Positions 1 to 64,000 of a stretch of 64,000 bases of DNA are shown piece by piece. Source of the stretch: Cellulomonas cellasea. GTDB lineage: Bacteria > Actinomycetota > Actinomycetes > Actinomycetales > Cellulomonadaceae. Within the stretch, counting starts at the first letter, position 1. The number at the start of each line of letters is the position of its first letter. Under the pieces are notes generated by a model, which had not been told where the DNA came from, did not search any database, and saw only the letters and a list, made by a program, of their open reading frames with translations. A program made the position numbers and the translations under genes. The stretch is taken from positions 1-64,000 of the forward strand of contig NZ_BJLR01000013.1 in the NCBI RefSeq assembly GCF_006538745.1. The letters run 5' to 3'.

Positions 1-1
1 C

Positions 2-355
2 GGCGAAGTCCGTGCCCTCCTCCGTCGCCGGCGCCGGCTCGGTGCTCGGGTCCGTGCCCTCCTCCGTCGCCGGCGCCGGCTCGGTGGTGGGGTCCGTGCC
101 CTCCTCCGTCGCGGGCGCCGGCTCGGTGCTCGGGTCCGTGCCCTCGTCCGTCTCCAGTGACAGGTCGCCGCTGGTGTCCGGCCCCGGAACCGTCTCCGGC
201 AACGAGCCGGTGCTGGCGCCCGGGTCGGTCTCGGCAGCTCCGGACGGTGAGCTGCACTGCGCCGGCTGCACCGCCTGCACCGGTGCGCCGAGGCCGGTCG
301 TCAATCCGAAGAGAGATACGGCCAGAGTTGCGGCCAATACGAGCCGTCGTTTCAT
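2..355 (-). CDS. Secreted repeat-containing protein, 3' part cut by window edge
   Basis: The minus-strand reading frame opens with ATG at 355 and stays open to the left edge (118 codons, no stop), so only the N-terminus is present. It begins MKRRLVLAATLAVSLFGL, a clear signal peptide with a basic start, hydrophobic core and Ala-rich cleavage zone near residue 30. The mature part is low-complexity and rich in Thr, Glu, Pro and Ala, with a 14-residue repeat of the type TEPAPATEEGTDPS repeated three times, matching the 42-bp DNA repeat. This looks like an extended wall-spanning stalk or linker of an exported or surface-anchored protein. The functional domain would lie beyond the edge, so no function is proposed. 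Confidence 0.7.
   Translation of the reverse strand, partial: MKRRLVLAATLAVSLFGLTTGLGAPVQAVQPAQCSSPSGAAETDPGASTGSLPETVPGPDTSGDLSLETDEGTDPSTEPAPATEEGTDPTTEPAPATEEGTDPSTEPAPATEEGTDFA
9..152. repeat. 42-bp tandem repeat (3 copies plus a partial)
   Basis: Units at 9-50, 51-92 and 93-134 are nearly identical (each begins TCCGTGCCCTCCTCCGTCG), followed by a partial unit from 135. The period of 42 is a multiple of three and encodes a 14-residue Pro/Glu/Thr-rich repeat of the minus-strand secreted protein. Copy number could vary between strains by slippage. Confidence 0.85.
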
Positions 356-516
356 CGTTCCCCGATTGTCGTCGTTGATGCGCGGATGTGATGTCAGCGA
401 CAACCTAGGGCAGCGCGATGATGTGTCCTCTGCCCCGGAGGCGGCCATGGGCTCGGCCACTCGAAATCGCCCTGACCTGCGCAGACGTCGTGTCACCGCC
501 AGCCGACGACCGGTAC

Positions 517-568
517 CGGCAGTTCCGCCCGGCAGTTCCGTCCGGCAGTTCCGTCCGGCAGGTTCGGA
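517..568. repeat. 13-bp tandem repeat in the 356-662 intergenic region
   Basis: Units starting CGGCAGTTCCG occur at 517, 530 and 543, with a degenerate fourth at 556. They lie in a 307-bp gene-free stretch between the start of the secreted repeat protein (355) and the stop of the WYL regulator (663). A period of 13 is not a multiple of three, which fits non-coding DNA. No other structure was recognised in this stretch. Confidence 0.7.
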
Positions 569-662
569 TTCTGCCTCGTCCGTCACCTCGTGGGACCGGG
601 CTCCGGCTACTCCCTGCGCGCGGTCGCCGCTGACATCTGCGCCGAGAGAGGGGAGACACCTC

Positions 663-1670
663 CTAGGGCGTGTCTCTCCCCTGCGGGTCACGGGCGGCTG
701 CGAGAGCGGAGGCGCCGCGCGCCGCACTGGCTCGGAGGCGGTCGGACAGGGCGAGGACCTCGTCGCGCAGAGCGCTCGGGGTGATCACCTCGAAGTCCCA
801 GCCGAGCCCGGCCAGCATGCGGGCCATGCCGTCGAGGTGCTCGGCGCGCGTCTCCAGGAGCACACCGTCGGCGTGCTCACTCAGCCGTCCCACGCTCGGG
901 GGCAGTCGAGCGCCCGCGTCCGCGAGGGTGGTCCGCAGCACGACGGACACCTCGTGCGACCACCTGACCGCGGCGATGCCCGAGACGACCTGCGTCGTGG
1001 CGTCGAAGTCAGCCGGCACGTCGTAGGAGCCGTCGCCCTGCGTGACCGAGGCGATGCGGTCCAGTCGGAAGGTCCGCAGGTCGTCGCGGCCATGGTCACG
1101 TCCGGTGACGTACCACCGACCGGAGTGGAAGACCAAGCCGTAGACATCGAGCGCACGCTGCGACTCCCGCCCGTCCCAGGCGGTGTACTCGACCAGAACG
1201 GTGCGCCGCGCTCGTGCAGCCGAGGCGAGACCGAGCAGCGTGTCGGCGCCGGCGGGAGCGGTGGCCCGCACCGGGCTCGTGAACTGTGCGGTGGACAGCA
1301 GGCTGTCGAGCCGCTGGCCCAGGGCCCGCGGCAGCACACGCGACACCTTGGCGAGCGCGCTCGCCGCCGCTGCGTGATCGGTGGTGGCGAGCCCTGCGCG
1401 TTCTGCGGCCCTGAGGCCGAGCACGACGGCGACGGCCTCGTCATCGGTGAGCATCAGGGGCGGCAGCTTGTAGCCCGGTGAGAGCCGGTAGCCGCCGTAC
1501 CTGCCCCGCTGCGCCTGGACGGGGATGCCGAGGTCGGCGAGGTGCTCGGCGTAGCGCCGGACCGTGCGCTCGTCGACCCCGAGCCGGGCAGCGAGATCGC
1601 CGACGGTGCGCTGCCCGCCCGTCTGGAGCAGCTCCAGCATGGCCAGCACGCGAGCGGTCGGGCGGGTCAC
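663..1670 (-). CDS. WYL-domain DeoR-like transcriptional regulator
   Basis: 335 residues from GTG 1670, chosen because a GAGGG ribosome site sits a few bases upstream and the winged helix starts at once. Residues 1-60 form an HTH_11-type domain (MLELLQTGGQRTVGDLAARL, then VDERTVRRYAEHLADLGIPV), followed by the YGGYRL wing typical of this family. The middle and C-terminal parts are WYL-like (TVLVEYTAWDGRES, then RWYVTGRDHGRDDLRTFRLDRI). These regulators often sense small molecules or nucleic acid ligands. It is divergent from the alpha/beta hydrolase at 1761, which is its most likely target; that link is inferred from position only. Confidence 0.85.
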   Translation of the reverse strand: MTRPTARVLAMLELLQTGGQRTVGDLAARLGVDERTVRRYAEHLADLGIPVQAQRGRYGGYRLSPGYKLPPLMLTDDEAVAVVLGLRAAERAGLATTDHAAAASALAKVSRVLPRALGQRLDSLLSTAQFTSPVRATAPAGADTLLGLASAARARRTVLVEYTAWDGRESQRALDVYGLVFHSGRWYVTGRDHGRDDLRTFRLDRIASVTQGDGSYDVPADFDATTQVVSGIAAVRWSHEVSVVLRTTLADAGARLPPSVGRLSEHADGVLLETRAEHLDGMARMLAGLGWDFEVITPSALRDEVLALSDRLRASAARGASALAAARDPQGRDTP

Positions 1671-1760
1671 GGCCGCCCTCGGCGCTCCTGGAGAAGAGCC
1701 GTGGCGCAGGCTCGGCATACCGGGCGGTTCCTGTCCACATTCCAACCTAGCGTGGCCGTC

Positions 1761-2501
1761 ATGAACACCACCACCTACGTCCTCGTCCCCGGCTTCTGGC
1801 TCGGCGCCCGGGTCTGGAAGCCGGTCGCCGACTCGCTGCGTGCGCGCGGCCACGTCGTCCACGCCGTCGACCTTCCCGGCATGGGAGAGCGCGCCCACCT
1901 CGCCTCGCCCGAGACCGACCTGACGGCCCACATCGACGACGTCGTGCACCTGCTCGAGCAGCAGGACCTGCACGACGTCGTGCTCGTCGGCCACAGCTAC
2001 GGCGCCCTGGTGACGACCGGTGCGGCGGACCGCGTGCCCGAGCGCGTGGCGCGTCTGGTCTACGTCGACACGGGGCCCCTGCCGGACGGCATGGCACAGG
2101 CCGACTTCGAGGGACCCGACGCGCGCGCGGCCAACGACGATCTGGTCAGGACGCACGGCGAGGGCTGGAAGCTCCCGCCGCCGCCCTGGGCCCTGCTCGC
2201 CGCCGAGGTGCCCGAGGTCGACGACGCTGCCGTCGCCGCGCTGGTCGAGGGCTCGCAGCCGCAGCCGTGGCTCACCGCGACCCAACCGGTCGCGCTCACC
2301 GGCGCCTGGGAACGGCTGCCACGGACGGGCGTGCTGTGCAGCTTCAGCCTCGAGCAGCTGCAGCACATGGCGCCGCACGCACCGGTGTTCGCGCACATGG
2401 TCGACGGCGACTGGACCTACGTCGAGCTCCCGACGTGGCACTGGCCGATGGTGAGCCGACCGGCGGAGCTCGCCGAGGTGCTGGACTCGGTCAGCCGGTA
2501 G
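1761..2501 (+). CDS. Alpha/beta-fold hydrolase
   Basis: 246 residues from ATG 1761. The nucleophile elbow is GHSYG with Ser79. The N-terminal strand TYVLVPGFWLGARVW carries the oxyanion-type PGFW motif, and the C-terminal His is in LPTWHWPM. The domain runs full length with no signal peptide, so it acts in the cytoplasm. It resembles the small salicylate-esterase/hydroxynitrile-lyase-like group of the family, but the substrate cannot be read from sequence. It is divergent from the WYL regulator with a 90-bp shared promoter region, suggesting control by that regulator. Confidence 0.85.
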   Translation: MNTTTYVLVPGFWLGARVWKPVADSLRARGHVVHAVDLPGMGERAHLASPETDLTAHIDDVVHLLEQQDLHDVVLVGHSYGALVTTGAADRVPERVARLVYVDTGPLPDGMAQADFEGPDARAANDDLVRTHGEGWKLPPPPWALLAAEVPEVDDAAVAALVEGSQPQPWLTATQPVALTGAWERLPRTGVLCSFSLEQLQHMAPHAPVFAHMVDGDWTYVELPTWHWPMVSRPAELAEVLDSVSR

Positions 2502-2562
2502 GACGTGTCCCCCAGGTCTGGGTCCGGGCGGACCCGATCGGCCATGGCGGCCGGCGCCCGCC

Positions 2563-3288
2563 TCACCAGGGGATCGGCCCCGCGTCGCTGAAGTACCCGC
2601 CGGTCGGCCCGTCGTCGGGCAGGGTCGCGAGCTGCAGCGCGACCTGCGCCCCCTGCTCGGGCGTGCGCGTGCCGCGGAAGCCGTTGAGGTCGGTCGCGAC
2701 GAAACCCGGGCACGCCGCGTTGATCAGGATGCTCGTCCCCGCAAGCTCCTTGGCGTACTGCACGACGACGGCGTTGAGGAACGTCTTCGACGCCGAGTAC
2801 GCCGCGGAGATCGGGCCGGTGTCCGCGCCGGGAGTGCTCTGCAGCGTGAGGGAGCCGACGCTGCTCGACATGACGACGACGCGCGGCGACGCCGAGCGGT
2901 GCAGGAGCGGCAGGAACGCGTTCGTCACGCGGACGACGCCGATGACGTTGGTCTCGACGACCGCGCGGATCGTCGCGGGCTCGACCTGCGTCGGCTCCTG
3001 CGGCCCGCCGCCGGTGATGCCGGCGTTGTTGACGAGCACGTCGAGCCGTCCCTCGTGCTCCTCGACCAGCGCGGCGGCGGCCGCCACGCTCGCGTCGTCG
3101 GTCACGTCGAGCGGGACGCCGAACGCGTCGACCCCCGCGGCCCTCAGCTTCTCGACGGCGTCCGTGCGCCGGCGGTCGTCGCGCGCGCCGACCCCGACGC
3201 GCCAGCCGAGGGCCCCGAGGCCCGCGGCGATCTCGTACCCGATGCCCTTGTTCGCGCCGGTGACCAGCGCTGTCGTCTTCTCGCTCAT
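2563..3288 (-). CDS. Short-chain dehydrogenase/reductase (SDR)
   Basis: 241 residues, the usual length for a classical SDR. The Rossmann motif TGANKGIG is at residues 10-17, NNAG at 87-90, the catalytic Ser is in SSS (141-143) and YSASK gives Tyr164/Lys168. The TGANKGIG variant is common in carbonyl-reductase-like SDRs that use NADPH. It is divergent from the LysR gene at 3392, and a tandem T-N11-A operator lies between them, so it is probably the regulated target. The substrate is unknown. Confidence 0.9.
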   Translation of the reverse strand: MSEKTTALVTGANKGIGYEIAAGLGALGWRVGVGARDDRRRTDAVEKLRAAGVDAFGVPLDVTDDASVAAAAALVEEHEGRLDVLVNNAGITGGGPQEPTQVEPATIRAVVETNVIGVVRVTNAFLPLLHRSASPRVVVMSSSVGSLTLQSTPGADTGPISAAYSASKTFLNAVVVQYAKELAGTSILINAACPGFVATDLNGFRGTRTPEQGAQVALQLATLPDDGPTGGYFSDAGPIPW

Positions 3289-3325
3289 GGCAGTCAGCCT
3301 GGGCGTCGGGCCTCAGCACGGTCCA

Positions 3326-3361
3326 ATACCGCTTGGGTACGACCGATACCCCGGAGGTATC
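3326..3361. promoter_or_regulatory. Tandem LysR-type operator between SDR and LysR genes
   Basis: Two near-identical dyads lie in the 103-bp divergent intergenic region: ATACC-GCTTG-GGTAC (3326-3340) and GATACC-CCGGA-GGTATC (3345-3361, a perfect 6-bp inverted repeat). Both fit the LysR T-N11-A consensus, and their centres are 20 bp apart, about two helical turns. This is the expected recognition-site plus activation-site arrangement for the regulator starting at 3392. Confidence 0.75.
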
Positions 3362-3391
3362 GATGCCGCCGCGCCCGGTTACGCTGGCCGC

Positions 3392-4240
3392 ATGGAGACC
3401 CGCGAGCTCCGGTACTACGTCGCCGTCGCCGAGGAGCTGCACTTCGGGCGTGCGGCCGAGCGCCTCGGCATGGCCCAGCCGCCGCTGTCGCGCGCGATCC
3501 GCCAGCTCGAGCGCCGCCTCGGCGTCACCCTGCTGGAGCGCACGAGCCGCGCGGTCGCGATGACCGAGGCCGGCGAGGCGCTGCTGCACGAGGGCCGCGC
3601 GGTGCTCGACGCGGTCGAGGCCGCCGAGCGCCGCACCCGCCGCGCCGCCCACGCGACGACCGGGACGCCCGGCGTGGTGCTCGCGACCAAGGCGGGCGCG
3701 TCGACCGAGCTGCTCGCGAAGCTGCTCGACGCCTACGCCGCGGAGCCCGACGCCGTGCCCGTCGAGGTCCTGCTGAGCGGCATCGGCGAGCAGTCCCGCG
3801 TGCTGCGCGACGGCCGGGCCGACGTCGCGCTGCTGCACCTGCCGTTCGACGACGTCGCCGGGCTCGACGTCGAGGAGCTGCGCACCGAGGGCCAGGTCGT
3901 GCTGCTGCCCGCCGGGCACCCGCTGACCACCCGCCCGCACGTGCTCACGGCCGAGGTCAGCGACCTGCCCGGGCTGCCGCTGCCGCGCTGGCCCGCCGCG
4001 GACGGCACCTACGCCGACGGCCCGGGCCCGCCCGCGCACGACCACGCGCAGCTCCTCCAGCTCATCGCGCTCGGCCGTGCGTGCGCGATCGTGCCCGAGT
4101 CCGCGGTGACGCTCGTGCGGGGCGACGTCGCGGCGGTCCCGGTGCTCGACGCGCCCGCCGTCACGACGGTGATCGCGTGGCCGCCGCACAGCCGCTCGCG
4201 CGGCGTCGCGGGCCTCGTGCGGACGGCGACGAGCCTGTGA
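3392..4240 (+). CDS. LysR-family transcriptional regulator
   Basis: 282 residues from ATG 3392. Residues 1-60 are a classical LysR winged helix (ELRYYVAVAEELHFGRAAER, then QPPLSRAIRQLERRLGVTLL ERTSR). The rest is a periplasmic-binding-protein-like effector domain ending near ALGRACAIVPESA. The helix is close to that of the second LysR gene at 4799, so the two are paralogues. Genes of this group usually activate the divergent gene in response to a small molecule. Here that gene is the SDR, with a tandem operator between them. Confidence 0.9.
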   Translation: METRELRYYVAVAEELHFGRAAERLGMAQPPLSRAIRQLERRLGVTLLERTSRAVAMTEAGEALLHEGRAVLDAVEAAERRTRRAAHATTGTPGVVLATKAGASTELLAKLLDAYAAEPDAVPVEVLLSGIGEQSRVLRDGRADVALLHLPFDDVAGLDVEELRTEGQVVLLPAGHPLTTRPHVLTAEVSDLPGLPLPRWPAADGTYADGPGPPAHDHAQLLQLIALGRACAIVPESAVTLVRGDVAAVPVLDAPAVTTVIAWPPHSRSRGVAGLVRTATSL

Positions 4241-4249
4241 CGCGGGGGC

Positions 4250-4729
4250 TCACGCCGCCCGGTCGAGCCGCAGCACCATGAACACGTCCGCGCGCTCGTA
4301 GGGCATGTCGATCTCGTTGCGCGGGACGTGCGTGAAGCCGACGGACTCGTAGAGGTGCACGGCGGGCGCGAGCCGCGTCGAGCTGCCGAGGAACAGCGAC
4401 GTGGCGCCGAGCGATCGGGCGCGCTCGACGGCCGCGGTGATGACCCGCCGGCCGACGCCGCGGCCGCGCAGCGCCGGGTCGACGGCCATCTTCGACAGCT
4501 CGTAGACCCCGTCGGCCGCCGGGCGCAGGGCCACGCAGCCGACGACGCGGCCGTCGAGCTCGGCGACGAGCACCTCGCCGCCGGGCTCGACGATGACGCC
4601 GAACGGGTCGTCGAGCTGGCGCCGGTCCTCGTCCTCGAGCGTGAAGTGGCGGGTGATCCACTCCTCGTTGAGCGTGCGGAAGGCCGTGGCGTCGTCCGCG
4701 GTGGCGAGCGGACGGATCGTGAGGTCCAT
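4250..4729 (-). CDS. GNAT-family N-acetyltransferase
   Basis: 159 residues from ATG 4729 (MDLTIRPLATADDATAFRTL). The acetyl-CoA pyrophosphate loop is visible as MAVDPALRGRGVGRRVI (R-G-R-G-V-G), followed by the helix and the LYESVGFTHVP strand typical of GNAT C-termini. It is a single-domain cytoplasmic enzyme of normal length. It is divergent from the LysR regulator at 4799, separated by 69 bp. The acceptor substrate cannot be inferred. Confidence 0.9.
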   Translation of the reverse strand: MDLTIRPLATADDATAFRTLNEEWITRHFTLEDEDRRQLDDPFGVIVEPGGEVLVAELDGRVVGCVALRPAADGVYELSKMAVDPALRGRGVGRRVITAAVERARSLGATSLFLGSSTRLAPAVHLYESVGFTHVPRNEIDMPYERADVFMVLRLDRAA

Positions 4730-4798
4730 GGGTCCATCACAGCGGGCACCCGGCGACACGTCCAGGATCTTGTTCGTCTCGACTGAGATGCTGGGCGT

Positions 4799-5698
4799 AT
4801 GGACATCGAGCTCCGCCACCTGCGCTACTTCGTCGCCGTCGCTGAGGAGCTCCACTTCGGCCGGGCCGCGCAGCGCCTGCACATGGCGCAGCCGCCGCTC
4901 TCGCAGGCGATCCGTCAGCTGGAGGCCGCCGTGGGCTGCCCGCTGCTGACCCGCACGTCCCGCTCGGTCCGCACGACCCCTGCCGGCGACGCGTTCCTCG
5001 ACCGCGCCCGGCGCACGCTGCGCAACGTCGACCGCGACGTGGGCGAGGCGCGGAGCATCGGGCGCGGCGAGGCCGGCGTGCTCCACCTCGGCTACGTCGG
5101 CTCGGTGATGATGACCGTGCTGCCCCAGGTCCTGCGGCGCCACCTCGACGAGCTCCCGGGCGTCGAGCTGCGGCTGCACGAGTCGTTCACCGCCCGGGTC
5201 GTCGACGGCCTGCTCGACGGCAGCATCGACGCGGGCGTCGTCCGCGACCCCGACCCCGTGCCGGGCCTCGTGACCACGCCGCTGCTGACCGAGGCCTACG
5301 TCGCCGTCGTCCCCGCCACGCACCCCGCGGCGACCGCCGCCGAGGCGTCGGTGCTCGCGCTGCGCGACGACCCGTTCGTCGGACCGCCCCGCAGCGCCGG
5401 CGCGCGGGCGTTCGAGAAGCCGCTGAGCCTGTGCGAGGAGCGCGGCTTCCGGCCCGCCGTCGCGCACGAGGCGAGCCACTGGCTGACCATCCTGCGGCTC
5501 GTCGGCGCGGGCCTCGGCGTCACGATCGCGCCCGAGTGCGTGCGCACGATCGCCGGCCCGGACGTCCGCTGCCTGGCGCTGCCCGAGGCGCGGGTCCGAA
5601 GCGACGTCGCGCTCGTGCACCGCGAGGGCGAGGCGCGCCCGATGGTCGCGGCGTTCGAGCGGGTCGCCGCCCGGTGCGCCGGTGAGCCGTGCCCGTGA
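4799..5698 (+). CDS. LysR-family transcriptional regulator
   Basis: 299 residues. The winged helix covers residues 1-62 (DIELRHLRYFVAVAEELHFG, then MAQPPLSQAIRQLEAAVGCP). The effector domain follows with LHLGYVGSVMMTVLPQVLRR. It is divergent from the GNAT gene with a 69-bp spacer. The spacer contains an ATCT-N15-AGAT arm pair (about 4776-4799) that could be part of an operator but is weaker than the one in front of the neighbouring LysR gene. The ligand is unknown. Confidence 0.9.
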   Translation: MDIELRHLRYFVAVAEELHFGRAAQRLHMAQPPLSQAIRQLEAAVGCPLLTRTSRSVRTTPAGDAFLDRARRTLRNVDRDVGEARSIGRGEAGVLHLGYVGSVMMTVLPQVLRRHLDELPGVELRLHESFTARVVDGLLDGSIDAGVVRDPDPVPGLVTTPLLTEAYVAVVPATHPAATAAEASVLALRDDPFVGPPRSAGARAFEKPLSLCEERGFRPAVAHEASHWLTILRLVGAGLGVTIAPECVRTIAGPDVRCLALPEARVRSDVALVHREGEARPMVAAFERVAARCAGEPCP

Positions 5699-5894
5699 GG
5701 CGCGACCGGAGCGGCCCCCGTGCTCGAGTCCCTCACCGCGCTGGGGTCGCGGCCGTCGCGTGCCGCACCTCGCGTACGGCTCGGTTCCGAAGGGCGTGCC
5801 TCCCCTTCCAGCAGGACGGCTGTGGCTGTAGACCGCCGGCAGCGACCTGACCTGCGGAGATGCTCGTCCGAGTCGAGACGTGCTGCCCCCTCGA

Positions 5895-7055
5895 CTAGGT
5901 CAGCACCTGCGCGGTCGCGGCATGCCTGCCGTGCCGCTCCGCCCGGACGGTGACCCGGAGCCCGCCGCCGTCCCGCCCGGTGACCTCGACACGGGCCCGG
6001 TGCGCGGCGGCGATGGAGGCGACGATCGCGAGGCCGAGGCCGCGGCTGTCGTCCGCCCTCGTCTGCGTCCGCCCTCGCGTCCGCACGAACGGTTCGGTGA
6101 GCGTGGGCACGAGGTCCGCCGGGATGGTGCTCCCGGTGTTCTCGACGTCGAGGTAGGCGCCACCCTCGGCCGTCCCCGTCGCCAGCCAGATCTCGCCGCC
6201 CGGATGGTTGTGCTTGACGGCGTTCTGCACGAGGTTGGCGATCAACCGCGCCCAGAGGACCCGGCTCCCGGTCGTCGGCGCCCGGGAGAGGTCCGAGGTG
6301 ACGGTGACCCCCCGGTGCTCGATCTCCTGCCGGGCGGCGTCGAGCTCACGCCGGACGAGCGGAGCGAGGTCGAGCGCGTCGGTCCCGACGGTGCTGTCCT
6401 CCGTCTCGGCGAGGTCGAGGAGCGCCTCGACCGTGTCGATGCTCTCCTGGTTCGTCAGCCGCAGGCGGCGCGCGAGCTCGAGGAAGTCGGTGTCGGCCGG
6501 GTCGTCGAGCGCGACGGAGAGCATCGCCTTGTTCGTCGCGAGGGGCGTGCGGAGCTCGTGCGACGCGTTCGCGGCGAAGCGGCGGTGCGCGTCGAGCGAC
6601 CGGTGCAGGCGGTCGAGCATCGCGTTGAGGGCACGAGCGAGGTTGGCGAACTCGTCGTCCGGTCCGGTCAGCTGCACCCGGCGCGAGAGGTCGCCCTGCC
6701 CGATCAGCACGGCGGTGGCGTTGATCGTGTCGAGCGGACGGAGCAGCCGGCCGGCGACGAGCCACCCGATCCACATCGCCGTCACGATCACGAGCACCGC
6801 GAGCGCGACGAAGACGACGAGGCTGATCAGCGGGTCGGCAGGCTCCGCCTCGACGACCGGGGGCTCGACCGGGGCGGTGACCGCTCCCGTCGCCTCGCGG
6901 GGCCGGGTGCCGACCTGCACGAGCCCTGCGAGGCGGATGTAGGCGAGGAACAGGCCGACGAGCGCGCCCCCCGTGCTGGCCAGGAGTGCGGCGTAGACGA
7001 GCGCGAAGCGGACCCGCACCGTCCCGAGCCGCCGCCAGGCGGGCCGCCCGCTCAC
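5895..7055 (-). CDS. Sensor histidine kinase with HAMP domain
   Basis: 386 residues from GTG 7055, overlapping the response regulator stop by four bases (GTGA). Membrane segments are at about 18-40 and 78-101, bracketing a short Pro/Glu-rich extracytoplasmic loop. A HAMP domain follows (RLLRPLDTINATA). His166 in ASHELRTPL is the phosphorylated histidine. The N box is NLVQNAVKHN and the G box is DSRGLGLAIVASIAAAH. The small sensor loop suggests detection of membrane or envelope stress. The divergent operon at 7893 encodes an exporter, its likely target. It is a paralogue of the kinase at 55768. Confidence 0.92.
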   Translation of the reverse strand: MSGRPAWRRLGTVRVRFALVYAALLASTGGALVGLFLAYIRLAGLVQVGTRPREATGAVTAPVEPPVVEAEPADPLISLVVFVALAVLVIVTAMWIGWLVAGRLLRPLDTINATAVLIGQGDLSRRVQLTGPDDEFANLARALNAMLDRLHRSLDAHRRFAANASHELRTPLATNKAMLSVALDDPADTDFLELARRLRLTNQESIDTVEALLDLAETEDSTVGTDALDLAPLVRRELDAARQEIEHRGVTVTSDLSRAPTTGSRVLWARLIANLVQNAVKHNHPGGEIWLATGTAEGGAYLDVENTGSTIPADLVPTLTEPFVRTRGRTQTRADDSRGLGLAIVASIAAAHRARVEVTGRDGGGLRVTVRAERHGRHAATAQVLT

Positions 7056-7723
7056 GACCGGGCGCCCGTCTCGATGCGGTACCCGGTCCCCGCGACGGTG
7101 GTGATGACCGACGGTTCCCCGAGCTTGCGGCGGAGCACGCTGATGACCACGCGCGGGGCGTTCGTGAACGGGTCGGCGTTCGCGTCCCAGGCCTTCTCCA
7201 GCAGCGACTCCGCGCTGACCACACCGCCGCGCGCGCGCATCAGGACCTCGAGGACGGCGAACTCCTTGCGCGACAGCCGGACGAGACGCCCGTCCCGGTA
7301 CACCTCCCGGCGGAAGGCGTCGAGGGCGAGCCCGTCGATGTCCAGGACCGGGGGCAGGGCGGGGCCGTTCCTGCGGTGCAGCGCGCGCAGGCGCACGACG
7401 AGCTCCGCCATCTCGAACGGCTTCGCGAGGTAGTCGTCCGCCCCCAGCTCGAACCCCGACACCTTCTCGTGGAGCCGCGTCGCCGCGGTGAGCATGAGCA
7501 CGCGCGGGCTCCCCTCGCGGCCGGCGAGGACGCGGCAGACGTCGTCGCCGTGCGTCCCCGGGATGTCCCGGTCGAGGACGACGACGTCGTAGTCGACGAC
7601 CTCGAGCGCCGCCAGCGCGTCGTCACCGTCGTGGGCGACGTCCGCCGTGATCGCCTCCCTGCGGAGCGCCGTCTGCACCGCCTCGGCGAGGAACACCTGG
7701 TCCTCGACGACGAGCACCCGCAT
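7052..7723 (-). CDS. OmpR/PhoB-family response regulator
   Basis: 223 residues from ATG 7723, preceded by an AGGAGG ribosome site, which argues against the longer frame starting further upstream. The receiver domain has acidic residues in VVEDQ, phospho-acceptor Asp51 in VVVLDRDIPG and Lys in YLAKPF. The C-terminal winged helix (LSRKEFAVLEVLMRARGGVV, ending GTGYRIETG) is OmpR type. It forms an operon with the overlapping kinase. It is close to the regulator at 57164 (same MRVLVVEDxxxLxEAVQTAL start), so the two systems are recent paralogues. Confidence 0.93.
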   Translation of the reverse strand: MRVLVVEDQVFLAEAVQTALRREAITADVAHDGDDALAALEVVDYDVVVLDRDIPGTHGDDVCRVLAGREGSPRVLMLTAATRLHEKVSGFELGADDYLAKPFEMAELVVRLRALHRRNGPALPPVLDIDGLALDAFRREVYRDGRLVRLSRKEFAVLEVLMRARGGVVSAESLLEKAWDANADPFTNAPRVVISVLRRKLGEPSVITTVAGTGYRIETGARS

Positions 7724-7892
7724 CCGTCCTCCTTCCCCCGGCACCCGCACCGACCGTGCAGCACCCCGAGTGAAGCAGACCGGGGATTACGAGAACGTCA
7801 GCGTTTTCGCTCACGTCCTCATGACACGCGGTGCCTGCGAATGGTCGGCGAGCGGCCCGACGAGCGGGGCGCCGGAGGAGAGGACCCGTCAC

Positions 7893-8402
7893 ATGATCAT
7901 CGGACACCGGACCCCTGACCGGCTGAGCGCGCTGCTCGCCGTCCCGCTGCTGGCTCTCGCGCTCGGGGCGTGCGCGTCCACCGACCCGACCCCGGAGCGC
8001 AGCAGCGAGACGGGCGCCGGCTCCTCGACGTCCGACCCCATGCAGTGGGCGTTCGACTTCGCCGAGTGCATGCGGGGCCACGGCATCGACATGGAGGACC
8101 CCAGCGCGAACGGCGGCACGGTGGCGAGCGCCCCGCAGGACGAGACGCCCGAACGGCAGGCGGCCGAGGCGGCCTGCGTCGAGGAGCTCGGCCCGTCCCC
8201 CGTCCGCGCGCAGTCGCCGGGCGGTGACGCCGGGGACGAGCAGCACGAGCAGCTCCTCGCCCTGGCCGCGTGCCTGCGCGAGCACGGGTTCGACGTCGCC
8301 GACCCGGAGCCGGGCACCGGCCTCGGCATGCCCGCGGACGTGACCGAGGAAGCCATCGACGCGTGCGGCACGCACGCCCCGGACTCGGTTCCCGCCGAGT
8401 GA
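7893..8402 (+). CDS. Predicted lipoprotein of an ABC efflux operon
   Basis: 169 residues from ATG 7893, preceded by GGAGGAGAGG. The signal peptide ends in a lipobox LGAC with Cys27 (LLALALGACAS), so it should be anchored outside the membrane. The mature part holds two copies of a short motif: FAECMRGHGIDMEDP and LAACLREHGFDVADP, each pairing Cys with His-Gly-(I/F)-D. Its stop overlaps the next start (GTGA), so it is translated with the adaptor. Such Cys-x-x-x-H-G repeat lipoproteins are often found next to MacA-like adaptors, but their job is not established. Confidence 0.8.
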   Translation: MIIGHRTPDRLSALLAVPLLALALGACASTDPTPERSSETGAGSSTSDPMQWAFDFAECMRGHGIDMEDPSANGGTVASAPQDETPERQAAEAACVEELGPSPVRAQSPGGDAGDEQHEQLLALAACLREHGFDVADPEPGTGLGMPADVTEEAIDACGTHAPDSVPAE

Positions 8403-9463
8403 GCGCGCGACGCAGGACACGGATCGCGCTGGCCCTGGTCGCCGTCGCGGCGCTCGGCGGTACGGCGACCGGGCTCGCCGTGGCCTCGGGGACCGACGGG
8501 CGGGACGACGCGGCGCCCGAGACGGTCACGACCGGCTCCCACACGGTCACGCGGCAGGACCTCGTGGACGCCGTCACCGTGCCGGGCGTCCTCGACTTCG
8601 GCGAGCCGCAGCCCACGAGCAGCGGGATCGGCGGCGTGCTCACGGGCCTGCCGGCGATCGGGACGGTCGTCGATCGCGGGGGCTCGCTGTTCCGGGTCGA
8701 CGACACCCCGGTGGTGCTCCTGCTCGGGACCCTCCCGGCCTGGCGCGCCTTCGACGTCTCGATGAGCGAGGGGCCGGACGTCACGCAGCTCGAGGACAAC
8801 CTGCGCGCGCTGGGGTTCTTCGGCGGCGAGCCCGACTCCCGGTTCGACCGGCGGACACGCGAGGCGGTCCGTGACTGGCAGGAGTCGCTCGGTCTGCCCC
8901 GCACCGGGCAGGTCGAGCTCGGGCGCGTCGTCTTTGTGCCGTCGCCGCGCCGCGTCGGCGCCGTGACCGCGGCCCTCGGTGACCAGGTGGGGCCGGGAGC
9001 GGACGTGCTCACGCTCACCAGCCCGGGCCGCGTCGTCACGGTGGAGCTCCCGGTCGCCGACCAGCGCGTGGCGCAGCAGGGGGCTCGGGTCACCGTGCGC
9101 CTGCCCGGCGGTACGGACGTCCCCGGCGCGATCGCCTCCGTGGGTTCCCCCACCGAGGTCACCAGCGGCAGCGACACCACGCACGTGATCCTGGTCGGGC
9201 TGACGCTCGACGACCCCGGTGCGGCAGGCGACCTGCAACGCATCTCCGTGACCGTGGTGTTCCAGCGAGGCGTGCACGAGGGGGTGCTCGCGGTTCCCGT
9301 GACCGCGCTCCTCGCCCTGCCCGGCGGCGGGTTCGGCGTCGAGAAGAGGACGGCGGCCGGCATCGTCCCGGTGCCCGTCGAGACCGGGTCGTTCGTCCAG
9401 GGCTTCGTGGAGATCACCGCGGGTGACCTCCACGAGGGTGACGACGTGGTGGTCCCCGCATGA
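8399..9463 (+). CDS. Efflux adaptor (MacA-like) with peptidoglycan-binding-like domain
   Basis: 354 residues from GTG 8399, which overlaps the lipoprotein stop. An N-terminal membrane anchor ([20 protein letters not shown]) is followed by a biotinyl-lipoyl-like section ([15 protein letters not shown], then [20 protein letters not shown]). A PG_binding_1-like helical insert spans about residues 125-175 ([20 protein letters not shown], then [20 protein letters not shown]). A beta-barrel C-terminus follows. In Gram-positive exporters such proteins extend from the permease into the wall. Its stop overlaps the ATPase start by ATGA. Confidence 0.85.
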
Positions 9464-10179
9464 CCGCGACGTCCGGAACGCCGCTCCCGCCCCTCGTCGA
9501 GCTGCGTGGGGTGACCCGGGACCACGGGCACCCGCCGGTCCGCGCCCTCGACGACGTGACCCTGAGCATCGGCGCCGGCGCGGCGGTCGCCGTCGTCGGC
9601 CCGTCGGGGTCGGGCAAGTCCACGCTGCTGAACCTCCTCGGGACGCTGGACCGTCCCAGCCACGGCCAGGTGGTCGTCGACGGCGCCGACGTCGCCTCGC
9701 TCGACGACGACGACCTCTCCGCGCTCCGTGCGCACCGGATCGGCTTCGTCTTCCAGCAGTTCCACCTCACGGAGGGGATCGGCGCGGTCGACGCCGTCGC
9801 GGACGGCCTGCTGTACACGGGGACCCCGCTCCGTGCCCGGCGGCAGCGGGCCCTCGACGCGCTCGAGCTCGTCGGGCTCGCGGGCCGGGCCCGGCACCGG
9901 CCGAACCAGCTGTCCGGCGGCGAACGGCAGCGCGTCGCGATCGCCCGCGCCGTCGTCGGCAGCCCCGCGCTGCTGCTCGCCGACGAGCCGACGGGGAACC
10001 TCGACAGCGCCAACGGGGCGGCCATCCTGGAGCTGCTGCTCGACCTTCACCGCGCGGGGACCGCGCTCGTGGTCATCACCCACGACCCGGCGCTCGCCGC
10101 ACGCCTGCCCCGCCAGGTCACGCTCCAGGACGGGCGACTGCTCGCCGACGTGTCGACCACCGAAGGAGCCCCCGCATGA
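9460..10179 (+). CDS. ABC transporter ATP-binding protein, MacB/LolD type
   Basis: 239 residues. Walker A is GPSGSGKST (about 47-55), the Q-loop is in [11 protein letters not shown], the signature is [14 protein letters not shown] and Walker B is [12 protein letters not shown], with the H-loop in [10 protein letters not shown]. The GNLD after Walker B is typical of the LolD/MacB/FtsE group. Four-base overlaps on both sides couple it to the adaptor and the permease. It powers the efflux complex encoded by this operon. Confidence 0.93.
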
Positions 10180-11366
10180 AGGACCGGCGTCCGTCCCGTC
10201 TGCTCACCCGCGACGTGCTCCGCCTGGGCGTCGCCGGACTGCGGTCACGGCCCGCCCGGGCGGTGCTGTCTGCGCTGGGGATCGCCATCGGCATCGGCGC
10301 GATGGTCGCCGTCGTCGGCATCTCGACGTCGAGCGAGGCGAGGTTCGCCCAGCAGCTCGCGACGCTCGGCACGAACCTGCTCACCATCACCCCCGGTCAG
10401 ACCCTCGCGGGGCGGGACGCGGTCCTGCCGCCCGAGACGGTGCCCCAGGTCCGCCGGCTCCCCGGGGTGCTCGACGCGAGCTCGGTCGCTCGGCTCGACG
10501 ACCTCACCGTGTACCGGAGCGAGCACGTGGACCCCCGCAACACGAACGGGATCAGCGTGCTCGCCGCCGACCAGGCCCTCCTGGACGTCACGGGAGGACA
10601 GCTCGCCGCGGGCCGGTGGCACGGTCCCGCGACCGACGCCTTCCCGACGGTGGTCCTCGGCCACGACGCCGCCCGCCGGCTCGGCGTCACTCGGGTCGGG
10701 AGCCAGGTCGTCCTCGCCGGGCAGCCGTTCACGGTCGTCGGCGTCCTCGCCCCTGTCGCGCTCGCACCGGAGCTCGACCCGTCGGCGCTCGTCTCGGAGC
10801 ACGTCGCGACCGAACGGTTCGGGTACTCCGGCAGCCCGTCGACCGTGTTCGAGCGCTCGACCGACGAGTCCGTCGCGGACGTGCGGGCGCTGCTCCCCGC
10901 GACCGTGAGCCCTGCCGCGCCCGAGGAGGTCACGGTCAGCAGGCCCTCCGACGCGCTCGCCGCGCGGTACGCGGCCGACAGCACGTTCTCGGGGCTCCTC
11001 CTCGGCCTGGGCTCGGTGGCCCTGCTGGTGGGGGGCGTGGGGGTCGCCAACACGATGATCGTGTCCGTCCTCGAGCGACGGCGCGAGATCGGGCTGCGAC
11101 GCGCCCTGGGAGCGACGCGTGCGCACGTGCGGGCGCAGTTCCTCGCCGAGGCGGTCCTGCTGACCCTCGTGGGGGGCGTCGGCGGTGCGCTGCTGGGCCT
11201 CGGGGTCACCGTGGTCTTCACGCTCGCCCACGGGTGGGTGCTCGCGCTGCCGCCGTCGGTCCTGGGGGCGGCGGTCGCCGCCACGGTGCTCGTCGGGGCG
11301 GGGGCGGGCCTGTACCCCGCCGTCCGAGCGGCGAGGATCCCGCCGACCGCCGCGCTGAGCTCCTGA
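10176..11366 (+). CDS. ABC transporter permease, MacB/FtsX type
   Basis: 396 residues from ATG 10176 (ATGA overlap). One N-terminal membrane helix (RAVLSALGIAIGIGAMVAVV) is followed by a large MacB-type extracytoplasmic domain of about 210 residues and then three C-terminal helices with the FtsX motif (VANTMIVSVLERRREIGLRR, ALGATRAHVRAQFLAEA). This is the normal MacB topology without a fused ATPase. With the adaptor and ATPase it would form a mechanotransmission exporter for peptides, antibiotics or lipids; the substrate is unknown. The upstream two-component system is the likely regulator. Confidence 0.9.
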   Translation: MKDRRPSRLLTRDVLRLGVAGLRSRPARAVLSALGIAIGIGAMVAVVGISTSSEARFAQQLATLGTNLLTITPGQTLAGRDAVLPPETVPQVRRLPGVLDASSVARLDDLTVYRSEHVDPRNTNGISVLAADQALLDVTGGQLAAGRWHGPATDAFPTVVLGHDAARRLGVTRVGSQVVLAGQPFTVVGVLAPVALAPELDPSALVSEHVATERFGYSGSPSTVFERSTDESVADVRALLPATVSPAAPEEVTVSRPSDALAARYAADSTFSGLLLGLGSVALLVGGVGVANTMIVSVLERRREIGLRRALGATRAHVRAQFLAEAVLLTLVGGVGGALLGLGVTVVFTLAHGWVLALPPSVLGAAVAATVLVGAGAGLYPAVRAARIPPTAALSS

Positions 11367-11573
11367 GCGCGCACGCGGGTGCGGGACGCCTCGGCCGCGT
11401 GCACGTCGTCGAAGGTCCGGCTTCCACCCCGCCACCGGACGTCCTCTCGTCGCGCGACCCTGTCACCACCGACAACGCCAGGTCCTCGAACCGTTGGGCG
11501 CCGTGGAGCTCGCGCGGGTCGCGGCCGGGTCGGCCCGGCGCACGCCCCGCACGAGGGCCACGTGCCGGCGAGG

Positions 11574-11968
11574 TCACTCCCCGCAGTCCCACCCGGACAG
11601 GACGGTGGTCACGGGCGACCCGGGGTCGGTCCCCTCGGTCACGAACGCGTACGAGACCGGGAACTCCCCCACCGAGGAGAAGTAGGGCGCCGACGGGGCC
11701 GGCGGGGTGCGGCTGCCCGGGCCGCGGAGGTCCGGGTGCGCCGCGTGGACCGCGGAGAGCGGGTCACCGACGCGGAGACCGTCCGCCGTCCGGACGTCGA
11801 CGGCCTCGGCGACGACACCGCGACCGGGCTCGGGCCCGTCCTGGTCGGGACCGGCGACGCCGCCAGCGCCCAGTGCGTCGCGGGCACGCCGACGAGCAGG
11901 ACGACCACCGCCCCGGCCGCGGCGACGGCGGCACGTCGCACCAGGCGACGGACGGGTGTGCGGGTCAT
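11574..11968 (-). pseudogene. Secreted protein gene with an apparent frameshift
   Basis: Minus-strand ATG 11968, preceded by GGAGG, starts a good signal peptide (MTRTPVRRLVRRAAVAAAGA, then VVVLLVGVPATHWALAA). That frame then degenerates into Arg/Ser/Pro-rich sequence. A different minus frame, from about 11870 to the stop at 11574, has protein-like character (VRTADGLRVGDPLSAVHAAH, then YFSSVGEFPVSYAFVTEG, ending SGWDCGE). Joining them requires a one-base shift between about 11810 and 11880. Either the gene is inactive, or the sequence has a base error in a GC-rich run. If intact it would be a small exported protein of about 130 residues, of unknown role. Confidence 0.55.
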
Positions 11969-12211
11969 GTGCGGACCTCCGTGCTCGGTCCGGGTGCGGG
12001 ACGCGACGGCTCGCGCCCGCTCTGCTCGCTGCCGACTCCGAGCCCAGCCGGGAGCCGGCTCGGCCCCGCACCGTGCGCTGTCCGCGCGCAGCACTCTCAC
12101 CCTCAAGAACGCACCCCGCCCCCGGATCGTTGGGGCGGCCGGACGGCGCGCGCGCCGGGCTCGCGGTGTCGAAACCGGGACGAACCGCCCCGCGCGCACT
12201 ACCGTGCGCGC

Positions 12212-13654
12212 ATGGCCTACCCGTGCCCGCGCTGCGGTCACCACGTCCTGCTCGCGCCGCCCGGGACCGGTGAGGACTGCCCGGTGTGCGCGACGCGCGA
12301 CGTCCCGACCCCGGACCCGCAGGCCGACGGGGCGCCCCCCTGGGCTCCGCTGCCCGGGCCGACGCTCCAGACCGCCGAGCCGCACCTCAACGGCGACGCG
12401 CGCATCGGCCGCCCCGCGACGCCCGAGGCGGACCCCGCACCCGAGCAGTTCCCGACCCCGCACGTGCCGGGGTGGGGACCGCGCCGACAGGACCGGCTGA
12501 TCACCCCGCGCGGCGCCGGCACGCCGCGCACCCGCAGCCGTCCGGGCGTCCCCCGGCTGTCGATCCGGCCGGGCGCGTCGCGCGGGGCCGGGAACGCGCG
12601 GGCGGACGGGGCCGGCCCGGGCGGGCCCGGCACGCCGGCCGGGCCGTCGTCGACGTCACGCGTGCGGGCGGTCGTCGGGCCCGGCGCCGCGGCGCTCCGC
12701 CAGCAGGGCGCGCGCGTCCGCGTCGCCGTCGCCGCGACGGACGACCTGCTGACCGACGACCACCTGTGGCTCGCGCGGCGCTGGGCGCCCCGCGTCGCCG
12801 CGGTCGCCCTCGTCCTCACGCTCCTGTCGACCGGGCCGCTGCACGGCGTGCTCACCGTCGTGACCGTGCTCGCCGTCCTCGTGCTCGTCACCGCGTGGGT
12901 GTGGACGTGGTGGCGGCTCGGGCCGCGGCGGTGGTGGGTCCTCGGCGGCGAGGAGCGCCGCGCGGAGCTCGCCCGGATCCACGACGACGCCGTCGCCGCG
13001 AGCGAGGCGCCCGGGATCGAGCTCGTGCGCGTCCGGCGCGTGCAGCAGACCGCGACGCACGGCTCGCGGTGCCTCGTCGAGACGGCCGACGGCGCCTCGC
13101 GCGACGCGTGGTTCTGGCACGACCGGCCCCGGCGCGGTGCGGTGCTGCTCGTGCGCGCCCAGCCGGCCAACCCGGCGCACACGTCCGACCTGCACCTGCT
13201 GCACGTCGGCTCGGAGGCGACCGGCAGCGGGATCGTGCAGCGCCTCCCGCGCGCGAGCTGGCGGGCCGGCGGTCGAGTGCGCCGCACGAGCGGGCGGGCG
13301 CACCGCCGCGACGGCGCGGAGGCGTGGGACCCCGAGGCCGACGCGCCGTGGGACGGGCAGCGCGGGTCGGTGTGGGACGACGACCGCGACGGCGAGGCGG
13401 GCTACGACGGCCCGCCCGCGCACGACCGGCGCGACGAGCGGTGGCCCGCGGACGAGGGCCGGGCCCGCGACGCCCACCGGCCCGCCGAGGAGGGACGGCG
13501 CACCGGGGAGCGGCTCCCCGCCGAGGAGGGTCGACGGGTCCGCGAGCGGTGGCCCGCCGACGAGGGGCACGTCTCCCGGCGGCGCGAGCGCGGACCGCGC
13601 GCGGACGTCGACCGCGACCTGTTCCCGGACGACCGGGGCCTGCCCCCGACCTGA
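12212..13654 (+). CDS. Zinc-ribbon membrane protein with charged C-terminal repeats
   Basis: 480 residues from ATG 12212. The N-terminus has a CxxC...CxxC ribbon (YPCPRCGHHVLLAPPG, then EDCPVCATRD). A Pro/Gly-rich linker follows, then two adjacent hydrophobic helices near residues 195-235 (VAAVALVLTLLSTGPLHGVL, then VLAVLVLVTAWVWTWW). A folded cytoplasmic part follows (about 245-345). The last 120 residues are extremely charged and contain a degenerate repeat of RWPADEGR / RLPAEEGR type. The mix of ribbon, paired helices and disordered tail matches no family I can name. Confidence 0.75.
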   Translation: MAYPCPRCGHHVLLAPPGTGEDCPVCATRDVPTPDPQADGAPPWAPLPGPTLQTAEPHLNGDARIGRPATPEADPAPEQFPTPHVPGWGPRRQDRLITPRGAGTPRTRSRPGVPRLSIRPGASRGAGNARADGAGPGGPGTPAGPSSTSRVRAVVGPGAAALRQQGARVRVAVAATDDLLTDDHLWLARRWAPRVAAVALVLTLLSTGPLHGVLTVVTVLAVLVLVTAWVWTWWRLGPRRWWVLGGEERRAELARIHDDAVAASEAPGIELVRVRRVQQTATHGSRCLVETADGASRDAWFWHDRPRRGAVLLVRAQPANPAHTSDLHLLHVGSEATGSGIVQRLPRASWRAGGRVRRTSGRAHRRDGAEAWDPEADAPWDGQRGSVWDDDRDGEAGYDGPPAHDRRDERWPADEGRARDAHRPAEEGRRTGERLPAEEGRRVRERWPADEGHVSRRRERGPRADVDRDLFPDDRGLPPT

Positions 13655-13724
13655 CCGCGCGCCGGCACCGTGCGCCGAGACGGTGCGCTCGGCCCGCGGG
13701 CGCGTGCGCCGGGTCAGGCCGCCG

Positions 13725-13922
13725 TCACCACGACTGCAGCAGGTTCCAGATCCAGTTCCCGATGAACTCCAGGAACTGGCGCACCGCAGGCCCGGCGGGC
13801 GTCGCCCCCAGCACGAGCCCGAACAGGATGCACACCACCGCGATCTCGCCGCGGACCTGCCGCGACCTCAGCAGCAGCAGGACGATGATGCCCAGCAGCA
13901 CGGCGACCGTCACGACGCTCAT
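13725..13922 (-). CDS. Small two-helix membrane protein
   Basis: 65 residues from ATG 13922. It is almost entirely hydrophobic: helix one is VTVAVLLGIIVLLLLRS, followed by a short RQVRGE turn, and helix two is IAVVCILFGLVLGATPAG. It ends with an amphipathic aromatic stretch (FLEFIGNWIWNLLQSW). The upstream 324 bp (13923-14246) hold no gene. No family is recognised; the compact length and clean topology support a real small protein. Confidence 0.65.
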   Translation of the reverse strand: MSVVTVAVLLGIIVLLLLRSRQVRGEIAVVCILFGLVLGATPAGPAVRQFLEFIGNWIWNLLQSW

Positions 13923-14039
13923 CGCGTCACCACCGGTCGTGCGTCGAACCTCGAGCTCCCCGCGATCCGCATGATCCGCCGTCTTCCGTCGATCCCCCGT
14001 GGTGTCCCGAGCGGACATACCGTACTGAACCGGTCGGGC

Positions 14040-14084
14040 GGGGCGGAGAGGCGCGCGGGGGTGCCGGGGCGGAGAGGCGCGCGG
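14040..14084. repeat. 19-bp direct repeat, 26-bp period
   Basis: GGGGCGGAGAGGCGCGCGG occurs at 14040-14058 and again at 14066-14084. It sits in the 324-bp non-coding stretch (13923-14246) between the divergent small membrane protein and the hydrolase. Apart from this repeat and general GC richness I see nothing in the stretch. Confidence 0.7.
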
Positions 14085-14246
14085 TGGCCCCGCGGCGGAG
14101 GCACCCGCGGAGCGCCGGACCCGGACGACCTCGACGGCGCACGCCCGGGGCGCGAGGTGGCCGGGCCAGCGGCGCACCGTCGCTCAGTTACGCGCCGCAC
14201 GCCGGTCCACCCTCCGACCCGCACCGTCGACGCCCCGGAGGACCCC

Positions 14247-15137
14247 GTGACCACGACCCCGACCGACACCCCGACCCCCAACCCCGCCGACGCCCCGGCG
14301 GGCACCGTGACGACCGGGACCCTCGACGCCCCCGGCGTGCGGCTGCACTACGAGGTCCGCGGCGCCGGGCCGGTCGTCGCGCTCGTCGGTGCGCCGATGG
14401 GCGCGGACGCGTTCGTGCCCATCGCCGAGCTCCTCGCGGTCGACCACACCGTCGTCACGACCGACCCGCGCGGCATCGGCCGCAGCCCGCTCGACGACCC
14501 CGAGCAGGACTCGACGCCCGAGCTGCGCGCCGACGACCTCTCCCGGATCCTCGCCCACCTCGGCGCCGGGCCCGCGGCGGTCCTCGGTTCGAGCGGCGGG
14601 GCCGTGACGGTGCTCGCGCTCGCGCAGGCGCACCCGGAGCAGGTGCGCACCGTCGTCGCGCACGAGCCGCCGCTCGAGCAGCTCCTCGACGACCGCGAGC
14701 GCCGCCGCGAGGCACTCGACCACATGGTCGCGACCTACCTCGCCGAGGGGCCCGGGGCGGCGTGGGCGCTGTTCCTCGCCGAGGCGAACATCGACGAGGC
14801 CGGGGAGCACGGCCCGTCGGGCGCGCAGCCCGAGCCCGAGGACGGGTTCCCCGAGCGCGACCCGCAGGAGGTCGCCGACGAGCGGCGGTTCTTCCTGCAC
14901 GAGCTGCGCGGGACGGCGCTGTGGGAGCCGGACGTCGAGGCGCTGCGCACCGGCGGGCCGCGCGTCGTCGTGGGCCTCGGCGAGGGCTCGACCGGGCAGG
15001 TGTGCGACCTGACGTCGACGGCGCTCGCGCAGCGGCTGGGGACCGAGCCCGTGCTCTTCCCGGGCGACCACCTCGGGTTCGTCGAGGAGCCGGAGGCGTT
15101 CGCGCGGCGGCTGCGCGAGGTGCTCGACGCGGGCTGA
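14247..15137 (+). CDS. Alpha/beta-fold hydrolase
   Basis: 296 residues from GTG 14247, preceded by GGAGGACCCC. The fold is complete: the strand GPVVALVGAPMGADAF, the acidic turn DPRGIGRSPLDD, the nucleophile elbow GSSGGA and a late His in LFPGDHLGFVEEPEAF. The Gly-Ser-Ser-Gly-Gly elbow and 'PRGxGRS' turn resemble the epoxide-hydrolase/peroxidase-like group. The protein begins with about 30 Thr/Pro/Asp-rich residues that look disordered. It is convergent with the P450 at 15194. Confidence 0.85.
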   Translation: MTTTPTDTPTPNPADAPAGTVTTGTLDAPGVRLHYEVRGAGPVVALVGAPMGADAFVPIAELLAVDHTVVTTDPRGIGRSPLDDPEQDSTPELRADDLSRILAHLGAGPAAVLGSSGGAVTVLALAQAHPEQVRTVVAHEPPLEQLLDDRERRREALDHMVATYLAEGPGAAWALFLAEANIDEAGEHGPSGAQPEPEDGFPERDPQEVADERRFFLHELRGTALWEPDVEALRTGGPRVVVGLGEGSTGQVCDLTSTALAQRLGTEPVLFPGDHLGFVEEPEAFARRLREVLDAG

Positions 15138-15193
15138 GGAGCGGCGGCCCCCGGTGCGCGGTGCGCGCGCCCGCCGGGGAGCCGTCCGAGGGC

Positions 15194-16450
15194 TCAGCCC
15201 CGGACGCGCACCAGGAAGCGGTCGAGGTCGTAGCCCTGCGTGACCTCGTTCCACCGGACGTTCGGCGGCCCGTCGGCGACGACGTCGCGGCGCAGCAGCG
15301 CGGTCACGAAGACCTCGGTCTCCATGATCGCGAGCGGCGCTCCCGGGCAGCGGTGGTGGCCGTCGCCGAAGCTCATCAGGGTCGCGGGCACGCCCCGCGG
15401 CAGGTCGCGGCCGGGGCACAGCCCGAGCGGGTCGTCGCCGACGACGGCGTGCTCGGCGTTGACCGCGCGGATGTCGACGTCGATCAGCGTGCCCTCGGGG
15501 AGGTCGACCGGCCCGTCCGGACCCGCAAGCGTCAGCGGCGCCGTGGTCCGGCGGTACAGGTGCCCGACGACGGGCTCGAGCCGGAGGGTCTCGTCGAGGA
15601 TTGCGAGGCGCTCGTCCCGCCCGGCCGCGCGGTAGCGGGCGAGCAGCGCCGGGTCGTCGAGCAGGTGCCAGACGGCGACGGTGATGAACTCGCGCGTCGT
15701 GGCCATGCCCGCGGCGCCGTACGTCACGCACTCGGTGAGGATGTCGAGGTCGCTGAAGCCCTGCTCGACGAGCTGGGAGATCACGTCGTCCGGTCCGGGT
15801 GCCCCGGCGGCGGCGCGGCGGCGGTGCGCGCGGATCGCGGGCCGGACGTCGAACCAGTGGAACCGCGCGAGCGCCGAGTTGCGGCGCAGCGACCGCACGA
15901 GCGAGCCCAGGTCCGTGACCTTCTCGGTCGAGTCGCCCGCGAAGAACGCGTCGAGGCGTCGGCTCATGCCGCGCACCGACGAGCTCGTGAGCCCGATGAC
16001 CCGCCCGGCGACGTGCACCGCCATGAGCAGGGACAGCCGGCTCAGGTCGACGGGGCGGCGCGTCCCGATGGTCGTGACCAGCCGCTCGCTGACCTCGTCC
16101 ATCATGTCGCGGTAGTCCTCGGTGACCTTGGGCGCGAAGAGCCGGGCGGCCGCGCGGCGCTGCGTGTGGTGGTCCTGGCCCTCGAGGTAGAGGATCGGCG
16201 GCCGCATCCTCGGGCCGGCCCGGTGGATCCGGTCGCCGCCGAACCCCGCCTGCCGGACGCCCTCCGAGGCACGCAGCACCTCGCGCGCGACGTCGAACGT
16301 CCGCACGACCCAGCGCGGCTCGGCGCCCGCGGCGCTCAGCTCGAGGGCGGGCAGCGCGGCGTCGTCCGGACGGGTGAGCTTGCGGACCGGGCAGCCGGGC
16401 GCGGACGTGGTCTCCGTTGACCCGTTCGGGTGAGTCGTCACACGTTGCAC
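15194..16450 (-). CDS. Cytochrome P450
   Basis: 418 residues, the usual size of a soluble bacterial P450. The heme-binding loop FGDGHHRCPG has Cys368 as the axial ligand. The K-helix is ETLR (E287, R290), and the I-helix has AAGMATTREF, where Met-Ala replace the usual Gly/Asp-x-(D/E) of the AGxDTT motif. The missing acidic residue may affect oxygen activation. GTG 16450 is used, although GTG 16441 would also serve. No ferredoxin or reductase gene is adjacent, so electron donors must come from elsewhere. The substrate is unknown. Confidence 0.92.
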   Translation of the reverse strand: MQRVTTHPNGSTETTSAPGCPVRKLTRPDDAALPALELSAAGAEPRWVVRTFDVAREVLRASEGVRQAGFGGDRIHRAGPRMRPPILYLEGQDHHTQRRAAARLFAPKVTEDYRDMMDEVSERLVTTIGTRRPVDLSRLSLLMAVHVAGRVIGLTSSSVRGMSRRLDAFFAGDSTEKVTDLGSLVRSLRRNSALARFHWFDVRPAIRAHRRRAAAGAPGPDDVISQLVEQGFSDLDILTECVTYGAAGMATTREFITVAVWHLLDDPALLARYRAAGRDERLAILDETLRLEPVVGHLYRRTTAPLTLAGPDGPVDLPEGTLIDVDIRAVNAEHAVVGDDPLGLCPGRDLPRGVPATLMSFGDGHHRCPGAPLAIMETEVFVTALLRRDVVADGPPNVRWNEVTQGYDLDRFLVRVRG

Positions 16451-16481
16451 GATGCCCGACGAGGGGCGCGAGCGCGACCGA

Positions 16482-16544
16482 TGCGGCGCGGCGCGGCGGC
16501 CGTGCGGCGCGGCGCGGCGGCCGTGCGGCGCGGCGCGGTGGCCG
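16482..16544. repeat. 21-bp tandem repeat, three copies
   Basis: Three tandem copies at 16482-16502, 16503-16523 and 16524-16544, each beginning TGCGGCGCGGCGCGG and ending GGCCG. The third carries one G-to-T change. The array lies just upstream of the P450 start and downstream of the membrane protein stop at 16574, so it could affect P450 expression. Confidence 0.8.
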
Positions 16545-16573
16545 TCGACAGCCGCCGGGACCAGCCGGCGGGC

Positions 16574-17476
16574 TCAGCCGCCGTGCGGCGCCGGCGTGAG
16601 GTGACCGGCGCGGTCCGCGGCGGGGGCGCCCGGGGCGAGCGCCTGGGCGCGGCGGCTCTGCACCCGCGCGGTCCGCGTCGGGTAGCCCCACAGCTCGACG
16701 GTCTGGACCGCCCAGAAGGCCGCGAACTCCAGCACGAGCAGCGCCTCGACGACGATCACGCCCCGCTCGGCGCCGGCCTCGCCCTGCCGCAGCGCGAGCT
16801 CGACGACGAGCGTCAGCACCATCGACGCCGCCACGACCCAGTACGCCGTCGAGAACCGCGACGACGGCTCCTCGCGCCGCGACGAGAACGCGTTGGCGAC
16901 CACCACGACGACGATGCCCGCGAACATCAGCAGCGCCGCCCCGTAGTGCCCGTGCTGCTCGAGCTGCTCGGGTGCGAGCACGTACGCCGCGGCGACGGCC
17001 ACGAGGACCGCCCACTTGACCCACCGCCAGAACCGCCCGGGCCCGTCGAGGTCGCGCCGCGGGCGCGCGCGGCGCCCGATCAGGTAGGTCAGCAGCTCGG
17101 TGAGCGCCGCGGCGACGAGCACGGCGCCGACGTTGTTGCGCACGCTCGCGCTGACGTCCCACACCGGCAGCCCAGGGCCCCCGCACAGCGGCTCGGGCCG
17201 CACCGGGACCATCGCGACGACGAACGCGAGGTACCCGGAGATCCCGAGCACGACGTCCTCGGTGTCGGAGCTCCCGCGGTACACGACGAGGCAGGCGCCG
17301 AGCGCGCAGAGCGCCCCGACGACGGCCCCGTGCGCGGCCGTCCAGTAGTAGGCGCTGATCGACGTCTGCCAGCAGCCGGCCGCGACCGCCTGGCCCACCA
17401 CGGCCGCCGCGAGCATCACGAGGAGCACGATCGTGGCGAGCCGCAGGTAGCGGTAGGTCTCCCGCTCCGTCGCCAT
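16574..17476 (-). CDS. Multi-pass membrane protein of unknown function
   Basis: 300 residues from ATG 17476 with about seven hydrophobic helices (for example IVLLVMLAAAVVGQAVAAG, then GAVVGALCALGACLVVY and YGAALLMFAGIVVVVVANAF). Loops between helices are short. The first loop holds CWQTSISAYYWTAAHG, and a later one has a PLCGGPGLPVWDVSASVRNN segment. The C-terminal tail is charged and Pro-rich. It resembles uncharacterised actinobacterial membrane proteins, but I cannot name a family. It is divergent from the small acidic protein at 17641. Confidence 0.75.
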   Translation of the reverse strand: MATERETYRYLRLATIVLLVMLAAAVVGQAVAAGCWQTSISAYYWTAAHGAVVGALCALGACLVVYRGSSDTEDVVLGISGYLAFVVAMVPVRPEPLCGGPGLPVWDVSASVRNNVGAVLVAAALTELLTYLIGRRARPRRDLDGPGRFWRWVKWAVLVAVAAAYVLAPEQLEQHGHYGAALLMFAGIVVVVVANAFSSRREEPSSRFSTAYWVVAASMVLTLVVELALRQGEAGAERGVIVVEALLVLEFAAFWAVQTVELWGYPTRTARVQSRRAQALAPGAPAADRAGHLTPAPHGG

Positions 17477-17640
17477 GGCGCCAGTATGCGTTTCGGCCCG
17501 CGGGCCCGCTCTGCGAACCGGGGGCCTCGACCGGGAGCCCGACCGCCGGGCCCGCCGGCAGCCCGACCGGCGCAGCCCCGGGCGCGTGCCTAGCCTGGGA
17601 GGGGACCGCGTCCCGCGGCCCCGTCGACGAGGAGGTCACG

Positions 17641-17784
17641 ATGAGCGAGAGCACCGACCGCACGCCCGAGGCGGACGACACGGTCGACGAGATCCTGGCC
17701 GAGGAGGAGACGACCGAGGAGGACGCGCGGTCGTTCCCGCAGGTCGGCAGCGACGACGACCCCGGCAGCCTGATGAACATGTGA
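17641..17784 (+). CDS. 47-residue acidic protein
   Basis: ATG 17641 follows a perfect GAGGAGG site eight bases upstream, and the frame closes at TGA 17782-17784. The product (MSESTDRTPEADDTVDEILA, ending DDDPGSLMNM) is strongly acidic, with about 17 Asp/Glu. It lacks hydrophobic segments or Cys, so it is probably disordered and cytoplasmic. It is a stand-alone unit between a divergent membrane protein and an ArsR-type gene. Function unknown. Confidence 0.6.
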   Translation: MSESTDRTPEADDTVDEILAEEETTEEDARSFPQVGSDDDPGSLMNM

Positions 17785-17851
17785 CCTGCGCGTCCGCAGG
17801 CTGCTCCCCGACCCTTGTGCTCGCCCCCGTCGGCGGCTAACGTACAACTTT

Positions 17852-18202
17852 ATGGTTGTAGGTCGGCCGGACGACGACGACGTGGACCGCCTCTTCGGGG
17901 CCCTCGCCGACGCGACGCGCCGCGACATCGTGCAGCGGGTGATGGGCTCCGAGGCCTCGGTCTCGACGCTCGCCCGCAGCTACGCGATGAGCTTCGCGGC
18001 GGTGCAGAAGCACGTCGCCGTCCTCGAACGGGCGGGCCTCGTCAGCAAGGAGCGTCGCGGACGCGAGCAGATCGTGCGCGGCGACATCGGCACCATCCGG
18101 GCAGCCGTGCGGCTGCTCGACGTCTACGAGGAGCTCTGGCGCGGCCGCATCGGGCGCATCGACGACCTCCTCGCCCTCCCACCCGAAGGAGACGTCCGAT
18201 GA
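17852..18202 (+). CDS. ArsR-family winged-helix regulator
   Basis: 116 residues. A typical ArsR/SmtB-like fold: LFGALADATRRDIVQRVMGS, then SVSTLARSYAMSFAAVQKHV and LERAGLVSKERRGREQIVRG. There are no Cys pairs, so it belongs to the non-metal group that is usually encoded with an SRPBCC (AHSA1) protein. The next gene at 18199 is exactly that, overlapping by four bases (ATGA). An AT-rich stretch (ACGTACAACTTTATG) just upstream may hold its promoter. Likely autoregulatory. Confidence 0.9.
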   Translation: MVVGRPDDDDVDRLFGALADATRRDIVQRVMGSEASVSTLARSYAMSFAAVQKHVAVLERAGLVSKERRGREQIVRGDIGTIRAAVRLLDVYEELWRGRIGRIDDLLALPPEGDVR

Positions 18203-18687
18203 CGGTCGTCAGCACCACGAAGGACGACGAGGCGCTGAGCCTCAGCATCGTCGCCGACCTCGCCGCCCCGCCCGCGCGCGTGTGGCAGCTCTGGTCCGAC
18301 CCGCGCCAGCTCGAGCGCTGGTGGGGACCGCCGACGTGGCCGGCGACGTTCGTCGACCACGACCTCACCACCGGCGGGCGTGCGACGTACTACATGACCG
18401 GCCCCGAGGGCGAGAAGGCGCACGGCTGGTGGCGGTTCGACTCGGTCGACGAGCCGTGGTCGCTCGCGTTCGAGGACGGCTTCGCCGACGACGACGGCAC
18501 CCCGAACGACTCGATGCCGACGACGCGCGCGCAGGTCGTGCTCGAGGAGATCCCCGAGGGCACGCGCATGACGGTGACGTCGAGCTTCCAGTCGGCCGAG
18601 CAGATGCAGCAGCTCGTCGAGATGGGCATGGTCGAGGGCCTCACCGGCGCGATGGGCCAGATCGACACGATCCTCGCCGAGGGCTGA
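18199..18687 (+). CDS. SRPBCC (AHSA1-like) domain protein
   Basis: 162 residues from ATG 18199. It has the Bet-v1-like signature of activator-of-Hsp90-ATPase homologues: ADLAAPPARVWQLWSDPRQL, then ERWWGPPTWPATFVDHDLTT, and the C-terminal helix SFQSAEQMQQLVEMGMVEG. These domains bind hydrophobic ligands in a deep cavity. Translationally coupled to the upstream ArsR-type regulator, a pairing common in actinobacteria. The ligand is unknown. Confidence 0.9.
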   Translation: MTVVSTTKDDEALSLSIVADLAAPPARVWQLWSDPRQLERWWGPPTWPATFVDHDLTTGGRATYYMTGPEGEKAHGWWRFDSVDEPWSLAFEDGFADDDGTPNDSMPTTRAQVVLEEIPEGTRMTVTSSFQSAEQMQQLVEMGMVEGLTGAMGQIDTILAEG

Positions 18688-18795
18688 CCGGCCGCACCGC
18701 GCGGTCGTCCGACGGACGTCGGCACGGCGGGCCGGGCTCCTCGGGGTCCGGCCCGCCGGCGCGCGCACCCCGGGCGCCGCACCGACGATGGACCG

Positions 18796-19785
18796 GTGAC
18801 CTTCCCCTACCGCCTCGGCTTCCCCGTGAAGGTGCTCGGCGCGGGCGGCCTCGCCTCCGCCGACGCCCGGCGCTGGCAGAGCGGACCGCACCTGTCCCGC
18901 TCGCTCGAGCTGCTCGACGCGGTGCTCGACCACCTGCGGGCGATCGACGTCACGGTGTTCCGGCTGTCGAGCCAGACGATCCCCTACGGCACCCACCCGG
19001 ACCTCCCGCAGCTGCACTACCGGCGCCAGCTCGACGAGTGCCGTGAGCGGCTCGACGCGCTCGGCGCCCGGGCCCGCGCGCAGGGGCTGCGCCTGTCCAC
19101 GCACCCCGGTCAGTACACGGTGATCAACTCCGCGGACCCCGGGCTCACGGCACGGTCGGTCGCGGACCTCGAGCAGGACACCGCGCTGCTCGACGCGCTC
19201 GGGCAGGGCCCCGAGGCCGCCGTCGTCGTCCACGTGGGCGGCCTCTACGGGGACCGGCCCTCCGCTCTCGACCGCTGGGCGCGCGCCTTCGAGACCCTGT
19301 CGCCGAGCGCCCAGGCCCGGCTCGCGCTCGAGAACGACGACGGGCCGTTCGGCGTCGCCGACGTGCTCGAGCTGCACCGCCGCACGGGAGTCCGCATCGC
19401 GTACGACCACCACCATCACCGCGCGACGGCCGGCTCGGTCGACCTGCCGCCCGCCGACGCGCTGGCCGCGACCTACCGGACGTGGGCGCCCGACGTGCGG
19501 CCCAAGGTGCACCTGTCGAGCCCGCGCGTCGACCTCGAGCTCGTCGACCGCAAGGTGCCCGGGACGCGGCGGACCGAGCACGTCCCGGTGGCCCCGAAGC
19601 TCACGCCGCACGCCGACTTCATCTCGCCCTTCGACCTCGTCGACCTGCTCCGCAGCGCGCCCGGCCCCCTCGACATCATGCTCGAGGCGAAGGCCAAGGA
19701 CCTCGCCGTGCAGCACGCGCGGGCCGCCCTCGCGCGGCTGTTCCCGGACCTCGCGGCCGCGGAGGAGCGGTCGGCGAGCGCCTGA
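18796..19785 (+). CDS. uvsE: UV-damage endonuclease UvsE-like protein
   Basis: 329 residues from GTG 18796. It is a TIM-barrel metal nuclease of the UvdE family: FPYRLGFPVKVLGAGG start, then FRLSSQTIPYGTHPDL, RLSTHPGQYTVINS with the conserved HPGQ, VVVHVGGLYGDR, ARLALENDDGPFGVADVL and VRIAYDHHHHRA. The motifs supply the His/Glu/Asp metal ligands. UvsE nicks DNA 5' of UV photoproducts in a single-enzyme repair pathway. The run of four His at 'DHHHH' extends the usual metal site. No partner gene is adjacent. Confidence 0.85.
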   Translation: MTFPYRLGFPVKVLGAGGLASADARRWQSGPHLSRSLELLDAVLDHLRAIDVTVFRLSSQTIPYGTHPDLPQLHYRRQLDECRERLDALGARARAQGLRLSTHPGQYTVINSADPGLTARSVADLEQDTALLDALGQGPEAAVVVHVGGLYGDRPSALDRWARAFETLSPSAQARLALENDDGPFGVADVLELHRRTGVRIAYDHHHHRATAGSVDLPPADALAATYRTWAPDVRPKVHLSSPRVDLELVDRKVPGTRRTEHVPVAPKLTPHADFISPFDLVDLLRSAPGPLDIMLEAKAKDLAVQHARAALARLFPDLAAAEERSASA

Positions 19786-19830
19786 CGCACGACCGCGCGG
19801 CCAGCCGTCTCCGGGCGCACGGCACGCGAC

Positions 19831-19850
19831 CTGACGGCCCGAGCTGTCAG
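19831..19850. terminator. Possible bidirectional hairpin between convergent genes
   Basis: CTGACGGCCCGAGCTGTCAG can fold into an eight-pair stem with one wobble and a four-base loop. It lies between the UvsE-like gene (ends 19785) and the PIN gene (ends 19847, minus strand), touching the latter's stop. There is no T-tract, so this is only a weak terminator call. Confidence 0.3.
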
Positions 19851-20251
19851 TCCCGCGCGCTTAGCTCGTCGAGCGACGCGACGCGGACGACGCCCTCGAC
19901 CCGGCGGGCGAACCCCGCGTCCGTCGTCAGGAGCGCGTCACCCTGCAGCCGGGTCAGCGCCACGTACTCGGCGTCGTACGTCGACGCCCAGCCGAGCTCC
20001 GTCGCGACGTCCCACGCCGCGCGCCGCAGCACGGCGTCCCCGAGCAGCCGGATCCGGAGCCGCCCGACGAGCCGCAGCCGCTCGCGTGCGACGTCGGCCG
20101 CGAGGTCGCCGCGGTGCACCGCCTCGTGCAGGACGGACAGCGTCTGGGAGCGCAGCAGGGTCGGCGCGAGCAGCTCGTGCCCGTCCCCGACCGCGACGCC
20201 GTCCGCCGCGATCCGCAGCACGGCACCGGCGTCCACCACGAACCGCGTCAT
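19847..20251 (-). CDS. PIN-domain protein (VapC-like)
   Basis: 134 residues from ATG 20251. PIN fold: [14 protein letters not shown] with Asp7, then LLAPTLLRSQTLSVLHEAV, TYDAEYVALTRLQ (Asp93) and ALLTTDAGFARR (Asp111). The position that is usually Glu in VapC ribonucleases (after 'APxLLxxE') appears to be Gln36, so one acidic metal ligand may be missing. The start overlaps the stop of the MazG-like gene by four bases. No antitoxin with a DNA-binding fold is adjacent. It could be a solitary PIN protein or work with the MazG-like protein. Confidence 0.8.
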   Translation of the reverse strand: MTRFVVDAGAVLRIAADGVAVGDGHELLAPTLLRSQTLSVLHEAVHRGDLAADVARERLRLVGRLRIRLLGDAVLRRAAWDVATELGWASTYDAEYVALTRLQGDALLTTDAGFARRVEGVVRVASLDELSARD

Positions 20252-20580
20252 GACCCCTCCGCCTGCCGCGCCGCGAGGTGCGCGTCGAGCCCGTCCATCG
20301 TCGACGTGAACGCCGCCTCGAGGTCGACCCCGTACGCGTCGGCGAGGGAGAGGACCGACCACAGGCAGTCGGCGAGCTCGTGCGCGAGGGCCTCGTCGAG
20401 GTCCGCCCGCGGGCGCACGCCGGCCTTGCCCTGCACGAGCTTCGCGAGGTCGCCGACATCCCCGAGGAAGCCGAGCATGAGCTCCTCGGTGGTCCAGCTC
20501 CGCCCGTAGGCCGCCCGCTCGACGTCCGCGTAGCGCGCCCGGACGGCGCGTGCCCGCGCCTGCAGCTCCGTGAGGTCCAT
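20248..20580 (-). CDS. MazG-like nucleotide pyrophosphohydrolase domain protein
   Basis: 110 residues from ATG 20580. It is a short all-alpha NTP pyrophosphohydrolase-like fold: WTTEELMLGFLGDVGDLAKL, then VQGKAGVRPRADLDEALAHE and LADCLWSVLSLADAYGVDLE. The pattern E-x...GD-x-x-D and E-x-x-D carries the acidic metal-binding residues. Such proteins hydrolyse non-canonical or regulatory nucleotides. It overlaps the downstream PIN gene by four bases, so the two are co-translated. Confidence 0.8.
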   Translation of the reverse strand: MDLTELQARARAVRARYADVERAAYGRSWTTEELMLGFLGDVGDLAKLVQGKAGVRPRADLDEALAHELADCLWSVLSLADAYGVDLEAAFTSTMDGLDAHLAARQAEGS

Positions 20581-20656
20581 GCGGTTCCTTCCAGCGCCGG
20601 GTGGTGACCGTCGCACCGACCCTGGCACGGACGGCGAGCGCCGGGCGAGGCCGCCG

Positions 20657-20968
20657 TCAGCCCTGCTGCTCGACCAGCTCCGCGAGCTCGGTGATCTGCG
20701 CGACGACCGTGTCGCGCGCCGACGTCACGGGCAGCGCCGCCCGCGCGACCCACGGGAGCTGGCGGATCAGCGCGGCGAGCTCGGCGCGCTGCCACGGGGG
20801 GACGTCGTCGAGCGCGAGGCTCCCGAGGTTGTGGTCCGCGATCGTCCGCAGGTGCCCGGCGAGCCCGGGGTCCTGCGCGCGGTCGGCCAGCGCCTCGACG
20901 ACCCACGCGAACACCGACGAGGACACCGACCAGTCACGCCCGTCGGGGAGGAAGATCACGCCGCCCAT
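20657..20968 (-). CDS. Conserved hypothetical protein
   Basis: 103 residues from ATG 20968. It begins GGVIFLPDGRDWSVSSSVFA and continues with amphipathic helices, including a WQRAELAALIRQLPW segment and ending TELAELVEQQG. No catalytic motif, membrane segment or Cys is seen. The clean helical pattern and high coding bias support a real gene. It lies upstream of the MazG/PIN pair on the same strand, 76 bp away, and may share its transcript. Confidence 0.6.
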   Translation of the reverse strand: MGGVIFLPDGRDWSVSSSVFAWVVEALADRAQDPGLAGHLRTIADHNLGSLALDDVPPWQRAELAALIRQLPWVARAALPVTSARDTVVAQITELAELVEQQG

Positions 20969-21063
20969 CAGTCACCCACGCTTCCGCAGCAGCCCCCGTG
21001 GAGTCTCGGTTCCCGAGGCGACGACCGTAGCCCGACCGGGCCGCGCCACGCCCGGCGAACGCG

Positions 21064-22848
21064 TCACCGGTACGCGGCGGCCTGGAGCTCGAACAGCTCG
21101 GCGTACAGGCCCCCGCGGGCGACGAGCTCGGCGTGCGACCCGGCCTCCGCGACGCGTCCCCCGGCGACGACGAGGATCAGGTCGGCCATGCGGACCGTCG
21201 AGAACCGGTGCGAGACGAGCAGCGTGATGGCGCCGGTACGCTCGCCGACGCGGCGCGCGTGGACCGCGTACCGCTCGAAGAGCTCGTGCTCCGCCTGGGC
21301 GTCGAGGGCCGACGTCGGCTCGTCGAGCACCAGCAGGAGCGGCGCCTCGCGCATCATCGCGCGGCCGAGCGCGAGCTTCTGCCACTGCCCGCCCGAGAGC
21401 TGCGCGCCGTCGGTGTGGGACGTCCCGAGCTGGGTGTCGAGCCCGTCGTCGAGCCGGTCGAGGACCCCCTCGGCGTGCGCCCGCCGGAGGGCCGCGAGCA
21501 CCGCGTCGTCCGACCCGATGTCCGGGAGGTCGCCGACGCCGACGTTCTCCCGCGCGAGCAGCTCGAAGCGGGAGAAGTCCTGGAACCCGGCGGCCACGCG
21601 CTCGCGCCACGCCGCCGCGTCGACGGTCGCGAGGTCCACGCCGTCGACGCGGACCGTGCCCTCCGTCGCGTCGTAGAACCGGCACAGGAGCTTGACGAGC
21701 GTCGTCTTGCCGGCGCCGTTCTCCCCGACGATCGCGACGGTCGAGCCCGCGGGCAGCGTCAGGTCCACGTCGGCGAGCACCGGGCGCTCGGTGCCCGGGT
21801 AGGCGAACGCGACGCCCTCGAACGTGATGCCGTCGCGGACCCGCTCGGGCGCCGGCGCCGTCACGGCGGTGCGCGCGGGCCGGACGACGGCACGGACCCA
21901 CGCGAGGTCGCTCATCGTCCGGGCGGTGCGCTGGAGCTGCTGCAGGATCGTCACCGCGGACGTGACCTGTGCGTTGACCTGCGCCGCGAGCGTGATCACG
22001 AGGACGACGTCACCGACCGTCCGGCGCCCGGCGACCGCGTCGCGCACCACGAGCAGCGTCGCCGCGACGTACGCGACCGCGAACACGAGCTGGCCGGAGA
22101 CCCGGAGCACCCCGGCCCGCAGCTCGCCGCTCCAGAGCGTCGCGGACGCGTGCTCCCACGCGGACGCGTGCCGGGCGCGTACCTCGTCGGTGAGCCCGCA
22201 CACGCGGAGCTCCTTGGCCGGCCCCGCGTCGGTCGCGAGCAGGAAGAGGTGACGTGCGCGCCGGTTGTCGAGCGCCGCCCGCTCGCGTGCCCGGCCGACG
22301 ACCGCCTCGGCGCGACGGCCCAGGACGAGCGGCGGGAGCGCGGCGAGCGGGAGGGCGAGCAGCCACGGGTTGAGCCCCGCGAGCAGGACCCCGGTGAGCA
22401 CGATCGCGACGGCGAGGCCGAGGCTCGACAGCAGCGCCTGCATCGACCCCCAGCCCGAGCGGTGCAGCTCGGTGCGCAGGACCTGCAGCTTGTCGGCGTA
22501 GTCGGGTCGCTCGTGGTGCTCGAGGCGCGGCGAGCCGTTCGCGAGCTCGATGAGCTCGCGCTCGAGGCGCATCACGGCCAGGTCGCCGAGCTCGAAGTAG
22601 AAGATGTGCGCGAAGTGCCCCGCGGTGAGCGACGCGATGACGAGCGCCGCGACGGCGACGGCCGCGAGGGCCGCGCCCCGAGCGTCGCCCTCGACCGCGG
22701 AGTCGGTGAGGGCCGCGAGCGCCGGCGCGGACAGCGGCAGCGCGAGGGCCTGCAGCAGCATGAGCACGAGCGCCAGCACGAGCTTGCCGCGGTCGATCCG
22801 GTCCGCGATCCGCAGCAGCTCGAACGCTCCCAGCACGCTCCGGCTCAT
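21064..22848 (-). CDS. ABC exporter half-transporter (membrane + ATPase)
   Basis: 594 residues. N-terminal membrane domain with six helices (for example GKLVLALVLMLLQALALPLS and ALAAVAVAALVIASLTAGHF). The ATPase has Walker A GENGAGKTT, signature LSGGQWQKLALGRA, Walker B LLLVLDEPTSALDAQ and H-loop VSHRF. ATG 22848 overlaps the stop of the preceding half-transporter (ATGA), so the two should form a heterodimer. The LSGGQWQ signature is typical of exporters of peptides or of small molecules. Substrate unknown. Confidence 0.92.
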   Translation of the reverse strand: MSRSVLGAFELLRIADRIDRGKLVLALVLMLLQALALPLSAPALAALTDSAVEGDARGAALAAVAVAALVIASLTAGHFAHIFYFELGDLAVMRLERELIELANGSPRLEHHERPDYADKLQVLRTELHRSGWGSMQALLSSLGLAVAIVLTGVLLAGLNPWLLALPLAALPPLVLGRRAEAVVGRARERAALDNRRARHLFLLATDAGPAKELRVCGLTDEVRARHASAWEHASATLWSGELRAGVLRVSGQLVFAVAYVAATLLVVRDAVAGRRTVGDVVLVITLAAQVNAQVTSAVTILQQLQRTARTMSDLAWVRAVVRPARTAVTAPAPERVRDGITFEGVAFAYPGTERPVLADVDLTLPAGSTVAIVGENGAGKTTLVKLLCRFYDATEGTVRVDGVDLATVDAAAWRERVAAGFQDFSRFELLARENVGVGDLPDIGSDDAVLAALRRAHAEGVLDRLDDGLDTQLGTSHTDGAQLSGGQWQKLALGRAMMREAPLLLVLDEPTSALDAQAEHELFERYAVHARRVGERTGAITLLVSHRFSTVRMADLILVVAGGRVAEAGSHAELVARGGLYAELFELQAAAYR

Positions 22849-24809
22849 GACCGCTCCCCCGTCGTTACCGCGTCGCCCACCGGGCCGTCCGCGCCACCGT
22901 GGTCGTGCTCGTCCCCGTCGAACCCCGCCTCGAACCGTTCGGCCTGCAGCCGGAACAGCCGCGCGTAGTGGCCGTCGAGCGCGAGCAGCTCAGCGTGCGT
23001 GCCCTGCTCGACGACGCGGCCGGCGTCGACCACGACGATCCGGTCGGCGCGCCGCACGCTCGAGAACCGGTGCGAGACGAGCACCGACGTGACCCCGCGC
23101 GTGAGCTCGACGAAGCGGTCGAAGAACGCCGCCTCGGCCCGCACGTCGAGCGCGGACGTCGGCTCGTCGAGCACCAGCACGCGCGCCCCCGCGCGCAGCG
23201 CGTACAGCGACCGGGCGATCGCGACGCGTTGCCACTGGCCGCCCGAGAGGTCGGCGCCGTCCTCGTACGCGCGGGACAGCGGGGTGTCCAGGCCGAGCGG
23301 CAGGGCCTCGAGCACGTCGAGCACGTCGGCGTCGCGGGCCGCGTCCCGCACCGCGGCGTCGTCGCGCGGCACGTGCGTCGCGCCGAGGGCGATGTTGTCC
23401 GCCGCCGAGAGCTCGTAGCGCACGAAGTCCTGGAAGATCACCGAGACCTGCCGGCGCCACGCGGCGACGTCGAGGTCGGCGAGGTCGGTGCCGTCGGACG
23501 TGATCCGGCCCGCCGTCGGCTCGTGCAGGCGCGTGAGGAGCTTGACGAGCGTCGTCTTGCCGGCGCCGTTGATCCCGACGACCGCGGTGCTGAGCCCCGC
23601 GGGCAGCTCGAGGTCGAGGCCGTCGAGCACCGTGCGGCTCGCCCCCGGGTACCGGAACGCGACGCCCTCGAACCGCAGCGACACCGTGGGGCTCGCGGGC
23701 GGGACGGGGCCGGTGCCGGCGGTGCGGCCGGCGTCCTGCGCGGCGCCGATGCGCTCCTCGAACTCCTCGAGCGCCGCCATCGACTGCATCCCGTACTGCG
23801 TCGGGACGTCGGACTCCGGGTAGTACTCGCCCAGCAGCAGCGCCGCGACGACCGACTGCAGCCCCAGCGTGAGCCCGGTCAGCGTGAGGTCGCCCGCCGC
23901 GGCACCGCGCGCGAGCACGACGAGCACGCCCGACCCGATCGCGAGCCCGACCGCCGTGTACAGCAGGTACGGCTTGAGGTAGATGAGGCGCCGGCGCGCG
24001 GTCACCGGGGCGAGCATCTCGCGCGTCGCGTCCTCGTAGCGGTCCGCGAACCAGCCCGCGAGCCCGAAGACCCGCAGCTCCTTCGCGGCGCCCGCGCCCA
24101 TCGCGACGTCCCGCAGGTACTCGGCCCGGCGGCGGACGCCGACGACCCCGCGCCACGCCGTCGAGTACTTCCGCAGCCCGCCGCGCTGCCCGTACCGGAA
24201 CACCATCGTCGCGACGACGAGCGCCGCGCCCGCCCACCACGTCGAGACCAGCCCGACGAGCACCGCGAACCCGGCGAGGCGCACGTACCGCGCGACGAGC
24301 GCGAGGAGGCCCGCGCACGCGTCGCCCGGGGTGTGGAACTCGGAGTCCACCTGACGCGTCGCCTCGCTCAGCGCGTCGAGCGTCGCCTGGTCCTCCATGG
24401 GCGCGATGCCCGTCGAGCGCAGGGTGCTCGCGAGCATCCGGTCGCGCAGCCGGCCGTCGACCCGGCGCTTGAGGCGCACCCCGAGCGCGGTCTGCGCGGG
24501 CGCGAGGACCTGCTGGCCGCAGAACGCCGCTGCCGCGAGCACGAAGTCCCGCACGAGCACGTCCCACGCCGCCGAGCCGACCCCGCCGCCGACGGCGACC
24601 GGGACCTGGCCGACGACGCGGCTCGTCGCGACGACGAACAGCACCGGGAGCAGCCCGAGCACGAGGTTGAGCAGCACGAGCCCGGCGACCAGCCCGGCCC
24701 CGCCCGTCGGCAGCAGGCGCGCGGTCGCGACGCGGGGTGCGACCGCCGCGGCGTACCAGGTCCGCACGCGGCCCGGTGCGGGGCCCGTCGCCGACGTCGT
24801 CCCGGTCAC
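22845..24809 (-). CDS. ABC exporter half-transporter (membrane + ATPase)
   Basis: 654 residues from GTG 24809. Membrane helices include GLVAGLVLLNLVLGLLPVLF, with VGLAIGSGVLVVLARGAAAG near the ATPase. ATPase motifs: Walker A GINGAGKTT, signature LSGGQWQRVAIARS, Walker B VLVLDEPTSALDVR and H-loop VSHRF. First gene of a two-gene operon with the half-transporter at 21064. Between the membrane and ATPase parts there is a Gly/Thr/Pro linker. No processing peptidase or precursor peptide gene is adjacent, so it may export lipids or drugs rather than a bacteriocin. Confidence 0.92.
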   Translation of the reverse strand: MTGTTSATGPAPGRVRTWYAAAVAPRVATARLLPTGGAGLVAGLVLLNLVLGLLPVLFVVATSRVVGQVPVAVGGGVGSAAWDVLVRDFVLAAAAFCGQQVLAPAQTALGVRLKRRVDGRLRDRMLASTLRSTGIAPMEDQATLDALSEATRQVDSEFHTPGDACAGLLALVARYVRLAGFAVLVGLVSTWWAGAALVVATMVFRYGQRGGLRKYSTAWRGVVGVRRRAEYLRDVAMGAGAAKELRVFGLAGWFADRYEDATREMLAPVTARRRLIYLKPYLLYTAVGLAIGSGVLVVLARGAAAGDLTLTGLTLGLQSVVAALLLGEYYPESDVPTQYGMQSMAALEEFEERIGAAQDAGRTAGTGPVPPASPTVSLRFEGVAFRYPGASRTVLDGLDLELPAGLSTAVVGINGAGKTTLVKLLTRLHEPTAGRITSDGTDLADLDVAAWRRQVSVIFQDFVRYELSAADNIALGATHVPRDDAAVRDAARDADVLDVLEALPLGLDTPLSRAYEDGADLSGGQWQRVAIARSLYALRAGARVLVLDEPTSALDVRAEAAFFDRFVELTRGVTSVLVSHRFSSVRRADRIVVVDAGRVVEQGTHAELLALDGHYARLFRLQAERFEAGFDGDEHDHGGADGPVGDAVTTGERS

Positions 24810-24973
24810 GGTGCGGCCTGCACGAGCATGGCGGAGGGCCCCCTTCGCGTGGTTCCGGGCCGACGGTCGACGACCCGGTCACGTGGCGCGCCACGTCACC
24901 GCGGCAGCGCCCGTGCCGCCGGCTGCGCGCCAACCTAGGGGACGCAGGGAGCCGGGCGACACGTCTTAACCGG

Positions 24974-25522
24974 TCAGCCCGTCAGCAGCATCGTGACGAC
25001 GACCGCGACCGCGATCGCGGCGACGCCGATCGCGATCCAGTTGAGCGTCATGACCCCGCGGTAGCCGGGGCTGCGCGGCTTCTCGCCGCCACCGGCGATG
25101 GCGCCGCGCAGGAACACCACGGACGGCGCCTCGTACCGCAGCTCGACGCCCTGCCCGGCGGGCAGGACCACCGACGCGCGTCCGGCCTTCGCGCCGAGGT
25201 ACGGCACGTGGACCTGCAGCGTCGCGTCGACGGGCGTGACGGGGAGCGGGTGCGTGCCCCACCCCCGGGCGACGAGGCTCCCGTCGAGCGAGACCTGCGG
25301 GGTGCATGCCTCGTAGATGAAGGCCTGCGACGGGTGGCCGAGCGTGATCCACGACCCGCCGACGGAGGCCGCCGGCGCCGGCGCACCCGGGGCGGCGTCG
25401 GACCAGAAGTTCCAGCCGGGCGGCGCGGGCGGCCAGGACGGGTCGGGCTGCCAGCCCGGGGGCGGCGTCCAGCCGTCGGGGACCGGCGGCCAGCTCGGCG
25501 GCGGGGTGAAGCGGGCGGTCAT
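24974..25522 (-). CDS. Membrane-anchored protein with Pro/Trp-rich N-terminus
   Basis: 182 residues from ATG 25522. The first 45 residues are Pro/Trp repeats (FTPPPSWPPVPDGWTPPPGW, then QPDPSWPPAPPGWNFW), like the PPGWYPDP-type domains (DUF2510) found in actinobacteria. A beta-rich middle part follows (HPSQAFIYEACTPQVSLDGS, then VVLPAGQGVELRYEAPSVVF). One C-terminal helix anchors it (IAIGVAAIAVAVVVTMLLTG). The N-terminal repeat matches that of the neighbour at 25627, so the two share a domain. Function unknown. Confidence 0.75.
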   Translation of the reverse strand: MTARFTPPPSWPPVPDGWTPPPGWQPDPSWPPAPPGWNFWSDAAPGAPAPAASVGGSWITLGHPSQAFIYEACTPQVSLDGSLVARGWGTHPLPVTPVDATLQVHVPYLGAKAGRASVVLPAGQGVELRYEAPSVVFLRGAIAGGGEKPRSPGYRGVMTLNWIAIGVAAIAVAVVVTMLLTG

Positions 25523-25626
25523 GGGGGCTCCTTCGGGTCGGGCTCGACGCGTGCTCGGTGCCGCGCGGGCGTCGCGCGGCTCGGGTCCGGTGCGGCCGCC
25601 GCGGCGGACCCGAGGTGGTGCAGTCC

Positions 25627-26091
25627 TCAGCCGATCGCCTCGAGGCACAGGAGGCGGGATCCGTCCTCGAGGTAGCCGGCGGGGCCGGTGCAGGAGACGG
25701 CCGAGTCGACGACGCTGGTCACGCGATACGCGGCGGCGCTGTCGTCGCAGCCGACGGCGCGGACGTCGGTCGTGCCGGCCGACCAGCACGAGCCCACGCC
25801 GTCCGTCGCCCCGTCGTCACCCCGCACCTGGCCCAGCACGAGGGCGACGGCGACGACCGCGAGGATCCCGCCGAGGGCCAGCCGGGTCGGGCCGGCGCTC
25901 GCGACGAACCCCGCCGCACGGCCCGGCGCGGGCGGTGCGGCCCAGAACTCCCACCCGTCGGGGGCGGCGGGCCAGGCCGGGTCGGGCAAGTGCCCGCGCC
26001 GCGGGTCGAAGCCGGCGGGGACGGCCCAGCCCGGCGGCGCGGTGAACCGGGCGTCGACCCCGGGCGCGAACGGGATCGTCGGGACGCTCAC
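25627..26091 (-). CDS. Small exported or membrane protein with Pro/Trp-rich N-terminus
   Basis: 154 residues from GTG 26091, overlapping the upstream stop by GTGA. The N-terminus has the same repeat style as the gene at 24974 (FTAPPGWAVPAGFDP, then PDPAWPAAPDGWEFW). One membrane helix follows (LALGGILAVVAVALVLGQ). The C-terminal 60 residues carry four Cys in a spaced pattern (SCWSAGTTDVRAVGCDDS, then SCTGPAGYLE, LLCLEAIG), suggesting a small disulfide-bonded domain outside the cell. Function unknown; shares an operon with the zinc-ribbon/TerB-like gene. Confidence 0.7.
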   Translation of the reverse strand: MSVPTIPFAPGVDARFTAPPGWAVPAGFDPRRGHLPDPAWPAAPDGWEFWAAPPAPGRAAGFVASAGPTRLALGGILAVVAVALVLGQVRGDDGATDGVGSCWSAGTTDVRAVGCDDSAAAYRVTSVVDSAVSCTGPAGYLEDGSRLLCLEAIG

Positions 26092-26738
26092 GCGGCGCCG
26101 CCCGGGTGCGAGCCGTCGGCGCGGCGCACCGTGGCGGCGATCCCCGCGGCGTGCGCGGCGCTGAGCCCGAGGGCGGCGGCGTACCCGGCGAGGAGCGCGG
26201 AGCGGTCGGCGGTCCGGTCGTGCCGGTCGGCGAACGTCAGGACCCGGCGCAGGAACTCCTCGCGACCCTCGGTCGTCATCGTCTGCGCGAGCGGCCGGAG
26301 GTACGCGAGCGCGACGTCGGGGTCGGCGAACGCGGCCACGTCCTGCGCGAGCGCGGCCGCGTCGTACGTGGGCGCGACCCCGGCCGACGACGCGAGCAGC
26401 GCCACGGCCGGCTCGCGGAGCACGGGGCCCGGTGCGCCCGACGACGCGACGAGGTGCGCGACGGCGGCCCGGTTCGCGAGCCCGACCTGGTACTCGAACA
26501 GCTGCGTCGTCGGCTCGGCGAGCACCGCGTCGCGGAACGCGGTGCCGCACTGCGTGCACTCGACGTGCGGCTCGAGCCGGCGCAGCGGGACCACCGGGAG
26601 GAAGAAGAACGTGAACCACTGCCGGGGCTGGACCCGGCGGTACTCCGCGTCGACCCCGCACCGCGGGCAGTGGAACTGCCCCGTCCCCAGCACCGCGTTC
26701 AGCACGCGCATGCCCCAGATCAGAAACACCGTCGACAC
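26088..26738 (-). CDS. Zinc-ribbon plus TerB-like domain protein
   Basis: 216 residues from ATG 26738 (an internal ATG at 26711 is also possible). Residues 23-70 form a CxxC...CxxC ribbon (FHCPRCGVDAEYRRVQPRQW, then FTFFFLPVVPLRRLEPHVEC, TQCGTAF), as in the zinc_ribbon_15 family. The C-terminal 120 residues are alpha-helical and resemble TerB (LAQTMTTEGREEFLRRVLTF, then ADRHDRTADRSALLAGYAAA). Such proteins are often near tellurite-like stress genes, but no ter genes are nearby. It heads an operon with the Pro/Trp-rich proteins. Confidence 0.75.
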   Translation of the reverse strand: MSTVFLIWGMRVLNAVLGTGQFHCPRCGVDAEYRRVQPRQWFTFFFLPVVPLRRLEPHVECTQCGTAFRDAVLAEPTTQLFEYQVGLANRAAVAHLVASSGAPGPVLREPAVALLASSAGVAPTYDAAALAQDVAAFADPDVALAYLRPLAQTMTTEGREEFLRRVLTFADRHDRTADRSALLAGYAAALGLSAAHAAGIAATVRRADGSHPGGAA

Positions 26739-27030
26739 CCCTGTCCGCCGGTCGGAGGGTGCACCGGCATGGCCCCTGCTCGTCCACCCGGGGACCCGGG
26801 GACGACTGCTGTGCCCGCACCCTAGCGCTGGTCAGGGACACGCCATGCCGCGTTCGGCCGCCGGTCCACGCCGGTGCCGGGCGCGCTCCCCCTGTCGCCC
26901 GCGGCTCCCGTCGTGGCATGCTGTCCGCCCCTTCGGTGATGGCCCCGGCGCGCCGCGAAGCGCCGACCAGGATGACACCTGCAGCACGCACGAGCACCAC
27001 CTGTCCGGGAGGGTCGACCCCCCACCGCCG

Positions 27031-27582
27031 ATGAGCGGCGCACGCGCACGCGACGGCGTCCCGCCCGTGAGCCCCGTCCGGGTCCGCAGCCGCACGGACC
27101 TGCGCCGCCAGCGCCGCCGCACCGCCCACGGCTGCTGGGACCACCTCGTCGTCGCCCCGCTGTGGCCGCTGCACGGGGTCAACCTCGGCACGCTCCTGCG
27201 CACGTGCGACGCCGTCGGCGCGTGCCTCGCCGTGCCGCGGCTGCCGTGGGTCCCCGAGGCGCTCGAGCGCGGCAACACGCTGCGGCGCCCGGCCTGCGTG
27301 CACTGGACCGGCAACCGCGTCCGGTGGCTCGCGGCGCAGCGGGAGGCCGGGTCGGCGGTGGTCGGGGTCGAGCTCGCCGAGGAGGCGGTCCGGCTCGGCG
27401 ACCTGCCCGCGGCGCGGCGCCGGACCGTCGTGGTGCTGGGCCACGAGCAGACCGGCATCCCGCCCGAGGCGCTCGGGCTCCTCGACCAGGTCGTCGAGAT
27501 CCCGATGGTCGGCACGGGCGCGAGCCTCAACGTCGCCGTCGCGGGCTCGCTCGTGCTGTACCGGCTCGCGGGACTGCTGTGA
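27031..27582 (+). CDS. SpoU/TrmH-family RNA methyltransferase
   Basis: 183 residues from ATG 27031. All three SPOUT motifs are visible: VNLGTLLRTCDAVG (motif 1), VVVLGHEQTGIPPEAL (motif 2) and EIPMVGTGASLNVAVAGSLV (motif 3, the SAM-binding knot). It is a minimal, single-domain enzyme with no N-terminal RNA-binding extension, as in TrmL-like members, though motif 3 ends with VAGSLVLYR. The likely substrate is tRNA or rRNA ribose 2'-O; which one cannot be told. Confidence 0.9.
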   Translation: MSGARARDGVPPVSPVRVRSRTDLRRQRRRTAHGCWDHLVVAPLWPLHGVNLGTLLRTCDAVGACLAVPRLPWVPEALERGNTLRRPACVHWTGNRVRWLAAQREAGSAVVGVELAEEAVRLGDLPAARRRTVVVLGHEQTGIPPEALGLLDQVVEIPMVGTGASLNVAVAGSLVLYRLAGLL

Positions 27583-27670
27583 GCGGCGGCGCGCCGCCCG
27601 CGCGGGCGGGCGGCGGGGCCGTCGTGCGCAGCGGGGCGGCGCGGGCGGCCCCCCGGTGCGGGGCTCGGGA

Positions 27671-28036
27671 CTATGCGCGGGAGGCGGACGGCGACGCGTC
27701 GGCCGGCGCCGGGGCGTCGGCGAGCGACGCGTACCAGTCGGCGTACGGCGTGGTCCGGGCGAGGTGCCGGGTCAGGTCCGGGGCGCCGTCCGACCACCAC
27801 ACCGGCCCGCGCTCACCGAGGGCCCGCTTCGCGGCGTCGACCCGGGCCCGTGCGTCCTCGCGCTGCTCGCGGTCCTCGCGCCGCATCGCCGCCTGCTTGT
27901 CGCGCCGGGCCTGCATGAGCTCGCGGGTCAGCTCGTCGCGGCGCTCCGGCGTGAGGGCGGGGTCGGAGCACCGCCACAGGCGCCCGCGGACCACGAGGTA
28001 GCGGCCGTCCGGCGTGGTCAGCGGGGGTCCGGTCAT
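27671..28036 (-). CDS. Conserved hypothetical protein
   Basis: 121 residues from ATG 28036. N-terminal beta section (LTTPDGRYLVVRGRLWRCSD), then a charged helix (PERRDELTRELMQARRDKQA, then AMRREDREQREDARARVDAA) and a W-rich part (GERGPVWWSDGAPDLTRHLA). The C-terminal tail is Ala/Pro-rich. The sequence pattern fits a widespread small conserved hypothetical family found in Proteobacteria and actinobacteria, with no assigned role. It is convergent with the methyltransferase gene; a palindrome GGCGGCGCGCCGCC (27585-27598) lies between. Confidence 0.65.
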   Translation of the reverse strand: MTGPPLTTPDGRYLVVRGRLWRCSDPALTPERRDELTRELMQARRDKQAAMRREDREQREDARARVDAAKRALGERGPVWWSDGAPDLTRHLARTTPYADWYASLADAPAPADASPSASRA

Positions 28037-28060
28037 GCCTCGAGGCTATGTCGCGCCCGT

Positions 28061-28113
28061 CGGCCCGGCAGCCCGGCCCGGGCCCGGCGGCCCGGCCCGG
28101 CAGCCCGGCCCGG
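28061..28113. repeat. 21-bp GC-only repeat, 32-bp spacing
   Basis: A 21-bp unit starting CGGCCCGGCAGCCCGGCC occurs at 28061-28081 and 28093-28113, inside a run made almost wholly of C and G. It lies between the hypothetical gene at 27671 and the pectate lyase terminator, in non-coding DNA. Confidence 0.65.
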
Positions 28114-28150
28114 CGGGCCGGCCACGGCGCGGCACCCGGGCCCGGGCGCG

Positions 28151-28190
28151 GCTGTGGGTGGCGCCCCGGGGGAAGGGCACCACCCACAGC
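28151..28190 (-). terminator. Terminator hairpin after pectate lyase
   Basis: GCTGTGGGTGGCGCC (28151-28165) pairs with GGCACCACCCACAGC (28176-28190) around a ten-base loop, giving a 15-pair stem with one mismatch. It starts 16 bp beyond the pectate lyase stop at 28206 and lacks a T-tract, as is usual for high-GC actinobacteria. Confidence 0.7.
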
Positions 28191-28205
28191 CGGACCTCGG
28201 CGGGA

Positions 28206-29780
28206 CTAGCCCGCGTACGTCTCGAACTCCGCGATGCGCGGGGTGCCCGAGGCGGACGTGATCTCGAACGTCACCTTCTTGAGCGACGTCGAGGCGAACG
28301 AGATGACCCCGGCACCGCTGCCGGTGGCCAGGACGGCGCCGCTGTCACCGTTCAGGACGCGCCACGAGCCGATCGTGCCGCTGCCCGAGGCGGTGCGGAT
28401 GTTGATCTTCGACACCGTCTTCGCGGAGCCCCACTTGACCGAGACCTTGCCGGTCGACCCGCTGGGCGACCAGTAGGTGCTCAGGCTGCCGTCGATGACG
28501 TTGCCGTAGCTCGTGCCGTCGGCCTTGCTCGAGCCGTCCGCGCCGGCGCCGATGCTCAGGTTCGTGCCGGTCGGCGTGCCCGACGTCGGGGTCGGGACCG
28601 GGGTGGTCGGGTTCGGCGCCGGGGTGGTGGTGGTCGGCGTCGGGACGGGGGTCGTCGGGTTCGGCGACGGCGTCGTCGGGGTGCACGAGCCGTCCGACAC
28701 GCGCAGGCCCTTGTTGGCGCCGGCGGTCTGGCTCACGATCGCCGGGACGCAGCTGGCCCCGTCGAGGCGGTAGGAGTAGGGGACGCTGACCGTGGTGGTC
28801 GACGCCATGCTCGGGCCGGCCGGGTTCGCGTCGCTGCTCTTGGCCGACCACGTGACGTTGTCGAGGATGTTGCCGGCGGTCTGCCACGTGCCGGCCTGGT
28901 CCGTGTAGAACGTGCCGAGCACGTCCTTCGAGTCCTCGAAGTAGTTGTTCTCGACCTTGGCCTTGGCGCCGGCGCGGGAGTTGATGCCCGACTCGTGCAG
29001 GTTGAGGTAGTGGTTGTTGTAGATGTGCGCGACGCCGCCACGCAGCAGCGGGGTGCGCGAGTCGATGTTCGAGTACAGGTTGTGGTGGAACGTGATGTTG
29101 CCGCTGCCCGTGTCGGTCTCGCTCGAGCCGATGAGGCCGCCGCGGCCCGAGTTCCGCAGGATCGCGTAGGAGAGCGTGACGTTCTCGACGTCGTTCTTGA
29201 GGTCGAACAGGCCGTCGTAGCCGGCGGACTCGCCGCCCGACGCCTCGAGGGTCACGTGGTCGACCCAGACGTTGCGGACGGTGCTCTCCATGCCGATCGC
29301 GTCGCCGCCGTTCGACGTGGGCGAGCCGGACTTCTTGACGTTCCTGATCGTGACGTTCTGGATGATGATGTTGCTCGAGTCACGGATGTGGATGCCGAGC
29401 TGGTCGAACGTCGCGCCGCTGCCGACGCCGACGATCGAGACGTTGCTGATGCCCTTGAGCTCGATCACGCCCGCCGCGGTGCTGCAGCCGGTGCCGGAGA
29501 CCTGCGACGTGTTGCCGTGGTTGATCGTGCCCTCGACCTCGATCGTGATGGGGGTCGTCTTGCTCGCGCGGGCGCACAGAGCGGCGTGGATCGCGGTGCC
29601 CGTCGTGGCGCGGACCGTCTGCCCGCCCGCTCCGCCGGTGGTACCGGCCGCGAAGCCGTTGGCGGTGCCCGTGACGGCGGCCTGCGCCCCCGACGTCGCC
29701 AGGGCGGTCAGGCCCATCGTCGCCGCCAGGGCGAGGGTGGCTCCTGCTGCCAGGGGACGTCGTGCTCGTGCTGCTCTCAT
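28206..29780 (-). CDS. Secreted pectate lyase (PL1) with F5/8-type carbohydrate-binding domain
   Basis: 524 residues from ATG 29780, after an AGGAGAGG site. The signal peptide covers about 1-34 (PLAAGATLALAATMGLTALA). The PL1 beta-helix spans about 40-345, with the sequence GIHIRDSSNIIIQNVTIRNV, the Ca-site region VWVDHVTLEASGGESAGYDG, FDLKNDVENVTLSYAI and LLRGGVAHIYNNHYLNL. A Thr/Pro linker (about 360-400) leads to a C-terminal jelly-roll near 405-524 (NVIDGSLSTYWSPSG, then FETYAG), typical of discoidin-like modules. It cleaves polygalacturonate outside the cell. The upstream region carries twin dyads and LacI-like sites. Confidence 0.92.
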   Translation of the reverse strand: MRAARARRPLAAGATLALAATMGLTALATSGAQAAVTGTANGFAAGTTGGAGGQTVRATTGTAIHAALCARASKTTPITIEVEGTINHGNTSQVSGTGCSTAAGVIELKGISNVSIVGVGSGATFDQLGIHIRDSSNIIIQNVTIRNVKKSGSPTSNGGDAIGMESTVRNVWVDHVTLEASGGESAGYDGLFDLKNDVENVTLSYAILRNSGRGGLIGSSETDTGSGNITFHHNLYSNIDSRTPLLRGGVAHIYNNHYLNLHESGINSRAGAKAKVENNYFEDSKDVLGTFYTDQAGTWQTAGNILDNVTWSAKSSDANPAGPSMASTTTVSVPYSYRLDGASCVPAIVSQTAGANKGLRVSDGSCTPTTPSPNPTTPVPTPTTTTPAPNPTTPVPTPTSGTPTGTNLSIGAGADGSSKADGTSYGNVIDGSLSTYWSPSGSTGKVSVKWGSAKTVSKINIRTASGSGTIGSWRVLNGDSGAVLATGSGAGVISFASTSLKKVTFEITSASGTPRIAEFETYAG

Positions 29781-29917
29781 CGTGGCCTCTCCTTCGTCTT
29801 TGAACTCGGGGCGTTGCTGTGGTGCTGTGCCGTGGTGCTCCCGGTGTGACGCGGGGCGTCCGCGGGTGGCCGTCTCCGGCATGGACGCCGCTCCGTGACG
29901 GGTCGGCGTGTGCTGTG

Positions 29918-29978
29918 GTCCCGCTGCGTGTGGGACTGTCGTTCGGCGTGCGGAGTCGTCCCGTTGCATGTGGGACTG
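29918..29978. promoter_or_regulatory. Twin GTCCC-N9-GGGAC dyads spaced 40 bp upstream of pectate lyase
   Basis: Two copies of a 21-bp unit, GTCCC-[GYTGCRTGT]-GGGAC-TG, at 29918-29938 and 29958-29978, differ at two positions only. Each has a perfect 5-bp inverted repeat and the copies are exactly 40 bp apart (close to four helical turns). They lie 138-198 bp upstream of the pectate lyase start, in a 519-bp gene-free region (29781-30299). This layout suits a dimeric regulator binding in pairs on one DNA face, or two RNA hairpins in a long leader. Confidence 0.6.
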
Positions 29979-30033
29979 CCGGCCTCCCGGGGCGGCGCAG
30001 TCAGGCCGGACGGACCTTCCGCCCGCGATTCCG

Positions 30034-30096
30034 GGGAAGCGGTTTCCGCAGACTAGGAGAACGCTTTCCCGTCGCGCAAGGTCTAAACGTTTCAGA
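30034..30096. promoter_or_regulatory. Cluster of three LacI-family-like operators
   Basis: Three near-palindromes with a central CG lie in the divergent promoter region: GGAAGCGGTTTCC (30035-30047), GAGAACGCTTTCCC (30057-30070) and TCTAAACGTTTCAGA (30082-30096). The last holds the perfect AAACGTTT core typical of LacI/GalR family sites. The sites are about 25 bp apart centre to centre. They would fit sugar-dependent repression of the pectate lyase gene (254-316 bp downstream on the minus strand). The M1 peptidase on the other side starts at 30300. Confidence 0.55.
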
Positions 30097-30299
30097 GCGT
30101 CCGGGCCGCCCGTCGAGACCCGGACCTGCAGCGACGCCGAGGCCGAGCTCGGTCCTGCCGGTCGTTGGGTCGACCGACCACCCTTCGGCATCCTCCCGCC
30201 AGGTCCGCCCCCTCGTGCAGGACACGGACGATTGTGAGCCGCGTGGAGCGCGCAATAGCGTCACTTGCCTGAGATCGGGGCACGCGCGAGGGGGCGACG

Positions 30300-32492
30300 A
30301 TGTCGGTGCGACGGGGGCGACGGGCAGCAGCGGTTCTGGTCGGGGCGGTCCTGCTCCTGGTGCCGACGGGAGGTGCGTCGGTCGCCGGGTCGCCGTACCC
30401 GCCGCGTCCACCGGCATTCACCCCGGGGGCTCCGGGGATCGGTGACCCGTACTTCCCGCTCGACGGCAACGGCGGGTATGACGTCCGGCACTACGACCTG
30501 GACCTGCGCTACGACCCCGGGTCCGACCTGCTGACCGGGCGCGCGACCCTCACCGCGAAGGCCACGCAGGGCCTGTCGGCGTTCAACCTCGACCTCGTCG
30601 GGCTCGACGTCCGCTCCGTGACCGTCGACGGTCGACCGGCGACGTGGGCCCGGGACGGCGGCGAGCTCACCGTGACCCCGGCCCGCGGCATCCGCGACCA
30701 CCGGTGGTTCCGGGTGGTCGTGACCTACGACGGCGTGCCCGAGCCGCTCGAGGAGGGCGGCGGGTTCCTGCACACCGACGACGGCGCCGTCGTCACCGGA
30801 GAGCCGCACGTCGCCGCGACCTGGTTCCCTGCGAACGACCACCCCGTCGACGCCGCGGCCTTCACCATCGCGGTCGAGGTGCCCGAGGGGCTGACCGCGG
30901 TGAGCAACGGCGTCCTGCGCGGGCAGCGGACGTACGGCGGGTGGACGACGTGGACGTGGGACGCGCGCGACCCCATGGCGTCGTACCTCGCGGTGCTCGC
31001 GGTCGGGCGGCTCGACCTGACCGCGTACGAGGCCGACGGCATCCGGTACTGGGACGCGATCGACCCCGACCTCGCGAAGGCGGGGCCGCGGACGGGCCGG
31101 CAGGCGGCGATCTCCGGGAGCGCGTCGAACGCCTACCAGCGGCTCTCGCGGACGATCAGCGTGCCCGCCGAGGGCGCGACGCTGTCTTTCTGGGTCGACC
31201 GCGACACCGAGCCGCTCTACGACGCCCTGGTCGTCGAGGCGCGCCCCGTCGGGACGGACGAGTGGACGACCCTGCCCGACACCGGCGGGTATGCCACGCA
31301 GGAGACGCGCTGGGCGTGCCCGTGGTGGCTCGAGCAGCACCCGTTCCTGCTGCACTACCAGACCTCCGCGGGCGAGGAGGAGCCGTGCCTGCCGACCGGC
31401 ACGACCGGTGCCTGGTGGTCCGCGACCGGCTCGAGCTCCGGGTACGAGCGGTGGGAGGTCGACCTCGGGGCCTACGCCGGCGGGGACGCCGAGGTGGCGA
31501 TCTCCCTGGTGAGCGACCCGGTCGTCGCGTACTCGGGGCTCGTGGTCGACGACATCGAGGTCTCGACCGGCGAAGGGAGCACGTCGTTCGAGGACGACGG
31601 CCACACGTGGGACGGCTGGACGGTGCCCGGCGCGCCGGAGGGGTCCGCGCCGAACGAGGTCGACTGGACGGTCGGCACGGCGCAGGACGTGCCCGACGCG
31701 CGCGGCGAGATCGCAGCCGCAGCGCTGGCCCGGCAGCCCGTGGTCATCGACTTCCTCGAGGAGCTGTTCGGGCGGTACCCGTTCCGGGCAGCCGGCGGAA
31801 TCGTCCCCGACACCCCGCTGCTCGGCTTCGCGCTCGAGGCCCAGACCCGGCCGATCTACGCGCAGTACTTCTTCACGGACCCGATCAGCGCGGACAGCGT
31901 CGTCGTGCACGAGCTCGCGCACCAGTGGGCGGGCGACAGCCTCCGGCTCGAGCGGTGGCGGGACATCTGGCTCAACGAGGGCTTCGCGAGCTACGCCGAG
32001 TGGCTGTGGGCGGAGCGCGAGGGGTACGCGACGGCCCAGGAGATCTTCGACGCCCGGGCGGCGATACCCGCGGACGACCCGTTCTGGCAGCTCACGATCG
32101 GGGATCCCGGCCCGGACCAGCTCTTCTACCCGCAGGTATACCAGCGCGGCGCGATGACCCTGCACGCGCTGCGCAGCGAGGTCGGCGACGAGACGTTCTT
32201 CCGGATCCTGCGGACGTGGACCCGCACGCAGCGCGGCGACGTGGTCAGCACCCCCGAGCTCGTCGCGCTCGCCGAGCGGCTCTCCGGCCGTGAGCTCGAC
32301 GCGTTCTTCGCGACGTGGCTCTACACGCCCACGAAGCCCGCGGGACTGCCGGAGGTGCCGCCCGAGCCGGGACCAGCGGCGGACGCCGCGCAGGCACCGT
32401 CGGCGCCGCTCGCCACCCGCGGCGCCGGGCCGGCCTCGCCCGCGGGTTCGGGGCGGCTCACGGGGGACGGGCTGCCGACCGGGAAGCGGTGA
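30300..32492 (+). CDS. Secreted M1-family metallopeptidase with inserted beta-domain
   Basis: 730 residues from ATG 30300, with a signal peptide ([20 protein letters not shown]). The N-terminal M1 beta-domain ([20 protein letters not shown], then [19 protein letters not shown]) leads to the catalytic part: [10 protein letters not shown] with His537, Glu538, His541, then [12 protein letters not shown] with Glu560, giving HExxH-x18-E. The GAMEN-like exopeptidase motif appears altered ([12 protein letters not shown]). Between N-terminal and catalytic parts, about 255-465, lies a beta-rich insert ([20 protein letters not shown], then [20 protein letters not shown]) like the domain seen in immune-inhibitor-A-type proteins. 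It probably digests external protein; the insert may bind a substrate. Confidence 0.88.
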
Positions 32493-32546
32493 CCGGCCGC
32501 GCCGCCAGCGGCACCCGCTCCGGGCCAGGCACTGGTGGCGCCACGG

Positions 32547-33539
32547 TCACCGGCAGGACCCGTACTCGCCCCCGCCGACCCGCAGCGCCGGCGTGCGCGT
32601 GACGCCGCGCGGACCGCTCACGCCCGAGCACACGAGGTGGCGCGCGACGTCGACGTCCCCGAGGTCGACGCTGTGCGGGACGTCCACGAGCACGAGGGAG
32701 CCGCCGACCCGGGTCGCGCACGGGAGGTCCCGCTCGACGCCGATGCGCGCGTAGTCGGTGAGCCGCGTGACCAGCAGGTCGTCGGCGACGTCCGCCCGGC
32801 ACACCAGCACGTCGCCTGCACCGTCCACCGTGAGGTCGCGGCCCACCGTCACGTCGTGCACGAGCAGCCGTCCGCCCCGCACGGTGACCGGCCCGGCGAC
32901 GCTCGTGCCGCCGCGCAGCCGGGTCGTCCCCTCGACGGCGACGTCGTACGCACCCGCGACGGCGACGCCGTGCAGGGTCGCGCTGCCCACCCGACCGGTG
33001 ACACCGCCACCCACCGACGCGGCACGGATCCAGAAGACGGAACCGACACCGCCGTCCAGGAGCACGTCACCACCGACTGCGCGGGCCCCGAGGTCGAGGC
33101 TCACGTCCGCGCGACCCTCCAGGAGCACGTCGCCGTCGACGGCGGAGTCCTCGCGGTACCCGCTGACGTCGGCGTGGCCCGCGACCCGGAGGTCCCCACC
33201 GACGGTGAGCGGGGCGCCCGTGAGGCGGCCGCCGACCGGGACGGTGACGTCGCCGGTGACCGTGACCTCGTGCATGGCGCAGCCCCAGTCAGCTTCGGCG
33301 TCGACCACCACGTTCCCCTCGACCGTGGTGTCGACGACGACCCCGAGGGCCGCGTTCCAGAGCTGGCTGCACCGGTACGTCGGCAACCCGTTCGCCGCCT
33401 CGCCCGCAGCGGCGCCCGGGAACGCGGCACCCGGCACCTCGTCGGCCGCCACCGCGGCACCTACCCCCTGCGCACCGAGCGCACCCCCCACGAGCACCAC
33501 CACCGCTGCCCTCGCCCAGCGCCGCACGAACCGTGACAC
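32547..33539 (-). CDS. Secreted repeat protein (predicted beta-solenoid)
   Basis: 330 residues from GTG 33539, behind a GGTGGAG site, with a signal peptide (RAAVVVLVGGALGAQGVGAA). The mature region consists of short beta-strand repeats such as DTTVEGNVVVDAEADWG, VTVTGDVTVPVGGRLTG, TVGGDLRVAGHADVSGY and DSAVDGDVLLEGRADVSLDL, about 17-20 residues each. This pattern resembles bactofilin/hemagglutinin-like right-handed beta-helices. The C-terminus has Cys-containing repeats (DVLVCRADVADDLLVTRLTD). It is likely extracellular; role unknown. It is convergent with the M1 peptidase, 54 bp apart. Confidence 0.7.
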   Translation of the reverse strand: MSRFVRRWARAAVVVLVGGALGAQGVGAAVAADEVPGAAFPGAAAGEAANGLPTYRCSQLWNAALGVVVDTTVEGNVVVDAEADWGCAMHEVTVTGDVTVPVGGRLTGAPLTVGGDLRVAGHADVSGYREDSAVDGDVLLEGRADVSLDLGARAVGGDVLLDGGVGSVFWIRAASVGGGVTGRVGSATLHGVAVAGAYDVAVEGTTRLRGGTSVAGPVTVRGGRLLVHDVTVGRDLTVDGAGDVLVCRADVADDLLVTRLTDYARIGVERDLPCATRVGGSLVLVDVPHSVDLGDVDVARHLVCSGVSGPRGVTRTPALRVGGGEYGSCR

Positions 33540-33714
33540 GACTCCACCCCCCCGGGCTCGTCGGGGCGGCTCCGCCCCCGTACAGCGTGACACCTCGGCA
33601 CCGCTCCGGCGTTGGGCCGCCCGGTGGGCTGAGCGGTTCCGTGCGCGCGCACGCCGGCACGCCGAGCCGCCACCGAGCCGCCACCGAGCCGCGCCGCTGG
33701 GCACCCCGCGGGCG

Positions 33715-34116
33715 TCAGCGCGACCCGTCCGCCGCCTTCACCGCGAGCACCGCGCACCGCGCGTCGAGCAGGATCTTCTGCGCGGTCGACCCCATGAGCA
33801 GCTTCCCGACGGGCGAGCGGTGCCGGATGCCGATGACGAGCACCGACGCGTCGACCTCCTCGGCGATGTCCAGCAGCGCGTCGGTCACGTCACGCACGAC
33901 CGGTTGGCGCACCTCCGCCTCGATGCCGAGCGAGTCGAGGAGCGTCTGCACGTCGGCGACGTCCTGCTCCCCCGCGAACCGGTCGTCGACGGTCGACGTC
34001 CCGGTCGTGGCGTTGACGACGAGCAGCGGCTCGCCGTGCGCCCGCGCCTCGTGCGCGCCGCGTTCGAGCGCCGCGCGCCCCCGGGCGTCGGCCGTCCAGC
34101 CCACGACGACGGTCAT
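33715..34116 (-). CDS. Universal stress protein (UspA family)
   Basis: 133 residues from ATG 34116, overlapping the TctA stop by four bases. The nucleotide-binding motif is near the C-terminus: [20 protein letters not shown], matching G-2x-G-9x-G(S/T). The N-terminal strand is [17 protein letters not shown]. It binds ATP and modulates stress behaviour. As the last gene of the tct operon it may report on the energy state linked to uptake. Confidence 0.9.
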
Positions 34117-35639
34117 GACCTCACCTCTTCCTCGAGCGACTCGACCTCGTCCTCCAGCCGCTCGGGCCCCTGCCGGCCGGGGATCAGCCGCAGCACGAGC
34201 GGCCCGAGCAGGAGCGCCACGATCACCGCGTAGACGATCACCGCGACCGGTTCGCTCCACAGCGCCGAGACGTCGCCGCGCGAGAGCTGCAGCGCCTGCC
34301 CGAGCTGCTCCTCGAGCCGGGGCCCGAGGATCACGCCGACGATGAGCGGCAGCACCGGCAGGCCGAAGCGCCGCATCGCGAACCCGAGCACCCCGAACAG
34401 CCCGAGCAGCGCGACGTCGAACCACTGGAAGTTCACGCTGTACGCGCCGAGCACCGCGAAGAACAGGATGCCCGCGTACAGGTACGGCCGCGGCAGGCGC
34501 AGGAGCTTGGCCCACAGCGGCGCCATCGGCAGGTTGATCACGAGCAGCAGCGTGTTGGCGACGAACAGGCTCGCGAGCAGGGTCCACACGAGCTCGGGCT
34601 CGGCCTCGAAGAGCTGCGGGCCGGGCTGGAGGCCGTAGCCCTGCATCGCCGCGAGGATGACGGCGGCGGTCGCCGTCGTCGGCAGGCCGATCGCGAGGAG
34701 CGGGACGAGCGTGCCCGCGGCCGACGCGTTGTTCGCCGCCTCGGGCCCGGCGACGCCCTCGATCGCGCCCTTGCCGAACTCCGCGCGGTGCTTGCCGGCG
34801 AGCCGCCGCTCGGTGATGTACGAGAGGAACGTCGGCATCTCGGCGCCGCCCGCAGGCAGCGCCCCGAACGGGAACCCGTACGCCGTCCCGCGCAGCCACG
34901 GCTTCCACGACCGGCCCCAGTCCTCGCGGTCCATCCACGGGCGCCCGACGGGGATGACCTCGAGCGGCCGGCGACGCAGGTGCGCGGCGACCCACAGGGC
35001 CTCACCGACGGCGAAGATCGCGACCGCGACGACGACGATGTCGATGCCGTCGGCGAGCAGCGGGTTGCCGAACGTCAGCCGGGCCTGGCCCGTCGTCGTC
35101 CCGACCAGCCCGATCGCGAGGCCCAGCGCGAGCGCGATGAACCCCCGCAGCTTCGAGCTCCCCAGCACCGACGTCACCGCCACGAGTGCGAGCAGCATCA
35201 TCGCGAAGTACGACGGCGCCCCGAGCACGACGACCCACTCGGCGACCGTCGGCGCGAGCGCGACGAGCAGCACCGTGCTGATCGTGCCCGCGACGAACGA
35301 CCCGATCGCCGCCGTCGCGAGCGCCTGCGCCGCGCGCCCCGTCTTGGCCATCTTGTTGCCCTCGAGCGCGGTGATGACCGACGACGACTCCCCCGGGGTG
35401 TTGAGCAGGATCGACGTCGTCGAGCCGCCGTACATGCCGCCGTAGTAGATGCCGGCGAACATGATGAGCGCCGCGCTCGGGGAGACGTTGTAGGTCACGG
35501 GCAGCAGGAGCGCGACGGTCATCGCCGGCCCGATGCCGGGCAGCACCCCGACCGCCGTCCCGAGCAGCACGCCGACGACCGCGTAGACGAGGTTCTCCGG
35601 CTGGAGGGCCAGGCCGAGGCCGGTGAGCAGGGCGTCCAT
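34113..35639 (-). CDS. tctA: Tripartite tricarboxylate transporter large permease TctA
   Basis: 508 residues from ATG 35639 (a GTG three bases earlier is also possible; GGAG lies at the right distance for the ATG). Twelve or so helices, with the TctA signatures [40 protein letters not shown] and [20 protein letters not shown]. Gene order tctC-tctB-tctA with overlaps makes a complete tripartite system for a carboxylate. The substrate may be citrate or another organic acid and is not determinable from sequence. Confidence 0.93.
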
Positions 35640-35670
35640 CACCGGGCTCCGTCCGTCGGGGGCGTGCGCA

Positions 35671-36309
35671 TCAGAGGATCCCGTCCAGCACGCCCGCCGG
35701 GATGGGGATGCCGAGCCCGACGTAGAACCCGTACCAGGACCCGACCGACAGCACCGCGCCGATCAGGAGGTTGCGGACCCAGTGCCGGCTGCCGAGCACC
35801 GTCGCGGCGCCCGCGAACAGCAGCGCGCCGACGATCGCCCAGCCGAGCCAGTCGATGAGCGCGACGGTCGCGACGAGCACTCCGGCGAGGCCCGCGAGCG
35901 TGCGCCAGTCGGTGCTCTGGTCGAGGTCGACGTCCTCGCCGGACTCGGCCTCGGGCCGGTTGCCGCGTGCCGTCGCGACGGCCAGCAGCGCGGCGAGCAC
36001 GACGAGCGCGACGCCGATGACCCAGCCGAACGCGCCGGGCTGCACCGCCTGGTCGGCGAACCCCGGTCCCATGCCCGCGGAGTCGGCGACGGTCCACACG
36101 CCGACGACCGCGAGCACCGCCGCGAGGCCGTACTGCGCGCGGTCCGGCCCTGGGTCGGCGAGGGCGTCGGCACCCGCGGGCCGCGCGGCGTGCGCAGCGG
36201 CCGACCCGCCCGGCGTCGTCGCGCCCGCCCCCGACCCCGCCGCGTCGTGGCCCGCCCGGCCGCCGGCCCGCACCTCGCCGCCCGGCATCGTGCCGCCGTC
36301 CCCGCTCAC
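35671..36309 (-). CDS. tctB: Tripartite tricarboxylate transporter small permease TctB
   Basis: 212 residues from GTG 36309 (GTGA overlap with tctC). The first 55 residues are Gly/Ala/Pro-rich and probably disordered. Four helices follow ([20 protein letters not shown], then GFGWVIG-like [20 protein letters not shown], and two near the end, [20 protein letters not shown] and [20 protein letters not shown]). Between helices two and three lies an acidic loop. It pairs with TctA to form the membrane part. Confidence 0.88.
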
Positions 36310-37295
36310 AGCAGCCCCAGCTCGTCCAGCGTGCTCGCGACCCGCTCGTCCTGCTCGCGCAGGAACTCCGCGAAGTCGTCGCCCGTGCGGAACGCGTCGA
36401 CCCACCCGTTGGTCTCGAGCGCCTCCTGCCACGCGTCGGTCCCGTGCATCTCCTCGAGCAGGGCGACGTGCTGGTCGCGGACCGCGTCGGAGATCCCCGG
36501 CGGCGCGAGGACCCCGCGCCAGTTCGTGAACACGAGGTCGATGCCCGACTCGACGAGCGTCGGGGCGTCGACGGCGTCGAGCCGCTCCTCGCCCGAGACC
36601 GCGAGCACGCGCAGCGACCCGTCGGCGAGCTGCCCCTCGAACTCCCCGAGGCCCGAGGTGCCGACGTCGATCTTGGCGCCGAGCAGCGCCGTGGTGAGCG
36701 GTCCGCCGCCGTCGTACACGATGTAGTTGACCTCCGTCGGGTCGACGCCGACCGTCTGCGCGAGCTGCATCGGGAACAGGTGGTCCGGGCCGCCCGGGCT
36801 CGACCCGCCGCCGACCCGGATGCTCCCCGGGTCCGCGCGCCACGCCTCGACGAGGTCGGCGACGGTCTCGAACGGGGAGTCGGCCGGCACGAGCAGGCCC
36901 TCCTGCTCCTCGATGAGCTGCGCGATCGGCGTCGCGCCGCTCACCCGCGCGTCGGACCCGTTGGTGTAGGTCGCCCCGACCACCCCGAGCCCCATGGTCA
37001 TGAGCAGGTCCTCGGCGCCGCGCTCGTTGACGAGCCGCTGCATCGCGACCGTCCCGCTCGCGCCGATGACGTTGCTGACCTCGAACCGGCCGGTCAGGTC
37101 CGCGCTCTCCATGACCCGCGTGGCCGCGCGCCCCGTCTGGTCGTACCCGCCGCCCGGGGAGTTGGGGATCATCATGCGCAGCCGGCGGTTCTCGCCCCCG
37201 TCGTCGCCGCGCGTGACGCCGCAGCCGGCGAGCGCGAGGAGCGCCGCGAGGGCCGCGACGAGCACGACCAGCCGACGCCGACGGGCGACCCCCAT
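36306..37295 (-). CDS. tctC: Tripartite tricarboxylate transporter binding protein TctC
   Basis: 329 residues from ATG 37295, behind GAGGAGG. It is a lipoprotein: MGVARRRRLVVLVAALAALL followed by LAGC with Cys25. The TctC fold is recognised from MIPNSPGGGYDQTGRAATRV, VGGGSSPGGPDHLFPMQLAQ, NYIVYDGGGPLTTALLGAKI and the late FTNWRGVLAPPGISDAV. It captures the carboxylate outside the membrane and passes it to TctAB. First gene of the operon. Confidence 0.93.
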   Translation of the reverse strand: MGVARRRRLVVLVAALAALLALAGCGVTRGDDGGENRRLRMMIPNSPGGGYDQTGRAATRVMESADLTGRFEVSNVIGASGTVAMQRLVNERGAEDLLMTMGLGVVGATYTNGSDARVSGATPIAQLIEEQEGLLVPADSPFETVADLVEAWRADPGSIRVGGGSSPGGPDHLFPMQLAQTVGVDPTEVNYIVYDGGGPLTTALLGAKIDVGTSGLGEFEGQLADGSLRVLAVSGEERLDAVDAPTLVESGIDLVFTNWRGVLAPPGISDAVRDQHVALLEEMHGTDAWQEALETNGWVDAFRTGDDFAEFLREQDERVASTLDELGLL

Positions 37296-37434
37296 GCAGA
37301 ACACCTCCTCGTGCCTGCTTCCGATCCTAGCCCCGTCGGCGCGGATCGGCACGTCAGCAGCGCGAAGGCGGCCCGCACGGGCGCCCGACGAGCACGCGGG
37401 GGCCGACGATGCGCACGCGATGGACGAGCAAGCC

Positions 37435-38808
37435 TCAGCCCGTGGCCGTCGACCCGTCGGCCGGCAGCGCTCCGCGCCGCGTCCCCTCGCGGGTGACCGG
37501 CACCGACGCGGCCGCACCCGTCCGGCCGTACGCGAGCCGCCGCACCAGCACCTCGAACGGCCCCCGCCGGCCCGCGCGGTGCATCGCCACCGCGACGAGC
37601 ACCGTCACGAGCCACACCCCGACCGCGAGCACCGCGGCCTGCGCCGTCCCGATCCGCCCCCCGAGCCCGAGCCCCCACGCGCTCAGCAGGGGCGCGAACA
37701 TCACCGACTGCAGCAGGTACGCGGTCAGCGAGCGCTCCCCGGTCGCGGCCACCGCCGACGACAGCACGCCCCCACGTGCCCGCTCCCCCCACACCGCCGC
37801 GAGCCAGCCGAACAGGCACACGTACCCGAGCCCCACGACGTCCCCGGCGACGTGGTGCACGAGCTCCGCGACGCCGAGCGTCGTCTCCCCGGGGTGCCAC
37901 ACCTGCGCGACGGCGAGCGCGTACGGCAGCCCGCCGACGACGTTGACCACCGCGGCGGCCACCGCGACCTGCCCGAGCCGGCGCCGGTGCTCCGCGGGGC
38001 GCGTGAGCCAGCCCGCGCGGGCCAGCAGGATGCCGACGACGACGTGCGGGACGAACATGAGGGACACGGTGAACAGCGACGTCGCGGTCGCGACGGTCAC
38101 GAGGCGCTCGCCGACGGTCGTGAGGTAGCCGAGGGCCGCCGGGTCGACGGCCGCCGCCGCACCGGGGTCGTCGCCCGCACCGGAGCCGGAGTCGAACGCA
38201 CCGAGCACCGCGATCGCACCGGCGGTCATGGACAGCACGTAGCCGACGACGAACCAGCGCACGAGCGTCGCCCGGGACCGGTGCACGAACGCGAGGGCCA
38301 CGAGCCCCGTCGCGCCGTACGGGGCGAGGATGTCTCCGGCGTAGAGCAGCGCCGCGTGCACCAGGCCGAGCGCGATCAGCACGCCGCTGCGGCGGGCGAG
38401 CACCCCGCGCGTCGTCCGCCGGTCGGCGCCCCGGGCGGCCAGGCGCGCCGCCATCGTCGCGAGCCCGAACCCGTAGAGGATCGCGAACATCGGCTTGGAC
38501 CGGCTGTCGACGACGAACGCGACGACCCCGTCGACGAGGTGGTCGAGCGACGAGCCCCCGGCCGGGCGGCCCCCGGCGTCGAGCCAGCCGGCGTCGGACC
38601 ACAGGTAGCCCCACACGTTCGCCGACGCGATGAACAGCAGCAGCATCCCGCGCGCGAGGTCGGGCGCGACGGACCGGGCGACGGGTCCGGGGACGGGCGC
38701 GGCGGGAGCCGGTGGCGCGACCGACGGCGCGACGAGTTCGGTGTCGGGCGCGGGCGCGGGGAGGGACTGCGGTGCGACCGACGCGTCCGCGGTCGGGAGG
38801 TGGCTCAT
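37435..38808 (-). CDS. DUF418-type multi-pass membrane protein
   Basis: 457 residues from ATG 38808. After a 45-residue Pro/Ala-rich leader comes RSVAPDLARGMLLLFIASAN, a hallmark N-terminus of DUF1624/DUF418 proteins, and SKPMFAILYGFGLATMA. About ten helices follow. The C-terminal DUF418 region carries RSLTAYLLQSVMFAPLLSAW. The family is often called YeiB-like and is of unknown activity, perhaps related to acyltransferase-like membrane enzymes. It is 139 bp from the tct operon and is not coupled to it. Confidence 0.85.
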   Translation of the reverse strand: MSHLPTADASVAPQSLPAPAPDTELVAPSVAPPAPAAPVPGPVARSVAPDLARGMLLLFIASANVWGYLWSDAGWLDAGGRPAGGSSLDHLVDGVVAFVVDSRSKPMFAILYGFGLATMAARLAARGADRRTTRGVLARRSGVLIALGLVHAALLYAGDILAPYGATGLVALAFVHRSRATLVRWFVVGYVLSMTAGAIAVLGAFDSGSGAGDDPGAAAAVDPAALGYLTTVGERLVTVATATSLFTVSLMFVPHVVVGILLARAGWLTRPAEHRRRLGQVAVAAAVVNVVGGLPYALAVAQVWHPGETTLGVAELVHHVAGDVVGLGYVCLFGWLAAVWGERARGGVLSSAVAATGERSLTAYLLQSVMFAPLLSAWGLGLGGRIGTAQAAVLAVGVWLVTVLVAVAMHRAGRRGPFEVLVRRLAYGRTGAAASVPVTREGTRRGALPADGSTATG

Positions 38809-38915
38809 GCTCGACGACGGTAGGGACCGCTGACCCGCGCAGACACCCGGCAGACCACCGGACCGTCGGGGGGTCTGCCCCCCCTGGCGCCCCCTCGGCG
38901 AGGCCTGTCGTCGAC

Positions 38916-38957
38916 GTCCGCGTCGGTGCGTCCGCGTCGGTGCGTCTGCCTCGGTGC
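38916..38957. repeat. 14-bp tandem repeat, three copies
   Basis: GTCCGCGTCGGTGC at 38916-38929 and 38930-38943, with a two-base variant at 38944-38957 and a partial fourth. It lies in the 214-bp spacer between the DUF418 gene start and the DinB-like gene end. Confidence 0.75.
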
Positions 38958-39022
38958 GTCCGCGGCCGACCGCCACCTCGGCGTGGCCTGCAGCCGCCCT
39001 CCCCGGCATCGCGGCCGACGCG

Positions 39023-39793
39023 TCAGGCGCGGCTCTCGAGCACCGCCAGGTCGCGCTCCGCGTACCGGCGGTGCCACCACTCCTCGTTCAGCACGACCCG
39101 GAGGCACTTCTGCGGGGTGAGCACCTTGCCCTCGTCGGGCCAACCGGGGCCGACGAGCGGCGCTCCAGGGACGTCGAGCTGCTCGTCCGTCAGCCCGTCG
39201 AGCGCGCGCCGCACCAGCGCCATCCCCGCGAGGCGCACCGCGAGCGTGTCGTCGAGCGTCGGGCGGGCGTCCCGGTCGTGCGGCACGCCCTCCCGGGGCT
39301 CCATCCCGTCCCACGGCAGCGACAGCGGGTGCCAGGGGCTCGGGTCGCCGAGCACCCCGCGGCCGACCCAGGACTGCGACGCGAACGCGAGGTGGCGCAG
39401 CGTCTGGACGAACGACCACTCCTCGCCGACCGACTCGTGCAGCTGCTCCTCGGGCAGGCGGCGGGCGCGGTCGACCGTCTCGGCCCACAGCCGCTCGTTC
39501 ACGTCCCACGCCGCGCGGAACCCGTCCGCCGTGGTGGCCCGGAACAGGGCGCGCTCGGGGTGCCGACGATCCAGCTCCGCCTCGACCAGCGGGGCGACGT
39601 CCACCCCGTTGACCACGAGGCTTGCGATCTCGCCGTCGATCGTGGTCCCCGAGACCTCGACGTCCCGCATCACCACCCCGTACAGCCCGACGGCGCGGAA
39701 GGTCGAGCCGGTGAGGTCGACCCTCGTGAAACGGGAGCCCGTCATGTCGACGTCCTCGAACGCGGTGCCGCGGCTGTCCTCGATTGTGGCCAT
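39023..39793 (-). CDS. DinB-like protein with pentapeptide-like N-terminus
   Basis: 256 residues from ATG 39793. The first 60 residues are a short pentapeptide-type stretch (DVDMTGSRFTRVDLTGSTFR, then AVGLYGVVMRDVEVSGTTID). The rest is a four-helix DinB fold: FRAAWDVNERLWAETVDRAR, the conserved EEWSFVQTLRHLAFASQSWV and the C-terminal NEEWWHRRYAERDLAVLE. His residues in these positions are typical metal ligands of DinB/YfiT enzymes. Such proteins often are thiol-dependent metal transferases. The fused N-terminal part is unusual. Confidence 0.85.
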   Translation of the reverse strand: MATIEDSRGTAFEDVDMTGSRFTRVDLTGSTFRAVGLYGVVMRDVEVSGTTIDGEIASLVVNGVDVAPLVEAELDRRHPERALFRATTADGFRAAWDVNERLWAETVDRARRLPEEQLHESVGEEWSFVQTLRHLAFASQSWVGRGVLGDPSPWHPLSLPWDGMEPREGVPHDRDARPTLDDTLAVRLAGMALVRRALDGLTDEQLDVPGAPLVGPGWPDEGKVLTPQKCLRVVLNEEWWHRRYAERDLAVLESRA

Positions 39794-39802
39794 GTCCGGA
39801 CG

Positions 39803-40570
39803 CTAGACCCGGGGTCCGACACCGGGCCCTCCACCGGGCCTCGCAGGGCGGCCGGCGGCAGGCCGGCGCAGCGCATGCATCGTCGGGCCGCTCTCCCCCA
39901 GCCGCACCGCGCTCGCGTGCACGAACCCGCGTGCCTCGTAGAACCGCACGTTCGCCTCGACCGTGGTGTTGACGTGCGCCGGCAGGTCGCCGGGCGGCTC
40001 CGCCAGCGCCGCCTCGACGAGCGCCGCGCCGATCCCCTCGCCGCGCCGGTCCGCGTCGACGCCCAGGAGGTGCAGCAGCGCGTGCGGCTCGTCGGGCAGC
40101 TGCCCGTGCATCGCCGTGAAGCCCGCGCGGACGACCGCGACGTGCTCGGCGCTCAGCAGCAGCTCGCCCATCGCCTGCCCGGGCAGGACGGGCCCGCCGT
40201 CGGCCCCGAGCGAACCGGCGGCGAGGGGCACGGACCACGCCGCGGCGCCGACCGCGCGGGGGCCGTCGGTCGCGAGCCAGACCGTGCCCGCGACGACGTA
40301 CGACTCGACCGGCGCCCACAGGAACGCCGCGACGGCCGCCTCGCGGTGCGGGTGGCCGGCGAAGATCCAGTCCATCAGCGGGTCCGGCGCGAGCGCCCGG
40401 GCGAGGACGGAGCGCGCCGCGGGCAGGTCGGCCGGTACGGCGCGGCGCACGCGCACCGACGCGGCCGGGACGGCACGCCACCCATCGGCGGCCGGCGTCG
40501 TCGCGGCGCGGCGCACCGGGGCGTCCGAGGTCGTCACGCGGTCGCGATCGGGGTTCGTACGGCTCGCCAT
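39803..40570 (-). CDS. GNAT-family N-acetyltransferase
   Basis: 255 residues from ATG 40570. A 40-residue disordered leader precedes the domain (VRVRRAVPADLPAARSVLAR). The acetyl-CoA site is LLGVDADRRGEGIGAALVEA (R-R-G-E-G-I-G), followed by NTTVEANVRFYEARGFVHA. The C-terminus ends with a Pro/Gly-rich tail. It ends nine bases before the DinB-like gene starts, so the two probably form one transcript. Acceptor unknown. Confidence 0.87.
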   Translation of the reverse strand: MASRTNPDRDRVTTSDAPVRRAATTPAADGWRAVPAASVRVRRAVPADLPAARSVLARALAPDPLMDWIFAGHPHREAAVAAFLWAPVESYVVAGTVWLATDGPRAVGAAAWSVPLAAGSLGADGGPVLPGQAMGELLLSAEHVAVVRAGFTAMHGQLPDEPHALLHLLGVDADRRGEGIGAALVEAALAEPPGDLPAHVNTTVEANVRFYEARGFVHASAVRLGESGPTMHALRRPAAGRPARPGGGPGVGPRV

Positions 40571-40783
40571 AGCGACTCCTCGGTGGGTCGTCGCACCGAC
40601 CGCCCGGACGGACGGCCACGCGACCCATCGTGGCGCGGAGGGCCGCTGCGGCACCAGGGCCCACGCCACCGGGCAGCCCTGCCACGGGGGTGGTGACCCC
40701 CGCGCGGCCGGCCACCCCGTCGCGGTCCGCAGTCACGCCCCCTCGCCGCCCGCGGCCACGCACCCCGATCGCCGAGCCCGGAG

Positions 40784-41800
40784 TCACGCCGGCAGCGGCA
40801 GCCCCCGCGGCCCGAGCACCTCGATCGACGTCGGCGTGGGCCGGGTGTCCGGGACGGGGACGCCCCAGACCGGGTTGCCGTCCGCGTCGAACGGCAGGAC
40901 CTGCGCGCGGGCGTGCCGGTTCGGGTCGAACAGCGGGTCGACCGTGATCTCGGTGTAGGTGCGGGCGTGGTAGACGAGCACGACGTCGCCGTCGGGCGTC
41001 TGCGTGAACGAGTTGTGGCCCGGGCCGTACTGCCCGTTCTCGGGTGAGCTCACGAACACCGGGTCGGGGCTCTTGGTCCACGACGCGGGGTCGAGCAGGT
41101 CGGCGTCGGCCGAGGCGGTGAGCAGGCCCATCGCGTAGTCGATCCCCGTCGCGGCACCCGAGTAGGTCAGGTAGACCCGGCCGCCGTGCACCAGCACGGA
41201 CGGGCCCTCGTTGACGGAGAAGCCGCGGACCTCCCAGTCGAACTCCGGGCGGCTGAGCAGGACCGCCGGGGTCGCCAGCGTCCACGGGTTCGCCATCCGC
41301 GCGATGTACAGGTTCGAGTGCCCGGGGATCGCCACGTCCTGCTGCGCCCACACGAGGTACTGGCTGCCGTCGAGCACGACGCTCGTCGCGTCGAGCGCGA
41401 ACGACTCCCAGCCCGTGTCGACCTGCCCGCGCTCGACCCACTCGCCCGTGAACGGGTCCTCGGCCGCGTTCTCGAGCACGTAGATGCGGTGGTCGAAAGT
41501 CTCCGCCGCGCCCGGGACGTCGGCCGTGCCGTGGTCGTGCGGCGCGGCGGCGAGGTACACGTACCACCGGCCGTCGACGCGGTGGAGCTCGGGCGCCCAG
41601 ATGAGGTGCGACATCGGCCCGTCGGCGTGCCGCTCCCAGATCGTCACCTCCTCGGCGTCCTGCAGGTCGTCGAGGTGCCCCGCACGGCGGAGGACGACGC
41701 GGTCGTACTGCGGGTGCGACGCGGTGAAGTAGTAGGTGCCGTCGTGCAGGAGCACGCACGGGTCGGCGCGCTGGAGCACGACGGGGTTCACGAAGCTCAT
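40784..41800 (-). CDS. GH43-family arabinan/arabinofuranosidase-type hydrolase
   Basis: 338 residues from ATG 41800; no signal peptide, so intracellular. The five-bladed propeller triad is visible: Asp13 in QRADPCVLLHDGTYYFTAS (base), Asp137 in FALDATSVVLDG (pKa modulator) and Glu198 in FSVNEGPSVLVHGGRVYLTY (acid). The strand LIWAPELHRVDGRWYVYLAA matches GH43. It is the last gene of the ABC/GH51 operon and would cut short arabino-oligosaccharides taken up by the transporter. The exact linkage is inferred from context. Confidence 0.9.
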   Translation of the reverse strand: MSFVNPVVLQRADPCVLLHDGTYYFTASHPQYDRVVLRRAGHLDDLQDAEEVTIWERHADGPMSHLIWAPELHRVDGRWYVYLAAAPHDHGTADVPGAAETFDHRIYVLENAAEDPFTGEWVERGQVDTGWESFALDATSVVLDGSQYLVWAQQDVAIPGHSNLYIARMANPWTLATPAVLLSRPEFDWEVRGFSVNEGPSVLVHGGRVYLTYSGAATGIDYAMGLLTASADADLLDPASWTKSPDPVFVSSPENGQYGPGHNSFTQTPDGDVVLVYHARTYTEITVDPLFDPNRHARAQVLPFDADGNPVWGVPVPDTRPTPTSIEVLGPRGLPLPA

Positions 41801-41841
41801 GGGGGTTCTGACCTCGGGGTGGACGGGACGAGCGGACGCGG

Positions 41842-42753
41842 TCACTGGCCACCGAGGCCGGTGGTCGCCACGCCGCGGATGATCTGGCGCTGGAAGAGCA
41901 TGAAGACGACGACGAGGGGCAGGCCGGCGAGGATCGCCGACGCCATGACCTGCGCGTACCGGACCCCGAAGCTGCTCTGCACCTGCACGAGGCCCACCGG
42001 GAGCGTCAGCAGCGACGGGTCGGTCGTGATGATGAACGGCCACAGGAAGTTGTTCCACGCGCCGATGAAGACGAAGATCGCGACGGCCGCGAGGATCGAG
42101 CGGGACAGCGGCAGGACGATCTGCAGGAAGATCCGCAGCGAGCCGGCTCCGTCGACCCGGGCGGCCTCCTCGAGCTCGTTCGGCACGCCGTCGAAGAACT
42201 TCTTCAGGATGAAGACCATCGCGGGCGCGACGAGCTGCGGGAGGATGATGCCCGCGTACGTGTCGGCCATCCCCCACGCCAGCATCTGCCGGTACAGCGG
42301 GACGATGAGGATCTGCGGCGGCACCATGACGCCCGCGATCGTGAGCGCGAACAGCACGTTGCGGCCCCGGAAGCGTGTCCGGGAGAAGCCGTACGCCGCC
42401 GACGCGCACAGCGCGACGGTGAGCACGGTGACGACGACAGCGACCACGGTGCTGTTGACGAACCAGGTGATGAGGTTGTCGTTGCTCAGCATCGAGCGGT
42501 ACGCCTGCAGCGTGAAGCCGTTCTCGGGGACGAGCTCGAGCGGCACCGCCGTCGTGTCGCCCTCCTCCTTGAGCGAGGTCACGAGCGCCCAGGCCAGCGG
42601 CGCGAGCCACAGCAGCGCCACGACCGTCAGCGCGGTGGCGAGCGCCGCCCGGACCCACAGGGGTGAGCGGAGCGCGGGCACGGCGTCGGGCGACCGGCGC
42701 GGGGAGCGCCGGAGCCGGACCGGGGTCGTCGGGGCGTCCGTCACGGCGGCCAT
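41842..42753 (-). CDS. Sugar ABC transporter permease (MalG-like)
   Basis: 303 residues from ATG 42753, which overlaps the previous stop (ATGA). It has six helices, and the EAA loop is ELEEAARVDGAGSLRIFLQI. The segment FVFIGAWNNFLWPFIITTD is typical of MalG-type carbohydrate importers. Together with the MalF-like partner it forms the channel. No ATPase gene is in the operon, so a shared MsiK-type ATPase elsewhere is likely. Confidence 0.92.
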   Translation of the reverse strand: MAAVTDAPTTPVRLRRSPRRSPDAVPALRSPLWVRAALATALTVVALLWLAPLAWALVTSLKEEGDTTAVPLELVPENGFTLQAYRSMLSNDNLITWFVNSTVVAVVVTVLTVALCASAAYGFSRTRFRGRNVLFALTIAGVMVPPQILIVPLYRQMLAWGMADTYAGIILPQLVAPAMVFILKKFFDGVPNELEEAARVDGAGSLRIFLQIVLPLSRSILAAVAIFVFIGAWNNFLWPFIITTDPSLLTLPVGLVQVQSSFGVRYAQVMASAILAGLPLVVVFMLFQRQIIRGVATTGLGGQ

Positions 42754-43712
42754 CAGGACTCCTTCCGCGAGGTCAGGCGTGCCTGGAGCACCGCGACCAC
42801 GATGATGAGCAGGAAGAACGCGTAGGAGATGGCCGACGCGTAGCCGAGCCGGTAGTTCACGAACCCGGTGTCGTAGACGTACTGCAGGATCGGCGAGGCG
42901 TTGCCCGCGGGGCCGCCGCTGCCGCCGTAGAGGATGTACGCCTGGTCGAAGAGCTTGAGCGACGCGAGCACCTGCAGCACGACGACCAGCCCGGTCGTGA
43001 CCTTGAGCAGCGGCAGCGTGATCGAGAACAGCCGCCGCCAGCCGTCCGCGCCGTCGAGCGACGCGGCCTCGTAGACCGTCGCCGGGATCGCCTGCAGCGC
43101 CGAGAGGTAGAGCAGGAAGTTGAACCCCACGGTCCACCAGACGGTCACGAGCACGACCGACCACAGCGCCATGTCGGGGTTCGTCGTCCAGCCGACCGGC
43201 CCGAGCCCGACCCAGCCGAGCACCGCGTTGAGCAGCCCGAAGTCGCCCTGGAACAGCCACTGCCAGATCAGCACGACCGTCGAGACCGGCAGCAGGAACG
43301 GCGCGAAGTAGGCGAACCGCCAGAACCACTGACCCCGCGTCCCGGTGTGCACGAGCAGCGCCATGACGAGCGCGACGAGGACGAGCGGGACGGTGCTCAG
43401 CACGGTGAACAGCAGCGTGATGCCGAGCGTGCGCCACACGAGCGGGTCGGACGCGAGCTGCGCGTAGTTGTCGAGCCCGACGAACTCCGCCTCGGGGCTG
43501 ACCAGGCTCGTGTCGGTGAAGCTCATGCCGAGCCCGTAGACGAGCGGCCAGAGCAGGAACGCGGCGTAGACGAGCACGAACGGCAGGACGAACCACGGTC
43601 CCCCGCGCCCCACGCTCAGGCTGCGCCGGGCGCCGCCGTCGGCTCCGGCCCGCCCGACGAGCGCCGGTCCGCCCGCGCGCGCGGTGTTCTGCGCGCTCCC
43701 GACGGCGCTCAC
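42753..43712 (-). CDS. Sugar ABC transporter permease (MalF-like)
   Basis: 319 residues from GTG 43712, overlapping the binding-protein stop by GTGA. Six helices: PWFVLPFVLVYAAFLLWPLV, LGMSFTDTSLVSPEAEFVGL, then WRTLGITLLFTVLSTVPLVL. The EAA-like loop is VYEAASLDGADGWRRLFSIT. It is the MalF-type half of a carbohydrate importer and works with the MalG-like gene downstream. Confidence 0.92.
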   Translation of the reverse strand: MSAVGSAQNTARAGGPALVGRAGADGGARRSLSVGRGGPWFVLPFVLVYAAFLLWPLVYGLGMSFTDTSLVSPEAEFVGLDNYAQLASDPLVWRTLGITLLFTVLSTVPLVLVALVMALLVHTGTRGQWFWRFAYFAPFLLPVSTVVLIWQWLFQGDFGLLNAVLGWVGLGPVGWTTNPDMALWSVVLVTVWWTVGFNFLLYLSALQAIPATVYEAASLDGADGWRRLFSITLPLLKVTTGLVVVLQVLASLKLFDQAYILYGGSGGPAGNASPILQYVYDTGFVNYRLGYASAISYAFFLLIIVVAVLQARLTSRKES

Positions 43713-45016
43713 ACCGGGCTCCCGAGCGTGAGCTGCTGGTCGAGCCAGCCGATGAGGTCGTCGGCGCCCTCGTCGGGGGTCAGCGCCCCGGAGGTGATGC
43801 CCTGCAGGGTCTGGCCGGCGCGGGACATCAGCGTCGAGCCGGAGCCGGAGAAGTACGCGTCGGGGTCGAACTCCACGACCTGGGCGGCCTCCCGGTAGGC
43901 GGACTGCGGCTGGAGGGCGAGGTACTCGGGGCTCTCGGCCACCGAGGACAGCGCCGGGATGTGCCCGCCGCGCGCCCAGTCGAGCGAGTTCGTCAGCATG
44001 GACACCGCCATGTCGTAGGCGGCGCTGCGGGCCGCGGGGTCGACCTTCGCCTGGCGCGGGAGCACGAGGCTGTGGCTGTCGGCGCGGACGTACGGGACGT
44101 CACCGAAGATCGCCGGGAACTGGGTCATGGAGAACGGCGTCCCGGCGTTCTGCGCGGTGACGATCTCCCAGGGCCCGATGAGCAGGAAGCCGGCCTGCCC
44201 GCTCGCGAAGCTCGCCGGTGCGGCGGGCCCGTCGAGGGTCTTCGAGGCGATCGTGCCGTCGCACATGGTCTGCAGGAAGGCCATCGCCTCGACCATCGCG
44301 TCCCGGTCGACCTCCGCGGGCCCGCCCTCGGGCAGCTCGATCCGTCCGCCGAGCTGGCGGAACAGCGACCAGAAGACCATCCAGGTCGCCAGGGCGTCGG
44401 CGGCGCCGAACGCGATGCCGTTGGCCCCGGTGACCGCCGCCGCCCGGCGGCCGGCGTCGAGGAACGCCTCGGCGCCCTGGATCGGCGCGAGCGTCCCGTC
44501 GGCCGCGAGGAGACCGGCCTGCGCGCAGACCTCGGTGTTGTAGAAGAGCACGAGCGGGTGCGTGTCGAGCGGGAGCGCCATGAGCCTCCCGTCGATCGTC
44601 ACGCGCTCGAGCACGGGCGCGGGGAACTGGTCGGGCGTGACGCCGCGCGCCTCGAGCTCGGCGAGGTCCCACTCGTCGACGAGCTCCTTGCCGAACGTCG
44701 CGAGCCGCGAGGCGTGCAGGGTCGCGAGGTCGGGTGCCCGCCCGCCGGCGCACGCCATCGCGAGCTTCGTGTAGTACGGGGCGCCCCAGGCGAGGGTCGT
44801 CGCGGTGACGTCGGTGCGCGGCGCCTCGTCCCGGAACGTGTCGACGAGGCCGACCATGCGCTCGCCGTCGCCGCCGACGAAGAAGTTCCAGTAGGCGAGC
44901 GGGACGGCGCCCCCACCGCCGGATGGGGACCCACAGCCGGCGAGGGCGGTGATCCCTCCTGCCGCGACCGCGGCGCGCAGGAACGCGCGGCGGGACAGCA
45001 CGTGCTCGGTCATCAT
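43709..45016 (-). CDS. Sugar ABC transporter substrate-binding lipoprotein
   Basis: 435 residues from ATG 45016. A Tat-like motif SRRAFLRAA precedes a lipobox ending LAGC with Cys28, so it is probably a Tat-exported lipoprotein. The family-1 solute-binding pattern follows: VPLAYWNFFVGGDGERMVGL, then ALPLDTHPLVLFYNTEVCAQ and FASGQAGFLLIGPWEIVTAQ. It binds an oligosaccharide, by context arabino-oligosaccharides. It follows the GH51 gene after 12 bp and overlaps the next permease gene. Confidence 0.9.
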   Translation of the reverse strand: MMTEHVLSRRAFLRAAVAAGGITALAGCGSPSGGGGAVPLAYWNFFVGGDGERMVGLVDTFRDEAPRTDVTATTLAWGAPYYTKLAMACAGGRAPDLATLHASRLATFGKELVDEWDLAELEARGVTPDQFPAPVLERVTIDGRLMALPLDTHPLVLFYNTEVCAQAGLLAADGTLAPIQGAEAFLDAGRRAAAVTGANGIAFGAADALATWMVFWSLFRQLGGRIELPEGGPAEVDRDAMVEAMAFLQTMCDGTIASKTLDGPAAPASFASGQAGFLLIGPWEIVTAQNAGTPFSMTQFPAIFGDVPYVRADSHSLVLPRQAKVDPAARSAAYDMAVSMLTNSLDWARGGHIPALSSVAESPEYLALQPQSAYREAAQVVEFDPDAYFSGSGSTLMSRAGQTLQGITSGALTPDEGADDLIGWLDQQLTLGSPV

Positions 45017-45028
45017 CGTCGACGCCTC

Positions 45029-46543
45029 TCAGCTGACCTGGAGCAGGAACATGTTCCAGGAGGCGGGCGCGAGCTCGGCGGTCAGCACCCCGTCGTCGAC
45101 CTTGACGTCCCCGTGCGCACGGGGCACGACGCGGTCCGGGTCCGACTCGGTGTTCGCGGCGGTGAGGTCGTCGTCGGCGAGGACGAGGGCCTCGGCCAGC
45201 GCGGCGTCACCGAAGGCGCGCAGGCTCGTGCTGAGCGACACCGGCTCGGACGGGTGCCGGTTGACGACGAAGAGCGCGACGCGGCCCTCCTCGGCGTCGT
45301 AGGTCGCGACCGAGTCGAGCACCGGGACCTCGCCGTACGTCGCGGTCGTCAGCGTCGGGGCGTCCAGGCGCAGGTCGAGCACCGTGCCCTTCGCGTGGCG
45401 GGCGGTCTGGGCGAACGGGTGGAAGATCGACTGCCGCCACGCCGGCCCACCGGGCTCGGTGCGGATCGAGGAGATCGTGTTGACGAGCTGGGCCTGCGAG
45501 GCGGCCGTCACCCGGTCGGCGTGGCGCAGCAGCGTGATGAGGAGCGACCCGACGACGACCGCGTCGAGGACCGTGTAGGCCTCCTCGCTGGTGCGCGGGG
45601 CCTCGGTCCAGTCCTCCGGGAGCCCGCCCTGGCCGCTCTGCAGCTCGCGCAGGTACCAGACGTTCCACTCGTCGAACGAGATGTTGATGCGCTTGTCCGA
45701 GGAGAGCTTGGCGCCGATGTGGTCCGCCGTGGCCACGACCTGGTGGATGAACCGGTCCATGTCCGCGGAGCACGCCAGGAAGCTCGCGTGGTCGCCGTCG
45801 AGCAGCTGGTAGTAGGCGTGCGCGGAGACGTAGTCCACGACCTCGTAGGTGTGCTCCAGCACGGTCGCCTCCCAGGCGCCGAACGTGGGCATCGCCCGGC
45901 TCGACGACCCGCAGGCGACCAGCTCCAGGTCCTTGTCGAACTGCCGCATCGCGAGCGCGGTCCGCGTGGCCAGGCGCCCGTACTCCTCGGCGGTCATGTG
46001 GCCGAGCTGCCAGGGTCCGTCCATCTCGTTGCCCAGGCACCACATCCGGATGTCGTGCGGCTGCTCGGCGCCGTGCTCGATGCGCAGGTCCGAGAGCGCC
46101 GTGCCCGCCGGGTAGTTCGCGTACTCGAGGAGCTCGATGGCCTCCTGCAGGCCGCGCGTGCCCAGATTCATCGCCATCATCGGCTCGACGCCGGCGACCT
46201 TGGTCCACCGCATGAACTCGTTGAGGCCGAACGCGTTCGTCTCGATCGTGCGCCACGCCGGGTCCAGCCGCGTCGGCCGCTGCTCGACCGGGCCGACCCC
46301 GTCCTCCCACTTGTACCCCGACACAAAGTTGCCGCCCGGGTACCGCACGGTGGTGACCCCGAGCTCCCGGACGAGGTCGAGCACGTCGCCGCGGAAACCG
46401 TCCTCGTCGGCGGTGGGATGACCCGGCTCGTAGATGCCGGTGTAGACGCACCGCCCCATGTGCTCGACGAAGGACCCGAAGATCCGGCGGCTCACCGGGG
46501 CGACCACGAAGGCCGGGTCGATGGACACACGTGCTCGCTGCAT
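45029..46543 (-). CDS. abfA: GH51 alpha-L-arabinofuranosidase
   Basis: 504 residues from ATG 46543, full length for GH51. The acid/base Glu173 is in MWCLGNEMDGPWQLGHMTA and the nucleophile Glu292 is in NISFDEWNVWYLRE. Other family marks are FGSFVEHMGRCVYTGIYEPG and VTTVRYPGGNFVSGYKWEDG. No signal peptide, so it acts in the cytoplasm on imported arabinofurano-oligosaccharides. First gene of a five-gene operon; a LacI-type operator lies 24 bp upstream of the start codon. Confidence 0.94.
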   Translation of the reverse strand: MQRARVSIDPAFVVAPVSRRIFGSFVEHMGRCVYTGIYEPGHPTADEDGFRGDVLDLVRELGVTTVRYPGGNFVSGYKWEDGVGPVEQRPTRLDPAWRTIETNAFGLNEFMRWTKVAGVEPMMAMNLGTRGLQEAIELLEYANYPAGTALSDLRIEHGAEQPHDIRMWCLGNEMDGPWQLGHMTAEEYGRLATRTALAMRQFDKDLELVACGSSSRAMPTFGAWEATVLEHTYEVVDYVSAHAYYQLLDGDHASFLACSADMDRFIHQVVATADHIGAKLSSDKRINISFDEWNVWYLRELQSGQGGLPEDWTEAPRTSEEAYTVLDAVVVGSLLITLLRHADRVTAASQAQLVNTISSIRTEPGGPAWRQSIFHPFAQTARHAKGTVLDLRLDAPTLTTATYGEVPVLDSVATYDAEEGRVALFVVNRHPSEPVSLSTSLRAFGDAALAEALVLADDDLTAANTESDPDRVVPRAHGDVKVDDGVLTAELAPASWNMFLLQVS

Positions 46544-46566
46544 TGCGGAAGCCTTCCCCCGACGGA

Positions 46567-46582
46567 TTTACGACGTTGTAAA
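46567..46582. promoter_or_regulatory. LacI-family-type operator of the arabinofuranosidase operon
   Basis: TTTACGACGTTGTAAA is a near-perfect palindrome (TTTAC-N6-GTAAA, with a central ACGT). It lies 24 bp upstream of the GH51 start codon, overlapping the likely promoter. The flanks extend the symmetry (ACGG left, CCGT right, offset by one). A LacI-type repressor relieved by arabino-oligosaccharides is the simplest reading; its gene is not in the window. Confidence 0.7.
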
Positions 46583-46773
46583 CCGTCGCCCCCTGGGGTC
46601 CCTGCTGTCAAGCCGGTGGGTGCGTCGGCATCGTGCGTGGCAGGCTCCCAGACGCTGCGCTCCCAAGCGGAGCGAGGGCGTCTGCGCTCCCAGGCCCCGG
46701 TCCCCAGGGCTGCCCGTGGTCACGTCCGCTGCAGGGACCGGGGGTGTCCGAGGTGCGATCCCGCGTCCGGCTG

Positions 46774-47043
46774 ATGAACGAGTACAGCGTCGCGTGGCCC
46801 CTGTGGGTCACCGGTGGCGCCACGCGCGACGACGCTCCGCCCATCTCCGAGCCGCTCTCTCGCGAGCTGAGGGCATGGGCTCGCGTGTTCGACAAGCACT
46901 AGCACTGGCGGGACGGCTGGGACGACCCGGTGCTTGCGGGCGCCCACTGCCGCGAAGCGGTCCGGCTTCGCGGAGCGCTGCAGGTGGATCTCGGTCCCGA
47001 GTTCGAGGTCGTGCTGGACCTGTGGGAGGTCCCCCCGCCGTAG
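46774..47043 (+). pseudogene. Small conserved-type gene interrupted by TAG
   Basis: ATG 46774 opens MNEYSVAWPLWVTGGATRDD, continuing to AWARVFDKH, then meets TAG at 46900-46902. The same frame continues without a shift (HWRDGWDDPVLAGAHCREAV, then LQVDLGPEFEVVLDLWEV) to a stop at 47041-47043, 89 codons in all. This matches a small actinobacterial protein type with 'FDxHFHWERGW', so the stop replaces a residue inside the conserved motif. It is most simply a nonsense mutation. A sequencing error or read-through are alternatives. Function unknown. Confidence 0.65.
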
Positions 47044-47143
47044 CCGCGACGCTGCCGACGACGGGCGCTGCCCATACAACGGCGTCGTCACCACGCGCAT
47101 GTCGCTGCGTGCACGCGACTCGCGGGCAGCGGCTCGTCGCCCG

Positions 47144-48280
47144 TCACACCTGCGCAGGCTGCGCCTGGTCGTCAGAGTCGCCCTCCGGGTTTGGCACGAG
47201 GTCCAGCACGGCGATCACCTCGTCGTCGCGGGCTCCGGACTCCTCCTCGCCGAGCAGGACCGGCTCGGGCGCGTCGTCGGCCAGGTGCGGGTACTTCTCC
47301 AGCAGGAAGCGGCGTCGGTAGGCCAGATCGGCAGCGTCTGCGATCTGCTCGAGCGTCAGCCAGTTCAACGACACCCCGGCGACGACACCGACGACCGGGA
47401 CGACCTTGCCGAGGCCGCGCTGGACGAGTCGGCCCCCGAAGGCCTCGGTGAACGCGCGCGTCACCAGGGTCACCGCCGAGTCGTTCAGCTGCGTCCACCT
47501 CGCACCGCGCACCAGGCCCTGCGTCAGGCGGCTCACGTCCGCGAACGCCGTCGCCTTCGACGCGACCGTCGCCGCCGTACCCCAGTTCACGACCGATAGC
47601 ACGAACACCTTCTCCTCGGGGCGTGCCGGGTCATACCCGTAGTGCAGGGCGTGGTGCCCGACGACGGCACTGGCCAGGGCCATGACGGCGGTCGCGTCCG
47701 CCGCGAAGGCGCCGAGCACCACGTGCACCGCCGGCGCGGCCGTCACGCCGCCGCTCACGGGCACCGACAGCTGGGTCCCCGTGATGGCCACGCCCGCGGC
47801 TGCGCCCGACGCGGCCGCCACCGCCGCGTACGCCACGTCCAGGGACCTGGGCTTGATCCGGTCGATCTGCTCGAGGTCGAGCCGGCGGAGGTCTCCGAGC
47901 GCGGCCACCTCGTGCCCGGCCCGGACGTGCGCCTTCACCACCCGAGTCGGGCTCAGCCCCGCGGTCGCCACCCGGGAGACCGCCCGGGCGCCGCCTTCGG
48001 CGACCTTCTGGACCGCCCCGACACCCTTCGCGCCAATGGCCGCCACACCGTCGGGCACCTTGCCCCGGACCGCGCCTCCGGCTGTCGTCATCCTGTCCAC
48101 CATGCGCCGCGCACGCGGGCTGCCGTTCACGGCGCCCCGCGCCGCGTCCCCCACGCGACCGGCAGCGCCCTGGACGGTGTCGTTCACGGCCGCCGCGGCG
48201 CGCGACGCCGGCCGGCGTGACCGCGCCCGTGCAAGGTCGGCCCAGGCGGTCAGCTCGTACTGCGACGGTTCTCTCGACAT
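47144..48280 (-). CDS. EcsC-family protein
   Basis: 378 residues from ATG 48280. EcsC signatures include YELTAWADLARARSRRPASR, the internal hydrophobic hairpin AAVAAASGAAAGVAITGTQL, ALASAVVGHHALHYGYDPAR and the C-terminal LGKVVPVVGVVAGVSLNWLT. EcsC was named from an ABC transporter operon in Bacillus subtilis; its role remains unclear. It is a single gene here, next to the interrupted small gene and the pentapeptide protein. No partner is evident. Confidence 0.85.
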   Translation of the reverse strand: MSREPSQYELTAWADLARARSRRPASRAAAAVNDTVQGAAGRVGDAARGAVNGSPRARRMVDRMTTAGGAVRGKVPDGVAAIGAKGVGAVQKVAEGGARAVSRVATAGLSPTRVVKAHVRAGHEVAALGDLRRLDLEQIDRIKPRSLDVAYAAVAAASGAAAGVAITGTQLSVPVSGGVTAAPAVHVVLGAFAADATAVMALASAVVGHHALHYGYDPARPEEKVFVLSVVNWGTAATVASKATAFADVSRLTQGLVRGARWTQLNDSAVTLVTRAFTEAFGGRLVQRGLGKVVPVVGVVAGVSLNWLTLEQIADAADLAYRRRFLLEKYPHLADDAPEPVLLGEEESGARDDEVIAVLDLVPNPEGDSDDQAQPAQV

Positions 48281-48387
48281 GCCGCGACGCTAGCCGTCAC
48301 CGCTGCCGCCCAGGCCAGAACCGTCCGACGACTTCGCCCCCTCGGTCGGGTGCCCCCTCGGCACCCTCGATGTCGTCGCCCTACCGT

Positions 48388-48879
48388 TCAACGACGACGA
48401 GCAACCCTCGGAGTGGCAGGTACCTGCGTCCCCCGGAGTCGAGCACGACGACGCCCCGGCGTCCCCGAAACGTCCGACAGCCGTGCGCCCCGGAGGTCCG
48501 CGTCGCGCAGGACGGCCCCCGTCAGGTCGACGTCTCGCAGATCGGCTCCACGGAGGTCCGCGCCGGTGAGGTCCGCCCCGGTGAGGTCTGCGCCTCGCAA
48601 GATCGCGCCGCGAGGTGGCTCGACCCCTTGAACCGCTGTGGAGCCCTGCCGGGCAGGCTGCGACACCGGCGCTGTGGTCGACCCATCCTCCGGCGTCGCG
48701 TCGACACCCGCTCCCACGACCCACCCCGCCGCCGCCGCGAGCACCAGCCCGAGGCCGACTGCGGCCGCCGAGTATCCCCATCGCGCGCTCGCCCACGCCA
48801 GAGCCGTGACGACGAGTGCGGGGACGACCCACACCGGGAGCTGGGGCCACGGAGCGCGGGGCCCGCGTCGCGCGCGCAT
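48388..48879 (-). CDS. Membrane-anchored pentapeptide-repeat protein
   Basis: 163 residues from ATG 48879, with AAGGAG upstream. Two hydrophobic helices near residues 15-60 (LPVWVVPALVVTALAWASAR, then AAAVGLGLVLAAAAGWVVGA) precede a linker and about nine A(D/N)LxG-type units (ILRGADLTGADLTGADLRGA, then DLRDVDLTGAVLRDADLRGA). The C-terminal 30 residues are Arg-rich. Pentapeptide helices mimic DNA or serve as scaffolds. Its position beside EcsC gives no clear clue to role. Confidence 0.8.
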   Translation of the reverse strand: MRARRGPRAPWPQLPVWVVPALVVTALAWASARWGYSAAAVGLGLVLAAAAGWVVGAGVDATPEDGSTTAPVSQPARQGSTAVQGVEPPRGAILRGADLTGADLTGADLRGADLRDVDLTGAVLRDADLRGARLSDVSGTPGRRRARLRGTQVPATPRVARRR

Positions 48880-49005
48880 CCTCGCTCCTTTCGTACGACC
48901 AGCACATTCTTGTCCGAACCGTCCTCCTGCCCGCATCGGCGCGCCGCAACCCTGGCCGTCCCACTCGGATCGCGTCATGATGGTTCTTCGACGGGGAGGT
49001 GGCCG

Positions 49006-49215
49006 ATGGGCGCTCACTCACGGGTTCTCCTCGTGCCGGCCGCAGCGCTCTCGGCCCTCGTTCTCGGTTATCCGGGGCCGCCGCGACGTGCCGCCGGGAC
49101 TGACGATTTCGCCGAAGACGAGCCATGCCCCCATTGCCCGAACGGGACGCTGAAGTCGGATGCTGAGGGGCTCTTCTGCAAGAGCTGCAAACGGCGCCCC
49201 TCGGAAACCCGCTGA
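49006..49215 (+). CDS. Small zinc-ribbon protein, coupled to next gene
   Basis: 69 residues from ATG 49006, after GGGGAGGTGG. The N-terminus has a hydrophobic stretch (VLLVPAAALSALVLGYPG), perhaps a signal peptide or anchor. A ribbon follows: EDEPCPHCPNGTLKSDAEGL, then FCKSCKRRP, giving CxxC-x15-CxxC. Its TGA (49213-49215) overlaps the ATG of the following membrane protein (TGATG), so the two are translated together. Function unknown. Confidence 0.7.
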   Translation: MGAHSRVLLVPAAALSALVLGYPGPPRRAAGTDDFAEDEPCPHCPNGTLKSDAEGLFCKSCKRRPSETR

Positions 49216-50294
49216 TGACCGGCATGGCGGAGTCTGCTGCGGCCGTCGGCACGCAGATCGGTCGCTACTTCAGTCTCGCGTCCCTCCTTCCGTCGGCTTT
49301 GTTCATCGTGTGGCTCCTGGCACTCCAGGGAGCGGCGTCGCCGTTTGCCGGGTTCGATCCTGACGGCGCGGTGGAGGCGCTGACCAGCTGGAGCCTGGAG
49401 AAGACCGGCATCGTGCTCGGCGCGTCTCTCCTGCTGGGACTCGTCGTGCACCCCCTTCTCTTCGCGACGACACAGCTGCTCGAGGGCTACTGGGGACCAC
49501 GCCCGTTCGCGGTGCGTCTGGCGGCCGCGCTCGCGCTGCGCCACCGAGCGCGTCAGCACAGGCTCGAGGAGCGATCGGCCGAGGTGGGGCGCCAGATGCG
49601 TCGTGAGCTCGACGAGAGCATCCGCGAGGAGATCGGTGAAGCCGAGTTCGCCCGTCTTGCCGAGCGGGTCCGGGAGCGGCGCGCGATTCAGAGTCGGTCA
49701 CCAGAGGGAGCGGCCGTGCATGACCTGGTGATTGCCCGCGACGCGATGAAGAAGGTGCTCGCCGAGATGCCGCGCGACGCGGACCGCCTCCTGCCGACCC
49801 GGCTCGGAAACGCTCTACGCCGGGTCGAGGACAGCGTCGGATCGCAGTACGGACTCCGGCTGATCACGGTGGCTCCGCACCTTGCCGTGTCGGCGGCTCC
49901 CTCCCGTATGTCGTACATCGACGACGCGCGTGAGCAGATGGACGTCTCGATCCGGCTCTCGTTCTTCGGTCTCGCGGCCACGGTCATCACCACGGTGTGG
50001 TTGCTCGGCGCCGGGTGGTGGCTCCTTCTCGCGCTGGTCCCTTACGCCTTCGCCTACCTCACCTATCGGGGAGCCGTCGCGGCCGCCGGTGAGTGGGGTG
50101 CCGCAATGGCCGCGTGCATGGACCTGGATCGATTCACGATGTACGACCTGATGAACGTCGAGAGGCCGACCGACACCGACGCCGAGGGGGTGCAGAACGC
50201 GGCGCTGATGCGCCTGCTACAGGGTCAGCACGTCTTTCTGCGCTACAGGCGGGAAGCGGCGGGCGAACCGGGGCGCCCTCATGACACTGCATGA
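49215..50294 (+). CDS. Membrane protein with central coiled coil
   Basis: 359 residues from ATG 49215. Helices at about 18-40 (SLLPSALFIVWLLALQGAAS) and 58-80 (IVLGASLLLGLVVHPLLFAT), then a long charged coiled-coil segment (RHRARQHRLEERSAEVGRQM, then RRELDESIREEIGEAEFARL). A second membrane pair lies near 255-295 (FFGLAATVITTVWLLGAGWW, then LVPYAFAYLTYRGAVAA). The C-terminus is soluble. A TGATG overlap ties it to the zinc-ribbon protein. The pair could form a membrane sensor or conflict system, but no known family is recognised. A 10-bp direct repeat (ATGACACTGC) spans its stop. Confidence 0.7.
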   Translation: MTGMAESAAAVGTQIGRYFSLASLLPSALFIVWLLALQGAASPFAGFDPDGAVEALTSWSLEKTGIVLGASLLLGLVVHPLLFATTQLLEGYWGPRPFAVRLAAALALRHRARQHRLEERSAEVGRQMRRELDESIREEIGEAEFARLAERVRERRAIQSRSPEGAAVHDLVIARDAMKKVLAEMPRDADRLLPTRLGNALRRVEDSVGSQYGLRLITVAPHLAVSAAPSRMSYIDDAREQMDVSIRLSFFGLAATVITTVWLLGAGWWLLLALVPYAFAYLTYRGAVAAAGEWGAAMAACMDLDRFTMYDLMNVERPTDTDAEGVQNAALMRLLQGQHVFLRYRREAAGEPGRPHDTA

Positions 50295-50466
50295 CACTGC
50301 ACGAACTTCGACCGACGTGATCGCTCGCCTGAACAGCTCGGAGCCGCGGGCCGCACGTACGCCACGCTCTCGTGCCGCACCGCGCGCCTCCGCATGGCAC
50401 CACAACGCCTAATCGATTCCGCTCTACCCGAGCCCTCAAGCGGTGTGCGGCGCAGCCCTAGCGTGG

Positions 50467-50480
50467 ACCGAGCGCTCCCG
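50467..50480. promoter_or_regulatory. CebR/CelR-like operator upstream of GH9 gene
   Basis: ACCGAGCGCTCCCG agrees with the actinobacterial cellulose-regulator box TGGGAGCGCTCCCA in 10 of 14 positions, with the GAGCGCTC core intact. It sits 80 bp upstream of the GH9 start codon in the 265-bp gene-free stretch 50295-50559. The left arm is poor, so this is a tentative site. Confidence 0.45.
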
Positions 50481-50559
50481 CCACGACCGTCCCAGCGCCG
50501 GGCCGGTGCCGTGCCTGGTGGCCGCCACCGCCACGTCGTCCGCCCAGCAGAGGACTGCC

Positions 50560-53310
50560 ATGTCACCGATCACCCACCACCGCCGGCCGCGCCGGGGGCG
50601 AGCCGCCGTGCTCGCGCTCGCCGCCGCACTGGTCGTCGCCGGGGTCGTCGCACCCCAGGCCGCCGTCGCCGCGCCCGACCCGGGTTCGCCGGTCAAGGTC
50701 AACCAGGTCGCCTACGTCCCGGGCGTCGCGAAGGTCGCGACGCTGGTCAGCTCGTCGACGTCCCCGGTCCCGTGGACGCTGCGGAACGCCGGGGGCGCGG
50801 TCGTCGCGGAGGGCCAGACGACGGTCTGGGGCGCCGACGCGCTGTCCGGCGACCGGACCCACCTGATCGACTTCTCGGCGTTCGACACCGCGGGCTCGGG
50901 CTACGTGCTGTCCGCGGGCGGGTCGAGCAGCCTCCCGTTCGACATCTCCGCCGACCCGGTCAAGAAGCTCCGGTACGACGCGCTCGCGTTCTTCTACCAC
51001 CAGCGCAGCGGCATCGCGATCGAGTCGCAGTACGTCGGCAGCACGTACGCGCGCGCCGCCGGCCACCTCGGCGTGGCGCCGAACCAGGGCGACACGAGCG
51101 TCCCCTGCCGGCAGTCGTGCGGCTACAGCCTCGACGTGCGCGGCGGCTGGTACGACGCCGGTGACCAGGGCAAGTACGTCGTCAACGGCGGCATCGCGAC
51201 CTGGCAGCTGCAGAACGCGTACGAGCGGACGCTGCACGTCGCGGGCGCTGACCGGTCGGCGCTGGCCGACGGCACGATGGCGATCCCCGAGCGCGCGAAC
51301 GGCGCCCCCGACGTGCTCGACGAGGCGCGCTGGGAGGTCGAGTTCCTGCTCCGCATGCAGGTGCCGGCCGGCCGCACGGACGCCGGGATGGTGCACCACA
51401 AGATCCACGACGAGAACTGGACGGGCATCCCGACGATCCCCGCGCAGGACAGCCAGCGCCGGCTCCTCTCGCCGGTGAGCACCGCGGCGACGCTCAACAT
51501 GGCCGCGGTCGCGGCGCAGGCGTCGCGGCTGTGGAAGACGCTCGACCCGGCGTTCTCGGCGAAGGCCCTGACCGCGGCGCAGACCGCGTACGCGGCGGCC
51601 AAGGCCAACCCGAACCGGCTCGCGTCGAGCACCGACGGCACGGGCGGCGGCGCGTACAGCGACGCCTCGGTGACCGACGAGTTCTACTGGGCCGCCGCCG
51701 AGCTCTACGCGACGACCGGCTCGGACACCTACCGCTCCGACGTCACGGGCTCGTCGCTGTACCGGGGCGGCAGCTTCGCGCAGCGCGGGTACGACTGGGG
51801 CTGGACGGGCGGCCTCGGCGACACGACGCTCGCGCTCGTCCCGACCGCCCTGCCCGCCGCGGACGTCGCCGCGACCCGCGCCGCGATCGTCGCGTTCGCC
51901 GACTCCGCGCTGACCCGCGCGAACGCCCAGGCGTACCCGGCGCCGAACAACGCCGGGTCGGTCTACTACTGGGGCTCGAACGGCCAGGTCGCCAACAACG
52001 CCAACGCCCTCGCGCTCGCGTTCGACTTCACCGGCCAGGCGAAGTACCGCACCGGCGTCTACGCCGCGCTCGACTACTTCCAGGGCCGCAACCCGCTCAA
52101 CGTGTCCTACATCGCGGGGTACGGCGAGAAGGCCGTGCAGAACCTGCACCACCGGTTCTGGGCGAAGCAGAACGACGCGTCGCTGCCGATCGCGCCGCCC
52201 GGGTCGTTCTCCGGCGGACCGAACAGCGAGCTGCAGGACCCGATCGCCGCCGCCCAGCTCGCCGGCTGCGCTGCGCAGAAGTGCTTCGTCGACCACATCG
52301 AGGCGTACTCGGTCAACGAGGTCGCGATCAACTGGAACTCGGCGCTCGCCTGGCTCGCGAGCTGGGCCGCCGAGCACGTCGGCGGCGCACCCGTGGTCGA
52401 CACCACCCCGCCGACCGTCCCGGGCACGCCGACCGCGAGCGCGATCACGGACACGTCCGTCACGCTCACCTGGACCGCGTCGACCGACCCCGAGAGCGGC
52501 GTCTCCGGCTACGAGGTCGTGCGCATCGCCGGCGACTCGCTGCAGATCGTGGCGTCGACGACCGCGACCTCCGTCACGGTGACGCGCCTGGCCGCCGACA
52601 CCGAGCACACGTTCGTCGTCCGGGCACGCAACAACGCCCGGCTGTACGCCGACTCGCAGCCGATCACCGTGCGGACGACGGGCGGGGTTTCCCCGGTCGA
52701 CACGCCGCCGACCACGCCGGGCGCGCCCGTGGCCTCGGCCGTAACGCAGACGGGCGCGACGCTCACGTGGACGCCGTCGAGCGACGACACGGGCGTCGCC
52801 GGGTACGACGTGCTGCGCGTCCAGGGCGGCACCCAGACGGTGGTGGCGACGTCGACCACGCCGTCGGCCGTCCTCACCGGCCTCACGGCGGACACGGACC
52901 ACACGTTCGTCGTGCGGGCCAAGGACACCGCGGGCCAGCTCTCGTCCGTGTCCCCGAGCGTCGCGTTCCGGACGCTGCCGGTCGTCACGACGCCGCCCGG
53001 CGGCTGCAAGGTCACGTACTCCGCGAACTCGTGGGGCAGCGGGTTCACCGGCTCGGTCACCCTGACCAACACGGGGTCGACGCCGTGGACGTCGTGGAAG
53101 CTCGCGTTCACGTTCCCGGGTGACCAGAAGGTCACGCAGGGGTGGAGCGCCGTCTACAGCCAGACGGGCTCCGCGGTGACCGTGACGAATGCGGCGTGGA
53201 ACGGGTCCGTGCCCGCGGGCGGGACGACGACCTTCGGGTTCAACGGCTCGTACAGCGGCGCCAACGCGGCGCCGACGGCGTTCACGGTGAACGGGGCGCC
53301 CTGCAGCTGA
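50560..53310 (+). CDS. Secreted GH9 cellulase with two FN3 domains and a CBM2
   Basis: 916 residues from ATG 50560. Signal peptide to about residue 40 ([20 protein letters not shown]). An Ig-like CelD_N domain follows ([20 protein letters not shown]). The GH9 catalytic domain has [13 protein letters not shown] (Asp199/Asp202, base), LHHRFWAKQ and Glu587 in [19 protein letters not shown] (acid). Two FN3 modules span about 614-704 and 713-800 ([40 protein letters not shown]). A C-terminal CBM2 has [20 protein letters not shown] and a closing Cys. It hydrolyses beta-1,4-glucan outside the cell. A strong hairpin terminator follows. Confidence 0.95.
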
Positions 53311-53328
53311 GCCCACCGCGCTGCACGA

Positions 53329-53363
53329 CGACGGCCGTCGGTCCCCGTGACCGGCGGCCGTCG
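53329..53363 (+). terminator. Strong hairpin after the GH9 gene
   Basis: CGACGGCCGTCGGT (53329-53342) pairs with ACCGGCGGCCGTCG (53350-53363), a 14-pair stem with one U-G wobble and a seven-base loop CCCCGTG. It starts 19 bp after the GH9 stop. No T-tract, as usual in this genome type. Confidence 0.75.
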
Positions 53364-53506
53364 GCGCGTCGGGCCCTCACAGGACCCCCTCGCTCTCCCC
53401 GGCAACGCTCCACCCCTCCCCGAGGCGCGGACCCTAGGGTCGTCGCGGCCGGGCTGGTCGGCCGCCGCGCGGTCCGCCGCCGCGCACGACGGAAGGGTGG
53501 GTCGAG

Positions 53507-54121
53507 GTGCAGCAGTACCTCCACGCGTTCGGGGGCCTGATCGCCCTCCTCGGGCTGGTCGCGGCCGGGTGCGGCGTCGCCCTCGCGCTCCTGGGTGCCC
53601 GTGCGGTGCGCGACGGCGCCACCTGGTCGTCCTACCTCGCGCGCGTCGGCCCCCGGGTCGCGTTCGCGGTGCTCTGCCTCGGCACGGCGTTCGCCACGCT
53701 CACCCCGGCCGGCGCGCGCGACGGTCGCGCGGTCGACCTGGTCCCGCTGCGGACCGCGCTGGCGGCCGGGATGACCACGACGACCCCCATGCAGATCGCG
53801 GGCAACCTGGCGCTGCTGTTCTGGCTGGGCCTCCTGCTGCCCGTGGTGTCGTCACGCCGCTGGACCGTGGGGCGCACCACGGCGGTCGTCGCCGTCACGT
53901 CCGCGGGCATCGAGGCGGCGCAGTACGTGCTCGGCCTCGGGCGGTTCTCCACGGTCGACGACGTGCTGCTCAACACCCTCGGTGGCGCGGTCGCGGCCGT
54001 CGTCGGGGTGCACGTGCTCGCGCCGTGGGTCCGGCAGTGCACCCGGCTCGAGGCGGCGGTGAAGCGCGGCTCCCGCGCTCCCGTCGACGAGGACGGCGGA
54101 GCGCGCCTCAGTCAGGGCTGA
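53507..54121 (+). CDS. VanZ-family membrane protein
   Basis: 204 residues from GTG 53507 behind GGGTGG. Helices: LHAFGGLIALLGLVAAGCGV, VGPRVAFAVLCLGTAFATLT, then MQIAGNLALLFWLGLLLPVV. The VanZ mark is a helix with the acidic/His core TSAGIEAAQYVLGLGRFSTV, DDVLLNTLGGAVAAVVGVHV. VanZ proteins affect teicoplanin sensitivity and other membrane traits; most are not true resistance genes. It lies 3-4 kb from the VanS/VanR-like and VanY-like genes below. Confidence 0.85.
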   Translation: MQQYLHAFGGLIALLGLVAAGCGVALALLGARAVRDGATWSSYLARVGPRVAFAVLCLGTAFATLTPAGARDGRAVDLVPLRTALAAGMTTTTPMQIAGNLALLFWLGLLLPVVSSRRWTVGRTTAVVAVTSAGIEAAQYVLGLGRFSTVDDVLLNTLGGAVAAVVGVHVLAPWVRQCTRLEAAVKRGSRAPVDEDGGARLSQG

Positions 54122-54376
54122 CCGGCGGACCAGACCGCGCGGACGGGCCCTCGGCACGGGCGCCCCACCAGGGCCCGCCTCCGTGCTCGGTCTTGACGGC
54201 GGACGAGCGGACGCGGATCGTCGGGCGCGCCGAGACCTCACGGGGGTGGTTCGCATGCGCGTTATCCGAGTCGACCTCGTCGCCGCGACCGCTCTTGGGG
54301 CGCCGCGCGGGCAGCACGACTGCTCTCGAACGCCTCCCACGGGCGGCTCCGCTTCGCGCATGTTCATCCGGAGCTC

Positions 54377-54670
54377 GTGAACGTGCTGCGGCTCACCCCG
54401 GACGCGCGATCCGTGCTGACGACCGCGAGCGAGATCGCGCGATTCCGCGGTGCCCCGACCTGCGGGACCGTCGACGTCGCGCTCGCGCTCGCCGTGGACG
54501 GTCTACAGGGCAGCCTCTACGCCGATGCGCTCGCCAGCCCGAGCCCGCAGATGCTCGGCTACGACGACGTCCTGCAGGCGCTGCTGGGGAGCGACGCCGA
54601 GGTGGACCTCGCGGCGCTGAGGTCGGCCACCGTGACCGAGCGCGAGCAGCTCAGGCACCGGCTGGCCTGA
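54377..54670 (+). CDS. Stand-alone Clp N-terminal-like domain protein
   Basis: 97 residues from GTG 54377 (GTG 54383 has the better-spaced GGAG). The sequence LTPDARSVLTTASEIARFRG, then APTCGTVDVALALAVDGL, resembles the first repeat of the Clp-N fold, which binds substrates or adaptors in ClpA/ClpC. There is no AAA+ domain. Upstream codons in frame (SNASHGRLRFAHVHPELV) also look coding-like, so the N-terminus may be longer but lacks a start. Stand-alone Clp-N proteins can modulate Clp proteases; this is inference. Confidence 0.6.
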   Translation: MNVLRLTPDARSVLTTASEIARFRGAPTCGTVDVALALAVDGLQGSLYADALASPSPQMLGYDDVLQALLGSDAEVDLAALRSATVTEREQLRHRLA

Positions 54671-54706
54671 CGGCGAGCCGCCGACCCCGTGTCGCCGCTG
54701 CGTCGG

Positions 54707-54751
54707 GTGGCGCTGCGGCGAGTGGCGCTGCGGCGAGTGGCGCTGCGGCGA
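54707..54751. repeat. 15-bp tandem repeat, three copies
   Basis: GTGGCGCTGCGGCGA repeats at 54707, 54722 and 54737, continuing into a degenerate unit. It lies in the 212-bp spacer (54671-54882) between the Clp-N-like gene and the Tyr-rich protein. Confidence 0.8.
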
Positions 54752-54882
54752 GTGGCGAGTGGTGATGCGGCGGGTGGTGCTCGTCGACGTCCTCCGCGCC
54801 GTCGGCTGCGGCCCCGATCGTCCCCGCCGGCCGACATCGTCACGACCGTTGAAGCGGTTGCTGAGCAGTCGTATCGTGCTGA

Positions 54883-55209
54883 GTGTTGTCCCCGCCTGTC
54901 GTCGGGAGGGCCGCAGCGGCGGGATGCGGTCTCTCGACGTACGTCTCGTACCCGTACCGCGTGTTCTACAGCTCGGGCAGGTACGCAGCACAGGACTACA
55001 CCAAGATCACCAACGGGTCGGGCTGCCCACGCGAGTACACCTACGCCACGTTGCGCGAGGAGCAGGGCTGGCGGCAACCGATCGTCGCGAGCGGGTCCGT
55101 GTACACGGCTCCCGGGACTACGCGCTACCTCTACCTCACCTACCCGTGCGGCAGTGCCGCGTACCGGTACTCGCACATCTCCTTCCGGCACTACAACCTC
55201 TGCCCGTGA
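54883..55209 (+). CDS. Tyr-rich, probably exported small protein
   Basis: 108 codons from GTG 54883. The body is rich in Tyr, Ser and Gly with paired Cys (STYVSYPYRVFYSSGRYAAQ, then NGSGCPREYTYATLREEQGW and YLTYPCGSAAYRYSHISFRH), typical of small exported beta-proteins. The start region lacks a full signal peptide. The neighbouring frame, from TTG 54849, encodes LKRLLSSRIVLSVV, so a frameshift near 54880-54895 would create a better leader. It overlaps the next possible GTG by four bases. Function unknown. Confidence 0.5.
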   Translation: MLSPPVVGRAAAAGCGLSTYVSYPYRVFYSSGRYAAQDYTKITNGSGCPREYTYATLREEQGWRQPIVASGSVYTAPGTTRYLYLTYPCGSAAYRYSHISFRHYNLCP

Positions 55210-55247
55210 GCACCACCCGACCTCGCCGAGCGGAGGTGAGACCGACG

Positions 55248-55664
55248 ATGAGCCGTCTCCTCGGAGGGTCGGCCACGGGACTCGTGTGGTTCGTCGTCCT
55301 GTCGGTCGCCACGGGCGCTCACGACCAGCGCCTGGCGTCGGGCCAGACGTCTTTCCTGGCGCTGACGCTCCTCGTCGTCACCTCGGGCGCAACGGTGCTT
55401 CTGCTGACCCGCTCGGGCAGCAGCTTCGGGCTGGGCCTCGTCACGGTTCTGATCGTCTGCATGCTGCTGGGGATCACCGACGGCCCGTACACGGGGACGG
55501 CCGAGGGGCAGTCGCTGCTCTCCGTCCCGCTGCTCTTCGCGCGCGGCCTGGCGAGCCCTGCGGTCTGGGTCGCGCTCGCGGCGAGCGCCGCACTGACGTG
55601 GCGCGTGCGTGGTCGTCCGGCGGCCACGGTGCTCGAGCCTGCAGCGGCTGCCCAGGAGCCGTGA
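55248..55664 (+). CDS. Small four-helix membrane protein
   Basis: 138 residues from ATG 55248, preceded by GGAGGTGA. A GTG at 55206 overlapping the previous stop is possible but adds only a charged stretch. Helices: LLGGSATGLVWFVVLSVATG, FLALTLLVVTSGATVLLLTR, GLGLVTVLIVCMLLGITDG and SPAVWVALAASAALTW. Probably co-transcribed with the Tyr-rich gene. Function unknown. Confidence 0.7.
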   Translation: MSRLLGGSATGLVWFVVLSVATGAHDQRLASGQTSFLALTLLVVTSGATVLLLTRSGSSFGLGLVTVLIVCMLLGITDGPYTGTAEGQSLLSVPLLFARGLASPAVWVALAASAALTWRVRGRPAATVLEPAAAAQEP

Positions 55665-55767
55665 TCGACTCGTCCGGCGACGGCAGCGGCGCTCCCTCAC
55701 CCGACCTCGGTCCGTGCGTGCCCACCGGATCCCGCGATCGAGTCCCCGGCCTGGGCGCCGAGCCGGC

Positions 55768-56973
55768 TCAGGCCTCCCTGACCCGGCTCGCGCCCTCCGC
55801 TGGCAGCGTGACCGTGGCCACCACACCCCCCTCGGGCCGGGGCACGAGGAGGAGCGACCCACCGTGCACGGTGACGATCCGCTCGGTGAGCGGCAGTCCC
55901 AGTCCGTGCGAGCGGGTCGACCCGTCGCCTGTGCCCGACCCCGCGGCGTTCACGCCCACGACGTCGACCCGGCGCGTGAACGGCTCGACCGCGAGCCGGA
56001 GCGCGTCGACGTCGACGCGCGCGCCGTCGTTCTCGACGCGGAACCGCACCCGCCCGTCACCGTCACGGTCACCCCCGCCGCCGCCGCCGCCGAGCGTGAC
56101 CACGACCCGCCCGCCCTCCGGACGGTTGTGCCGGACGGCGTTGCGGAGCAGGTTGTCGACGGCCCGGAGCAGCAGCGTCTCGTCCCCGAGCACCGTCGCG
56201 CGGTCGATCCCCGCGGTGACCGTGACGCCGCGGCTGCGCGCCTCGGGCATGAGGTCGTCGACCGCGTCGGCCACGAGCACGTCGAGGTCGACGAGCCGGT
56301 GCCCGACGGCGCCGCGGTCGAGCGCCGCGAGGTCGAGCAGGGCCGTGACCAGGTTCGTCGCGCGCTGCGTCGTCTCGTCGAGGCGCTGCAGCAGCACGGG
56401 CAGGTCGACGTCGTCGGGGTCCTCCCGCGCGACGTCGACCATCGCCCGCATCACCGCGAGCGGCGTGCGCAGCTCGTGCGACGCGTTCGCCGCGAACCGC
56501 CGCTGCGCGTGCAGGTCGCGCTCGAGCCGGTCGAGCATCGAGTCGAACGTGTCGGCCAGGTCGGTGAACTCGTCGCGCCGGGACCCCTGCGACCCGACGC
56601 GCCGGCTCAGGTCGCCGTCCGCGGCGGCCCGGGCCGCGGCGTTGAGGTGCTGCAGCGGCGTCAGCACCCGCCTGGCCAGCCACCACCCGCCGACCGACCC
56701 GACCACCGTGAGGACCGCGAGCGCCACCGCGCACGCCTGGACGACGGCGTCGAGGATCTCCCCGCGCGACGCGATGGGGCTGTCGAGGTCCCTCGGGTTC
56801 GCCGCCGTCAGCGGGTAGTTCGGCACGAACCGCAGGACGGCCCAGATGCACACGGACATCACCAGGCCGGCGACGAGCAGGAACGCGACGTAGCTGACGG
56901 TGAGCCGCAGCCGCGCGCTCGTGCGCAGGCCGGCCCGAGCGCCGTCGGGCGGACCGCCGGGCCGCGTGGTCAC
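55768..56973 (-). CDS. Sensor histidine kinase (VanS-like)
   Basis: 401 residues from GTG 56973, which overlaps the stop of the small ORF (GTGA). Helices at about 24-50 and 78-100; HAMP with RRVLTPLQHLNAAARAAADG; His166 in ASHELRTPL; N box NLLRNAVRHNRPEGG; G box RSHGLGLPLTERIV. An eight-Gly run (LGGGGGGGGD) interrupts the ATPase domain between N and G boxes. It is a paralogue of the kinase at 5895. Together with the VanY-type gene this suggests cell-wall stress sensing. Confidence 0.92.
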   Translation of the reverse strand: MTTRPGGPPDGARAGLRTSARLRLTVSYVAFLLVAGLVMSVCIWAVLRFVPNYPLTAANPRDLDSPIASRGEILDAVVQACAVALAVLTVVGSVGGWWLARRVLTPLQHLNAAARAAADGDLSRRVGSQGSRRDEFTDLADTFDSMLDRLERDLHAQRRFAANASHELRTPLAVMRAMVDVAREDPDDVDLPVLLQRLDETTQRATNLVTALLDLAALDRGAVGHRLVDLDVLVADAVDDLMPEARSRGVTVTAGIDRATVLGDETLLLRAVDNLLRNAVRHNRPEGGRVVVTLGGGGGGGDRDGDGRVRFRVENDGARVDVDALRLAVEPFTRRVDVVGVNAAGSGTGDGSTRSHGLGLPLTERIVTVHGGSLLLVPRPEGGVVATVTLPAEGASRVREA

Positions 56974-57167
56974 GACTTCCCCAGAACCCGGGTCGCTCCA
57001 TACGCCTCGGGGGCACAGGGGGCGTCCGCAGCACGCGCGTCGTCGGGCACGCCGCCGGGCCGCGCCGTCACGACCCCGCAACGCGGGCATCGGGTGGTCT
57101 GCCGGGGCTTCGCGGCATCACCCTCGGCGAGCGCGCCGTCGACTCGTCCGCCAGCGCGCCCGGTCAC
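56970..57167 (-). CDS. 65-residue ORF translationally coupled between regulator and kinase
   Basis: GTG 57167 overlaps the regulator's TGA (GTGA), and its own TGA (56972-56970) overlaps the kinase GTG by four bases. The frame is thus a coupled link in a three-gene operon. The product has a C-x-x-C pair (RQTTRCPRCGVVTARPGGVP) and a third Cys. Its start (VTGRAGGRVDGALA) and middle (VTARPGGVPDDARA) resemble the kinase N-terminus (VTTRPGGPPDGARA), pointing to an internal duplication. It could be a genuine small accessory protein or a scar of duplicated start regions. Confidence 0.5.
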   Translation of the reverse strand: MTGRAGGRVDGALAEGDAAKPRQTTRCPRCGVVTARPGGVPDDARAADAPCAPEAYGATRVLGKS

Positions 57168-57832
57168 GACTCCCCCGGCTCGCCGACCCGGTACCCGACG
57201 CCCGGCACGGTGTGAATGACCCACGGCTCGCCGAGCCGCTTGCGCAGGTCAGAGATCGTGATGCGCACGGCGTTGGTGAACGGGTCCGCGTTCTCGTCGC
57301 ACGCCCGCGCGAGCAGCTCCTCGGCGCTGACGACTCCCCCGCCCGCCCCGACGAGCACCTCCAGCACCGCGAACTGCTTGCGGCTCAGCCGCACGTACTG
57401 CCCGGCGCGGAACACCTCGCGCCGGAACGCGTCGAGCCGCAGCCCGGCCAGCTCGACGACGGGCGGTCCCGACGCCGGACGCCGGCCGAGCGCGCGCACA
57501 CGGAGCACGAGCTCCTGCATCGCGAACGGCTTGGTCAGGTAGTCGTCGGCCCCGAGCCCGAACCCGCGCGACTTGTCGTCGAGCGTCCCCGCGGCCGTCA
57601 GCATCAGCACCCGCGTCCCGAGCCCGGCCGCGACCACCCGCCGGCACACCTCGTCGCCGTGCACCCCCGGCAGGTCGCGGTCGAGGACGAGGACGTCGTA
57701 CGCGGTGTGCGAGAACCGCTCGAGCGCCTGCTCCCCGTCGTCGGCGAGGTCGACGGCGAGGGCCTCGCGGCGCAGCGCCGTCTGCACGGCCTCCCCCAGG
57801 TACCGCTCGTCCTCGACGACCAGCACGCGCAT
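57164..57832 (-). CDS. OmpR/PhoB-family response regulator (VanR-like)
   Basis: 222 residues from ATG 57832. Receiver with Asp51 in VLVLDRDLPGVHGDE and Lys in DDYLTKPFAMQEL; winged helix LSRKQFAVLEVLVGAGGGVV, ending TVPGVGYRVGEPG. First gene of the three-gene operon with the small ORF and kinase. It is divergent from the VanY-type gene (57949), whose promoter shares the 116-bp spacer, so that gene is a likely target. It is a close paralogue of the regulator at 7052. Confidence 0.93.
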   Translation of the reverse strand: MRVLVVEDERYLGEAVQTALRREALAVDLADDGEQALERFSHTAYDVLVLDRDLPGVHGDEVCRRVVAAGLGTRVLMLTAAGTLDDKSRGFGLGADDYLTKPFAMQELVLRVRALGRRPASGPPVVELAGLRLDAFRREVFRAGQYVRLSRKQFAVLEVLVGAGGGVVSAEELLARACDENADPFTNAVRITISDLRKRLGEPWVIHTVPGVGYRVGEPGES

Positions 57833-57948
57833 CGCGACCTCCGGTCACCTCGACGACGGACCGGGCGAGTCTAGGCAGCGGCGCCTATGGAAAGCGTCTG
57901 CGATTTGCCCGACGCCCCGGCAACACCCGTGCGCGTGAGGTGGGCGGT

Positions 57949-58632
57949 ATGACGACCCACGACCCGCACCGCCTCGACCCGCACCGTCCCGACCCGCACC
58001 GTCCCGTGCCGCCCCGTCCTCGCGCGCCGCGCCCTAGTCCGGCGCGCCGCCCGGTCCCGACCCGGCTCGCCGTGCTCGCGCTCGTCGCCGTCGGGGTCCT
58101 CGCCAGCGCGGCCGCAGCCGCGCCGAGCCTGCTCGCCCTGGTGCCGGGCGCGGCCGCCACCACGTCCGCCTCCCTGCTGGGCACGCTGGAGGTGCTGGAG
58201 GGCTCCGACGACGCGCGGCTGCGCGAAACGCACATCGACCCGTTCGACGACACCCACCCGGCGATCGCCGGCCTCCACCCGGACCTGCGGGCAGCCGTGC
58301 AGGCGGTCGCCCGCGACGCGCACGACCGCGGCGTCGACCTCTGGGTCACGTCCGGCCTGCGCACCGCCGCCATGCAGCAGGACCTGCTCGACGACGCCGT
58401 GCGCAAGCACGGCTCGCTCGCGGAGGCCCGGCGCTTTGTCGCGACGCCCGAGGGGTCGAGTCACGTCACCGGCGACGCGGTGGACATCGGGCCGACGGAC
58501 GGCGCTGACTGGGTGGTGCGGCACGGGGCGGAGTACGGGCTGTGCCAGACGTACGCCAACGAGATGTGGCACTTCGAGCTCGCGACGGAGCCGGGCGGGG
58601 AGTGCCCGGAGCAGCTGCCGGACGCGGGGTGA
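57949..58632 (+). CDS. VanY-type D-alanyl-D-alanine carboxypeptidase
   Basis: 227 residues from ATG 57949, after GTGAGGTGGG. The N-terminus has a His/Pro repeat (DPHRLDPHRPDPHRPVPP) and one anchor helix (RLAVLALVAVGVLASAAAAA). The M15B domain shows SSHVTGDAVDIG (His172, Asp179 zinc ligands) and NEMWHFE (His208), plus LWVTSGLRTAAMQQDLLDD. It would trim the terminal D-Ala from wall precursors outside the membrane. It is divergent from the VanR-like regulator. Confidence 0.9.
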   Translation: MTTHDPHRLDPHRPDPHRPVPPRPRAPRPSPARRPVPTRLAVLALVAVGVLASAAAAAPSLLALVPGAAATTSASLLGTLEVLEGSDDARLRETHIDPFDDTHPAIAGLHPDLRAAVQAVARDAHDRGVDLWVTSGLRTAAMQQDLLDDAVRKHGSLAEARRFVATPEGSSHVTGDAVDIGPTDGADWVVRHGAEYGLCQTYANEMWHFELATEPGGECPEQLPDAG

Positions 58633-58705
58633 GTGAGTCCCTCGTTCGGTGCTCGTGGCTCCGGGCCGTCCCCAGCCTCCCCCGGCGGCGCTAGGGTCTC
58701 GCGTC

Positions 58706-58948
58706 GTGGAGGAGCCGGAGCAGCATCTCGTCCTGTGCATGAGGGCCGACCTGCCTCAACCGACCAGGTCCGCGCAGGCAATCCTCGCGGACTGCGGGTG
58801 CCTCGTGTGGGTCTCTCCCGTGAGCCTCGCGTTCATGGACACGGACCCCGAGATCGGTGCGATCTGCGGACCCTGTGTCGCCGAGAGCGGCGTGGAGGTC
58901 GGCGAGATGCGTCACGTCCCGAGGGCCTCGGACGAGCGACAGGTGTAG
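58706..58948 (+). CDS. Hypothetical Cys-containing small protein
   Basis: 80 residues from GTG 58706. The sequence has a CxC pair and a CxxC pair (AILADCGCLVWVSPVSLAFM, then GAICGPCVAES), as might bind a metal. No signal peptide or membrane segment. It stands alone after the VanY-type gene. Weak ribosome site, so the call is tentative. Confidence 0.5.
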   Translation: MEEPEQHLVLCMRADLPQPTRSAQAILADCGCLVWVSPVSLAFMDTDPEIGAICGPCVAESGVEVGEMRHVPRASDERQV

Positions 58949-58975
58949 CGGTCGCTCACGTCTCGGTCTGCCCAT

Positions 58976-59167
58976 CTGACGACCGGCGGATGCGGGGCCG
59001 GAGACGCGCAACCAAGAGCTCTTGGTGGTCGCCCGCGGCCACGTGGCGAAGAAGGGCGCCGGATTGATCGCGAACGGCGTCTGGGAGCGCTGCGACATGC
59101 ATACCTGGTAGACGTCGCCCTCGACGATGTACTGGCGGTCTGCCTCGACCAGCGACGGACTCCGCAC
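58976..59167 (-). pseudogene. Fragment of a chorismate-utilising enzyme (PabB/TrpE-like)
   Basis: Minus-strand frame reading ADRQYIVEGDVYQVCMSQRS, then QTPFAINPAPFFATWPRA, matches the conserved core of aminodeoxychorismate/anthranilate synthase component I (YI.xGDxYQV..SQR and INPAPFxA), but a section that normally separates these motifs is missing. No adequate upstream or downstream coding sequence is present. It looks like a remnant left at the edge of the island. The stretch 59168-59556 contains no convincing gene; a plus-strand peptide from GTG 59231 (VTPQIYLVDVEALVDVLHAT) is possible but too short to call. Confidence 0.4.
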
Positions 59168-59556
59168 GGGGGAACGCCGACGTGCACGAGCCGCCCGCTC
59201 CGGCGTTTCCGTTGCCCTGCCCGGGGGGCGCGTGACCCCCCAGATCTACCTCGTCGACGTCGAAGCGCTCGTCGACGTCCTGCACGCCACCCGCGCCTTC
59301 CTCGCACCCTGGGAACCCGTCCGGACCGAGTCCCCCTTCACGCTCGGGTTCGGGACCTCGGCTGGAGACGGCGTCGGCATGGTGCCGACCTCTTCTCGTG
59401 AGAAGCCCGAACCACCGGACCCGACCTGGCAGCAGACCCGACGTCCCATATGCCTCCGATGGTCGCTCACCCCAACGCGGTGCCCGACGGCTGCGAACCC
59501 GTCCGCTCGCGCGAGCCCGACACACAGTGTCGGACCGTCCCCGTACGATCACCCCC

Positions 59557-60723
59557 ATGACCGGCATCCCGATGATCGACCTCTTCGCAGGCTGCGGTGG
59601 CATGACGCAGGGGTTCGTCGAGGAGGGGTTCGAGCCCCTGCTTGCCGTCGAGTGGGACAAGGCGGCCGCCGCGACGTACGCGGCGAACTTCGGGGATGAT
59701 CACGTCATCGCGGGCGACATCGCCGAGGTGCCGACCGAAGAGATTCCGCGGGCACGTGTGATTATCGGTGGGCCGCCATGCCAAGGCTTCAGCAACCTCG
59801 GTCTCAAGGAGATCAACGACCCCCGTAATCAGTTGTGGCGGGAGTATTTGCGCTTCGTCGGCGCCGCTAAGCCAGAGGTCTTCGTGATCGAGAATGTGGA
59901 CAGATTCTCGAAGAGCCCCGAGTTCCAGATGCTGCTTTCTGAGAGGGAGCGTGGCGCTCTCCAGGATTACGAGCTCACCACGGCCGTGCTGAATGCCGCG
60001 GACTACGGTGTCGCTCAACGACGAAAGCGAACCATCATTGTCGGTTCCAGGATCGGCCACATCGAGATGCCAGCACCGACGCATGCCCAGAAGCCCGCGC
60101 TTGGCAGCGGACTCAAGCCCTGGCGCACGTTGCGTGACGTAATCGGCCACTTGCCCGCCGACCCTGCGTCTACCGAGCTACCTAGCGGCACGGACCGCAG
60201 GTGCGAATTTGATGGTGACACGATGCCTGGTCCGTTCACGGAGCTCGACCTCCACATCAAACGGAACCCGCGACCGGAGAGTCTTCAACGATACTCGTTC
60301 GTTCCTCCCGGCGGTGGCAGGTTCGACCTTCCGTACGAACTGCAGCCTCGTTGCTGGCAGGACAAGCCCACCGGCACCACCGATGTCATGGGAAGGGGTC
60401 GCTGGGACGCGCCCTCTGTGACCATCCGCACTGAGTTCTATAAGCCAGAGAAGGGCCAGTATCTGCACCCGCAGTGGGAGCGGGCGAGGATTCAGGACCA
60501 CGGCTACGAGGGGAAAATCCAAGGCGACCCGATGCGCTCCGTCGACCGTGTGATCACGCACTACGAGGCGTCGTTGATTCAGGACTTTCCGAAGGACTAC
60601 AAGTGGGTGGGAACGAAGATACAGATCGCGCGGCAGATCGGGAACGCGGTCCCCAGCGGGCTGGCTCGTGCAATCGCACGTCAAATCAAGCCGTTCCTCG
60701 ACGCTCGAGTGCCGCTGGCGTGA
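59557..60723 (+). CDS. DNA cytosine-5 methyltransferase of a type II R-M system
   Basis: 388 residues from ATG 59557. All key m5C motifs: I (MIDLFAGCGGMTQGF), IV (GGPPCQGFSN, Cys75), VI (VFVIENVDRF), VIII (VAQRRKRTIIVGS), X (IQIARQIGNAVPSGLA). The target-recognition region spans about 220-330. Codons are less GC-biased than in the rest of the window, pointing to transfer. Its 3' end overlaps the end of the convergent endonuclease gene by 38 bp. By analogy to NaeI it may modify GCCGGC, but specificity cannot be read. Confidence 0.93.
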   Translation: MTGIPMIDLFAGCGGMTQGFVEEGFEPLLAVEWDKAAAATYAANFGDDHVIAGDIAEVPTEEIPRARVIIGGPPCQGFSNLGLKEINDPRNQLWREYLRFVGAAKPEVFVIENVDRFSKSPEFQMLLSERERGALQDYELTTAVLNAADYGVAQRRKRTIIVGSRIGHIEMPAPTHAQKPALGSGLKPWRTLRDVIGHLPADPASTELPSGTDRRCEFDGDTMPGPFTELDLHIKRNPRPESLQRYSFVPPGGGRFDLPYELQPRCWQDKPTGTTDVMGRGRWDAPSVTIRTEFYKPEKGQYLHPQWERARIQDHGYEGKIQGDPMRSVDRVITHYEASLIQDFPKDYKWVGTKIQIARQIGNAVPSGLARAIARQIKPFLDARVPLA

Positions 60724-61609
60724 GCGCTACCCACGCGTCGCCGGAGATGTCGAACCCGCGCGAAGCAGCGAGCTCGAGGTCGTCCCGCCACGTGCCGCAT
60801 AAGAGCGTGAGACCGTGTCGTGCCGCGACGACGGGCTTCGCTTGGCGAGCGCGGCGCATGGGGTCCCGGTTGCCGGCGCACACGGTCTCGATCGAAGACC
60901 GCGGCACGACGACGTCGGGCAAGTACCCGAACAGCGCCGTCAGGCGCTCGGTCTGACCGACGCGCGGGGCGAATACTACGTCGCGCTGAGGCGGGGAGAG
61001 CCGTTTGAGCGGCTCGGGCGGAAGCGGCGTCCAGTCGAGAACGGGCAGGGCATAGAGCGCAAGCGCTGCACTGACGATTCCGCGCTTTCCGTCCTTGTTG
61101 GCGCCGCCGCGAAGCCACGCTCGATGCGTCCTCATGAGGAAGGCGCGGTGCCGAGCGCCAGCCGCATCGACTTGGACGAGCAGACAAACTTCACACTGGC
61201 CCTCCGTCGGGATCATCCAATTTTTCCGCACGGTTGCCTTCAGTTCGACCGGAACTCCAAGGATAGTGGTGTCGAGAGGCGGCTCCTTCACGAGCTTCAG
61301 CTCATTGATGATCCGGTACTGCAGCTTCGTGCCGACCGATGCTCGTTCGTCTGAGTCGACATCGGGGCTCATGAGGTCGAACCGGCCCGTGCGGGACCCG
61401 TCCAGGACGTACTTGATCGCGTCGTCGACGGCTTGCGTGAACGCGCGCTCGACGGCGGACGGTGCCAACCACGCGTGGACCTGCTCGAGCTCGTCGTCGT
61501 ACTCGGGAGCAAGGATCTCGTGCGGCTCCCGAGTCCGGCCGGGCCGCGGATCCGGCGTACAGATGTGACCCGGCAGTGGAAGTGCGGGCTTGAGCGCGAG
61601 ATCGGTCAC
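60686..61609 (-). CDS. NaeI-family type II restriction endonuclease
   Basis: 307 residues from GTG 61609. Family marks: AIKYVLDGSRTGRFDLMSPD, then SVGTKLQYRIINELKLV, the catalytic core LDTTILGVPVELKATVRKNW (Asp113, Glu122, Lys124, a PD-ExK type site), WMIPTEGQCEVCLLVQVDAA and LRGGANKDGKRGI. NaeI itself is a type IIE enzyme needing two sites. The gene is convergent with the methyltransferase and divergent from vsr. This longer frame could start further upstream but that part looks non-coding. Confidence 0.8.
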   Translation of the reverse strand: MTDLALKPALPLPGHICTPDPRPGRTREPHEILAPEYDDELEQVHAWLAPSAVERAFTQAVDDAIKYVLDGSRTGRFDLMSPDVDSDERASVGTKLQYRIINELKLVKEPPLDTTILGVPVELKATVRKNWMIPTEGQCEVCLLVQVDAAGARHRAFLMRTHRAWLRGGANKDGKRGIVSAALALYALPVLDWTPLPPEPLKRLSPPQRDVVFAPRVGQTERLTALFGYLPDVVVPRSSIETVCAGNRDPMRRARQAKPVVAARHGLTLLCGTWRDDLELAASRGFDISGDAWVALTPAALERRGTA

Positions 61610-61648
61610 GGGACGGACGGTAGCGGATCGGCCTGATGCTCGAGGACC

Positions 61649-62065
61649 ATGGCGGCCATGGAGACGAACGCGGCGACCAGCTCTCGAATGGCACGGGTGC
61701 GGAACCGCGACACCGCTGCCGAGCTGGCAGTTCGCCGCGAACTCCATAAGCGCGGACGTCGATACTTCGTCCAGCGGGCGGTGCTGCCGGGCCGACGGCG
61801 CGTAGACGTTGTGTTCCCTGGGCCGAAGATCGCCGTCTTCATCGACGGGTGCTTTTGGCACTCGTGCCCCCAACATGCGACACGACCCAAGGCGAACGCC
61901 GAGTGGTGGGCCGAGAAGCTCGCACGGAATGTAGCGCGCGACCGCCAATCCGACGCGGACCTTGCAGCTGCGGGGTGGCAAGTCATGCGGATCTGGGAGC
62001 ACGTCCCGGCGTCAGCTGCAGCCGACATGATCGAGGCCGCTCTGGACAACGTGCGTGCGGACTGA
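61649..62065 (+). CDS. vsr: Very short patch repair endonuclease (Vsr)
   Basis: 138 residues from ATG 61649 (ATG 61658 is also possible). Motifs: SSRMARVRNRDTAAELAVRR with the N-terminal Vsr box, RYFVQRAVLPGRRRVDVVFP, and the zinc/catalytic part AVFIDGCFWHSCPQHAT. The C-terminal helices follow (WWAEKLARNVARDRQSDADL). Vsr nicks at T:G mismatches made when m5C deaminates, so it accompanies cytosine methyltransferases. It starts 39 bp from the divergent endonuclease gene. Confidence 0.93.
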   Translation: MAAMETNAATSSRMARVRNRDTAAELAVRRELHKRGRRYFVQRAVLPGRRRVDVVFPGPKIAVFIDGCFWHSCPQHATRPKANAEWWAEKLARNVARDRQSDADLAAAGWQVMRIWEHVPASAAADMIEAALDNVRAD

Positions 62066-62258
62066 TCCGCCATCTCTCCGAGCCTGAACGCGCAAGGCCT
62101 CTACCGTGATCCCCTTGCCGCTGCCTTCGCTAAGGACGTTCGCCGGATCCCGCAAGAACATGAAACGCGACACGTCGGACTCCAGCGACGACTTAGGCGT
62201 CGAGATCCTATGACACGAGACTGTCCCGAACTTGCTTAACCCGTTTCGGTGGGACCAT

Positions 62259-62965
62259 TCAAGCCGCGTGCCCAGCTTGGAACCGTTTCTCGTACTCGAC
62301 GGGTCTCAGGCGTCCGAGGCGGACCTCGCGGCGTCCGCGGTGGCGAGTCTGCTCGATCGAGGTGACGACCGCGAGCGGCAGGCCCTGGCGGTGGCGGGAC
62401 CTGCGGTCGGAGTGACCCACGGTCCCGCCGCCTGCCGTAATGCCTCGAGCGCTCGCCCGTCGGCGATGAACCGGCAGCCGAACTCCGGGTCGTCGTGATG
62501 GACGCGATCGCGGCGTTGATCAGGTGCGCGTCGTCCCAGTCCCGGTCGGTCACGGGGTGTGCACGCCACGCGTAACACGGCTGGTTGGAGAACCCGAAGA
62601 CCCGCCAGGTGCCTCCGACGGGAATCCCGTCGGAGGCAAGCGCTCCGACCAGCGGGTAGATCTTCCTTGGGAGGACGTCCCGGGGGCGTGGACCGTCACC
62701 CGGCGCGGGATCTCGTTCTCTTGGTCGACCTGCTCAACCTGCTTGAGCCGGCGACGCAGCTCGCGACCTCGTCGTGATCGCGGGGCGCTGGGTCGGGCCC
62801 GTGGCTCCCCGAGCCCGAGCGTCGTCGTGGGCGGGGATCGCCAACCCCCTCACCAGGCAGGACTTGGGGATTCGGAAGCTGGGGGCGACCTGCGCCCGGG
62901 ACCGCTCGCCGCGGCGACCGCGATCACGTCACGCCGGAACCCCGGTGGGTATGCGACTGGCACGA
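62259..62965 (-). mobile_element. Decayed IS3-family insertion sequence
   Basis: Pieces of both IS3 genes appear in three minus-strand frames. OrfA: VAYPPGFRRDVIAVAA (about 62915-62963) and RRRLKQVEQVDQENEI (about 62709-62755). OrfB: RKIYPLVGALASDGIPVGGT, then WRVFGFSNQPCYAWRAHPVT, DRDWDDAHLINAAI, then in another frame DDPEFGCRFIAD (about 62459). A C-terminal piece RREVRLGRLRPVEYEKRF ends at TGA 62259. The middle, with the DDE catalytic core, is deleted. Transposition is not possible. The flanks 62066-62258 and 62966-63161 hold no recognisable gene. Confidence 0.8.
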
Positions 62966-63161
62966 TCCTGATCGTTCCAGCGAGGACCACGTCCCCGCTG
63001 GCCAGGAGTCAACCGGACCAGAGGCGGCCCGTCCTCTGGCGTGCCGAGACGAGCGCAGGCTCCGGGTGAAATTCGCGCATCGTCACCATCTGCTTGTGGC
63101 TTGAGCTCGGTCCGTCTCGGTGCCCCCGCTAGCCTGGCGAGAAATAGGTAGCCTGCCGACA

Positions 63162-64000
63162 GTGGCAGGCAGTCACGGAGGTCTGCCGAAGGTGTGGGGT
63201 ACGCCGGATCTTGAGTTGCAGGAGCAGGTGCGAGAGCGACAGCGAATCACGATCGCGAACTACACCAACGACCCTGACCTCCTCGAGGAACACGTGGGCA
63301 TGGAGGACAACTTCCAGGCGGGTGGCTACGGCGAACGCCAGATCGAGGAGCTCCTTCAGAACGCCATCGATCGACTTGTCGAGCCCGGACGTGTCGAGTT
63401 CCGGCTGGCTAACAGCACGCTGTACTGCGCAAACGAGGGCGAGCCTTTCGCGGCCGCAGGAGTCCGGGCCGTCACGGGCGCGTTCCTCAGTCCGAAAAGA
63501 GACGAGCAGATCGGCCGGTTTGGCCTCGGATTCAAGTCGGTACTCGGCGTTACAGACCACCCCCAGATCCTCAGCCGGACCGTCTCCTTTGGATTCAACG
63601 AGCCGGAGGCTGCGGAACTGTTCTCTGACCTGCCCTACCGTCCCGCGCGGGTTCCGACGCTGCGTGTGCCGAGCGTCATCGACGCCCGAGCGTCCGCCGC
63701 AGAGGACCCCAATGTGGCCGAGATGATGGAGTGGGCGACGACGATCGTTCGGCTTCCTCTTGTGCGCGGCGGGGTCCGACTGCGCGAGCGGCTCAAGGGC
63801 TTCGACTACCGGTACCTACTCTTCCCGGACCGGCTCAACCAAGTCGTGATCTCGCTCGGGGAGCGCGGAGAGGTCGTCTCTCGGTCGTACCGAAAGACCG
63901 TGGACCTCGACGCCGGGTTAGTCACGCTCAATACCCCCGATGGGGACGATGGAGTGTGGCGAGTGCTCCACCGCGAACATGACATCTCGCGGGGGGTCAA
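63162..64000 (+). CDS. Sacsin/Hsp90-like ATPase-domain protein, 3' part beyond window
   Basis: At least 279 codons, open to the right edge. GHKL-type nucleotide-binding motifs: YGERQIEELLQNAIDRLVE (N box), FRLANSTLYCANEGEPFAAA (the DxGxG-like part, here ANEGEPF) and KRDEQIGRFGLGFKSVLGVT. GTG 63162 is used: it follows a TAGGTA -10-like sequence and may be leaderless. GTG 63192 with GGAGG is the alternative. Such large sacsin-N proteins often occur in defence islands beside R-M genes. Its role here is inferred. Confidence 0.75.
   Translation, partial: MAGSHGGLPKVWGTPDLELQEQVRERQRITIANYTNDPDLLEEHVGMEDNFQAGGYGERQIEELLQNAIDRLVEPGRVEFRLANSTLYCANEGEPFAAAGVRAVTGAFLSPKRDEQIGRFGLGFKSVLGVTDHPQILSRTVSFGFNEPEAAELFSDLPYRPARVPTLRVPSVIDARASAAEDPNVAEMMEWATTIVRLPLVRGGVRLRERLKGFDYRYLLFPDRLNQVVISLGERGEVVSRSYRKTVDLDAGLVTLNTPDGDDGVWRVLHREHDISRGV

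What the first reader, a model, noticed from the sequence alone, without database searches (positions are those of the whole stretch)
56970..57832. A coupled small ORF between a VanR-like regulator and its kinase, with duplicated start segments
A 65-residue frame joins the response regulator and the kinase with perfect four-base GTGA overlaps on both sides, as expected of a real operon member. The segment VTxRPGGxPDxARA appears three times on the minus strand, starting at 57167 (degenerate), 57071 and 56973 (the kinase start). The third copy is in another frame, implying DNA duplication of the regulator-kinase junction. The small protein has a CxxC pair and could tune signalling, or the region may simply be a scar that kept the coupling.
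Basis: partly seen in the sequence, partly recalled or inferred. Interest (0 to 1): 0.55.

Follow-up and report, generated by a model that had tools for sequence, protein, structure and literature searches.

The report
Duplicated gene start bridging regulator and kinase
In an actinobacterium, a short duplicated stretch of DNA between two signalling genes forms a small reading frame that keeps the two genes' translation linked; it looks more like a bridge left by the duplication than a new working protein.

Summary
In detail: a 65-codon frame (57167-56970, minus strand) shares GTGA with the VanR-like regulator upstream and the VanS-like kinase downstream. The start segment recurs at 57167, 57071 and 56973 (spacings 96 and 98); the third-most decayed copy (57167) is only moderately supported.

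Of 57 loci comparable at this junction (window included), only one other carries an insert: a same-genus species (kinase 87-89% identical) with a 33-codon frame, coupled by GTGA and ATGA, aligning gap-free with the window's second unit. In the other 55 the kinase can start at or very near the regulator's stop.

Best reading: duplication of the kinase start made a 98-nt unit. Since 98 = 2 mod 3, the copied frame ends exactly in the next GTGA, so ribosomes are relayed from regulator to kinase. The window gained, or the sister lost, a further 96-nt in-frame segment. No family matches; GC by codon position is flat; the CxxC is not conserved.

Against a pure scar: between the two species, dN/dS is 0.40 (about 2% of neutral simulations as low), so a weak peptide constraint is not excluded.

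Closest precedent: MIRU repeats between senX3 and regX3; here no dispersed copies were found.

The parts
57164..57832 (-). VanR-O-like OmpR-type response regulator (222 aa); last codons and stop overlap the small frame
   Evidence: Response_reg and Trans_reg_C above Pfam cut-offs; best NCBIfam model VanR-O, E 3.7e-98, 327.6 bits, below its cut-off of 505
56970..57167 (-). 65-codon frame with GTGA overlaps at both ends
   Evidence: no Pfam family above cut-off (best E 0.17), no NCBIfam family at E 0.01
57081..57176 (-). unit X: first, degenerate copy (96 nt, in frame with the next unit), absent from the sister species
   Evidence: the repeat finder 73%; in-register tests moderate
56983..57080 (-). 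unit A: second copy (98 nt); its frame from 57071 is 33 codons, the same length as the sister species' whole small frame
   Evidence: gap-free local alignment to the sister unit over 95 nt; 72 of 99 nt identical over the 33 codons
56931..56982 (-). unit K: ribosome-binding region, start and leader of the kinase, likely source of the copies
57164..57167 (-). GTGA overlap, regulator stop / small-frame start
56970..56973 (-). GTGA overlap, small-frame stop / kinase start
55768..56973 (-). VanS-O-like sensor histidine kinase (401 aa: HAMP, HisKA, HATPase_c)
   Evidence: Pfam; best NCBIfam model VanS-O, 197 bits, below its cut-off of 720
57940..58632 (+). divergent VanY-type D-alanyl-D-alanine carboxypeptidase gene, probable target of the pair (inference)
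   Evidence: PF02557, 44.8 bits, cut-off 25; tblastn hits in 42 of 87 related loci, window included

Best explanation
The small frame is a translational bridge made by local duplication. The kinase's start region (ribosome-binding site, GTGA, leader codons) was duplicated next to itself, giving a 98-nt unit between regulator and kinase. Because 98 is 2 modulo 3, the copied frame runs into the TGA of the next GTGA; a ribosome ending the regulator can restart on the copy, end inside the kinase's GTGA and restart on the kinase, so coupling survives an insert that would otherwise break it. The window carries one more segment (96 nt, 0 modulo 3) that fuses in frame and lengthens the bridge from 33 to 65 codons; whether the window gained it or the sister lost it is open. 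Shown: the anatomy, its presence in two species, its absence from the other comparable loci. Inferred: the duplication, the relay, and any change of kinase dose.
For: Sister species: 33-codon frame with GTGA and ATGA overlaps at the same junction. Of 57 loci kept from 87 given (window included; 30 dropped: 24 with the kinase aligned only beyond residue 19, 3 with no kinase downstream, 1 without hits, 2 duplicates), only the window and the sister have an insert; of the other 55, 51 have an in-frame kinase start at -30 to 0 of the regulator stop end (20 with the 4-nt overlap, 25 at -8), two more do, and two start at +8 and +4. Copy tests. GC at codon positions 1/2/3 is 0.815/0.708/0.800 in the frame, 0.80/0.51/0.97 in the kinase and 0.81/0.46/0.97 in the regulator. 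The two small frames differ at 27 of 99 nt with no gap, and the junctions differ otherwise by 96 nt and by 12 nt in the kinase leader, both multiples of three: frame is kept while sequence drifts. Predicted pairing with the ribosomal anti-SD: -8.6 kcal/mol before the small frame, -5.5 before the window's kinase, -8.4 and -9.5 before the kinases of the sister and Cellulomonas phragmiteti. In tested E. coli and Haloferax pairs a gap of about 20 nt almost abolishes coupling (PMC10666635, abstract).
Against: Two species only. Between them the 33-codon frame has dN/dS 0.40 (dN 0.246, dS 0.613), close to the kinase's 0.32; 0.0245 of 2000 neutral simulations are as low and 0.016 have as many third-position changes (binomial 0.036). 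The frame is more divergent than its neighbours on average, but the kinase's most variable 33-codon stretch is about as divergent (0.61 aa, 0.66 nt identity against 0.61 and 0.73). GC3 as low as the frame's also occurs in 3% (65 codons) and 5% (33 codons) of stretches of 31 window genes, which were themselves picked for high GC3. No stop by chance is likely. Which sister segment matches which window unit is not certain: another scoring aligns X plus the start of A with the sister unit plus its kinase start (71%, 8 gaps).
Confidence: 0.66

Rival explanations
1. The small frame encodes a functional small protein that acts on the regulator or the kinase.
For: Coupled on both sides in two species; dN/dS 0.40 and a third-position excess, strongest in the first 16 codons (13 of 16 residues identical; 6 of 8 changes at third positions, binomial 0.020).
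Against: No family match; flat GC by codon position; CxxC not conserved; last 17 codons 7 of 17 identical; length 33 against 65; absent from the other 55 comparable loci. A tblastn-like search of 221 family genomes gave 27 with E <= 0.01, but past the window the sister locus (E 7.7e-5) barely exceeds unrelated places (E 4.5e-4 on).
Confidence: 0.17
2. The bridge is a kinase-dose device: each extra termination-restart lowers kinase relative to regulator, and unit number is under selection.
For: One unit in the sister, about two in the window; weaker predicted anti-SD pairing before the window's kinase than in two relatives.
Against: No expression data; two species; restart efficiency is gene-pair specific (PMC6728339 passages). 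Compatible with the best explanation, which does not need it.
Confidence: 0.12
3. The insert is a dispersed mobile repeat of the MIRU type, or an unrelated piece of DNA, that landed in the junction.
For: Same architecture as described for MIRUs; the tail of X matches an unrelated gene in another family genome almost as well as X matches the sister (66.8 against 74.0 bits).
Against: No second place covers unit A in the own genome (longest other match 75 nt, 73%, E 0.018; 40 of 436 first-look candidates scored) or the sister's unit in its genome (longest 61 nt; 40 of 370 scored); unit A resembles the adjacent kinase start in register.
Confidence: 0.05

Closest known systems
MIRUs between senX3 and regX3 of Mycobacterium (Supply et al. 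1997, cited through PMC12548453 section 11; PMC4213456 passages)
   Same: Short units, two to three in tandem, between the two genes of a two-component system; according to the review an ORF in the unit becomes coupled to the next gene with -4 nt spacing, which limits harm to expression.
   Different: MIRUs are dispersed and appear mobile; here no dispersed copy was found and the unit resembles the adjacent kinase's own start. Gene order is also reversed (kinase first in senX3-regX3). MIRU sequences were not compared.
Short upstream ORFs that 'deliver' ribosomes / bicistronic design (PMC12548453 section 11)
   Same: A short ORF whose role may be only to bring ribosomes to the next gene through an overlap.
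   Different: Here the short ORF sits inside an operon and itself receives ribosomes through an overlap.
Termination-reinitiation at 4-nt overlaps (PMC6728339, PMC10666635)
   Same: GTGA/ATGA overlaps at both junctions.
   Different: Three coupled frames in a row, the middle one apparently a copied start region.
VanR-O / VanS-O two-component systems with VanY
   Same: Best NCBIfam models for both proteins; VanY gene beside them.
   Different: Both score below the curated cut-offs; no vancomycin resistance operon was looked for.

Membership tests
MIRU-type repeat | ORF in the unit overlaps the next gene by 4 nt | tested here: met
   GTGA at 56973-56970; ATGA in the sister
MIRU-type repeat | dispersed copies in the genome | tested here: not met
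   Own genome and sister genome; only 40 of the first-look candidates were scored
MIRU-type repeat | sequence similarity to MIRUs | not tested
   no MIRU sequence was fetched or typed
Translationally coupled gene by termination-reinitiation | stop and start codons overlap or lie very near | tested here: met
Translationally coupled gene by termination-reinitiation | downstream translation depends on upstream translation | not testable with these tools
   needs reporters or ribosome profiling
Functional small protein | gene-like codon composition | tested here: not met
   GC1/2/3 0.815/0.708/0.800 against 0.752/0.525/0.957 in 31 genes picked for high GC3; 3% of their 65-codon stretches have GC3 as low
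Functional small protein | purifying selection on the peptide | tested here: inconclusive
   dN/dS 0.40 on 33 codons in one species pair; 0.0245 of 2000 neutral simulations as low
Functional small protein | CxxC conserved | tested here: not met
   CPRC in the window; the sister frame has CxxxC at another position
VanR-O / VanS-O | score above NCBIfam cut-off | tested here: not met
   327.6 against 505 bits; 197 against 720 bits

The most novel reading that the evidence does not exclude
Tandem duplication of a gene's own start region can add coupled relay frames between a regulator and its kinase; only unit lengths that restore the overlap or fuse in frame persist, and unit number sets the kinase:regulator ratio, with the N-terminal half of the relay peptide beginning to come under selection as a new small protein.
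Probability: 0.17. Interest if true: 0.5.

Novelty: new variant of a known kind. Interest (0 to 1): 0.3.

Why it matters
It gives a simple arithmetic route by which an insertion in a tightly coupled operon can be tolerated: a copied overlap of length 2 modulo 3 restores itself. It also warns that a doubly overlapping small ORF in an operon need not be a gene with its own product. If unit number changes kinase dose, it would be a natural series for testing how two-component ratios evolve.

Tried and rejected
A longer kinase from ATG 57090 (440 aa): set aside because the conserved leader begins at the GTG/ATG overlaps in the window and sister, and the upstream kinase-frame sequence differs.

RNA element: the junction RNA folds no better than shuffles (z 1.27; 182 of 200 shuffles at least as good) and Rfam gives 0 matches in 55700-58100 at gathering thresholds.

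Internal promoter for the kinase: 0 sigma-70-like sites in 56900-57950 by a simple consensus scan, which does not cover other promoter types; not excluded.

DNA search of the insert in 221 family genomes: 75 matched at E <= 1e-4, largely short GC-rich matches judged by their length; only the sister locus, G191 and G152 were inspected by alignment with a result (G009's locus gave none). The peptide search was equally noisy.

A null that drew 98-mers from the whole window included the unit itself and was not used; replace it. Overlap counts were incomplete because the walk began at the alignment start; one search replaces them.

Literature: searches., the two aimed at small ORFs in two-component operons and at start duplication, listed no paper whose title or abstract start describes a duplicated start between regulator and kinase; only listings were seen and one search listed 10 of 25. 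PMC2716512 was seen as an outline only.

Full report
Observation. On the minus strand the regulator (57832-57164), a 65-codon frame (57167-56970) and the kinase (56973-55768) follow each other with GTGA shared at each junction. The start segment occurs at 57167, 57071 and 56973, spaced 96 and 98 nt. The 57071 copy against the kinase start is well beyond chance (30/46 in register after the shared GTGACC; 0 of 8000 random window 46-mers, and 1 or 0 of 10,758 in-phase coding 46-mers). The 57167 copy is only moderately so (26/46 to the 57071 copy: 13 of 8000, 17 and 58 of 10,758; 24/46 to the kinase start: 54 of 8000, 83 and 92 of 10,758). Tandem Repeats Finder does not report an array.

What the genes are. 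The regulator is an OmpR-type response regulator and the kinase a HAMP/HisKA/HATPase protein. The best NCBIfam models are VanR-O and VanS-O, both below the curated cut-offs. A VanY-type carboxypeptidase gene lies divergently beside them, and 42 of 87 related loci (window included) have a VanY hit within the stretch held (orientation was not tallied). That VanY is the target is inference.

Relatives. In the genus, 3 of 7 genomes have a kinase match at E <= 1e-40: the window's own, G005 (89%) and G006 (43%, from residue 66). In the family, 17 of 221 genomes match at E <= 1e-70; in an order sample, 58 of 396 at E <= 1e-60, of which 30 loci were returned. One scan of genome contigs gave 40 loci. 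Of 87 loci given to the final junction count, 57 were kept: the window, G005 and 55 others, which include paralogues of the window genome and of G005. Thirty were dropped: 24 with the kinase aligned only beyond residue 19, 3 with no kinase downstream of the regulator, 1 without hits, 2 duplicates. Only the window and G005 have an insert. Of the other 55, 51 have an in-frame kinase start within 30 nt before the end of the regulator's stop (20 with the exact 4-nt overlap, 25 at -8); L027 and L037 do so, L097 starts at +8 and L041 at +4. L060 (32% identical) has a long leader open from -8 and is the least certain row.

The sister junction. G005 has one unit: a 33-codon frame, GTGA-coupled to the regulator and ATGA-coupled to the kinase. 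The window's second unit has exactly 33 codons too; the two differ at 27 of 99 positions without a gap. The junctions differ otherwise by the 96-nt first unit and by 12 nt in the kinase leader. All these lengths keep the frame. A different scoring aligns the window's first unit and the start of its second with the sister unit and its kinase start (71%, 8 gaps), helped by the identical regulator end; in register the sister unit matches the second window unit better (37/46 against 27/46).

Mechanism. A duplicated GTGA-coupled start restores its own coupling only if the unit length is 2 modulo 3, because the copied frame then meets the TGA of the next GTGA; 98 qualifies, and a further insert must be a multiple of three, as 96 is. 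In tested gene pairs of E. coli and Haloferax volcanii, gaps of about 20 nt almost abolish coupling (PMC10666635, abstract), so an open bridging frame would matter. Predicted anti-SD pairing is strong before the small frame (-8.6 kcal/mol) and weaker before the window's kinase (-5.5) than before the kinases of G005 (-8.4) and C. phragmiteti (-9.5); the background median is -3.0. That the relay works, and that it lowers kinase dose, is inference.

Is it a protein? Against: no family (PHROGs and PADLOC not searched); GC by codon position flat; GC3 0.80, as low as in only 3% of 65-codon stretches of 31 window genes, which were chosen partly for high GC3; CxxC not conserved; the last 17 codons are 7 of 17 identical. 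For: dN/dS 0.40 in the 33-codon frame (regulator 0.11, kinase 0.32, computed), as low in 0.0245 of 2000 neutral simulations, with 14 of 27 changes at third positions (binomial 0.036; 0.016 in the simulations). This is one pair of species and 33 codons. It lowers my confidence in a pure scar but does not make a protein likely. The frame is more divergent than its neighbours on average, yet the kinase's most variable 33 codons are about as divergent.

Other readings. No second copy of the unit was found in the own genome or in G005, though only 40 of 436 and of 370 first-look candidates were scored, so a dispersed MIRU-like element is unlikely. RNA structure, Rfam and sigma-70-like promoters gave nothing.

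Known comparison. The review PMC12548453 (section 11 read) describes MIRUs that insert at start codons with an ORF coupled at -4 nt; PMC4213456 (passages) notes two or three MIRUs in the senX3-regX3 intergenic region and promoter activity there. The architecture here works like that, but the origin appears local, so it is filed as a variant and not as a member.

Noticed in passing
window 57940-58632 (+): VanY-type carboxypeptidase whose N-terminal region reads as a short repeated DPHRP-like motif.
   Followed up: partly
window 5931-7022 (-) and own genome C13:211996-213054 (-): Two further kinases related to this one (40% and 43% identical), each with a related regulator directly upstream.
   Followed up: partly
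window 59398-60723 (+): Frame resembling a DNA cytosine-5 methyltransferase (recalled motif LFAGCGG and PPCQGFS; no family search run).
   Followed up: no
window about 54689-54765: Frame with a repeated RRVAL-like five-residue motif, suggesting a 15-nt tandem repeat (seen in the translation).
   Followed up: no
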